Of a stretch of 39,802 nucleotides of DNA, positions 1-39,802 are shown piece by piece. The first letter of the stretch is position 1; each line of letters begins with the position of its first letter. The notes beneath the pieces were generated by a model. The model was not told the origin of the DNA. It did no database searches and worked only from the letters and a program-made list of their open reading frames with translations. A program made the position numbers and the translations under genes. Origin of the DNA: Candidatus Eiseniibacteriota bacterium (GTDB lineage Bacteria > Eisenbacteria > RBG-16-71-46 > SZUA-252); the NCBI GenBank assembly GCA_005893265.1, contig VBOX01000002.1, forward strand, positions 1 through 39,802. The letters run 5' to 3'.

Positions 1-344
1 AAATGCTCCAGCACCACGGTCTCGCGATCGGAGCGCTTGGATTTCAAAGCGGCGATCTCGTGGAGCATGGCCTGGTATTCCTTGTTGGTCTTCACGTCCA
101 GGAGCTGGCGCTCGAGCTTCGTTCCCTCGCTCTGGACCACCTCGATCTCTTTCTCCTGCGCCCGGCGCTCGTGCCGGACGTGCTCCAGATCCTTCTTGGC
201 ACGCTCATGCGCGGCCTTCGCCTGATCCAGCGCGGCCTTCAGGGCCTCGCGCCTACGTGGAATTTCGTCCCGCTTGCGCTGGGCCTCCATCAGCTTGAGG
301 TCGTAGCGCTGGAGCTGAAGGAGCGCTTCGAGCTCAGGAAGCAT
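1..344 (-). CDS. C4-type zinc-ribbon / coiled-coil protein (CdsZ/DUF164-like), cut by window edge
   Basis: The minus-strand frame opens at ATG 344, behind a purine-rich GGGAGGGG Shine-Dalgarno, and runs off the left edge, so only the first ~114 residues are visible; the ORF track does not list it. The start MLPELEALLQLQRYD leads into a long Lys/Glu/Arg/Gln-rich heptad stretch that should form a coiled coil, and the segment VKTNKEYQAMLHEI is typical of the family that ends in a four-cysteine zinc ribbon (DUF164, zf-RING_7, CdsZ). The zinc ribbon itself would lie outside the window. Members are cytosolic; a nucleic-acid or translation-linked role is only suspected. Family assignment is fairly firm from the VKTNKEY motif, the role is not. 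Confidence 0.8.
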   Translation of the reverse strand, partial: MLPELEALLQLQRYDLKLMEAQRKRDEIPRRREALKAALDQAKAAHERAKKDLEHVRHERRAQEKEIEVVQSEGTKLERQLLDVKTNKEYQAMLHEIAALKSKRSDRETVVLEH

Positions 345-390
345 GCGCGCCCCTCCCTGCGGCCCGCCATCCCTCTCGCATCCCCGCCAA

Positions 391-425
391 TAAAAAACGG
401 GGAGCACGCCGGAGCGCGCTCCCCG
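391..425 (-). terminator. Rho-independent terminator after the tRNA pair
   Basis: Read on the minus strand, CGGGGAGC pairs perfectly with GCTCCCCG (8 bp, 12-nt loop) and is followed at once by TTTTTTA. It lies about 90 bases downstream of tRNA-Val and just before the zinc-ribbon gene, so it most likely ends the tRNA transcript. Confidence 0.85.
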
Positions 426-514
426 CGGGTATCCCCGGGGCTCGGCGGTCGCCGATTCGGCCCTCTCCGTACCTCGCCGGCCGAGACGCCGCAACCGACG
501 CGGCGGGTCGGCGA

Positions 515-590
515 TGGTGGGCGGTACAGGGATTGAACCTGTGACCTCTGGCTTGTGATACCAGCGCTCTCCCAGCTGAGCTAACCGCCC
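515..590 (-). tRNA. tRNA-Val (anticodon CAC)
   Basis: Complete cloverleaf: acceptor GGGCGGT pairs with ACCGCCC, D-arm TAGCTCAGCTGGGAGAGC, anticodon stem CTGGT/GCCAG around loop ATCACAA (anticodon CAC, reading GUG), T-loop GGTTCAATCC. Discriminator A is followed by an encoded CCA. It is co-oriented with, and 61 bases downstream of, the next tRNA. Confidence 0.95.
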
Positions 591-651
591 GTGCGATCGA
601 AACCAAGTACGAGGGTCCCTTCTCCGCGTGATGCTGGGGAAACGGGGCAAA

Positions 652-725
652 TGGGCCCACTTGGACTTGAACCAAGGACCACCCGGTTATGAGCCGGGCG
701 CTCTCACCAACTGAGCTATGGGCCC
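652..725 (-). tRNA. tRNA with CAT anticodon (tRNA-Met elongator or tRNA-Ile2)
   Basis: Acceptor GGGCCCA/TGGGCCC, D-arm TAGCTCAGTTGGTGAGAGC, anticodon stem CCCGG/CCGGG around loop CTCATAA, T-arm with GGTTCAAGTCC. The discriminator A is followed by TTG, so CCA is not encoded, unlike the four other tRNAs here. The CAT anticodon could belong to elongator tRNA-Met or to the tRNA-Ile whose C34 is made lysidine by TilS. The GGCTCATAACC anticodon arm resembles tRNA-Ile2 of other bacteria, but I cannot decide by eye. An initiator is unlikely because G1-C72 is paired. Confidence 0.92.
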
Positions 726-764
726 GAAGAAGATCGAAATCGTCGTAACGGACCCGAGCCCGGC

Positions 765-794
765 AGCCTAGCACCCGGCTTCCGGTCCGGTCAA
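765..794 (-). promoter_or_regulatory. Sigma-70 promoter of the tRNA pair
   Basis: On the minus strand TTGACC, an 18-base spacer, then TAGGCT. The predicted start is about 33 bases before the CAT tRNA. It lies in the gap after rpoD. A small GCGCC-CTG-GGCGC hairpin at 796-808, between rpoD and the -35, lacks a U-tract and could at most be a weak rpoD terminator. Confidence 0.65.
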
Positions 795-826
795 GGCGCC
801 CAGGGCGCTCCTGTTACCCCTGTCGA

Positions 827-2575
827 TCACATCATCTCCACGTAGCCTTTGAGCCTCCGGCTCCGCGTCGGATGACGGAGCTTGCGGAGCGCCTTGGCTT
901 CGATCTGGCGAATTCGTTCCCGCGTGACGTTGAACGTGGCGCCCACCTCTTCCAAGGTGCGGGGGCAGCCGTCATCCGTGAGCCCGAACCGCAAACGGAT
1001 CACCTTGGCTTCCCGCTTGCTCAGGGTTTCGAGCACCTCGTTCACTTCGTCCTTCAGCATGGAGAAGGCCGCTGCCTGCGCCGGGGAGACGACGCTCGTG
1101 TCCTCGATGAAATCGCCGAGGTTCGAGTCGTCATCCTCGCCGATCGGGCGATCCAGCGAGATCGGCTCCTGCGCCGCCTTCAGCACGCTCTTGATCTTGT
1201 CCACCGGAAGCTGAAGCTTGCCGGCGACCTCCTCCGGCGTGGGCTCCCTTCCCAGCTCCTGCACGAGGCGCCGCGACGTGCGCACGACCTTGTTGATCGC
1301 TTCGATCATGTGCACCGGCACGCGGATGGTGCGCGCCTGGTCCGCGATCGCGCGGGTGATCGCCTGGCGGATCCACCACGTGGCGTACGTCGAGAACTTG
1401 TAACCCTTCCGGTAGTCGAACTTGTCGACCGCGCGCATCAATCCAGAATTACCCTCCTGGATCAAGTCGAGGAACTCGAGCCCGCGGTTCGTATAGCGCT
1501 TCGCGATCGAGATCACGAGCCGGACGTTCGCTTCGATCATCTCGCGTTTCGCCTTGTCGCGCGCGATCTCGCCGGAGCGGATCTCGGTGTTGACCTCGCG
1601 GATCTGCTCGCGGGTCATCTTGCCGTCGACTTCGACCTTGCGGACCTTGCGGCGCGCGCTCTTCACGGCGCGCTCGAACTCGACCAGGTCCGGCATGGTA
1701 AGCCGGGACTCCTTCTCGACGTGCTTCAGGTCCTTCCGACTCTTCCGTGCGCGCTTCAGGAGAACATGCAGCTCTTCGGAGCTCCTGTCGTGGTGGCGCT
1801 CGAAATGGGTTACCTCCGACTCCGCCTCGCGGACGTCCAGCGCGAGCTGCTTCATCCGGGTCGCGAGCCGCTCGATCAGCCGCCCGTTGAAGTTGAGCGC
1901 GTAGAGATCGCGGAGAAGCTCTTCATCGGCCTGACGGACCTTCTCGACGTGCGCCCGGCGCTTGTCCTCCGAGCTTCGCGAGGTCGGCTTTTCCTGGAGC
2001 TTCACAAGCTTCGTGTGGAGCTGGCGCACCCGCTCCATCGCCTTCTGGGCGCGCGCCCGCTCCCGCTTCGGCGAATACTCGGGGTTCCAGTTGCCGAAAT
2101 CGATCTGCAGGAAATCCTCGACCCGCATCTTTCCCTGCTTGAGCCTCACGCCCATCGCAAGGAGCTCCTTGATGATCGGGGTCGAGCGGAAGAGCGCGGT
2201 GCAGATCTGGCGTTCCCCCGCCTTGATCCGCTTGGCGATTTCGACCTCCCCCTCGCGGTCGAGGAGCGGGACGCGCCCCATCTCGCGCAGGTACATGCGC
2301 ACGGGGTCGTCGTACCGCATCGGATGCTGGAGGAGCTGTTTCTCCTGCGGCCGCTTCTCCTCACGGCGCTTCAGCTTGAGCTTCTGCTGCGCCTCCTCGT
2401 GGCTGTCGAAAACGTCGACCTTGAGGTCGTTGAGCGCGATGTAGACCTCGTCCATATCCTCCACCGAGGCACTCTCGTCCAAAAACGCCTCGATCTGGTC
2501 GTGGAGCAGGTACTGCTGCTTGCCAGCCAGCCCCTTGAGCTCCAGGAGACGGTCCGTCTTCGCACGCTTCGGCAT
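827..2575 (-). CDS. rpoD: Primary RNA polymerase sigma factor (RpoD, sigma-70)
   Basis: This housekeeping sigma factor directs core RNA polymerase to -35/-10 promoters. The 582-residue product has region 1.1 at the N-terminus ([15 protein letters not shown]), region 1.2 ([16 protein letters not shown]), a charged non-conserved spacer, region 2 with [17 protein letters not shown] and the tryptophan-rich melting segment [14 protein letters not shown], region 3 and a region 4 helix-turn-helix ([17 protein letters not shown]). I chose ATG 2575 rather than the track's 2656 because AAGGAG lies 10 bases upstream and MPKRAKTD is a sensible start; the upstream extension falls across the dnaG stop. It is the last gene of rpsU-mutS2-dnaG-rpoD, 34 bases after dnaG. 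The TTGACN/TAGNNT promoters in this window are the sites it should read. Confidence 0.97.
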
Positions 2576-2609
2576 TCGCTCGTTTCTCCTTCCGGTCTGG
2601 GCCGGTCCC

Positions 2610-4442
2610 TTAATGGATCGCGGAATGGCTGCTCCGCGTATGTAGCTTCGATGCAAGATCCCGCCGCTCGGCGATAAGCCTTCCCAGCGACCCCTCGTCC
2701 CGGCTCCGCTCCGCCTCGCGGATCGCCTGGTCCAGCACCTGGATGCTCGCCTTCAGCCGGCGCTCCTCCAGACGCTGGATCAGGTCCCGGGCCTCCTTGC
2801 GGGACGTCTCCACGGTCCTGCCTGCCTCCTGGGGTAGCTCGGCGAGGAGCGATCGGGTAAGTGGGCTTTGGGCCAAGAGATCGCGAAGCTCGTCCTGGAG
2901 CGGCGCGCGCCCTTCCCCAAACCATGGATTCAAAAGATCCCGAAGAGGTTCGCTCCGAAAACAGATAGCCCCACCCTGGTCAACGACTTCCGCGAAGGCA
3001 CCCTCCTCGGTCAGGACGCGGCCGGCCAGCTCCTGCTCGATCGGGTCGGCGGGTAGGGATATGGCCCCTTCGGTCGGGGGAGCGGCCCCAGCAGAGGCGG
3101 AAGCGCCCACGGGGCTTGGCGGGGGCGCTACCGGACGGGCTTTCGAGCCCTTCTTCCCCCGGCCCCCGGAGCCTCCCTGCACGGCCTCCATGAGAACGGC
3201 CTCTTCCAGGCCGAAGACCTCCGCCCCGCGCCGGAGCAGGAGCCGGCGTCGGATCGGATCCTCGATGCGCTCCAAGAGCCCCACAAATCTTCGTACCCTC
3301 AATTCCAGGCTAGGGTTCGCGCCTTCCCCACCCGCAAGCTTCGATTCCGCCAAGAAGCTGGGAACGTCCAGCGCCGTCGCGAGGCGCTCCTTCAACGCGC
3401 CCGCCCCCTCCTTCCGGAGGAAGGAATCCGGGTCCTCACCCCCCGGCAGCAACAGCACGCGCGTGTTCACGCCCGCCTGGAGCAGCGAGTCCAGCCCCCG
3501 GTCCGCGGCGCGCACGCCCGCGTCGTCACCGTCGTAGAGCAGGAGCACATCGACCTGGAGCCTTGCCAGGAGCCGCGCCTGATCCGGCGTGAGCGCGGTC
3601 CCGCACGTCGAGACCGCGTTCGTGAAACCGTTCGCGTGGAGCCGGATCACGTCGAGATAACCCTCGGAAACGATCGCCTCTCGATGCTCGCGGATGCTCT
3701 GCCGCGCGAGCGGGAGCCCGTAGAGGAGCCTCCCCTTACGAAAGACCGGCGTCTCAGGCGAGTTGAGATACTTCGGCGTGTCCGATTCCGCGATGGCCCT
3801 TGCTCCGAAGCCCGCGATCTTTCCCGCGCCGGTCGCGACCGGGAAGAGAATCCGGTTTCGGAACCGGTCATAGTGTCCGCTGCCGTCCCCGCGACGCAGG
3901 ATGAGCCCCGCCTGTTCCATCACGGCCGCTGGCAGGAGCTTGGAGAGCGCGGTCAAGAGCCCGTCCCAACGCTCCGGAGCCCATCCGATCTCGAATCGCG
4001 TGAGCCACGGTTCCTCGAACCCGCGCCCCGCAAGATAGGCGCGCGCCGCCGCGGCGCCCTCACCGTGAAGGCTCGCCTGGAAGAAATCCCGCGCGAGCGC
4101 GTTGGCCTGATGGAGCCGGTCGAACATCTCTTCGCCCGGGACGCGCTCCTGCTTCGGCATCTCGATCCCGGCGCGGTCCGCTAGCATACGGAGCGCCTCG
4201 GGAAACGTGACCTTCTCGGTCTCCATCACGAACGCGAAGGCATCCCCCCCGCGGCTGCAGCCGAAGCAGTGCCAGATCTGACGGTCCGGCGTCACGGTGA
4301 ACGACGGGGTCTTCTCCGTGTGAAAGGGGCAGAGCCCCTTGAACGAGCGCCCCGCGCGCCTGAGCTCGACGCGCTCGCCGATGAGCTGGACGATGTCGGT
4401 CGCGTCCCGAACACGCTCGCGGACTTCTTCGCCGATCCGCAT
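2610..4442 (-). CDS. dnaG: DNA primase DnaG
   Basis: DnaG makes the RNA primers for the replication fork with DnaB helicase. Visible in order: the N-terminal CHC2 zinc finger (CPFH ... CFGC, residues ~38-62), the primase core, the TOPRIM fold with its glutamate in VSEGYLDV and the acidic motif LLYDGDDAG, and a C-terminal helicase-interaction region. A low-complexity Gly/Ser/Ala/Pro linker (~430-460) separates core and C-terminus. Length (610 aa) is normal. Two in-frame ATGs exist; I prefer 4442 over 4448 because AGGA then sits 9 rather than 3 bases away. Its start follows the mutS2 stop by about 11 bases and rpoD follows by 34, the classic macromolecular-synthesis arrangement. Confidence 0.97.
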
Positions 4443-4453
4443 GGTCATGGTTC

Positions 4454-6865
4454 CTATCCGAGGATCACGATCGTGACCCCGGTCCCTCCCTCGCGGAGCT
4501 CGCCCAAGCGAAACTCCTTCACGGTCGGCTGCTCTTTGAGCCAGCGCTTCATGCTGTCCCTCAGGATTCCCTTGCCCTTGCCGTGGATGATGCGGGCGCT
4601 GTCCACGCCGCCCATGATCGCGTTCTCGAGAAATACCTCGACCGCGCGGATGGCGTCGTCCGGCTCAAAGCCGCGCACGTCGATCTCGCGTGGGACCTCG
4701 GGGATCTCGATCTCCTGACGGAGCGGGGCCCTTGCCCCGGCCACAGCCGCGCGGCCTGCCTCGCCGCCGGGCGCCGGTTGGTTCGTCGCCCCCTCGTCCC
4801 GGCGCAGGGTTCCGATCGGAAGCACCGCCGTGGCGCGCCCGATCTTCACCCGAACGCGTCCATCCTGATCCGGACTCGAGAGCGCTACCCCTTCCGTCTG
4901 GAGCGCGGGCACGTAGACCTTGTCCCCTTCGCGCACCCGCTCGACCGGGGCGCCCCGATCGGGCCCCGCGGTCCATTCCGTCTCCGCGTCGATCGATTCG
5001 GATACCTCGCGCGCGAGCCCGCGCGCTTCCTCGAGCGTCTCGGCGCTCGCACGCCGGTCCGCCCGAAGCTTCTTTCGGTAGTCGTCGATCTGGCTCTCGA
5101 GCTTCCGGAGCAGATCGCGCCGCGCTTCCAGCTCGGCCTGCTTGCGCTCGCGCCGCTCCGCCTCCAGGCGCGAGAGCGCGGTCTTGAGCTCCCCTTCGCG
5201 CTCCGCGAGCCTCATCCGCGTCTGCGAAAGCTCCTCGCGTTCCCGGGCGACGTCCCCTTTGAGGCGTCCCAGCTCCTCGATCAGGGCCCCCAGATCGCGC
5301 TCGCCGCGCGGCAGAAGCTCACGCGCGCGCTCGAGCACTCCGCGATCCATGCCGAACCGTTCCGCCACCTGGATCGCGCGGCTCCTTCCCGGAACCCCGA
5401 CGATCAGCGTGAATCTCGGCTTGAGCGTCTCCTCGTCGAACGCCATCGAGGCATTCCGGATACCGGCGGCCTCCTGCGCGAACGACTTGAGCGCGCCGTG
5501 GTGCGTCGTCGCCAAGCAGAGCGTCCTCCGCTCGAGCAGCCGCTCGAGGATCGCCTGCCCCAGCGCCGCGCCCTCGGTCGGATCGGTCCCCGATCCCAGC
5601 TCATCCAGGAGCACCAGGCTCCGCGGGGTCGCGACCGAGATCGCCTCCGAGACCCGACGCACGTGCGAGAGGAAGGTGCTCACGTCCTCCATGAGGGATT
5701 GCTCGTCGCCGATATCGCAGACCACGTGGTCGAACCAGGGAACCGTCGTACCCTCCGCGGCCGGGATCGGCAGGCCGGCCATCGCGAGCAACGCCGAGAG
5801 CCCGATGGTCTTGAGCGCGACTGTCTTCCCTCCCATGTTCGGGCCGGTCACCAGCAAGAGCGGGGATTCACGATCCAGCTCCAGATCGAGCGGCACCGGC
5901 GAAGACTCCATCTCGCCGCGCGCATGGCGCTCGACCAGGATCGGATGCCGCGCCCCCCGCAGCATGAGCGAGCGCTCCTCGGTGAGCGCGGGCAGGGTCC
6001 CGTCCACGGCCTGCGCCCACGCGGAAACCGCCTGCGCCGCATCCAGGCCCGCGAGGCACGCCAGGTTCCCCGCGAGCGCCTGACGGTCCCGCCGTGCGAG
6101 ACCGCTCAGCTCGCGCAGGATCCGGTTCACCTCCCGCAGCTCGTCGATGAAAAGATCCGCGAGCTGGCTGTTCGCCTCCGCGGCTTCGCGCGGCTCGAGG
6201 AACACGGTGGTCCCCGTTCCTGAGTAACCGAGCGCGACGCCCGGAACCTGCCGCCGCTGCGAAGCGGGCACCGCGATCGCGTAGCGGCCCTCCCTCAGCG
6301 TGACAAAGCTCTCCGCGATTCCCATGCCGCGCAGGATCGCCTCGAGCCTCTGCGCCAGACGCTCCCGCAGCGCTTGAATCGAGCGGCGAATCCTGGCCAG
6401 GTCGGCGCTCGCGTCGTCGCGGACCTCCCCGGACGGCTCAAGCGTCCTGCCCAGCTCGCGATGAAGCTCCGGGAGCGGCTCGAGCTCACCCAGCAGCCTC
6501 GAGAGGCCGGGCGTTTCCTTCCGGTTCTTTCGGACCCACGCGTGGGCAAGGCTCGTCTGATCGAGAAGGAGGCGGAGCTGCCACAGCTCTGCCCCTGCGA
6601 GGACGGCACCTTCTGTTTCCAGCTGCTCGAGCAAGGGACCTACGTCCGGCACGGTGCCGGCGGGCGGCTCATCCCCGGTCCCAGCCAGAGAGATCAAATC
6701 GCCGTAAAGCTCCTGGTCCCGGCGTGCGTCGTCCAAGTGGACGTGGCACCGGATCCCGAGCACACGATCCCGTCCGGGAGCGGAACGCGTCCGCCCCGCG
6801 ATCGTCGTGATGACGGCGGGGAACTCCAGAACTTGTTGCGCGTGACCTGGAGGGCCGGATTCCAA
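4454..6865 (-). CDS. mutS2: Endonuclease MutS2 with C-terminal Smr domain
   Basis: Full-length MutS2 (803 aa). It lacks the MutS mismatch-recognition domain. It has a MutS core with coiled-coil lever, the ABC-type ATPase with Walker A GPNMGGKT (~341-348), Walker B/signature LLDELGSGTDPTEG, a long charged coiled coil (~520-620), a KOW-like segment (~650-700) and the Smr nuclease domain (EIDVRGFEPDDAI ... IIHGKGKG) at the end. Known members suppress homologous recombination or act on collided ribosomes (MutS2/RqcU); which applies here cannot be told. No ATG or GTG lies near the N-terminus; TTG 6865 with GGGGAG 10 bases upstream is the best start and matches family N-termini. It sits between rpsU and dnaG, an insertion into the usual rpsU-dnaG-rpoD operon. 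Confidence 0.93.
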   Translation of the reverse strand: MESGPPGHAQQVLEFPAVITTIAGRTRSAPGRDRVLGIRCHVHLDDARRDQELYGDLISLAGTGDEPPAGTVPDVGPLLEQLETEGAVLAGAELWQLRLLLDQTSLAHAWVRKNRKETPGLSRLLGELEPLPELHRELGRTLEPSGEVRDDASADLARIRRSIQALRERLAQRLEAILRGMGIAESFVTLREGRYAIAVPASQRRQVPGVALGYSGTGTTVFLEPREAAEANSQLADLFIDELREVNRILRELSGLARRDRQALAGNLACLAGLDAAQAVSAWAQAVDGTLPALTEERSLMLRGARHPILVERHARGEMESSPVPLDLELDRESPLLLVTGPNMGGKTVALKTIGLSALLAMAGLPIPAAEGTTVPWFDHVVCDIGDEQSLMEDVSTFLSHVRRVSEAISVATPRSLVLLDELGSGTDPTEGAALGQAILERLLERRTLCLATTHHGALKSFAQEAAGIRNASMAFDEETLKPRFTLIVGVPGRSRAIQVAERFGMDRGVLERARELLPRGERDLGALIEELGRLKGDVAREREELSQTRMRLAEREGELKTALSRLEAERRERKQAELEARRDLLRKLESQIDDYRKKLRADRRASAETLEEARGLAREVSESIDAETEWTAGPDRGAPVERVREGDKVYVPALQTEGVALSSPDQDGRVRVKIGRATAVLPIGTLRRDEGATNQPAPGGEAGRAAVAGARAPLRQEIEIPEVPREIDVRGFEPDDAIRAVEVFLENAIMGGVDSARIIHGKGKGILRDSMKRWLKEQPTVKEFRLGELREGGTGVTIVILG

Positions 6866-6964
6866 TGGAACCGGGCTCCCCGATGGCTCGCGCCTACGTG
6901 AGTTCGTAATGTCTATTCGTCCGGAGTGTGGTGTCGGTGACGAAGCTTCGGCCCAAGTGGGTAA

Positions 6965-6994
6965 GCGGGAAATCGGCCCCCGCCGATTTCCCGC
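6965..6994 (-). terminator. 13-bp perfect hairpin between rpsU and mutS2 (possible attenuator)
   Basis: GCGGGAAATCGGC and GCCGATTTCCCGC form a perfect 13-bp stem with a 4-base loop, 20 bases after the rpsU stop and 99 bases before the mutS2 start. No U-tract follows on either strand, so it is not a textbook terminator. A partial stop or RNA-processing site that lets rpsU be expressed above mutS2-dnaG-rpoD is the natural reading, by analogy with the E. coli rpsU-dnaG-rpoD operon. Confidence 0.5.
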
Positions 6995-7014
6995 GTTCTG
7001 CCGGTGGTCCGGAT

Positions 7015-7206
7015 CTATTCCGCTTTCATCCGGGCCATCATCTTTCTTTTCGCGGCGTTTAGCTTGCGCTTACGCCGCTCGCTCGGTTTTTCGAAGTGCT
7101 GATGACGACGCAAATCCGCGAGAACTCCTGCCTTCTCACACTTCTTCTTGAACCGGCGAAGGGCACTCTCGAAGGATTCACCTTCCTTTACCCTGATGCC
7201 GGGCAT
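7015..7206 (-). CDS. rpsU: 30S ribosomal protein S21
   Basis: A 63-residue, strongly basic protein with the S21 pattern: [21 protein letters not shown] at the start, the central [14 protein letters not shown], and a Lys/Arg/Ala tail. S21 binds the 30S platform near the anti-Shine-Dalgarno end of 16S rRNA and helps initiation. AGGAGG lies 11 bases before the ATG. It is the first gene of the operon, with a strong promoter about 90 bases upstream. The roughly 80-base leader contains a short AACCC/GGGTT hairpin next to the Shine-Dalgarno that could affect its access (inference). Confidence 0.96.
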
Positions 7207-7293
7207 CCTATGAATCGCCTCCTAACCCTGGTTTGGGGTTCCCTTCAATCCTCCATGACTGCCTTAGTGGGCAGCATCCGCCTAACACTAATA

Positions 7294-7322
7294 AAGATAC
7301 CCCGAATGGGCGCTGATGTCAA
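7294..7322 (-). promoter_or_regulatory. Sigma-70 promoter of the rpsU-mutS2-dnaG-rpoD operon
   Basis: On the minus strand a consensus TTGACA, exactly 17 bases, then TATCTT. The expected start is near 7287, about 80 bases before rpsU. The surrounding 7207-7340 gap is clearly richer in A+T than its neighbours, as expected of a promoter region, and it separates the operon from the broken rsmE upstream. Confidence 0.85.
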
Positions 7323-7339
7323 CATGAACCTAATTCACA

Positions 7340-7968
7340 TTACCGTAACGAGTTTCGGGCAAGGCTGATAAGTGCCAGAGCCGCCGTTTCTGTCGTTAAT
7401 CTGCTGGGACCTAATGAGATAATCGAAAAGTGCTCCTCTTGGAGCAACCGGCGCTCCCCTTCGGTATATCCTCCAGGAGGTCCAATCGCCAATGTTACTG
7501 GGTCTTCCGAGGTTTTCACGAGAGCAGGAGTCGGCTCTTCTCCGGCGGGATCGGCCGCGAACCTGAGGCCCGAGGGCAGGTGTTTGAGAGCCTCCCCGAG
7601 GGAGCCCGAGGACCGCATCTCGGGCAGCCGGGTCCTACGGGATTGCTTGAGCCCTGCCCGGGCGATCCGCCCGAGCCGCCCGAGGCGCGGGGATTTGAGG
7701 GCGGCCCGCCCGCTCCGCTCACACACGACGAAGTCGAACGCGTTCACGCCGAGGGGAACGCCATGGGCCACGACCTCGTCGACATCCCCCGAGTCCGGCA
7801 AGCCCACCAGCCGTCGATCGCCTGAAACGGCGTCCCTTCCTTGGCGCGATGGACGCGGAGAAGATGGTGCGACTCGTCGGGGCTCAGCTTGAGACGATCG
7901 GATCCAACCGATGCCGGGTCCACCCAGAAGAGCGTATCCGGACGCCGGCGCTCCGCCAAATCAGCCAC
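7340..7968 (-). pseudogene. rsmE: 16S rRNA m3U1498 methyltransferase RsmE, broken by an internal frame-shifting deletion
   Basis: RsmE methylates U1498 of 16S rRNA. The first ~50 residues (GTG start; HHLLRVHRAKEGTPFQAIDG, the PUA-like N-domain) are in one frame. From about 7810 the match moves to another frame: VGLPDSGDVDEVVAHGVPLGV, KQSRRTRLPEM and the SPOUT knot motifs GPPGGYTEGE and LGPSRLTTETAAL, ending at TAA 7340. Family members have ~30-35 residues between the two blocks; here they are missing and the frame is lost, so about 100 bases seem deleted. The knot motif reads GPPGG where GPEGG is usual. The start overlaps the dnaJ stop by 8 bases (GTGGCTGA), so it is the last gene of the heat-shock operon. 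It is either a decayed gene or a sequence error. Confidence 0.85.
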
Positions 7969-9106
7969 CGCCCCGGGGACGATGCGGTGGGGGCGCCTTC
8001 GATTCAGGCAGCTCCTCGAGCTCCATGAAGAGCTTCCTCCCGCGTTCGGAGATCTTGGTGGGTGTCTGGACGGTCACCTTAACAAGCAGGTCGCCCGTGC
8101 CGGATCGCTGGAGGCTCTTGAGACCCTTCCCGCGCAGCCGAAGCACTTGACCCGACTGGATGCCCTGGGGGATATCCACCTTGGCTTTGCCCCCCAGCGT
8201 GGGCACTTCGATCTTCCCACCGAGCGCGGCGCGGGCCGCGCTGATCGGGACCTCGACGATGAGGTCCTCGCCGTCCCGCGCGAACACCGGATGCTCGATC
8301 TCCTCGATATGTGCGATGAGATCCCCCGGCGGTCCGCCGCGAACCCCCGCGTCACCCAGCTTCCGGAGAGGGATGTAGTTTCCGTTCATGACCCCCGGCG
8401 GGACCCGGATGGTGATCTCCTCTTGCGTCCTCACGCGCCCGTCGCCCGAGCATGTGGGACACGGATCTTCGATCACCGTTCCTTCGCCCTGGCATCGGTC
8501 GCACGTGGTCACGCTGATGAGCTGGCCGAAGAGCGACCTCTGCACGGCACGGACCTGGCCCGAGCCGTGGCAGACGGGGCACGTGCGCTTGGCCGTACCC
8601 ACTTTGGCGCCGGTGCCGCCGCACACCGAGCAAGGTGTCATGCGCCGGATCTTGATCCGCTTCTCGACGCCGGTCGCGATTTCCTCCAGCGTAAGCGGCA
8701 GGCGGATTTCGAGATTCCGCCCGCGCCGCTCGCTGGGGCCGGCGCGCCGCCCACCCATCTGCGACTCGAATACGTCCCCAAAGCCCCCGCCCATGCCGCC
8801 GAAGTCGCGCATGAACGCGCGGAGGGCGTCGGCGAGATCGAAGCCTTCGAACTCCGCGCCCCCCCCGCCACCGGCGGGTGCGCCCGCGGCATGGCCGAAA
8901 CGATCGTAGTGGGCGCGCTTCTCCGGGTCGTGAAGAACTTCGTAGGCTTCGGCGACCTCCTTGAAGCTCTCTTCGGCCTTCTTATCGCCTGGATTGCGGT
9001 CCGGGTGGAATTTCATCGCGAGCTGCCGATAGGCCTTCTTGAGATCGTCATCCGTCGCCGTTCGGGGAACACCGAGGATTTCGTAGTAATCCCGTCGCGT
9101 CGTCAG
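7961..9106 (-). CDS. dnaJ: Chaperone DnaJ (Hsp40), apparent CTG start
   Basis: DnaJ stimulates the ATPase of DnaK and delivers substrates. The J-domain is complete only if translation starts upstream of the track's ATG 9016: [23 protein letters not shown] precedes MKFHPDRN, which carries the essential HPD. No ATG, GTG or TTG opens that stretch; CTG 9106, with GGGGAGG 7 bases upstream and 2 bases after the grpE stop, is the only well-placed candidate. A Gly-rich region (~60-95), four zinc motifs ([32 protein letters not shown]) and two beta-barrel client domains follow, giving 381 residues, normal for the family. Alternatives are a base error in the start codon or a true short protein. Confidence 0.94.
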
Positions 9107-9108
9107 AC

Positions 9109-9756
9109 CTAGACCTCCCCGGCGCCCGGCGCCGCGTGCTCATCGTCTCTTCGTGCGGACTCATGGGGTGCGGAGGGCGGTCCCGCGACAACCACTTGCG
9201 CGTGCCGCAGGACGCGGCCCTTGAACAGGTATCCAGGAACGAGGACCTCGAGCACGGTGCCGGCCGGATGCGTTTCGCTCCGGCGTTGTGCCATCGCGTC
9301 GTGAAGCTCCGGATCGAACTTCGCCCCCAACGCCGGGATCTCCTCGAGCCCCTCTTTCTCAAGCGTTCGCCAGAGCCGTTCGCGGATCAGAAGGACGCCG
9401 GAACGGAAGGGGTCCCCTTCCCGATCCTTGGACGCGTCGAGCGCGCGATCGGTGTCATCGAGAACCGGAAGGATGTTGCGAACCAGAGACTCCCGCGCGG
9501 CGAGGACGGATCCTTCCGTGTCCTGCTTGCGCCGGCGGTTCACGTTGGTCAGCTCGGCGAGCGCGCGCAGGAGCTCATCTTCCCGTGCACGCGCCCTCGT
9601 CAGCTCCGCGAGCAGCCGCGCGGGATCTTCCACCAGAGGCTGCCTCGGCTCCCCAGCCGCTCCCTCACCCGGCTGTTCCGGCGTTGCCTCCGCGCGCGTC
9701 TCGGATGCGATCTCGGTGTCCTGGTGCTCGGGAATTTGATCCTTCTTCCGATTCAT
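9109..9756 (-). CDS. grpE: Nucleotide exchange factor GrpE
   Basis: GrpE releases ADP from DnaK. The 215-residue product has an acidic, disordered N-terminus, a long helix with [16 protein letters not shown] (the dimerisation coiled coil), and the C-terminal beta-domain with [17 protein letters not shown] and [16 protein letters not shown], all standard GrpE features. Its ATG overlaps the hrcA stop as ATGA and dnaJ follows after 2 bases, so the three are probably translationally coupled. The C-terminal tail after VVVAG is about 20 residues longer than in most homologues and polar. Confidence 0.95.
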
Positions 9757-10769
9757 GCGAACTCCGCGAGTCGTCCCCCTACGTAGGATACGAGTGAGAG
9801 CAGCCTAGGATAGGGCATCCGGACCGGCCCCAGCACGCCCAGAGATCCATGAAACCGGCCCGAGGCGATCCCGGTGCCGACGAGCGAGCAGGCGCGCATC
9901 GCTCCCTCGCCAAGCTCGCGGCCGATCGTGACCCGGGCGCCTCCGGCGCCCATGAACGCGTCCATGGCGCGAGTCAGAGGTCCCGGTTCCGCGAGCAGCG
10001 CCACGAGCCCGCGGAGGCGGTCGGCGGACTGAAACTCCGGTTGCGAGGCAATGTTCTCGGCACCGCCGATGCGAACGTCGGGGCGCCGCAGGCTCTCGAG
10101 CAGCTTGCCTGCGCGGTGCAGCACCTCGGCGATGAGCGGGACCGCGGCCGCGGGCGCTTCCCTACGCGCGGCGCGGGCCAGCGCCGCGCACGCGGCCGGA
10201 TCGCGTAAGGGCAAGCGCCCGGTGATCCATCGTTCCGCGAGTCGGATGGTCGCCGCGTCGGCTACCCCGGACGGCCGCCAGGTGGTGGACGAGCCGCGCT
10301 CCCCGATCGCGAGAAGAAGCACCCCCTCCTCGAGCGCCACCAGATTGAGGCTTTGGATCGGAAGCTCCGCCCATGATCGCACGGCCACCATCGCCAGCTG
10401 CCCCGAGCTCTTCGCGAGGACGCGGGTCGCGAGCCCCTGAAGGTCTTCGGCGGCGGGTGCGCGGCAATCGAGGGCCTTATCCAGGACACGCTTGGTCGCG
10501 GGCGTGATCGGCTCGGGCTCCATCAGCGAATCGACGTAGTAGCGGTACCCTGCCTCCGTGGGAATGCGGCCGGCCGACGTATGCGGATGATCGAGAAGGC
10601 CTTCCCCCTCGAGACGCTTCATCGCGCCCCGGATGGTCGCGGGGGAAATGCTCAGATGGTAGGCCATGCGGACATACTGCGAGCCGACCGGCTCTGCCCT
10701 CATGACGTGGCTCTCCACCACGAATTTGAGGATCCGGCGATGCCGCTCGTCCAGGCTGGGTCTAGGCAT
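9753..10769 (-). CDS. hrcA: Heat-inducible transcription repressor HrcA
   Basis: HrcA represses class I heat-shock genes by binding CIRCE and needs GroEL for activity in characterised systems. The N-terminal winged helix is clear (ISPATIRGAMKRLEGEGLLDHPHTSAGRIPTEAGYR kept in order), followed by the GAF-like and inserted dimerisation domains; 338 residues is typical. The track begins at GTG 10790, but that codon lies inside the CIRCE operator, so ATG 10769 (MPRPSLDERHRRIL) is preferred although it lacks a good Shine-Dalgarno. First gene of hrcA-grpE-dnaJ-rsmE; the operator just upstream implies autorepression. Confidence 0.95.
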   Translation of the reverse strand: MPRPSLDERHRRILKFVVESHVMRAEPVGSQYVRMAYHLSISPATIRGAMKRLEGEGLLDHPHTSAGRIPTEAGYRYYVDSLMEPEPITPATKRVLDKALDCRAPAAEDLQGLATRVLAKSSGQLAMVAVRSWAELPIQSLNLVALEEGVLLLAIGERGSSTTWRPSGVADAATIRLAERWITGRLPLRDPAACAALARAARREAPAAAVPLIAEVLHRAGKLLESLRRPDVRIGGAENIASQPEFQSADRLRGLVALLAEPGPLTRAMDAFMGAGGARVTIGRELGEGAMRACSLVGTGIASGRFHGSLGVLGPVRMPYPRLLSLVSYVGGRLAEFA

Positions 10770-10783
10770 AAGGGTTGGGTGGA

Positions 10784-10810
10784 TTGGCACTCGATGAGGT
10801 CAAGTGCTAA
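10784..10810 (-). promoter_or_regulatory. CIRCE operator (HrcA binding site)
   Basis: Minus strand reads TTAGCACTT, nine bases, GAGTGCCAA, against the consensus TTAGCACTC-N9-GAGTGCTAA, with two deviations. It begins about 4 bases after the expected transcription start and ends 14 bases before the hrcA ATG, a normal position for repression by HrcA. Confidence 0.93.
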
Positions 10811-10820
10811 CCCAAAGCGA

Positions 10821-10850
10821 ACGCTATCAGCCTCGGGGGTTTGATGTCAA
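10821..10850 (-). promoter_or_regulatory. Sigma-70 promoter of the hrcA operon
   Basis: Consensus TTGACA on the minus strand, an 18-base spacer ending in TGA, then TAGCGT. The predicted start (~10814) falls directly before the CIRCE element. The same TGATAGCGTT string forms the -10 region of the tRNA-Phe promoter in this window. Confidence 0.7.
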
Positions 10851-10882
10851 GCGGAAGGGCTATGCTGCTGTACGCCTGCGTC

Positions 10883-12049
10883 TTACGTTCTCGCTTGGGG
10901 CTCGCGCCGATCGGTCCTGGCGAAAAGCTCGCTCGCCAGATCCTGGGCCAGGAAAAGACCCTGATCGGTCGGACGGAGGCGGCCCGGTGGGGAGGCCGCC
11001 ACGGCGTCCCCTTCTTGGGCCCAGAGCCTCCACGCCGCGACCTCCGCGGCGGGAAAGGCGGCGAGGTGTCGTGACACCCTGAGCCCTCGCGACCGCCGGA
11101 GCCCGAGGAAGATCGCTTCTTCCGAAGCCTCCGCTCCCGAAAGCTCGCGCCGATCCTCCCGGGGCAGCTCCGCGGATTCGACCCGCTCGAAGTAACGCGG
11201 GATCGATTCCTCGTTTCGCCACCGCGCGCGGCCGTCGAAGGAATGCGCGCCGGGACCCATGCCCAGATAGGGACGCCTCGTCCAATACCCCTCGTTGTGG
11301 CGCGACCGGAATCTCGGCAGCGCGAAGTTCGAAACTTCGTAATGGTGGTAGCCCGCGCCGGTGAGGATCCCCAAAAGCTCCTCGTAGCGCCCGATCACCT
11401 CCGTTTCGCCGGGAACCGCGAGCGCGCCACGCGCCGCCTTGGAGTGAAGGGGCGTGCCCTCTTCGAGCTGGAGCGGATAGGCGGAGATGTGCGGGATACC
11501 GAGCGCGATAAGCTGCTGAAGGCCCGCGCGGAGCCCGTCCCTCGTCTCGCCCGGAACGCCGTACATGAGATCGACCGAGAGGTTCCGAAACCCCGCCCTG
11601 CGCGCGAGCGTCACCGCGTGGAGGGCGGATTCCGCCGTGTGGATGCGCCCCAGGGCGCGGAGCGCCGGAGCCTCGAGCGACTGGATGCCGAGGCTCAGCC
11701 GATCCACGCCTCCTTCGAACAGGATCGATAGCTTCTGCGGATCGAGCCCTTCGGGATTCGCCTCGACCGTGAACTCACGAACGCGGCTTAGGTCCCACGC
11801 CTCGCCGATCCAGGTCAGGAACCGCGCGAGGGTCGGTGGCTCAAGCGCGGTCGGCGTGCCGCCGCCCACGTAGACGGTCCGCGGCCGGCTCCACGCCTCG
11901 CCATCCGCCGCCCGCGCCAGCTCCCACTCGCGGCGCAGGGCCGAGAGAAGGCGTTCCGGCTCCGCGTGGTGCAGCGGCGCCTTCACGAAATCGCAGTAGG
12001 GACAAATGCTGCGGCAGTAGGGGAGATGGATGTAGAGACCGTATTCCAC
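10883..12049 (-). CDS. hemW: Radical SAM protein HemW (heme chaperone, formerly coproporphyrinogen III oxidase-like)
   Basis: A radical SAM protein with the cluster motif CRSICPYC near residue 12, where the CPYCDF context is typical of HemW/HemN. The glycine-rich SAM segment VYVGGGTPTAL, EVSNFALPRFRSRHNEGYW and GMGPGAHSF follow, and a HemN C-terminal domain closes the 388-residue protein. HemW homologues bind heme and insert it into respiratory enzymes; many were misnamed coproporphyrinogen oxidases. The start is GTG, 3 bases after the lepB stop. The stop is only ~35 bases before the -35 of the hrcA promoter, so the two transcription units nearly touch. Confidence 0.92.
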   Translation of the reverse strand: MEYGLYIHLPYCRSICPYCDFVKAPLHHAEPERLLSALRREWELARAADGEAWSRPRTVYVGGGTPTALEPPTLARFLTWIGEAWDLSRVREFTVEANPEGLDPQKLSILFEGGVDRLSLGIQSLEAPALRALGRIHTAESALHAVTLARRAGFRNLSVDLMYGVPGETRDGLRAGLQQLIALGIPHISAYPLQLEEGTPLHSKAARGALAVPGETEVIGRYEELLGILTGAGYHHYEVSNFALPRFRSRHNEGYWTRRPYLGMGPGAHSFDGRARWRNEESIPRYFERVESAELPREDRRELSGAEASEEAIFLGLRRSRGLRVSRHLAAFPAAEVAAWRLWAQEGDAVAASPPGRLRPTDQGLFLAQDLASELFARTDRREPQART

Positions 12050-12052
12050 GCG

Positions 12053-12727
12053 TCAACGCACCGGGTGAAAGAGGCGGTTGAACCGGGGCATGCTCCTCTC
12101 GGCCTCCCAGGACCAGTAGAGGATCATCGCCTTCCCCTTCACGAGATTGAGCGGGAGCGGGCCCCAGAAGCGGCTGTCGTGACTGTTGTCCCGATTGTCC
12201 CCCATCATGAAGATGTGCCCCTTCGGCACCACGAACGGGCCAAAGTTGTCTCGGGCGCTGATCTCGCGCGGCAGGATCCGCTCGTCGGAATGCTTGACGT
12301 AGGGCTCCCGCTGCAGCGTGTCGTTGACGTAGAGAGACTTGTTCTTGATCTCGATCGTCTGGCCCTCCACGGCCACGCATCGCTTGATGAAGTCGCGGCT
12401 AGGGTCGTCGGGGTACCGGAACACGATGACGTCCCCCCGATGCGGCTGCCGGATCGCGGGGAACCGGTAATACACCAGACGATGGCCCGCGAGGCCGATG
12501 TCGATCTCCGAGCCGTAGACGAGCTTGTTCACGAAAAGAAAGTCCCCGACCAGGAGGGTGTCCTCCATCGAGCCGGTCGGGATGCGGAACGCCTGGACGA
12601 CGAGACCGCGGATCACGACCGTGAGCAGGACGGCGAGGACGATCGCCTCGACGTACTCCCGCAGCGTGGACTTCGTCCGCGTGGCGCGTCTCGATTTCGT
12701 CTTGGTCGCTACTCTCGCGCTCTCCAT
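12053..12727 (-). CDS. lepB: Signal peptidase I
   Basis: LepB cleaves signal peptides from secreted proteins at the outer face of the inner membrane. A basic N-terminus ([11 protein letters not shown]) precedes one membrane helix ([17 protein letters not shown]). The catalytic Ser lies in PTGSMEDTL and the general-base Lys in DFIKRCVA; the conserved [15 protein letters not shown] box follows. I chose ATG 12727 (224 aa) because GGGAGG sits 7 bases upstream, while the track's longer version uses a TTG inside that Shine-Dalgarno. It follows the lepA stop by 22 bases, the lepA-lepB pair known from E. coli. Confidence 0.95.
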
Positions 12728-12749
12728 TCCATCGCCTCCCAACGGGGCC

Positions 12750-14478
12750 CTATCGCTCCACGCGCAGGACCGCGAGAAATGCCTCTTGCGGAATCCGGAC
12801 CGTGCCCACCTGCTTCATACGTTTCTTCCCCTCGCGCTGTTTCTCGAGAAGCTTTCTCTTGCGCGTGATATCTCCGCCGTAGCATTTCGCGAGGACGTTC
12901 TTCCGCATCGCGGGGATGGTCTCCCGCGCGATGACGTGATTCCCGATCGTCGCCTGGACGGCGATCGGAAACATCTGCCTCGGAATCAGCTCCTTGAGCT
13001 TCGCCGAAACGTCGCGACCCCACTCGTACGCCTTCTCGCGGTGCACGATGACCGAGAGCGCGTCCACGCTCTCCCCGTTCAAGAGCAGGTCCATCCGGAC
13101 AAGTTCCGCCGGCTTCAGCCCGGAGAACTCGTAATCCAGGGACGCGTATCCCCGGCTGATCGACTTGAGCCTGTCGTAAAAGTCGAGCACGATCTCGGCC
13201 AGCGGGAGCTCGTAGGTGATGTGGGCGCGGGCCTCGTCGGGAAACTCCATCCCGATAAAGATGCCCCGGCGGTCCTGGGCGAGCTTCATGATGTTCCCCA
13301 CGTAGTCCGCCGGCACCACGACCTGCGCCCTCACGTACGGCTCCTCGATCTGCTCGATCTGATTCGCCGCCGGCAGGAGCGCCGGGTTTTCGACGAGCAG
13401 GACCTCGCCGTTCGTCTTCGTCACGCGGTACTCCACGCTCGGTACGGTCGCGATCAGGTTGACCCCATACTCGCGCGTGAGCCGCTCCTGGATGATCTCC
13501 ATGTGGAGCAGCCCGAGAAACCCACAGCGGAAACCGAACCCGAGCGCAAGCGACGTCTCGGGCTCGAAGGTGAGCGAGGCGTCGTTCAACTGGAGCTTGG
13601 CGAGCGACTCCTTGAGCGACTCGTAGCTCTCCGCGTCGATGGGATAGAGCCCCGAGAACACCATCGGCTTCACCGGCCGGTATCCGGGGAGCGCCCGCGC
13701 CTGGGGATCCAGCGCGTCCGTGATCGTGTCGCCGACCTTCGCGTCCGCGACCACCTTCACGTTCGCGATCACGTACCCCACGTCGCCGGCACACAGCTCC
13801 TCCCGGGGCTCGAGCCCCAGGCGCAGCACCCCCACCTCGAGCACTCCGTGGGTCTCCCCGGAATTGGTCGAACACCGAGTCGAAGATCCGGGCCTGAAGC
13901 GATTCGTCGCTCCGGTCCCCGGGAGGCGGGATCCGCTCGATGACCGCTTCCAGCAGCTCCTCGATATTGCGCCCCTCTTTCGCCGAGACCCGGATCACCT
14001 CCTCGGGCTCTATGTGCAAGAGATGCGCCATCTCGAGGGCGACGTCGTCGGGGTGGGCCGCGGGCAGGTCGATCTTGTTCAGGACCGGAACGATGGTCAG
14101 CTTCTGGTCCAGGGCCAAGAACAGGTTCGAGAGCGTTTGGGCCTCGATGCCCTGCGACGCGTCCACGACCAGGATCGCGCCCTCGCACGCCGCCAGGCTC
14201 CGCGAGACCTCATAGGTGAAGTCCACGTGCCCCGGGGTGTCGATCAGATTGAGCTGGTAGGCCCGCCCGTCCCGGGCGCGGTACTCCATCGCGATCGCGT
14301 GGGACTTGATCGTGATTCCCTTCTCACGCTCCAGATCCATGTTGTCGAGCACCTGATCCTTCATCTTGCCTCGTGGAATCGTGTTCGTGATCTCGAGCAG
14401 CCGGTCCGCGAGAGTAGATTTCCCGTGGTCTATGTGCGCGATGATGCAGAAGTTCCGGACAAGGGAGCGCGGATTCAT
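12750..14478 (-). pseudogene. lepA: Elongation factor 4 (LepA), broken by an internal frame-shifting deletion
   Basis: LepA/EF4 is a ribosomal GTPase. Residues ~1-205 are in one frame: [20 protein letters not shown] (G1), DTPGHVDF (G3), NKIDLP (G4), SAKEG (G5), then [11 protein letters not shown]. The next expected stretch, a strand-rich part of domain 2, is absent, and the match resumes in another frame at [17 protein letters not shown], through [18 protein letters not shown] to the [19 protein letters not shown]-terminal tail. The whole span is 1729 bases, not a multiple of three and about 75 bases short of a normal lepA. The join is near 13850-13860, around CCGGGG. As written, the protein would end in ~470 residues of nonsense. 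lepA is dispensable in many bacteria, so real decay is possible. Confidence 0.88.
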
Positions 14479-14488
14479 GAGCGGTGGA

Positions 14489-15082
14489 TCAGAATCGGGT
14501 CCGGAGGGCGAGTGTGATTCGGGGCTTCTCCCCTGGTTCCGAAGAGCCGAAATCCGCCTCGAAGGTACCGAGGTGGGCATCGACGTACGCATCGACGGTG
14601 GACAGGAGGTGGGCGGCGATGCCCCACCAGATCCAATTGATCTTCTTGTTCCGATGTACCTCCCGGTCCTGGTCCGCGGCCAGGTACGCGGGGTCGAGTT
14701 GGTAATCCACTCCCGCCTCGGCGTCCGCGGCGCCAATGGCGCTCAGACGATCCACCGCGTCGTTCTCCTTCCGATATTCGTTCCATGCCTGGTAGGCGAG
14801 GAGCCCCTCGCCGGCGACCACCCCCACGGCTTTCAGATACTTGCGGTTGTAGAGCTGCCCCCAGCCCGGCACGGCTGCCGACCGGAGCATCACGAGGAAA
14901 GGACGCGACCGATGACGGAGGGAATCCGCGCGGGCGGAGGCGGGCCCGGCAGGAGCCGGTGCCGCGAAAGCCGCGGCGGCGCCCCACGCCAGCAGGAAGG
15001 CCGCGAGCAGAAGCGCAGCGCTACTCCTTGGTGAAGGCGTGAGCGATCGCAAGGAAGAGGAGCAGCAATCCGCCGAATCCAT
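14489..15082 (-). CDS. DUF5683-family protein with signal peptide
   Basis: A 197-residue ORF with a hydrophobic signal-like segment ([19 protein letters not shown]) and the family box [19 protein letters not shown], the 'PG-GQ-YN' motif of DUF5683, a family of envelope proteins common in Bacteroidetes and relatives. A second hydrophobic stretch ([20 protein letters not shown]) may be a membrane helix. The start is uncertain: ATG 15082 puts acidic residues and cysteines before the signal; TTG 15052 would give a better basic signal N-region; either overlaps the upstream small gene. It ends 10 bases before the lepA start. Function unknown. Confidence 0.72.
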
Positions 15083-15296
15083 AGACTCCGATCACAACGC
15101 CATGGGTGAAGTCGTGCCCCAACGAGGAGTGTCGCAACAGGTACTGGAGCCCTTCCGGAAGCGTGACGATCAACACGATCAGGACCACGAACGACCACTT
15201 TCGCGCCATCGCGACAATGACGATCGCGACCAGGAACGCGAGCACGCGTGGATCGCCCCAATTGAGTGAGAGGAGCGAATGGATGAAGTCATTCAT
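15021..15296 (-). CDS. Small integral membrane protein, unknown function
   Basis: Not recognised. The 91-residue product is mostly hydrophobic, with probable membrane helices at ~18-31 (VLAFLVAIVIVAMA), ~35-46 (FVVLIVLIVTLP) and ~68-87 ([20 protein letters not shown]), and a short hydrophilic loop containing RHSSLGHDFTH. GGAG lies 5 bases before ATG 15296. It begins 20 bases after the 3' end of tRNA-Sec and overlaps the DUF5683 gene, so it appears to belong to the same transcript. The His/Asp in the loop are the only polar residues that stand out. The ORF is convincing by start signal and composition, not by homology. Confidence 0.65.
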   Translation of the reverse strand: MNDFIHSLLSLNWGDPRVLAFLVAIVIVAMARKWSFVVLIVLIVTLPEGLQYLLRHSSLGHDFTHGVVIGVYGFGGLLLLFLAIAHAFTKE

Positions 15297-15316
15297 CGTA
15301 TCTCCTCGAATCGTGA

Positions 15317-15414
15317 TGGCGGGAACGTGTGGGAATCGAACCCACCTCGGACGTTATGAGCGCCCGACAGAAGGATTTGAAGTCCTCGGAGTCCACCAGA
15401 ACCCATCCGTCCCC
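15317..15414 (-). tRNA. selC: tRNA-Sec (anticodon TCA)
   Basis: Long selenocysteine tRNA of 98 bases. The anticodon arm AGGACTTCAAATCCTT holds TCA and resembles E. coli selC. The D-arm has a 6-bp stem (GGGTTC/GGACTC, with wobbles) closed by a 4-base TGGT loop. The long variable arm pairs TCGGGCG with CGTCCGA, and the T-arm is GTGGG-TTCGATT-CCCAC. The acceptor GGGGACG pairs with CGTTCCC; the 8th pair expected in bacterial tRNA-Sec is a G-A mismatch here. G discriminator and encoded CCA. It lies 10 bases downstream of selD on the same strand, so the genome decodes UGA as selenocysteine; selA, selB and selenoprotein genes must lie elsewhere. Confidence 0.95.
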
Positions 15415-15424
15415 GGACAGCGCG

Positions 15425-16476
15425 TCACGCCGCCACCTCGAGCGGCCGCGTTCGGCGGGGAAGAACTTCCCCAACCACCGTCGCGAACACCTTCCCCCGC
15501 GCGAGCCGGCGCATGAGCGCGGTCGCGCGCGAAGGCCGAACCGCGATCAGGAGGCCCCCGGAGGTCTGCGGGTCGACAAGCACGTGCCGGAGCGGCTCGG
15601 ATATGCCGGCGTCGAAGGTCACGTGAGGCGCGGCGTACGACGCGTTGGTCATCAACCCGCCGGGCATGACGCCCCGGGCCGCGAGCTCCAGCACACCCGG
15701 CAACACGGGAACCGCCGCGCTCCAGATCCGGATCGTCTTCCGGCTGGCGCGTGCGACGTTCAGCGCGTGACCCAAGAGACCGAACCCCGTCACGTCGGTC
15801 GCCGCGCTCACCCCCACGGCCTGCATGGCCTCCCCGGCGGCTCGGTTCAGCGTCGCCATCTGCGTCGTCATGAGATCGACCGTCTCTTCCGGGAGGAGAC
15901 GCTGTTTCAACGCGGTCGCAAGAATGCCGACCCCCAAGGGCTTCGTCAGAACAAGCATGTCTCCGCTCTTGGCCCCCGCGTTCGAGACGATCCGTTTCGG
16001 GTGGACCTCCCCAGTGACCGCGAATCCGAACTTCATCTCCTTGTCGCGCACGGAGTGTCCTCCCATGAGCGCCACACGCGCCTGCTTCAGCGTCGCGGCG
16101 CCGCCGCGGAGGATCTCGCCCAAGACCGCCATGTCCCCGGACTCGGGATAGCAAACGATCGAGAGCGCGGTCATCGGCGTTCCACCCATGGCATAGACGT
16201 CGCTCAGCGCGTTCGCGGCGGCGATCCGCCCGAAATCGAATGGATCGTTGACCATGGGCGTGAAGAAATCCACCGTCTGGACGAGCGCGCGCGTTGGAGA
16301 GATCCGATACACGCCGGCGTCGTCCCAGGTTTCGGGACCGATCAGAACGCCCTTCGATCTCGGAGCGCCGGGGAGGGCGGAGAGGACCTGGCTCAAGTCG
16401 AGGGGGCTGAGCTTCGCGGCGCAGCCCGCGCAGGAGACCTGCTCGGTCAAACGCACGGCTTCGTTTCGCGCGTGCC

Positions 16477-16480
<4 letters not shown>
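15425..16480 (-). CDS. selD: Selenide, water dikinase (selenophosphate synthetase)
   Basis: SelD makes selenophosphate, the selenium donor for Sec-tRNA and for 2-selenouridine, from selenide and ATP. Visible: the N-terminal active-site segment SCAGCAAK, in which the first-sphere Cys and Lys are kept and the second Cys of the E. coli GCGCK is Ala, so this is a cysteine form rather than a selenoprotein. DDAGVY, the TVDFFTPMVNDPFDFGRIAAANALSD core, MGGHSVRD, TDVTGFGLLGH and DPQTSGGLL all match. About 350 residues. Two GTG starts are possible: 16480, overlapping the ridA stop as GTGA, or 16456; neither has a clear Shine-Dalgarno. The neighbouring tRNA-Sec confirms the selenium role. Confidence 0.95.
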
Positions 16481-18612
<2,132 letters not shown>

Positions 18613-18629
18613 AGTCTCGACCCTCCCGC

Positions 18630-20084
18630 CTAGCGTGCTCGAGCGTGCGTCTGCGACCGCTCGATCGCTTGGCCAGCACGGCTTGCCAAAGCCTCGGCGT
18701 CCTCCCGGCTTCGTGCTTCCGCCAGGATGCGCACGATGGGTTCCGTGCCTGAAGCGCGCACCTGAACCCACGAATCTTCCCAGACGTACTTTTCCCCGTC
18801 CAGAACATTGCGTTCTCCGTCCGGGAACTCGCGGCGAAGCGCCTCGGAAAGCGCCTCGGTATCTTCCAGCCTCAAATCGAGCTTGCGCTTGACCATGATG
18901 ACCGGCGGCAGCTCGGCGAGCCGCTCGCTCAAGCTTCGCGCGTCACGCGCGAGCCAATCGACCACGATGGCCGCGGCGAGGAGGCCGTCGCGCGTCGCGT
19001 GGAGGGCTGGATAGATTACGCCCCCGTTCCCTTCCCCGCCGATCACGCCGCCGATCTCGATCAGCTTCTGCGCGACGTGGGCCTCGCCGATCTTCGTCCG
19101 GTGCACCGTCGCGCCGTACCGCCGCGCGATCCGATCGACCCCGATCGAGGTCGACGCGTTCACCGCCACCGGTCCGGGATGGAGCGAGAGCGCCCAATCC
19201 ACCGCGATTTGAAGGGTACGCTCTTCCCCGATCGGCTCGCCTCGCTCGTCGACGATCGCGAGCCGGTCGGCATCGGGATCGTTCGCCAATCCGATCGCGG
19301 CTCCCGTCGCGCGCACGCGTTCGCCGAGCGCGCCGAGGTTCTCTGGGAGCGGCTCCGCCACCCTCGGAAATCGGCCCGTCGGCTCGCAGAAGAGCCGGTC
19401 CACTTCGCAGCCCAACGCTTCGAGCAGCGCCGGGGTCGCCTCCCATCCGGCGCCGTTCGTCGCGTCCACCACGACGCGAAAGCGGCGGGCGCGAATCCGG
19501 GGCCGATCGAAGCCCGCGAGCGCAAGGATCGCGTCACGATGGCGCGCGATCGCGTCCGGATCCTCTCGGATCGATCCCACGTGCGTGTGCGCGGCCCACG
19601 CGACTCCTCCCATTCTCGCGCGGCGCGCCACTTCCTCGGATTGCGCCGGCGCGAGGAACGTACCCCCAGGGCCGAACAGCTTGAGAGCGTTCCAAGGGGC
19701 GGGATTGTGACTCGCCGTGACCGCGATGCCCCCGGAGGCTCCGTGGTGCCGGATCGCGAAGAGGATGGTGGGCGTCGGCGCGATCCCAACGTCCACGACG
19801 TCGTGTCCCGATGCCAGGAGCGCCGCCTGCGTGAGTCGCGAGACCCAGGCGCCGCTCGGACGCGTGTCGCGTCCGACGACCACAGGTCCCGGATCGAGGA
19901 AGGAGGCGTGCGCGCCCGCAACCCGGAGCACGACGTCGGGCGTGAGGCTTTGCCCCACGATCCCACGGACGCCGGATGGGCTGACCATGAGGCCTTGCAG
20001 AGGATCGGAGGCGGGACCTTTCGGCTCCCGCGCTCCCGCCGCGTCCCCCGCATGGGGGTGCGCGGCGTTGCGGTTTGTCGTCAT
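18630..20084 (-). CDS. glmM: Phosphoglucosamine mutase / phosphomannomutase family (GlmM-like)
   Basis: An alpha-D-phosphohexomutase of 484 residues with the four family signatures in order: [10 protein letters not shown], the phosphoserine loop [13 protein letters not shown], the metal loop [10 protein letters not shown], the sugar loop GGEGNGGVI, and the phosphate-binding [11 protein letters not shown]. With glmS 17 bases downstream, conversion of glucosamine-6-P to glucosamine-1-P (UDP-GlcNAc supply) is the best reading; phosphomannomutase activity cannot be excluded. The first ~33 residues before MVSPSGVRG are poorly conserved; ATG 20084 or ATG 19988 (with AAGG upstream) could be the true start. 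It is preceded by tRNA-Phe and tRNA-Thr and has no separate promoter that I can see. Confidence 0.9.
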
Positions 20085-20122
20085 GACATGCGGCCGAGGG
20101 TACGGGTCGGCCAGCCCGGGAA

Positions 20123-20198
20123 TGGAGCTGGTGACCGGAATCGAACCGGTGACCCCGTCATTACGAGTGACGTGCTCTACCAGCTGAGCTACACCAGC
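20123..20198 (-). tRNA. tRNA-Thr (anticodon CGT)
   Basis: Acceptor GCTGGTG/CACCAGC, D-arm TAGCTCAGCTGGTAGAGC, anticodon stem CGTCA/TGACG around CTCGTAA (anticodon CGT), T-arm ACCGG-TTCGATT-CCGGT, discriminator T, encoded CCA. It is 51 bases downstream of tRNA-Phe and 38 bases before the glmM start. Confidence 0.96.
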
Positions 20199-20249
20199 TT
20201 GGTTTTCGAGAGACGCGATGCATTGCCGTGGAGGACCGGCGAAAATGAA

Positions 20250-20325
20250 TGGTGCGACCCCGCAGAATCGAACTGCGGACACCCACGTTTTCAGCGTGGT
20301 GCTCTACCAACTGAGCTAGGGTCGC
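20250..20325 (-). tRNA. tRNA-Phe (anticodon GAA)
   Basis: Acceptor GCGACCC/GGGTCGC, D-arm TAGCTCAGTTGGTAGAGC, anticodon stem CCACG/CGTGG around CTGAAAA (anticodon GAA), T-arm CCGCAG-TTCGATT-CTGCGG, discriminator A, encoded CCA. First gene of the tRNA-glmM-glmS-ridA-selD unit. Confidence 0.96.
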
Positions 20326-20336
20326 GCCGGACGGCA

Positions 20337-20365
20337 ACGCTATCATGACGAGCACCCTCGGTCAA
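20337..20365 (-). promoter_or_regulatory. Sigma-70 promoter before tRNA-Phe
   Basis: TTGACC, 17 bases ending TGA, then TAGCGT on the minus strand, placing the start a few bases before the tRNA-Phe 5' end. It lies in the 43-base gap between the kinase-like gene stop and the tRNA. It probably drives both tRNAs and, by read-through, glmM onward. Confidence 0.7.
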
Positions 20366-20368
20366 CGG

Positions 20369-22594
20369 CTAGGCGAGCCTGCGGCGGCGGTCGGAGCGAC
20401 CATCCCGTCGGTCCGGTTTCCTACGACGGTCGTCGTTCTCGCGGGTCGGAAGATAGATCGTGACGATGCTGCTCCAGTCCCCTTCGCTCCGCGCGCGGAT
20501 CTCGCCGCCGTGCTCCCGCACGATCTGGTACGCCATCGCGAGGCCGACGCCCGCGCCGTAGCGCCGCGAGGTCGAGAAGGGCACGAACAGGCGATCGAGC
20601 ACCTCCCCCGCGACCTTCGGCCCGTCGTGTGCGATCTCGGCCTGCACGGCGCCTTGCGCCGCGCGCGTCTCGACCCGCAGCCGGCCCCCGCTGGGAACCG
20701 AATGGAGCGCGTAGCTCAGGACGTTCACGAGCACCTGCCGCATCTTTTCGTTGTCGAGGAGAAGGGTGGGCACGTCGGGGGCCAGGCGCTTGAGGAGCCG
20801 GACGCGCCGGCGCACCAGATCCTCCGCCTGAGACTGCAGCACATCCTGTACAAGCGCGTTGAGGTTCTCGAGCTTCAAACGGGGGCGGGTCATCTGCGCG
20901 AGCGCGACCTGCTCGCTCAGGACCCGCTCCAACCGCTCGGTCTCGCGGAGGATGATCTCGAGATATTCGCGGTTGGGGTCTTTCGGCGGGAGGCTTTTTA
21001 AGACTCGCTTGGCGAACCCGGTGATCGCCGCGACTGGGTTCCGGACGTCCTGAGCGACCTGAACGCCCCGCTCGCCCACGACGGCCAGCTTCTCCGCGTG
21101 GCGCAGCTGCGCCTCGACTTCGTGGAGGCGACGATCCTTCATCCGGAGCGCCTCCTCCTGCGAGGAGCGCGTTTCGGCGAGGGATGCGATCGAGGTGACG
21201 AGATCGGCGACGTACGCGTCCTCGGGATCGAAGGCCGCGGGCACCTCCTGCGTGCCGCCCGCCTTGTTGAACACGAGGAGCGCGCCGGAAATCCGATTCG
21301 TCTCGTGAATCGGTGCAGCCAGGAGGCACCGCCAATCCTCCGGCATGAATCCCGAGAAGCGCGGATCCTCGCTCACGACGTCGGCGACCAGCGGTTTTCC
21401 GTCCGCCTCGAACCACTGGATGATCCAGGCACCGAGCTTCGAAAGATCCTGCGTCGCGCCGGCATCGACCCCGTGCACATGCGCCAGCTCGGCGGAGCCG
21501 TCCTCGCGCTTGATCCATGCCACGCCGCCCCCAGCCTGGGTCGCGCTCAGGAGGACCTTGAGCGCCAGCTCGGCGCGCGTTTCCGGCCGCGCCGGCCGGA
21601 CCGCCGCGCGGCTGAAGTCGATCGCGGCACGAACCGCCGCTCCGCGGCGCCGCGCCACGTCCAGCACGGCATTTCCTTCGAACGCGATCCCGGCCTGCGC
21701 GGCGATCGCGCTCAAGAGCTCAACTTGGTCGCTCGTCCAGCCGGCATAGCCCGCCGATTGGGAGACGAGGAGCACGCCGAGCACGCGTTCGCGGCCGAAC
21801 AGGGGGAGGATGGCGAGAGGACCGTCCGGCAGCGATTCGGCGACGCGATCCGGCAGACGAAGCTCGCGCTGCGGGCTTGCGATCGACGATGCGCGGCCGT
21901 CGAAAACCGCGTCCGCAAGGAGGTCGCGATCCTGATCGAGAGGAAGCCGCTCCTCCCTGAGACGCGCGAACACCTCTCCGTCGAACCCTCCCTGCTCTTC
22001 GAACGCCTCCAGATCGAGGGCGGTGTGAAGCGGGGCGTCGGGCTCGGCGCGATCGGCCCGTCGGTAGGACCCCGCCAGCTCGAGCGCGGTCCCGTCCGGA
22101 ACAATCCTAAGGAGAAGGATGGTGTCCAATTCCTCCGCGAACGCGCCGCCGATCGCCGCGAGGAGGAGCCGCCCGATCCGGCCATGGGTGAGCGCGACGT
22201 GCATGAAGGGGATGGAGCGGAAGAGAAACCCGGCGGTGCGGTAGCGCACCCCCTCTTCCTCGAGCCCGTCCTGGTGCTCGACGCGGACCATCCGCGCTTC
22301 TTCCTCGAGAAGGTGAAACAGAAGGCCCAGCGTGGGGATCGCGCCCGCCGCCCCGCCGGGCAGAGGGTGGACCTGCTCCGCGGCGTCCTGCATGCGGCTG
22401 CAGTGGAGGCAGTCCTGGGCGAAACGGGTTTCGAAGTCGGGCCGCGCGTCGAAAGGGCATGGCCGCGGCGAGAGGTAACAAACACCTTCGGCGACGCGTT
22501 GGCAGCCTTGGGCTTTCCGGTCTGCGTAGCGCTTCCACGCGATGACGATCTGCTCTTCGATCCGCGCCGAGCCCGACGCCCGCTTCGCACCCAT
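20369..22594 (-). CDS. GAF-domain histidine-kinase-like protein lacking catalytic residues (putative pseudokinase)
   Basis: A 741-residue soluble protein (ATG 22594, with GGAGGGG 7 bases upstream). N-terminus: a cysteine cluster C-x7-C-x6-C-x15-C-x2-C (~31-65). Then two GAF-like sensor regions (~150-320 and ~335-480), a short coiled coil (~480-510), a dimerisation/HisKA-like region, a HATPase-like domain (~610-715) and an Arg/Asp-rich tail. The fold matches NtrB-type kinases, but the phosphoacceptor reads AQDVRNPV instead of AHE.RNPL (His to Gln), the N-box reads NVLSYA instead of NLLLNA (Asn to Tyr), and the G1 box reads HDGPK instead of DNGPG. The G2 box GAGVGLAMA is kept. It should therefore not autophosphorylate; it may sense a ligand or redox state and act through binding. 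No response regulator lies next to it. Confidence 0.85.
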   Translation of the reverse strand: MGAKRASGSARIEEQIVIAWKRYADRKAQGCQRVAEGVCYLSPRPCPFDARPDFETRFAQDCLHCSRMQDAAEQVHPLPGGAAGAIPTLGLLFHLLEEEARMVRVEHQDGLEEEGVRYRTAGFLFRSIPFMHVALTHGRIGRLLLAAIGGAFAEELDTILLLRIVPDGTALELAGSYRRADRAEPDAPLHTALDLEAFEEQGGFDGEVFARLREERLPLDQDRDLLADAVFDGRASSIASPQRELRLPDRVAESLPDGPLAILPLFGRERVLGVLLVSQSAGYAGWTSDQVELLSAIAAQAGIAFEGNAVLDVARRRGAAVRAAIDFSRAAVRPARPETRAELALKVLLSATQAGGGVAWIKREDGSAELAHVHGVDAGATQDLSKLGAWIIQWFEADGKPLVADVVSEDPRFSGFMPEDWRCLLAAPIHETNRISGALLVFNKAGGTQEVPAAFDPEDAYVADLVTSIASLAETRSSQEEALRMKDRRLHEVEAQLRHAEKLAVVGERGVQVAQDVRNPVAAITGFAKRVLKSLPPKDPNREYLEIILRETERLERVLSEQVALAQMTRPRLKLENLNALVQDVLQSQAEDLVRRRVRLLKRLAPDVPTLLLDNEKMRQVLVNVLSYALHSVPSGGRLRVETRAAQGAVQAEIAHDGPKVAGEVLDRLFVPFSTSRRYGAGVGLAMAYQIVREHGGEIRARSEGDWSSIVTIYLPTRENDDRRRKPDRRDGRSDRRRRLA

Positions 22595-22651
22595 CGCGCC
22601 CCTCCGAGGAATGATCCGGACGCCCACCAAGTACGCCCCACCCCTATCAGG

Positions 22652-22680
22652 TTGATTTACGGCAGGTTAGGCGATATCTT
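22652..22680 (+). promoter_or_regulatory. Sigma-70 promoter of the DUF3467 gene
   Basis: TTGATT, 17 bases, TATCTT on the plus strand; the predicted start is ~40 bases before the ATG. The 22595-22726 gap is divergent; I see no equally good promoter for the kinase-like gene in the other direction. Confidence 0.7.
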
Positions 22681-22726
22681 GAGACGGCAATTTCGGCGTA
22701 ACTTCCTGGGAAAAGGAGGATTAGGA

Positions 22727-23029
22727 ATGGAGCCAAAGCAACAGGGGCCGCCCGGATCCATCAACGTGGAGCTGGGCGAGCGCGAAGCCGAGGGGATCTA
22801 CTCGAACTTCGTCGTGATCAGCCACTCGCTTTCGGAATTCGTGATCGATTTCGCCCGGATCCTTCCCGGGAGTCCGAAAGGCAAAGTGTTCGCCCGGGTG
22901 GTCATGACGCCGCCGAACGTGCGCTCCCTCCTCACCGCGCTCGAGACCAACGTCAAGAAGTACGAGGATCAGTTCGGGAAGATCAAATCGTTCGAGGCGC
23001 CGAGCAAGGACATCGGTTTCACGACGTAG
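22727..23029 (+). CDS. DUF3467 domain protein
   Basis: A 100-residue protein, one of only three plus-strand genes. ATG 22727 follows AAAAGGAGG, a strong Shine-Dalgarno. The sequence matches DUF3467 along its length: INVELGEREAEGIYSNFVVISHS, EFVIDFARILPGSPKGKVFARVVMTP, and LLTALETNVKKYEDQFGKI. Members are small cytosolic proteins found widely in bacteria and have no established function. Its last 11 bases overlap the 3' end of the acyltransferase gene on the other strand (convergent stops). The track shows it only as the end of a 643-residue antisense ORF; the real gene is this last part. Confidence 0.93.
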   Translation: MEPKQQGPPGSINVELGEREAEGIYSNFVVISHSLSEFVIDFARILPGSPKGKVFARVVMTPPNVRSLLTALETNVKKYEDQFGKIKSFEAPSKDIGFTT

Positions 23030-23927
23030 GCGGCGGGGTCTTCCAGCGGCGGTGAAGCCAATACCAGTGATCCGGGCGGCGGCGCACCGCGGCTTCGATC
23101 GTCTCGCTGATCGCGCGCGTGAGCCTCTCGACCTCGCGCGGCTCATCCGACGCGGGATCGGGCAGAAGGGTTGCGACCAAGCGCGAGCGAAACCGGGCGC
23201 CGGGCTCCCGCTCGATCAAGCCGATCCCGATCGGACAGCCGGTACGATAGGCCAAGCGCGCCGGACCCGTGTGCGTGGATGCGGGCCGTCCGAAGAACGG
23301 CACGTGGATTCCGACCCGCCGCGCGTCCTGGTCGGGCAACATTCCCAGAAAGGCACCCTGCCTCAGCGCCTTGAGCGCCCCGCGCATCCCGAAACCGATT
23401 TTCACCGCTTCGATTCCGAGCCTGCCTCGAATCCGGTCGAAGTACTCGTCGCTCCCCTTGTTGCTCTGCGGGGGAAGCAGGTACCGCACCGGACAGCCCG
23501 CCGCGCGCAGCGCGGCGCCGCATAGCTCCCAGTTCCCGTAATGCGCGGTGATCATCACGGCACCTTTTCCCTGCCGCGCCCACTCGAGCGCCGGCTCGTA
23601 CCCGATCAGCTCTACCCGGCGGAGGATTCCCTTGGGCCCGAGACTGGGAAGGGCGAGGAATTCCATGAACGAGCGGCCGATTTGAACGAACGTCTTGCGC
23701 GCCAGGTCGCGCGCGGGCTTGCCTTGGACCTCCGGTCCGAACGCGGCGGTGATGTTCTCGATCGCGATGCGCCTGCGGCGGCCCATCACCCCGAACGCGA
23801 CGCGTCCCAGCGCGGCGCCGATCGCGCTCGTCCATCGAAACGGAAGGACGCGGGCCATGAGGCCGATCGAATGGAGTGCCACAACCTCGATTTGTTGGCG
23901 AAGGGGACGGAACCGCGAGTGGCCCAT
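23019..23927 (-). CDS. Lysophospholipid/lipid A acyltransferase (LpxL/HtrB family)
   Basis: A 302-residue protein of the LpxL/HtrB family, which transfers a second acyl chain to lipid A precursors at the inner membrane. The catalytic H(X4)E motif appears as AHYGNWEL; the DQDARRVGIHVPFFGRPASTHTGPARLA segment is the second hallmark. An N-terminal hydrophobic/amphipathic segment (VVALHSIGLMARVLPF) is the likely membrane anchor. It starts 30 bases after the dprA stop. The presence of this gene supports a Gram-negative envelope, although related enzymes act on other lipids (phosphatidylinositol mannosides in actinobacteria), so the exact substrate is open. Confidence 0.88.
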   Translation of the reverse strand: MGHSRFRPLRQQIEVVALHSIGLMARVLPFRWTSAIGAALGRVAFGVMGRRRRIAIENITAAFGPEVQGKPARDLARKTFVQIGRSFMEFLALPSLGPKGILRRVELIGYEPALEWARQGKGAVMITAHYGNWELCGAALRAAGCPVRYLLPPQSNKGSDEYFDRIRGRLGIEAVKIGFGMRGALKALRQGAFLGMLPDQDARRVGIHVPFFGRPASTHTGPARLAYRTGCPIGIGLIEREPGARFRSRLVATLLPDPASDEPREVERLTRAISETIEAAVRRRPDHWYWLHRRWKTPPPTS

Positions 23928-23957
23928 CTCAGGGAGAAAGCCGGCGCGCGCGAGACA

Positions 23958-24926
23958 TCATCGTCGGACCGGACGGCGCGTCCTCCGCACGAGCCCGCCC
24001 GGCGTGCGCCGCGCGAGGTCGCAGAGCTCGAGCGTCAGGAGGGCCACAGCCAGCTCGGACGCGGTGAGCGACGCAACCTCGGCTAAGCGATCGAGCGGGA
24101 GGGGACGTTCGCGCAAGGCGCGGTAGAGCGCCGCTTCCGCCGGCGCGAGGCCGGCGAGGACGTCCGGGACCGCCCGCGGGTCCGCGGCACGGGGCGGGGC
24201 GAGTCCATCACGGGCCGCCGCGGGACCGGCGCTTCGCGCGCCTTCCCTGAAGCCTGGGATGAGATCGAGCACGTCGTCCGCGTCGCGCACGAGCGTTGCG
24301 ACGCCATCCCGGATCAGCGCGTGCGGCGCCTCCCCCAGCGGCTCCCTCGAATCCCACGGAATCGCGGCCACCGGCCTACCCAGCCGGGCCGCCTCCTGGG
24401 CGGTGATCAACGATCCGCTTCCCGCCCGTCCTTGCACGACCACGACGACGTCGACCATCGCCGCGAGCAGGCGGTTGCGTGTCGCGAAGGTTCCTCGCGT
24501 CGCGGTGCCGCCGGAGGGGATCTCGCTCATGAGCCCGAGCGACCGGGCGAGCCTTGCTTGGAGCGCCGCGTTCTCGCGCGGATACGCTCGATCGACGCCG
24601 GTGCCCAGGACCGCGCCGCTCACGCCGGGCGCGTCGAGCGCGCCTTGGTGCGCCGCGGTATCAATGCCGCGCGCGAGACCGCTCACCACCGCGACGCCCC
24701 GCACAGCCAAGGATGCCGCGAGATCTCGCGCGACGTCGATACCGTCCTCGGTGGCATTCCGCGCTCCCACCACCGCAACCCATGGACCGGGGTGATTCCA
24801 GGCCCCGACGACAAAGATGCTCCGCGGCGCCGGCTTGAGATCGCGCAACCGCGGCGGGTAGCCCTCATCCAACGGGCGGAGCTCCCTGCCGTGTTGTCGC
24901 TCCGTGGACCCCCTCCACCCCTCCAC
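23958..24926 (-). CDS. dprA: DNA-processing protein DprA (short form)
   Basis: DprA loads RecA on incoming single-stranded DNA in natural transformation. The Rossmann core is clear: VAVVGARNATEDG, VVSGLARGIDTAAHQGAL, AVLGTGVDRAYPREN, the FATRNRLLAAM region and the GSGSLITAQEAARLGR loop; a winged-helix C-terminus (LAPAEAALYRAL...) follows. The usual N-terminal SAM-like domain is missing: the frame upstream runs back through the HEAT gene. GTG 24926, 28 bases after the HEAT stop, is the best start I see (322 aa) but has only a weak Shine-Dalgarno. The type IV pilus genes nearby could make a competence system with it (inference). Confidence 0.87.
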   Translation of the reverse strand: MEGWRGSTERQHGRELRPLDEGYPPRLRDLKPAPRSIFVVGAWNHPGPWVAVVGARNATEDGIDVARDLAASLAVRGVAVVSGLARGIDTAAHQGALDAPGVSGAVLGTGVDRAYPRENAALQARLARSLGLMSEIPSGGTATRGTFATRNRLLAAMVDVVVVVQGRAGSGSLITAQEAARLGRPVAAIPWDSREPLGEAPHALIRDGVATLVRDADDVLDLIPGFREGARSAGPAAARDGLAPPRAADPRAVPDVLAGLAPAEAALYRALRERPLPLDRLAEVASLTASELAVALLTLELCDLARRTPGGLVRRTRRPVRR

Positions 24927-24954
24927 CTCGGACCCCCGTGCGTCGACCCAGCGC

Positions 24955-25554
24955 TCAGCGTGCTGCCTGCTTCGCTTCGTCCGACTCGCCGCCCGCGATC
25001 GGATCACCCGCAGCCTCGGCGCCGGCAGGCTGGGCCGCGCCCGCCCCACCGTCCATGTGGCGCAGGACCCGTCCCGCAGCCTCAGAATCCCGCTCCACCA
25101 ACCCGTCGAGGGCGAACCGCCTCGCCCGCTCCGGGAGCGCCTCGAACGCCGCGGCGAGCTCCTTCGTCGCGAGCTCGTTGCGGCAGAGGAGGACCAGCCC
25201 ATCCCACACCGCGTCGCGCACGGTGCGGTTGGGGTCCTTGAGCATCTCCACGAGCGGCGCCGCGGCGCGCGGATTTCCCATCCGCCCGAGCGCCAGAACC
25301 GCGGAGGCGCGTGTGTACCAGACCCCCGAGCCCAGGTACTCGATGAGCGGCTCCAAAACCGGCTCCCCCATCGTGGCGAGGACGCGGGCGGCCTGATCCC
25401 TCAGAAACCAGCTCTCCTGCTGCAGCACATCGAGGAGCACCTCGATGGACTCCTCGGTCGGATTCTGCGAAAGCTGCGTGATCCATCCGAGTTTTTCCTC
25501 TGGGTCCCGGTACCTCAACTCCTCCCAGAGCCTGGCGACGTCCTTCGCTACCAT
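24955..25554 (-). CDS. HEAT-repeat protein
   Basis: A 199-residue protein made of alpha-helical HEAT/PBS-lyase-type repeats from ~15 to ~160: recurring WFLRDQAARVLATMGEP, VWYTRASAVLALGRMGNP, RTVRDAVWDGLVLL units, each with the conserved D/R-A-A-x-x-L-G pattern. An Ala/Gly/Glu-rich tail closes it. Such repeats bind other proteins; no enzymatic motif is visible. ATG 25554 overlaps the obgE stop by 7 bases and has AAGGAG upstream, so it is coupled to obgE. The track's longer frame begins inside obgE. The partner is unknown; a role next to the Obg GTPase is conceivable but untested. Confidence 0.83.
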   Translation of the reverse strand: MVAKDVARLWEELRYRDPEEKLGWITQLSQNPTEESIEVLLDVLQQESWFLRDQAARVLATMGEPVLEPLIEYLGSGVWYTRASAVLALGRMGNPRAAAPLVEMLKDPNRTVRDAVWDGLVLLCRNELATKELAAAFEALPERARRFALDGLVERDSEAAGRVLRHMDGGAGAAQPAGAEAAGDPIAGGESDEAKQAAR

Positions 25555-26606
25555 GGTTCTCGCTCCTTCGCTCCGGCGACATGAGAGTCGCCGCCGACCC
25601 GCCCTTCCGCCGGCGCCTGGGCGCCGGCCGCGATCAGTACTTCCCAAACCGTTGCCACGAGATCGTCCACGCCCGCCCCGGTCACGCCCGAGATCCATCC
25701 GCCCCAACGCATGCCCTCGAGCGGGAACGGCGGCCCCCCGCGCGCTTCATCACCTTTGAGATCCGAACGGCTCATCGCGACGACCGTGGGCTTTCTCGTT
25801 AAATCCTCGCTGTACTCCCTTAGTTCCCGGTTCAGCGTTTCCAGATCCTTGCCGGGATTGGACGACATGCTGTCGATCAGCATCAAGATGGTCCGCGTCC
25901 TCTGTATGTGGCGCAAGAATTCGTGTCCGAGCCCTTTCCCCTGATGCGCCCCCTCGATGAGTCCCGGAAGGTCGGCCATCACGAAGCTCTGCTCCTCGCG
26001 CACGCGAACCAGTCCCAGATGCGGCTCGAGCGTCGTGAACGGGTAGTCCGCGATCTTGGGCCGCGCCGCGCTCACCCGCGCGAGCAGCGTCGACTTCCCG
26101 ACGTTGGGGAAGCCCACGATGCCCACGTCGGCGATGAGCCGAAGCTCGAGGAGAAGCTTCCGCTCCTCCCCCTCTCGACCGGGCTCCGCCTTCCGAGGGG
26201 CCTGCCGCGTAGAGGTCGCGAACCGCGCGTTCCCGCGCCCGCCCCGCCCGCCTTTGGCGGCGACGAACCGGGCTCCCGGCTCCACGAGATCCACGAGGAG
26301 ATCCCCGCTCGACTCGTCATACACCAGCGTGCCCGGGGGGACCGCGACCGTAACGTCCTGGCCCGAACGGCCGCTCTTCTTGTTGCCCGACCCGTGCGCG
26401 CCCGACTCCGCCTCGAACCGCGCGCGAAACTGGAAATCGAGCAGCGTGCGCAGGTGCTCGTTCACGACGAGAGTAACGCTTCCGCCCTCTCCGCCGTCTC
26501 CCCCGTCCGGCCCTCCCTTGGGCACATACTTCTCGCGCCGGAAGCTCACGCACCCTGAGCCCCCGCGCCCGCCGAGGACGGCGATCGATGCTCGATCGGC
26601 GAACAC
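25548..26606 (-). CDS. obgE: GTPase ObgE/CgtA
   Basis: Obg is a ribosome-assembly and stress GTPase. The glycine-rich Obg fold is intact (GGRGGSGCVSFRREKYVPKGGPDGGDGG, residues ~12-40; KGGRGGRGNARF), then the G-domain: G1 GFPNVGKST, G2 region YPFTTLEP, G3 DLPGLIEGA, with HEFLRHIQRT after. The G4 motif, NKxD in nearly all Obgs, reads SRSD (VVAMSRSDL), and G5 reads SGVTG. The C-terminal OCT domain is absent, as in many bacteria. GTG start with GAGGGGG upstream, 11 bases after icd. Identity is secure; guanine specificity may be altered. Confidence 0.94.
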   Translation of the reverse strand: MFADRASIAVLGGRGGSGCVSFRREKYVPKGGPDGGDGGEGGSVTLVVNEHLRTLLDFQFRARFEAESGAHGSGNKKSGRSGQDVTVAVPPGTLVYDESSGDLLVDLVEPGARFVAAKGGRGGRGNARFATSTRQAPRKAEPGREGEERKLLLELRLIADVGIVGFPNVGKSTLLARVSAARPKIADYPFTTLEPHLGLVRVREEQSFVMADLPGLIEGAHQGKGLGHEFLRHIQRTRTILMLIDSMSSNPGKDLETLNRELREYSEDLTRKPTVVAMSRSDLKGDEARGGPPFPLEGMRWGGWISGVTGAGVDDLVATVWEVLIAAGAQAPAEGRVGGDSHVAGAKEREPW

Positions 26607-26617
26607 GCGGACCCCCT

Positions 26618-27697
26618 CTACCTGAGCGCGGCGATAACGGCATCCGCCGCGGCGCGCGTTCCCACCGCGGTGGGATCGTCCCGCTTGGGCTTCATGTCGT
26701 AGGTCACCTTCGTGCCATCACGGATCACCTGGGCGACGGCCCGCTCCAGCCGATCGCCCGCCTCCCGCTCCCCGATGTGGCGTAGCATGAGCATGCCGCT
26801 CAGGATCATCGCGAACGGATTGACCTTGTCCTGACCCGCGTAACGGGGCGCGCTCCCGTGCGTCGGTTCGAAAAGCGCCGCGGTGTCACCGATGTTCGCC
26901 CCGGGCGCGACGCCCAATCCGCCGATCAACCCCGCGGCGAGGTCCGACAGAATGTCTCCGTAGAGATTCGGCAGCACGAGCATGTCGTAATTCTCGGGGG
27001 TCTGGACGAGCTGCATGCACATGTTGTCCACGATGCGGTCCTCGAACTCGATGTCGGGAACCTCCCGCGCGGTCTTGCGCGCCACGTCGAGAAAGACTCC
27101 GTCCGAGAACTTCATGATGTTGGCCTTGTGAACCGCGGTGAGCTTCCTGCGCCCGTTCCGTTTCGCGTACGCGAGGGCGTACCGCGTGATCCGTTCGGTA
27201 GCGGCGACGCTGATCGGCTTGATCGAGATACCGGCGTCCTCAGGAATCTCCAGACCCGATTCGGACAGGATCAGTTGACGTAGGTGCGCCGCGCCCGGGC
27301 TGCTCCGCTCGAATTCGATGCCCGCGTAAAGGTCCTCCGTGTTCTCCCGCACGATCACCAGATCGATGTTGTCGTACCGAGACCGGACTCCCGGGTAGGT
27401 CTTGCACGGCCGGATGCACGCGTAGAGATCCAGCTCCTTTCGAAGCAAGACATTCACGCTCCGAAATCCTTTTCCAACCGGGGTGGTAATCGGGCCCTTG
27501 AGTCCGACCTTCGTTCGCCGGATCGACTCGAGCACGCGGTCCGGAAGCGGAGTCCCTTCCTTTTGGAAGACGTCGATCCCCGCGTGCTGCACGTCCCATT
27601 CGAACGCGACACCGGTCGCTTCGAGGACGCGGCGGGTGGCCTCCGTGATCTCGGGCCCCGTCCCATCGCCCGGGATCAACGTCACGCGATGCGGCAT
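26618..27697 (-). CDS. icd: Isocitrate dehydrogenase, probably NAD-dependent
   Basis: A beta-decarboxylating dehydrogenase of 359 residues. The substrate loop [18 protein letters not shown] with its Ser, Asn and two Arg, the [11 protein letters not shown] segment, catalytic Tyr/Lys regions, the Mg-binding [15 protein letters not shown] and the cofactor loop [16 protein letters not shown] are all present. Length and the [13 protein letters not shown] segment favour the short isocitrate dehydrogenases over 3-isopropylmalate dehydrogenase; NAD use is inferred from family resemblance. ATG 27697 has GGGAG upstream. It seems to head the unit icd-obgE-HEAT-dprA-acyltransferase. Confidence 0.88.
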
Positions 27698-27826
27698 CCG
27701 CTCCCTTTCGATTTCAGCTTAGATTTGGGTTGTAACTAATTGAATTCATGTGGCATGCGTGCTTCCGATCGGGGAGTCTAAGATCGGTGACTTGCGCGGA
27801 CCATGAAGCGTCGCATGAGCGTGGGG

Positions 27827-27856
27827 ACGCTACCAAGAGCGGAGGAAGTGAGTCAA
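27827..27856 (-). promoter_or_regulatory. Possible sigma-70 promoter of the icd unit
   Basis: TTGACT, 18 bases, TAGCGT on the minus strand, the same -10 string as before hrcA and tRNA-Phe. It would give a ~120-base leader before icd, in which I see no riboswitch-like fold. The gap 27698-27884 holds nothing else recognisable except a short duplication. Confidence 0.5.
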
Positions 27857-27891
27857 AGGAAAAGCCTTACGACCAGGAAAAGCATTACGAC
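27856..27891. repeat. 18-bp tandem duplication at the fmdB stop
   Basis: Two adjoining 18-base units, aaggaaaagccttacgac and caggaaaagcattacgac, 16 of 18 identical. The second contains the fmdB-like stop codon. No known function; probably replication slippage. Confidence 0.7.
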
Positions 27892-28205
27892 TCCGGCGAG
27901 CTCCTCGGCTTTTGATCGCGGCTCTTGGATTCACCTTTTGGCTTAGCGGGATCTCCGGACTCCTTGGGTTTCTGCTCCTTAGCGGGATCTCCTGACTCCT
28001 TACGTTTCTGTTCCTTATAGGATTTCGACCGGTAATCGGTCGTGTAAAAACCGCTGCCCTTGAACACGAGTCCGGCGCCCCCGCCGACCAACCGACGGAC
28101 CTTTCCTCGGCACTTCGGGCACCGCTTGCGCGGCGGCTCCGTCATCGATTGGAACACCTCGAATTTGTGTTTGCACTTCTCACATTCGTATTCGTAGGTC
28201 GGCAT
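27885..28205 (-). CDS. FmdB-type zinc-ribbon protein with repetitive tail
   Basis: A 106-residue protein. The N-terminal zinc ribbon is the FmdB/CxxC_CXXC_SSSS type: MPTYEYECEKCKHKFEVFQ with a first CxxC and RCPKCRGKVRRL with the second, then the FKGSGFYTTDYR tail of the core. From ~68 onward the chain is a low-complexity, Lys/Ser/Pro/Asp-rich extension containing two 12-residue repeats (KESGDPAKEQKP-like). Function of the family is unknown; FmdB was proposed as a regulator in methylotrophs. GGAG precedes ATG 28205 by 7 bases, 13 bases after the aminotransferase stop. It ends the aroK-to-fmdB run. Confidence 0.9.
   Translation of the reverse strand: MPTYEYECEKCKHKFEVFQSMTEPPRKRCPKCRGKVRRLVGGGAGLVFKGSGFYTTDYRSKSYKEQKRKESGDPAKEQKPKESGDPAKPKGESKSRDQKPRSSPES
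27943..28014. repeat. 36-bp in-frame tandem repeat in the fmdB-like gene
   Basis: Two consecutive 36-base units beginning ttagcgggatctcc, 32 of 36 identical, encode the repeated KESGDPAKEQK-type segment. The unit keeps the reading frame, so copy number could vary without breaking the gene. Confidence 0.8.
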
Positions 28206-28218
28206 CAGCTCTCTCCTC

Positions 28219-29409
28219 TCACATCCTGTCCAGCGCGGCCTCGAGCCGGTTCAGCCCGTCTTCGATGTCGCGGTCGCCGATGGCGTACGACAGCCGCAGG
28301 TGTCCTTCCATTCCAAAGGCGGATCCCGGGACGCAGACGATCCGGGCTTCGTCGATCAGGAAATCGCTCAGCCCCACGGAATCGGTCACGCCGTTTCGGG
28401 CCGAGCGGATTCGCTCGCTCAGGTCCGGAAACGCGTAGAAGGCCCCGTCGGGCGCGACAAGCCGGATGCCGGGCATGCGGCTCAGACGCCCCGTAATTGT
28501 ATCGCGGCGGCGGGCGAAACAGTCGCGCATCGTGCGCACCGAGTCCCGGGGGCCCGTGAACGCGCGGAGCGCCGCGAACTGGGAGACCGACGCCGGATTC
28601 GAGGTCGATTGACCCTGAAGCCGCTCCATGCCCTCGGCGAGATCGGCGGGCGCTGCCGCGAATCCGATCCGCCATCCGGTCATGGCCCAGGTCTTCGATA
28701 CTCCCCCGATCACGATCGTGCGGTCGTAAAGCTCCGGGTGAAGGGAGGCCATGCTCACGTGGCGCGCGTTCCCGAACACAAGCTGCTCGTAGATCTCGTC
28801 GGAGAGAACGTAAAGCCCGTGACGGCGGACGACCTCTCCGAGCGCTGCCAGCTCCTCCGGCGAGTAGACGGCGCCCGACGGATTGTTGGGGCTGTTCAGG
28901 ACCAGGACCTTGGAACGGGGGGAGATCGCGCGCGTGAGCTCCGCGGGGCCGATCTTCATGCTTCCCTGCTTGGGGTGTACAAAGACCGGCTCGCCCCCCA
29001 CCAGCCGGACAAGCTCGGGAAAGGTGACCCAGTACGGCACCGGGCAGAGCACCTCGTCGCCCGGCTCGAGCAAGGTGAGGAACGCGTTCCATATCGCGTG
29101 CTTCGCGCCGTTCGAGACCACGACCTGGGACGGTGTGTATTCGAGCCCGTTCTCGCGCTTGAGCTTCTCCGCGATCGCCGCGCGCAGCTCCGGCACGCCT
29201 CCGACCGCGGTGTAGCGCGTATGACCGGCGCGGATCGCCTGCACGCCCGCCTCTCGAACGTCCTCGGGAGTGTCGAAGTCCGGCTCCCCGGCCGCGAAGG
29301 AAATGACCGAGTGCCCTTGCGCCCGCAGCTCGCGCGCGCGGGCTCCGAGCGCCAACGTCTCGGAGGGCTTCAACGCACGCACGCGGGCGGAGACGCGCGC
29401 GGACTTCAT
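28219..29409 (-). CDS. PLP-dependent aminotransferase class I (aspartate aminotransferase-like)
   Basis: A 396-residue fold-type I aminotransferase of the subgroup Ib aspartate/prephenate type. Visible: GEPDFDTPEDV, the TRYTAVGGVPELRAAIA segment, PYWVTFPELV, NSPNNPSGAV, the acidic PLP partner in SDEIYE, the PLP lysine in VSKTWAMTGWRIGF, and the substrate arginine in HLRLSYA. It should interconvert aspartate and glutamate through their oxo acids; prephenate or other amino acids are possible. ATG overlaps the coaD stop as ATGA, so it is translationally coupled. Confidence 0.9.
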   Translation of the reverse strand: MKSARVSARVRALKPSETLALGARARELRAQGHSVISFAAGEPDFDTPEDVREAGVQAIRAGHTRYTAVGGVPELRAAIAEKLKRENGLEYTPSQVVVSNGAKHAIWNAFLTLLEPGDEVLCPVPYWVTFPELVRLVGGEPVFVHPKQGSMKIGPAELTRAISPRSKVLVLNSPNNPSGAVYSPEELAALGEVVRRHGLYVLSDEIYEQLVFGNARHVSMASLHPELYDRTIVIGGVSKTWAMTGWRIGFAAAPADLAEGMERLQGQSTSNPASVSQFAALRAFTGPRDSVRTMRDCFARRRDTITGRLSRMPGIRLVAPDGAFYAFPDLSERIRSARNGVTDSVGLSDFLIDEARIVCVPGSAFGMEGHLRLSYAIGDRDIEDGLNRLEAALDRM

Positions 29410-29891
29410 CGGGCCTGTTTCAGGCGCTCGCGCAGGCGCGGGGCTACGTTCGGGGGCACGAAATCATCAATCGCTCCGCCGTAGCGCGCGATCTCCTTCA
29501 CGAGCGACGCGTTCAGGTAGGTGTAGGTCTCGCTCGGCATGAGGAACACCGTCTCGATCTGGTCATGCAGCCGGCGGTTCATGAGCGCCATCTGGAATTC
29601 GTACTCGAAATCGGAGATGAAGCGAAGCCCTCGAACCAGAACCGGAATCTTCCGCTGCCTCGCGAAATCGACGAGGAGACCAGCGAACGGCTCCACGGTG
29701 ATCCGGCCGAGCGAGGAAGCGGCCTCCCGGATCATCTCGACGCGCTCCTGCTGCGTGAAAATCACTCCCTTCTCGGCGCGCTCGGCGACCGCGACGGTCA
29801 AGGAATCGAACATTCGGAGCGCCCGCTGCATCAGATCCAGGTGACCGTTGGTGACCGGGTCGAAGGTCCCGGCGAACACCGCGCCTTTCAT
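29406..29891 (-). CDS. coaD: Phosphopantetheine adenylyltransferase
   Basis: CoaD makes dephospho-CoA from 4'-phosphopantetheine and ATP, the penultimate step of coenzyme A synthesis. The nucleotidyltransferase motif GTFDPVTNGH is at the N-terminus, with VRGLRFISDFEYEFQMALMN in the middle and the LNASLVKEIARYGG helix near the end; 161 residues is the standard length. GAGGAGG lies 5 bases before ATG 29891. It follows rsmD by 22 bases, the rsmD-coaD pair seen in many bacteria. Confidence 0.96.
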   Translation of the reverse strand: MKGAVFAGTFDPVTNGHLDLMQRALRMFDSLTVAVAERAEKGVIFTQQERVEMIREAASSLGRITVEPFAGLLVDFARQRKIPVLVRGLRFISDFEYEFQMALMNRRLHDQIETVFLMPSETYTYLNASLVKEIARYGGAIDDFVPPNVAPRLRERLKQAR

Positions 29892-29913
29892 GCGCCTCCT
29901 CTCGGCTCAAGAC

Positions 29914-30474
29914 TCACGCCCTGCGGGCGCGATAGAACGCGACCGTGGTATTGGAATACGTCCGCTCGGTCGCGAGCTCGAATGTGGATGGCTCAGGGGC
30001 TTTAGCCCCTTTCCGGCGCTCGTATACCACGAGCCCTCCCCCCTCCGGCCACGCAAGTCGCGCGAGCCGCTCGAGCCAGCGCGGTCCGGCGTCCCCCGCG
30101 TAAGGCGGGTCCAGGAACACGAGGTCGAACGGGCCGAGCGCCCCCGGCGGCAGCTCGATCCTCGAGAGATCAGCCTCGTGCACCGACGCCCGTTCGGAGA
30201 GACCGAGCCGGATCAGGTTTTCCCTGAGCGCGCGCGCGACGGGCCCGCTCCCCTCGACGAACGAGGCCTCGGCGGCGCCACGGCTCAGCGCCTCGATCCC
30301 GAGCGCCCCGGTCCCCGCGTAGAGGTCGAGGACGCGCGCCCGCTCGACCGCGCGCGGCCCCAGTACGTTGAAGACCGCCTCGCGCGTCCGGTCCGAGGTG
30401 GGACGCACCCCCCGCGGAGGAACCTCGATCTTCCGCCCGCGAAGGTCGCCCCCTACGATGCGGATCGACCCCAT
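29914..30474 (-). CDS. rsmD: 16S rRNA (guanine966-N2)-methyltransferase RsmD
   Basis: RsmD methylates G966 of 16S rRNA. The start MGSIRIVGGDLRGRKIEVP and RPTSDRTREAVFNVLG are diagnostic; the SAM-binding DLYAGTGALGIEALSRGA and the catalytic DPPY (VFLDPPYAG) follow; 186 residues. I place the start at ATG 30474, which overlaps the end of aroK by 22 bases; the track's 284-residue ORF extends needlessly into aroK. Confidence 0.94.
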   Translation of the reverse strand: MGSIRIVGGDLRGRKIEVPPRGVRPTSDRTREAVFNVLGPRAVERARVLDLYAGTGALGIEALSRGAAEASFVEGSGPVARALRENLIRLGLSERASVHEADLSRIELPPGALGPFDLVFLDPPYAGDAGPRWLERLARLAWPEGGGLVVYERRKGAKAPEPSTFELATERTYSNTTVAFYRARRA

Positions 30475-31043
30475 GGCCCCCGTGTGCCCGCGAGGATCAT
30501 CGCGATCCGATCGGCGACCTGCTCGGGCGTACATCCGTCCGTATCCACGCCCGCCTCCGCCGCGCTCTCGTATCCCTCGCGGCGCGCCTCGAGAAGCGTC
30601 CCCAGTCTCTCCTCGAGCGGGCCCCCGCGCAGAAGCGGGCGCACGACTTCTCCCGGCGTGCGGAGCCGCTCCGCGGCCTTCGCCGGATCGACCTTGAGCC
30701 ACACGACCCGCGCATGCGCCTTCAAGAGCTCGCGGTTTGAGGCCCGGCCCAGGATCCCGCCTCCACACGAAAGGACGATCGGCTCGCTCCGCTCCATGGC
30801 CTCGGCCAGGGCGCGCGACTCGAGGTCCCGGAAGCGCTCCTCCCCCTCCTCATCGAAGATCTCGGGGACGGACCGGCCCGCCATCCGCTCGATCTCAGAA
30901 TCCACGTCCGCGCTCGAACACCCCAGGCGCCTCGCCAGGAGCTTCGCCACGGTGCTCTTTCCCGCGCCCGGCAGACCGACCAGAGCGATGCGCGTGACCA
31001 GAGGCTCTCCTCGGCAGTGCAATGAAAACGGGGCCCTCCCCAT
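30453..31043 (-). CDS. aroK: Shikimate kinase
   Basis: AroK phosphorylates shikimate in aromatic amino acid synthesis. Walker A GLPGAGKST, the substrate-binding DVDSEIE, FRDLESRAL, SCGGGI and the lid RPLL are all present. The start is unsure. ATG 31043 (given here) lies inside a terminator-like hairpin, though a TATACT -10 at 31056-31061 would make it nearly leaderless. CTG 31001, 5 bases after GAGGAG, would give 182 residues beginning right before TRIALVGLPG, which fits family N-termini better. TTG 31022 is a third option without a Shine-Dalgarno. Confidence 0.9.
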   Translation of the reverse strand: MGRAPFSLHCRGEPLVTRIALVGLPGAGKSTVAKLLARRLGCSSADVDSEIERMAGRSVPEIFDEEGEERFRDLESRALAEAMERSEPIVLSCGGGILGRASNRELLKAHARVVWLKVDPAKAAERLRTPGEVVRPLLRGGPLEERLGTLLEARREGYESAAEAGVDTDGCTPEQVADRIAMILAGTRGPWGRSAS

Positions 31044-31054
31044 GAAGGACCCCG
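31021..31054 (-). terminator. Terminator-like hairpin after pilQ
   Basis: Minus strand CGGGGTCC pairs with GGGCCCCG (one G-T pair) around a 9-base loop and is followed by TTTTCATT. It lies 44 bases after the pilQ stop, so it probably ends pilMNOPQ. It also covers the first ATG of aroK and could attenuate that gene. Confidence 0.6.
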
Positions 31055-31097
31055 CAGTATAACCCGTGTGTGGCGCTCGCGAAAGCGGCGCCGGTGC

Positions 31098-32759
31098 TTA
31101 ACCCTTCGACCCTATCCCCTCGCCGAGAATCTTCGGCGTCACGAAGATGAGGAGCTCTCGCTTCTGTTTCGTCGTTGAATTGGAGCGGAAGAGATTTCCG
31201 AGGAGCGGCACGTCCATGAGAACCGGGACGCCGCGCTTCGTCGTGCTTTCGTTGCTCCGGATCAAGCCGCCGATCACGGCCGTCTCGCCGTCGTTCACCA
31301 TCACCCTTGTGTCGGCCATGGTCGTGTTGATGATGATGCCTCCCTGCACCGTCGCCTGGGACGCAAGATCGGACACTTCCGGATGGACGTCCATGGTGAT
31401 CCTGTTCCCGGTGTTGATGTGCGGCGTCACGTTGAGCTTGATCCCGATCGTCGTGAGCTGCGTGACCGCGTTCCCGGCAAAGTCCTGCACGATGAGCGGG
31501 ATCTGCTTGCCGACCACGACCGAAGCTTCCCGGTTGTTCACCGTCGTGATGCGTGGGTTGGAGATGATGTTCGCCTTGTTCTGGCTCTCGAGCGCCTGGA
31601 GCCTCGCGTCAATGCTGCCGAACGACTTGATGGTCCCGAGCCTGGCCAGCGCGGCGGGATTGCTCACGTCGGCCGCGTTGATGTCCACGTGCTCGGTAAC
31701 GCCCGCATCGAAGAGGTCGAGGTTATGGACCCCCCACTGGATACCCAGATCGCGCGTGGACGACACGTCGACGTCGACGAGGCGCGCCACGATCTCGACC
31801 TGCGGGGTCCTGGTATCGAGGTTGCGCACCATGGCATCGACCTGGTCCAGTCGGTCCGCGATATCGGTCACGATGAGAGAGTTCGAGCGATCGTCCACCT
31901 CGATGTGACCGCGCTTGGTCAGGGTCTTCTCCACCGACCGCGCCATTTCCTTGGAGGCCGCGTAGTTCACCGGCAGGATCCGGGTCTCGAGCGGCAAGAG
32001 CTCCTCCTGCGTGCGCTCGGCCGTGCGCCGGTCCATCTCCTCCTTGCGCAGCGTGTCCAGGTTCGAGACGACGATCGTCTGGCCGGTTTCGACCATCCCG
32101 AGCCCCTGCGACTTGAGCACGATGTCGAGGGCGTGGCGCCAGGGCACGTTCCGGAGCCTCAGCGTGACCTCACCCTTCACTTCCTTGCTCGCGACGATGT
32201 TCTTGCCGCTGAACTCGGAGAGGCTTCTCAGGACGGTCTGGATGTCGGCGCCCTGCACATCGAGCGACATCCGCCGCCCGTCGGTCGGTTGCATGCGGTC
32301 GGAATCAGTCGGCATCGCCGGCTCCTTCGAGGCCGGCGTCGGCGGCACCTCGACGGCGAGCACGAGGTTGTTCCCGACACTGCTCAGGGCGTAGGAGGAA
32401 GCCTGCGAGAGATCCACGACGATCCGGGCTCCCGCTTCCTTGCCCCAGCCCATTTCGCTGGCGCGAACCGTCTTGACGGAGGAGCCCTCGCGTCCCGACC
32501 AAGTGCGCTCGCTGAAGCCGAGCTGGGATCCTGGGCAGTCCACGACGATCCGGTCCGGCGACTCGAGCGTGAAATCGTGGTAGTTGATCGGTGCGTCCGC
32601 CTCGATGATGACCTGCGTCGCGGTACCAGCTTCTTTCATCGAGACGCTCTTGACGGTTGTCGCGAACGCCGAGGAGGCGACCGTAAGAAGGGCCGCCGTC
32701 AGCGCTGCGATCCGGCCGCCCCAGCGGCCCGTGCGCGCGAAGCTAGTTTCGAGTCGCAT
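31098..32759 (-). CDS. pilQ: Type IV pilus secretin PilQ
   Basis: PilQ forms the outer-membrane ring through which the pilus passes. The 553-residue protein has a signal peptide (RIAALTAALLTVASSAFA), an AMIN peptidoglycan-binding domain (~37-120), a short linker, the STN domain (MSLDVQGADIQTVLRSLSEFSGKNIV), a secretin N1/NolW-like domain (~255-320) and the secretin core (NKANIISNPRITTVNNREASVVVGKQIP; VNDGETAVIGGL; PLLGNLFRS; ELLIFVTPKIL). I prefer ATG 32759 (AGAGGG 8 bases upstream) over the track's GTG 32768. It overlaps the pilP end by 17 bases. Only one AMIN domain is seen, so the protein is shorter than many proteobacterial PilQs. Confidence 0.95.
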   Translation of the reverse strand: MRLETSFARTGRWGGRIAALTAALLTVASSAFATTVKSVSMKEAGTATQVIIEADAPINYHDFTLESPDRIVVDCPGSQLGFSERTWSGREGSSVKTVRASEMGWGKEAGARIVVDLSQASSYALSSVGNNLVLAVEVPPTPASKEPAMPTDSDRMQPTDGRRMSLDVQGADIQTVLRSLSEFSGKNIVASKEVKGEVTLRLRNVPWRHALDIVLKSQGLGMVETGQTIVVSNLDTLRKEEMDRRTAERTQEELLPLETRILPVNYAASKEMARSVEKTLTKRGHIEVDDRSNSLIVTDIADRLDQVDAMVRNLDTRTPQVEIVARLVDVDVSSTRDLGIQWGVHNLDLFDAGVTEHVDINAADVSNPAALARLGTIKSFGSIDARLQALESQNKANIISNPRITTVNNREASVVVGKQIPLIVQDFAGNAVTQLTTIGIKLNVTPHINTGNRITMDVHPEVSDLASQATVQGGIIINTTMADTRVMVNDGETAVIGGLIRSNESTTKRGVPVLMDVPLLGNLFRSNSTTKQKRELLIFVTPKILGEGIGSKG

Positions 32760-33570
32760 TCTTGTCACCCTCTTTGGTTTGCAGGCGGATCGACAGCGAT
32801 TGAGATTCGCCGAAGGCGTTCTGTACCACCTGCAGCTCGCTTTTGCTGATGCCCGAGATGTACCCGTTCACGACCGGGTCTCCTACCCGAAGCACGAAAC
32901 CGCGTCCGCGGCTGTCTTCCACCAGCGCGAACTTGTCCGAGGAGCCCCACATGATGCCCACCAGGTGGATGTCCCCTACGTCCACGAGGGAACCGTCCGC
33001 CGACTGGGTCAGAAATCTCCCGTCGAGCAGCGATTGGAACGGATCGCGTCGGCCGCCGCCGATGTACTCGTAACGCTCGCGAGCGAAAAGAACGCTCGCG
33101 TCCACCGATTTCGGGATCTCCCCCGACAGCGCCGACCCGATCGGAGCGGCGGGCGCGGGCGTCTGCCCGGGCAGGACCGCCGCCGGTGCGGGCGCCTGCG
33201 CCGATACGGCGGCGTCCGGGTTCGGCGGCACGACGACGGCGCCCGGCGTGACCGCGTCCGGAGAGCCGGCGACAGGAGTGGCAGGAGCAGGTGTCGCGCG
33301 CGCCATGAACTCCGGGGGCGCGGGCGGACCATACGGATCGGTCCGCGCCCAGGGAGGCGCGGGAGGGCCGAACATCGGCTTGGAGCGCCGGAGAGCCTGC
33401 GCCGCGGGCGACGTGGCCGGCGTCGGCGAAATCGGAGCCGTCGGCTCCTGCCGCCTCATCAAGTAAATGCCGGCCGCGATCGCGAGTCCGACCAGCGCCA
33501 AGAGCAGAATGCCGAGGCGGCTCTGGAAGAATCTACTTTGTGACAGCGCCAGACTGCTTGGCTGATTCAT
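32743..33570 (-). CDS. pilP: PilP-like pilus assembly protein, membrane-anchored
   Basis: A 275-residue protein with an N-terminal membrane helix (LGILLLALVGLAIAAGIYLM), a long Pro/Ala-rich linker (~55-160) and a C-terminal PilP beta-domain marked by RRDPFQSLLDGRF, VGIMWGSSDKFALVEDSRGRGFVLRVGD kept in family order. In known systems PilP links the PilN-PilO inner-membrane pair to PilQ. Proteobacterial PilP is a lipoprotein; here there is no lipobox and a transmembrane anchor replaces it. ATG 33570 has GAGGGG upstream; the gene overlaps the pilO end by 38 bases. The pilP name rests on position and the DPF motif. Confidence 0.82.
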   Translation of the reverse strand: MNQPSSLALSQSRFFQSRLGILLLALVGLAIAAGIYLMRRQEPTAPISPTPATSPAAQALRRSKPMFGPPAPPWARTDPYGPPAPPEFMARATPAPATPVAGSPDAVTPGAVVVPPNPDAAVSAQAPAPAAVLPGQTPAPAAPIGSALSGEIPKSVDASVLFARERYEYIGGGRRDPFQSLLDGRFLTQSADGSLVDVGDIHLVGIMWGSSDKFALVEDSRGRGFVLRVGDPVVNGYISGISKSELQVVQNAFGESQSLSIRLQTKEGDKNATRN

Positions 33571-34141
33571 TGGGTGTCCCCTCGGCCAGCGTGTACGCGG
33601 TCGCGACGAAATCGGCCTGCACGGTTTCGTCGAGGTCGCCCTTGTCAAAGCCCTTCAGCTTGAGCTGCGAGACGTTCACCAAGCGGCTCAGATCCGAGAT
33701 CTCGCCCAGGAATGCGCCCGCACGGTGAAATCCGCCGGTCACCGAAACCTGAACGGGGTTTTCGGTGAAGTACGTCGACGGCTTGGGATCGCCGGGCTTG
33801 AAGAGCAAGAAATGCACGCCCGATTCCTGCCCCGCGATCGTCACCTTTCGAAGAAGGCTCGCGACCTCCTTCTGGGACGGCAGAAGCTCCTGGGCCACCA
33901 TCCAGCGCTGATTCAGAAGCTCGAATTCCTTCTTGAGCTCCGGGAGCCGATTCACGAGCTGCTGCGCCTTCGTGAGCTCGCTCATCTTCTGCGTGTACTC
34001 CCCCTTCAGGGTGCTGATTTCCTTCGTGCGCGCCCTGTAGTTGAACGGGACGTAGTCCGCGATGATGTAGAAGTAGATGAGGACGCCGATCCCGGCTCCC
34101 ATCAGAATCAGCTTCTGGGTTTTCGGATCCTTGAGGTCCAT
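33533..34141 (-). CDS. pilO: Type IV pilus inner-membrane alignment protein PilO
   Basis: A bitopic inner-membrane protein (202 aa): a short cytosolic N-terminus, one membrane helix (KLILMGAGIGVLIYFYIIADYV), a coiled coil (~40-90) and a ferredoxin-like periplasmic domain (VTGGFHRAGAFLGEISDLSRLVNVSQLKL, typical PilO). It dimerises with PilN and bridges PilM to PilP/PilQ. ATG 34141 follows GGGAGGACG. It lies 25 bases after pilN. Confidence 0.93.
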   Translation of the reverse strand: MDLKDPKTQKLILMGAGIGVLIYFYIIADYVPFNYRARTKEISTLKGEYTQKMSELTKAQQLVNRLPELKKEFELLNQRWMVAQELLPSQKEVASLLRKVTIAGQESGVHFLLFKPGDPKPSTYFTENPVQVSVTGGFHRAGAFLGEISDLSRLVNVSQLKLKGFDKGDLDETVQADFVATAYTLAEGTPNESAKQSGAVTK

Positions 34142-34166
34142 CGTCCTCCCCCCGCGCGCCGCTGGG

Positions 34167-34715
34167 CTACAAGGTCATCAACGCGGTGACTTTGAACTTC
34201 ACCACGTTGCGCTGATCGATCGTGCCCTTCTCCGCCACCAGCAAGTCCACGCTTCCGTAAAGAGGACTCGCCTCCAGGCGGGTCATGAAATCGGCCACGA
34301 GCAGATTCGAAAACGTCACGCCTTCGATCTGAACCTTGTTGGCGGTTTCCTCGTAGCTCGTCAGCCACAAATGCTCCGGCACGCACCGCGACAGCTCGTC
34401 GACGAGCATCACGCGCTGGAGCCGCGTCTTGTCCAGATCCGCGATCACGTTCAACCGCCGCGTGAGCTCCTCCCGCTTCTGCGTGAGCTCCTGGATGGTC
34501 TGGATCTGCGGCCTGAGCTTCGCCGCCTCCTGCTCCGCCCGGGCGATGTCCGATTTCAGGCGCCCGATCTGGAGGGTCTGGAACACCGAGATCGCGCCGA
34601 AGAGCGCGATCACCAGGAGGAGCACCAGGACGGGCATGAGCGCGCCGATCTTCGGCAGCTGCATTTTCCGACGCGTCTTGCGTTCGTCCCGGGGCAATAG
34701 GTTGATGCGAATCAT
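34167..34715 (-). CDS. pilN: Type IV pilus assembly protein PilN
   Basis: Starts with MIRINLLPRDERK, which holds the INLLP motif that docks in PilM; one membrane helix (LMPVLVLLLVIALFGAISVF) follows, then a coiled coil (~50-90) and a ferredoxin-like periplasmic domain (VPEHLWLTSYEETANKVQIEG). 182 residues. GGGGG precedes the ATG. It sits 8 bases after pilM. Confidence 0.95.
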   Translation of the reverse strand: MIRINLLPRDERKTRRKMQLPKIGALMPVLVLLLVIALFGAISVFQTLQIGRLKSDIARAEQEAAKLRPQIQTIQELTQKREELTRRLNVIADLDKTRLQRVMLVDELSRCVPEHLWLTSYEETANKVQIEGVTFSNLLVADFMTRLEASPLYGSVDLLVAEKGTIDQRNVVKFKVTALMTL

Positions 34716-34723
34716 GATTCCCC

Positions 34724-35752
34724 CTATCGAAGCGCGAGGCCGATGGCGACGGTGAGCACGGGAGCAACGCTCTCGGCGTTATCGCCGTTGAAGAGGGCCG
34801 CGTCGTAGCTCAGTTTCTGAAGCGGATTCACGACCTCCACGGGGACCTGGTGCCTCGTGTTCAAGAATTCCTTGAGGCCAGGAACGCGGGCGGATCCACC
34901 CGAAAGGAGAATGCGGTCGACCCGCTCGGTTTCCCCGGAGGACTTGAGATAGGCGATCGCGCGATCGAGCTGCACCGAAAGATCCTCGCACGCGGTCTGA
35001 ATGATCGGCGCGACGTCGATGGCCTGGTCCCCGCGCCCGCGGATCGCGTTCAGAGCTTCCGCCTGGCTCACGTTGTATCGGCGCTGGATTCCCTCGACAA
35101 ACGCGTTCGAGCCGACCGAGAGATCTTTCGTGAAGTGCGGCACCTGATCTTGGACGATGTTCACGTTGGTGATCTCGGCCCCGATGTTCACCAGCGCGAC
35201 TACCTCGTTGGGCCGCAGGTCGTAGTTCGCCTCGACGGCGTTCTGGATCGCGAAGGAGTCCACGTCGATGATGACCGGGGTCAGGCCCGCTTCACGGATG
35301 ATTTCGGCGTGGTTCTGGATCATCTCTTTCTTCGCCGCCACAAGAAGCACCATCATCTTTTTCTGGTCGACGTTGGGATTGAGGATCTGGAAATCGAGCG
35401 AGACGTCGTTGATGTCGTAGGGGACGTGCTGCTCCGCTTCCCATTGGATCGCTTCTTTGGCGTCTTCCTCGCTCAAGCGATCCATCAGGATCTTCTTGAC
35501 GATGACGGCGCGGCCGGAAACGGCGGTGGCCACGACGCGGTTCCTGATTTGGCGGGACTCGAGAAGGTTCGTGATCGCCTCGTGCACCAGCTGGCGATCC
35601 ATGATCTCGCCGTCCACGATCGCTTCCGAGAGCGGCTCCGAGATGCCGAAGTTGATCAGCCGGTCTCCGGAGCGGTCATGCGCGATCTCGACCACCTTGA
35701 TCGAGCTGGATCCGATGTCGAGCCCTACCGTGCTCTTTTTCTTACCGAACAT
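34724..35752 (-). CDS. pilM: Type IV pilus assembly ATPase-like protein PilM
   Basis: A cytosolic actin-fold protein of 342 residues that binds the PilN tail and recruits the assembly ATPase. The nucleotide-binding phosphate-1 loop GLDIGSSSIKVVEI is at the start; ALVNIGAEITNVNIV is phosphate-2, and ILLSGGSARVPGLKEFL the adenosine motif. CGGAG lies 6 bases before ATG 35752. First gene of pilMNOPQ, behind a sigma-54-type promoter. The ATPases PilB/PilT, PilC and pilins are not in the window. Confidence 0.95.
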   Translation of the reverse strand: MFGKKKSTVGLDIGSSSIKVVEIAHDRSGDRLINFGISEPLSEAIVDGEIMDRQLVHEAITNLLESRQIRNRVVATAVSGRAVIVKKILMDRLSEEDAKEAIQWEAEQHVPYDINDVSLDFQILNPNVDQKKMMVLLVAAKKEMIQNHAEIIREAGLTPVIIDVDSFAIQNAVEANYDLRPNEVVALVNIGAEITNVNIVQDQVPHFTKDLSVGSNAFVEGIQRRYNVSQAEALNAIRGRGDQAIDVAPIIQTACEDLSVQLDRAIAYLKSSGETERVDRILLSGGSARVPGLKEFLNTRHQVPVEVVNPLQKLSYDAALFNGDNAESVAPVLTVAIGLALR

Positions 35753-35774
35753 GATCCGCTCCGTCTGTGTGGTG

Positions 35775-35822
35775 AAATTGGCGCCCCGCGCACTTCACGC
35801 AGCGGTTCGCGGGGACCAATTT
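35775..35822. repeat. Large imperfect palindrome between pil promoter and pilM
   Basis: Arms AAATTGG-CG-CCCCGCG and CGCGGGG-A-CCAATTT (14 paired positions with a small bulge) around a 17-base centre. The predicted sigma-54 start site (~35813) falls in one arm. It could be an operator or a 5'-end RNA fold; no U-tract follows on either side, so it is not a normal terminator. Confidence 0.7.
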
Positions 35823-35824
35823 GA

Positions 35825-35839
35825 GCAAGTTCCATGCCA
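35825..35839 (-). promoter_or_regulatory. Sigma-54 promoter of pilMNOPQ
   Basis: Minus strand TGGCATGGAACTTGC matches TGGCAC-N5-TTGC with GG and GC 12 positions apart. The start would be ~60 bases before pilM. Upstream at 35859-35887, an A+T-rich stretch flanked by the inverted hexamers CGTAAG and CTTACG could bind an enhancer-binding protein. Sigma-54 control of pil genes is known in other bacteria, mainly for pilA. Confidence 0.75.
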
Positions 35840-36039
35840 TGGGTCGCTCCGACTGCAACGTAAGTCATAACTATATAAGAGCTTACGCCACCGTTACCCC
35901 CCTCGCGCGGTTTGCCATACGGGCCCTACCCGCCATTGCATCCCGCACGAGCGGCCACCACCCTGCCGTCCGTCAAACCGCCGGGCCGAAGCGGGCCGGC
36001 CTCCAGTTCGCAGCGCGAAGATCGTTTCCCCGGGGGACA

Positions 36040-36069
36040 TTGACCCGCGGAGACACGCTTTGATACGTT
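36040..36069 (+). promoter_or_regulatory. Sigma-70 promoter giving a probably leaderless mRNA
   Basis: TTGACC, 18 bases, TACGTT on the plus strand. The -10 ends 6 bases before the ATG of the DUF2723 gene, so transcription would start at or next to that ATG. No Shine-Dalgarno precedes the ATG, which agrees with a leaderless transcript. Confidence 0.6.
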
Positions 36070-36075
36070 GCGGTC

Positions 36076-37605
36076 ATGCATCGAAGCGTCCGGGGTGCCG
36101 CCTGGGTCGCCGCCCTCGCAGCGCTCTGGGCATACGCCCTGACGCTCTCCCCCACGGTCGCCTGGGTGAACCTCGGGGAGGACTCGGGCGATTTGCTCGT
36201 GGCCTCCGCGACGCTCGGTATCCCCCACCCGACCGGCTATCCGTTATTCGTGCTCCTCGGGCGGGTCGCCTCCTTGCTCCCGCTCGGTGCGATCGCCTTC
36301 CGGATCAACCTGATCGCGGCGATCGCGGGGGCGGCGAGCGTTTACTTCCTCGTCCGTCTCGCCTATTCCCTGACTCCGCCCGAGTCCCGCGGCCTCGGCG
36401 CTCTTCTCAGCGCGGGCGCCTGCGCCCTTCTCTATGCATCCTCACGCGGCGCCTGGAGCCAGAGTGTTCTCGCCGAGGTCTACACGCTGAACGCCGCGTT
36501 CCTGGGCGCGATCCTCTGGCTGCTCGTGAAGGCCGAGGAAAAGCGCGACGTCCGCTTTCTCCTCCTCGCGAGCTACCTCTTCGGCCTCGGGCTCACGAAC
36601 CACCTGCTCCTGCTCGCCGCCTCCCCTGCGCTTCTGGTCGGGATCTGGCGGTTCTCCCGCACGAATAGAATCGGCCTCTGGACCGCCGTTCTTTTGCCCC
36701 TTCTCGCCTTTTGGGGGCTGACGCTGGATCTTTTCTTGCCGGTACGGGCCGCCCAAGACCCCGAGTTTTCTTGGGGAACGCCGGTCACGCCAGAGCGGCT
36801 ATGGTGGGTTCTCAGCGGAGCCCAGTACGGGAGGAATTTCTTCGCGCGGGGCTTGCCCGGAATCCTGAATCACCTCGTCCCGGGACGCTGGGGGGTCGAT
36901 TTCGGGTGGGGACTCGTCCTGTTGGGCACCGGCCTCCTCCTCGCGCTGATCCGGCGCGACGGGAGGGCGGCCTCCGGCTGGGCGGCGTTTCTTGCGTCCC
37001 TCGTCCTGCTCTCCGTCTACGCGATCGGAGATGACGTTGGGTACTGGATGCCCGCGGCGTGGATCGCGGCGGCGTTGGCCGGCTCAGGGTGGGCTTCCCT
37101 ATGGAACGCGCCGCGATGGCGCCCGCTCGTGCGCGGGGTTTCGGTCCTGGTTCTCGCGGGCGGCGCGATCCTCGGTTTCGTCTCGAACTGGAAACGGGTC
37201 GATGCGTCCGCGGACCTCACACCTTACCTCTACGCCCAGCACAACCTTTCGGTCGTGGAACCGAACGCGCTCGTCGTGAGCGAGTACGACGGCCGCACGT
37301 TCGCGCTCTGGTTCTACAAGGCGACCGACTTCAGGAAGAGCCACCCCGATCTCGTCGTGGCATACAAATATCTGCTGGTCTGGCCGTGGTACCTGCACCA
37401 CCTGGCCCGGTACTATCCCACCCTTGCTGTTCCCGGCTATCCTGGGGATCTGGATGTCATGATGAATCGTCTGATCGCGCGCAATATCCGCAAGCGGCCC
37501 GTCTACCTCACGCGTGAGGATCCAGGACTATTGCCGATCTTCCGCACCGAACGAGTGGGCGACGTCCGCCTCCCGCTCTACCGCGTGCGGGAGGCGGCAC
37601 CGTGA
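36076..37605 (+). CDS. DUF2723-family membrane protein, putative GT-C glycosyltransferase
   Basis: A polytopic membrane protein of 509 residues with about ten hydrophobic segments in its first ~370. The family signature is in the first loop: NLGEDSGDLLVASATLGIPHPTGYPLFVLLGR, acidic residues followed by HPTGYP, as in DUF2723 proteins (related to TMEM260 O-mannosyltransferases). A soluble C-terminal part (~380-509) follows (NALVVSEYDGRTFALWFYKA). Likely role: transfer of a sugar from a lipid carrier to protein or glycolipid at the outer face of the inner membrane; substrate unknown. It is co-transcribed with the next gene, whose GTG overlaps this stop. Confidence 0.85.
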   Translation: MHRSVRGAAWVAALAALWAYALTLSPTVAWVNLGEDSGDLLVASATLGIPHPTGYPLFVLLGRVASLLPLGAIAFRINLIAAIAGAASVYFLVRLAYSLTPPESRGLGALLSAGACALLYASSRGAWSQSVLAEVYTLNAAFLGAILWLLVKAEEKRDVRFLLLASYLFGLGLTNHLLLLAASPALLVGIWRFSRTNRIGLWTAVLLPLLAFWGLTLDLFLPVRAAQDPEFSWGTPVTPERLWWVLSGAQYGRNFFARGLPGILNHLVPGRWGVDFGWGLVLLGTGLLLALIRRDGRAASGWAAFLASLVLLSVYAIGDDVGYWMPAAWIAAALAGSGWASLWNAPRWRPLVRGVSVLVLAGGAILGFVSNWKRVDASADLTPYLYAQHNLSVVEPNALVVSEYDGRTFALWFYKATDFRKSHPDLVVAYKYLLVWPWYLHHLARYYPTLAVPGYPGDLDVMMNRLIARNIRKRPVYLTREDPGLLPIFRTERVGDVRLPLYRVREAAP

Positions 37606-39758
37606 TCGAAGGGCTCCGGCGATTCGCGCGCGGGCGCGCGATCCTCCTGATCGGACTCTTCTCGGTCGCGTATCTCTCCTTCCAGATCGGCCGGCTGTTT
37701 CGCGCCGAACGCCTCATCACCGGAGGCGAGCTCTCGCTGCCGCTCGACGACAGCTTCATCTATCTGCAGTACGCGCGAGCCATCGCGGAAGGTCACCCCT
37801 TCGTGTACGCGGCGGGAAACGCACCGACGACGGGAGCGACAAGTCTTCTCTGGCCGTTCCTGCTGGCGCCGCCGCATTGGCTGCACCTGGGACCGACGCT
37901 GGCGATCGCCTGGGCGCTCGCGCTCGGGGCGGCCGCGCTCCTCGTGAGCGCGCTGCTCATGGCCCGCCTCGGGCGCTTGCTTGCGGGGACGCTCGGCATG
38001 CTGCTCGCGGTCGCGCTCTTCTTGGGAAACCCCCATCTCCTGTGGGGCTACATGAGCGGAATGGAGATCGGTCTTTACGCCACCGTCCTTCTGGGGACTC
38101 TGGTGCTCTACCTGAACGAGCGTGATGGGGGCACGTTCCCGCGGCTTCGCTGGTGCCTCTTCCTTCTCGCCGCGTCGCGGCCGGAAGGCGCCGTCTTGAG
38201 CGGCGTGCTCGGCCTGGTGATGGCGCACGACCGCTGGCGGGCCTCCCGGGCGGAACATGGTCCGCGCTTCTGGAGCGCCGCGCTGCTCATGCCCTTCGCG
38301 GCGGCCGCGCTTCCCTTCCTCGTCAACCTCGCCGCCTCTGGCTCGATCGAATCCACCAGCTCCCAGGCGAAGTCGATCCTCGCCGAGCCGCACCCCGACG
38401 TCCGTCACAAGTACCTGACCGACTCTCCCAGGGTGTGGCTTTCGATCGTGACGGCATACCTCTCCTGGCTCCAGCTTGATGGAGATGGGAACCTGGTTCG
38501 GCGGTACTGGATTCCGAGCGCCGCCGCGCTTGCTCTGTTCGCCGCATTCTCGTTCCTGCCGCGCCGCCGTCCCTGGGCCGATGGGCGCGCGCTCCTTCTG
38601 CTCTTTCCGGCCGCCGTCGTCGTCGACTCGCTTCCGGTCGTGTGGGCGGTGCATCTCTACCGCTACCAACAAGGCTTCTATCCGATTCTCCTGGCCTGCT
38701 TCGCGGCCGGGCTCGCCCGCGCGGCGACGCTCGCGTGGGGGCGCCTTCCGCGCTACGTCGGCGCGCCTCTGGCGGCGTTCATCGTCGTCGCGCCCCTCGC
38801 TGGGTGGGCGCCCACGGCCACGGACGTGTACGACAGGGTAATCCTTTTCTATGGACACAATTGCGAGAACATCCTCCACCAGCAGGTGAAGGTCGGCCGC
38901 TGGATCGACCATAACCTCCCCCGGAACGCGGTCGTGGGCATGAACGACGCGGGCGCGATCGCGTACTACGGGAACCGGCAGACCTTGGACTTGCTGGGGC
39001 TCACGACGGAGGGATTCGCCAAGGTCTATCGCGCGGGAATCGGATGCATGTTCGAGAAGCTGAGACGGCTTCCTCCACAAAAGCTACCGACCTATTTCGC
39101 GATCTATCCGGAGTGGTTTCCTTACCTGAAATCGAGCGGGGTCCTGGGGCCGGAGATCTTCCGCGCCCACCTGGGGTACAACACGATTTGCGGGGGAGAA
39201 GACAAGGTCGTCTATCCCGCCGAGTGGATCGACGTCGTTCCCGCCGATTCGGTGATTCTCCCGCATCCGGAAATTGAGGGCATGAAGCTTCGCGATTCCT
39301 TCGACCTGGCCTGGCTCGAGGACGAACGGCGTCACGAATGGAAGGCGTACGGGTACGAGTACGATGAGAAGCGATCGCGATGGAAGAAGAACGCCAGCGT
39401 GCTCCCCCGCGACATCCTCCGCCAATACGTCTACGCCGACCGTCCCACGCGGCCGATCGCGGACGCGGGAAGGAAAGTCTTCGGTTGGGAGCGGTTCCGC
39501 GTGAGCGCCGAGCCCGGAAAGGACCTCTCGCTCGTGATGCGGACCGACGCCTGGTATCCGAACCGCCTCAGGGTGAGCGTCGACGGATCCGCGGCCGGCG
39601 CTTGGGCGATCGCCCGATCGGAGACTGCCTGGGTCGAGCCCGCGTTCAAGATCCCGGGTAGGCTGATCGCGCGGGCGCGACCCGAGATCGAGATCAGGCG
39701 CGAGGACCCGCAGGACGGCGGAGATTACGCGCCGTTTCACTATTGGATCTTTCAGTAG
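37602..39758 (+). CDS. Putative GT-C membrane glycosyltransferase with C-terminal soluble domain
   Basis: A 718-residue polytopic protein. After one N-terminal helix, the first periplasmic loop has LPLDDSFIYLQYARAIAEGHPFVY, the DD(S/A)F...Y-AR---GHG/P pattern of AftB-like and related GT-C enzymes, and the second has SGMEIGLYA. About ten more membrane segments run to ~415. The rest is soluble: a mixed domain (~420-600) and a beta-rich end (DLSLVMRTDAWYPNRLRVSVDG) that looks like a carbohydrate-binding-type sandwich. The start GTG overlaps the upstream TGA (GTGA). Sugar and acceptor are unknown; with the DUF2723 gene it probably decorates surface polymers or proteins. Confidence 0.8.
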   Translation: MIEGLRRFARGRAILLIGLFSVAYLSFQIGRLFRAERLITGGELSLPLDDSFIYLQYARAIAEGHPFVYAAGNAPTTGATSLLWPFLLAPPHWLHLGPTLAIAWALALGAAALLVSALLMARLGRLLAGTLGMLLAVALFLGNPHLLWGYMSGMEIGLYATVLLGTLVLYLNERDGGTFPRLRWCLFLLAASRPEGAVLSGVLGLVMAHDRWRASRAEHGPRFWSAALLMPFAAAALPFLVNLAASGSIESTSSQAKSILAEPHPDVRHKYLTDSPRVWLSIVTAYLSWLQLDGDGNLVRRYWIPSAAALALFAAFSFLPRRRPWADGRALLLLFPAAVVVDSLPVVWAVHLYRYQQGFYPILLACFAAGLARAATLAWGRLPRYVGAPLAAFIVVAPLAGWAPTATDVYDRVILFYGHNCENILHQQVKVGRWIDHNLPRNAVVGMNDAGAIAYYGNRQTLDLLGLTTEGFAKVYRAGIGCMFEKLRRLPPQKLPTYFAIYPEWFPYLKSSGVLGPEIFRAHLGYNTICGGEDKVVYPAEWIDVVPADSVILPHPEIEGMKLRDSFDLAWLEDERRHEWKAYGYEYDEKRSRWKKNASVLPRDILRQYVYADRPTRPIADAGRKVFGWERFRVSAEPGKDLSLVMRTDAWYPNRLRVSVDGSAAGAWAIARSETAWVEPAFKIPGRLIARARPEIEIRREDPQDGGDYAPFHYWIFQ

Positions 39759-39759
39759 G

Positions 39760-39784
39760 CCCGCGCCGAAAACGAAAGCGCGGG
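39760..39784 (+). terminator. Hairpin after the GT-C operon (weak terminator)
   Basis: CCCGCGC pairs with GCGCGGG (7 bp) around CGAAAACGAAA, starting one base after the stop codon. No U-tract follows on the plus strand, so termination is uncertain. Confidence 0.4.
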
Positions 39785-39802
39785 GTAGGCGTGTTACCCA
39801 CC

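Follow-up and report, generated by a model that had tools for sequence, protein, structure and literature searches.

A probable maintained pseudo-histidine kinase of Candidatus Eisenbacteria and the apparent repeated loss of phosphotransfer at its locus

The described histidine kinases nearest by sequence to the protein studied here are HisKA kinases of the ZraS/AtoS type, which are active enzymes with all catalytic motifs. ZraS (9jfj) was matched with an E-value of 3.6e-32, and the AtoS model was matched with an E-value of 7e-49, yet far below the curated AtoS cut-off. The second closest solved structure was ThkA of Thermotoga (3a0r), which has Asn and not Asp at the G1 motif (NSGPP). Pseudo-histidine kinases, that is, homologues without catalytic residues that are retained by selection, are rare and mostly known as isolated end points. 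DivL of Caulobacter is likewise devoid of the phospho-His; it showed neither kinase nor phosphatase activity, but it binds DivK~P and its weak nucleotide binding persists (PMC4211667). RetS, a hybrid kinase, acts by binding on a partner kinase, GacS, whose autophosphorylation it blocks (PMC4866733), and a frameshifted ChrS works through HrrS (PMC9491836). For HisKA domains without the phospho-His, a share of 0.9% was reported (PMC12632262).

The gene under study lies in a stretch of 39,802 nucleotides, which was analysed as a whole and is referred to below as the window. The gene and its domains are located as follows.

20369–22594, minus strand: pseudo-histidine kinase gene, 741 aa (ORF with the ribosome-binding site GGAGG, Pfam domains, orthologues)
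21641–22186, minus strand: GAF domain 1, approximately residues 137–318 (Pfam GAF; AF2 secondary structure)
21155–21586, minus strand: GAF domain 2, approximately residues 337–480 (Pfam GAF_2 in two stretches; AF2 secondary structure)
20894–21058, minus strand: HisKA/DHp domain (PF00512, 35 bits)
20441–20755, minus strand: degenerate HATPase_c/CA domain (PF02518)

The ORF runs without interruption from the ATG at 22594, with GGAGG ahead of it, to the TAG at 20369–20371, and the intact frame of 741 residues given by an earlier sequence-only reading was right to the base. The domain order is GAF-GAF-HisKA-HATPase, and the Pfam matches to GAF (51 bits), HisKA (E-value 1.5e-8) and HATPase_c (58.4 bits, E-value 1.1e-15) all exceeded the curated cut-offs. 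Thus, the order and fold of a HisKA-type DHp and CA core were recognized by profile (PF00512, PF02518). Two AF2 models of the protein, built with five input sequences, were of low confidence (pLDDT 64.7 and 51.2). A PDB fold search with the first of these low-pLDDT models matched mainly tandem-GAF and phytochrome proteins and gave no useful match for the CA domain. Elsewhere in the window, a tRNA-SeC gene was found beside selD (15317–17023, minus strand); since the two are adjacent, the organism probably makes selenoproteins.

Alignment with orthologues and background kinases was used to locate the catalytic motifs of the protein.

21050–21052, minus strand: Gln515 at the phospho-His position (VAQDVRNP)
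20711–20713, minus strand: Tyr628 at the Mg-binding Asn of the N-box (NVLSYA)
20615–20629, minus strand: HDGPK (residues 656–660) at the G1 motif DxGxG
20543–20557, minus strand: intact G2 loop GAGVG

Tyr628 takes the place of the second, Mg-binding Asn of the N-box, the first being retained; within G1, His656 stands at the adenine-contacting Asp and Lys660 at the second Gly. The G2 motif (GAGVGLA) has all its Gly residues unaltered, and some nucleotide binding may persist, as in DivL. The changes proposed earlier, namely AHE to AQD, NxxxNA to NVLSYA and DxGxG to HDGPK with G2 kept, were all confirmed by this alignment. All 16 representative background histidine kinases from the phylum show H, N, D and G at the four columns, so the replacements are no alignment accident. 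The phospho-His, the N-box Asn, the G1 DxGxG and a cognate response regulator, which characterize an active HisKA kinase, are all absent. At the sequence level, phosphate donation from the usual His is impossible in this protein, and the nucleotide site is without its Mg and adenine contacts.

All three catalytic motifs thus differ from those of the ZraS/AtoS type, and ThkA differs in keeping both the His and the N-box Asn in the alignment. DivL is alike in having a HisKA-type core that lacks the phospho-His and is kept by selection, and the cores are related in sequence (4q20, E-value 2.5e-15). However, DivL has Tyr at the His position, PAS sensors and a receiver partner, DivK, that is still present, whereas the window protein has Gln, GAF domains, a deleted receiver gene, an Arg-rich tail and a DUF3467 neighbour; in addition to the His, its N-box and G1 are replaced (DivL was compared at the His position only). 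With GAF domains in place of PAS and Gln in place of Tyr, and with ZraS and ThkA matching better, the protein does not group with DivL by orthology or architecture, and nothing was found that would make it an orthologue of DivL, RetS or ChrS. It belongs to a known kind, represented by DivL and RetS, in a new lineage that documents the transition unusually clearly. In a literature search that covered few subscription journals, no report of repeated phospho-His loss at one syntenic locus coupled to receiver loss was found.

An orthologue was found in 40 of 47 genomes of the phylum, one per genome and in the same syntenic place. A profile built from the eight proteins of the window's family (f1, see below) gave exactly one strong match in 36 of the 47, and four orthologues (G010, G011, G037, G020) were added. 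The orthologue in G020 is short and divergent, and the one in G037 (L123, G037:C137:2098-3830) is split over two frames by either a real frameshift or an assembly error. In all 21 loci compared, the kinase gene adjoins a divergent DUF3467 gene, and where the contig permits, the block reads GlmM, kinase, DUF3467, LpxL, DprA, HEAT and Obg; some families have additional genes inserted between DUF3467 and LpxL. The kinase family is monophyletic against 29 other kinases (support 77, or 100 with G024). The conserved synteny and the tree together establish orthology. Relatives in a named genome collection, searched with patterns strict to f1, were mostly Candidatus Eisenbacteria MAGs. The sister kinase in G024 (f8; L146, G024:C209) is fully canonical (H, N, DTGVG), has a receiver and occupies a different chromosomal place; this pair has no Arg tail, and no DUF3467 was found anywhere in the G024 genome. 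It is a natural outgroup.

The phospho-His is absent in 30 of the 40 orthologues, being replaced by Gln (16), Glu (5), Arg (5) or, once each, Ala, Leu, Asp and Ser. The N-box Asn is absent in 27 and the G1 Asp in all 40, its column holding His in 23, Asn in 9 and other residues in the remainder; Asn at this position is common to ThkA and the His-bearing members. The His found at the G1 Asp column in 23 of 40 members (His656, 20627–20629 in the window) apparently arose convergently from Asn in f1, f11 and f5. In f11, the catalytic columns drift (Q/H/E/R/A at the His; Y/H/F/R/C/N and others at the Asn), while other columns are invariant. The tree places losses in f1, f11, f5, part of f2 and f6. 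With catalytic columns masked, the full-length tree groups f1 with f7/f9/f10 (support 100), while a tree of the core only joins f1 with f11. We infer at least about four independent losses of catalysis, or five if f1 and f11 count separately, as suggested by the masked tree; this count assumes that the His-bearing state is ancestral, as the outgroups indicate.

The retention of His, Asn and Asp in orthologues had been named as the sign of a single decayed copy. His and Asn are indeed both kept in 8 of the 40 orthologues, the Asp in none, whereas Gln, Tyr and His are fixed at these positions in f1. Since catalytic loss is lineage-wide and repeated, the window gene is not one decayed copy, despite the His- and Asn-bearing orthologues in other families.

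The space downstream of the kinase was compared across the loci.

20326–20368, no strand: 43 bp gap between the stop codon and tRNA-Phe, the receiver site in His-bearing orthologues; no receiver remnant found

The earlier remark that no regulator is adjacent therefore holds in the window; elsewhere in the phylum, orthologues have an adjacent receiver gene. A CheY-like receiver lies directly downstream on the same strand in each of the eight members that retain both His and Asn (L047, L048, L049, L050, L052, L063, L068 and L081). This single-domain protein is about 122 aa long, and its acidic pocket, phospho-Asp, Ser/Thr and Lys match those of active CheY-like proteins. Among the other loci with at least 400 bp downstream, a receiver was found in 3 of 29, all in f5 (Fisher p 4e-6, kinship ignored). 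Thus, phosphotransfer by an ancestral kinase–receiver pair disappeared on at least about four occasions, whereas the protein, its Arg tail, Trp707 and the divergent DUF3467 gene were kept. The f5 receiver of L079 is canonical beside a kinase with Glu at the His position, and those of L067 (EGN) and L078 (EPN) have a degenerate acidic pocket. This combination of one canonical and two degenerate receivers beside dead kinases suggests that the death of the kinase preceded that of the receiver. The EPN and EGN receivers (L099:8551-9126, minus strand, and downstream in L067) are possible pseudo-receivers caught in transition. The one-way story is complicated by L054 and L057 of f11, in which the His is present and both the N-box Asn and the receiver are absent.

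In a phylum-wide search for this receiver, true members scored 109–209 bits, and other receivers scored at most 103 bits, barring one G024 match at 112. In the window genome, nothing exceeded 79 bits, a score that came from a 486-codon frame, and the best matches in f1 genomes were regulator-length ORFs (77–88 bits). With no match of the receiver type, the gene is gone and not moved; relocation elsewhere in the genome was ruled out for f1 and f11, where the receiver has been lost genome-wide.

The window's GTDB-type family, f1, comprises nine genomes, eight of which contain one full-length orthologue each (51–92% identity to the window protein); in the ninth, G003, neither a match to the kinase nor DUF3467 was found. 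None of the eight departs from Gln, Tyr and HDGPK. Selection was estimated as dN/dS (Nei–Gojobori, own script) in five f1 species pairs, giving 0.02–0.19 for DHp, 0.02–0.09 for CA and 0.12–0.58 for the sensor/GAF regions; because several pairs have synonymous distances close to 1, individual ratios are approximate, but the contrast between domains stands. Mean pairwise identity in f1 is 85% for CA, 76% for DHp, 56% for GAF1 with the N-terminus and 41% for GAF2. The catalytically dead DHp/CA core is thus the most constrained part of the f1 protein and is under strong purifying selection. Motif loss together with these ratios makes the protein a pseudo-histidine kinase in the sense given above, and the sequence-only view of a maintained pseudokinase, not a decaying gene, stands. 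One further feature was seen in f1 only.

22400–22480, minus strand: N-terminal four-Cys motif C39-x6-C46-x15-C62-x2-C65, invariant in 8 of 8 f1 orthologues

Members outside f1 have no CxxC, with the single exception of one in L058. The motif may sense metal or redox state and may have been acquired within the pseudokinase lineage.

A comparison of columns among dead members, His-bearing members and background kinases revealed positions conserved in this kinase family only and in any catalytic state: Gln690, Glu698, Trp707, Asn720 and six Arg of the tail. The gene order added a constant neighbour.

20474–20476, minus strand: Trp707, family-specific, invariant in members with and without catalytic residues (column comparison)
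20381–20437, minus strand: C-terminal Arg tail NDDRRRKPDRRDGRSDRRR, three (D/E)RR units (orthologue alignment, column comparison)
22727–23029, plus strand: DUF3467 gene, 100 aa, divergent, constant neighbour (PF11950, 89 bits; synteny)

The tail follows the pattern N-x-(D/E)RR-x4-(D/E)RR-x4/5-(D/E)RR, was modelled by AF2 with very low confidence and no regular structure, and was not seen among the 29 background kinases. To our knowledge, neither it nor Trp707 is a feature of DivL or RetS. When the genome was searched with a DNA pattern encoding two (D/E)RR units, 21 scattered matches were obtained against 5 for a reversed control; the test is weak, being limited to CGN codons with the frame unread, and no family of tails was apparent among these matches. 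Among the 38 loci with sufficient sequence, DUF3467 lies upstream of the kinase in 37, L059 being the exception. It was not found either in the seven phylum genomes without the kinase; as several of these are fragmented, the joint absence may be missing sequence. The DUF3467 family is also present in the Thermus, Bacteroides and Methanosarcina controls. A sequence search of solved structures revealed none resembling it, and a literature search found no known function, the single paper in which it is named dealing with other matters.

All these characteristics allow us to propose that the protein is a maintained pseudo-histidine kinase acting through phosphorylation-independent binding, which we regard as probable. 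The dead core is the part most strictly preserved across the family, so the protein very probably signals by binding something. The ancestor would have been an ordinary GAF sensor kinase phosphorylating the CheY-like receiver encoded directly downstream. In f1, the phospho-His, N-box Asn and G1 motif were replaced and the receiver gene was deleted; as Gln is no phosphodonor, ordinary His–Asp phosphotransfer from the window protein is impossible at the sequence level. The GAF domains, in f1 together with the four-Cys module, would still sense some signal, and the dimeric DHp/CA fold and the Arg tail would pass it on by altered binding. The binding output is probably older than the loss of kinase function, since members with and without catalytic residues have in common Gln690, Glu698, Trp707, the (D/E)RR tail and DUF3467 as a neighbour. 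Owing to its constant adjacency, DUF3467 is the leading candidate partner, on the basis of co-conservation; this may instead stem from a promoter region used by both genes or simply from the synteny of housekeeping genes.

The main rival is also a binding reading but a more specific one, which places the partner within the two-component network: like DivL or RetS, the pseudokinase would bind and switch another histidine kinase or a foreign response regulator by hetero-dimerization or DHp docking. The DHp domain is strongly conserved, RxxNP-type residues included, about 40 HATPase matches in the genome are possible partners, and DivL (PMC4211667), RetS blocking GacS (PMC4866733) and frameshifted ChrS acting via HrrS (PMC9491836) are precedents. 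However, no kinase or regulator is linked to the window gene, and conservation peaks in the CA domain and the tail, not in DHp; we consider such a controller possible, with the odds against it. An enzyme that only dephosphorylates an unlinked response regulator is unlikely. It would agree with the E-x-x-N acidic residue and Asn retained beside the lost His (Asp/Glu516 and Asn519 in all f1 members, where this role may be possible) and with the report that the His is non-essential for HisKA phosphatase activity (PMC12632262), but the cognate receiver is missing from the genome, and the protein is kept in several f11 and f2 members with a broken motif (EACA, DARQ, EARH, SQIAT).

Kinase activity through another residue, such as His499 of LRHAEK, and an altered nucleotide site appears very improbable: His499 is invariant in f1 and the G2 and F boxes are intact, yet this His is in the linker helix, 16 residues upstream of the acceptor position, the N-box Asn, G1 Asp and G1 Gly are all lost, and the cognate receiver is no longer present. 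That the gene is a kinase on its way out is scarcely tenable. Catalytic residues were lost repeatedly, f11 drifts at these positions, the orthologue of G020 is short as well as divergent and that of G037 spans two frames, but core dN/dS of 0.02–0.19, 85% CA identity across the family and the lack of stops argue otherwise. Decay was refuted for f1 by the core dN/dS, and it may apply to G020 and G037 only.

Returning to phosphorylation-independent binding, we suggest tentatively that the family had two outputs from the start, namely phosphotransfer to the receiver and a phosphorylation-independent one via the CA face, the (D/E)RR tail and DUF3467, of which the first was repeatedly dropped and the second kept. 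If this is true, DUF3467 and the kinase fold would form a non-phosphorylating signalling module that was previously undescribed. One gene in one place of one phylum presents an active-looking pair as well as dead kinases with an intact, a degenerate or no receiver, and with this full series at one locus, the sequence of events becomes open to testing. The columns conserved whether or not catalysis has been lost indicate a function independent of kinase activity, and DUF3467, a widespread family without known function, gains its first concrete context.
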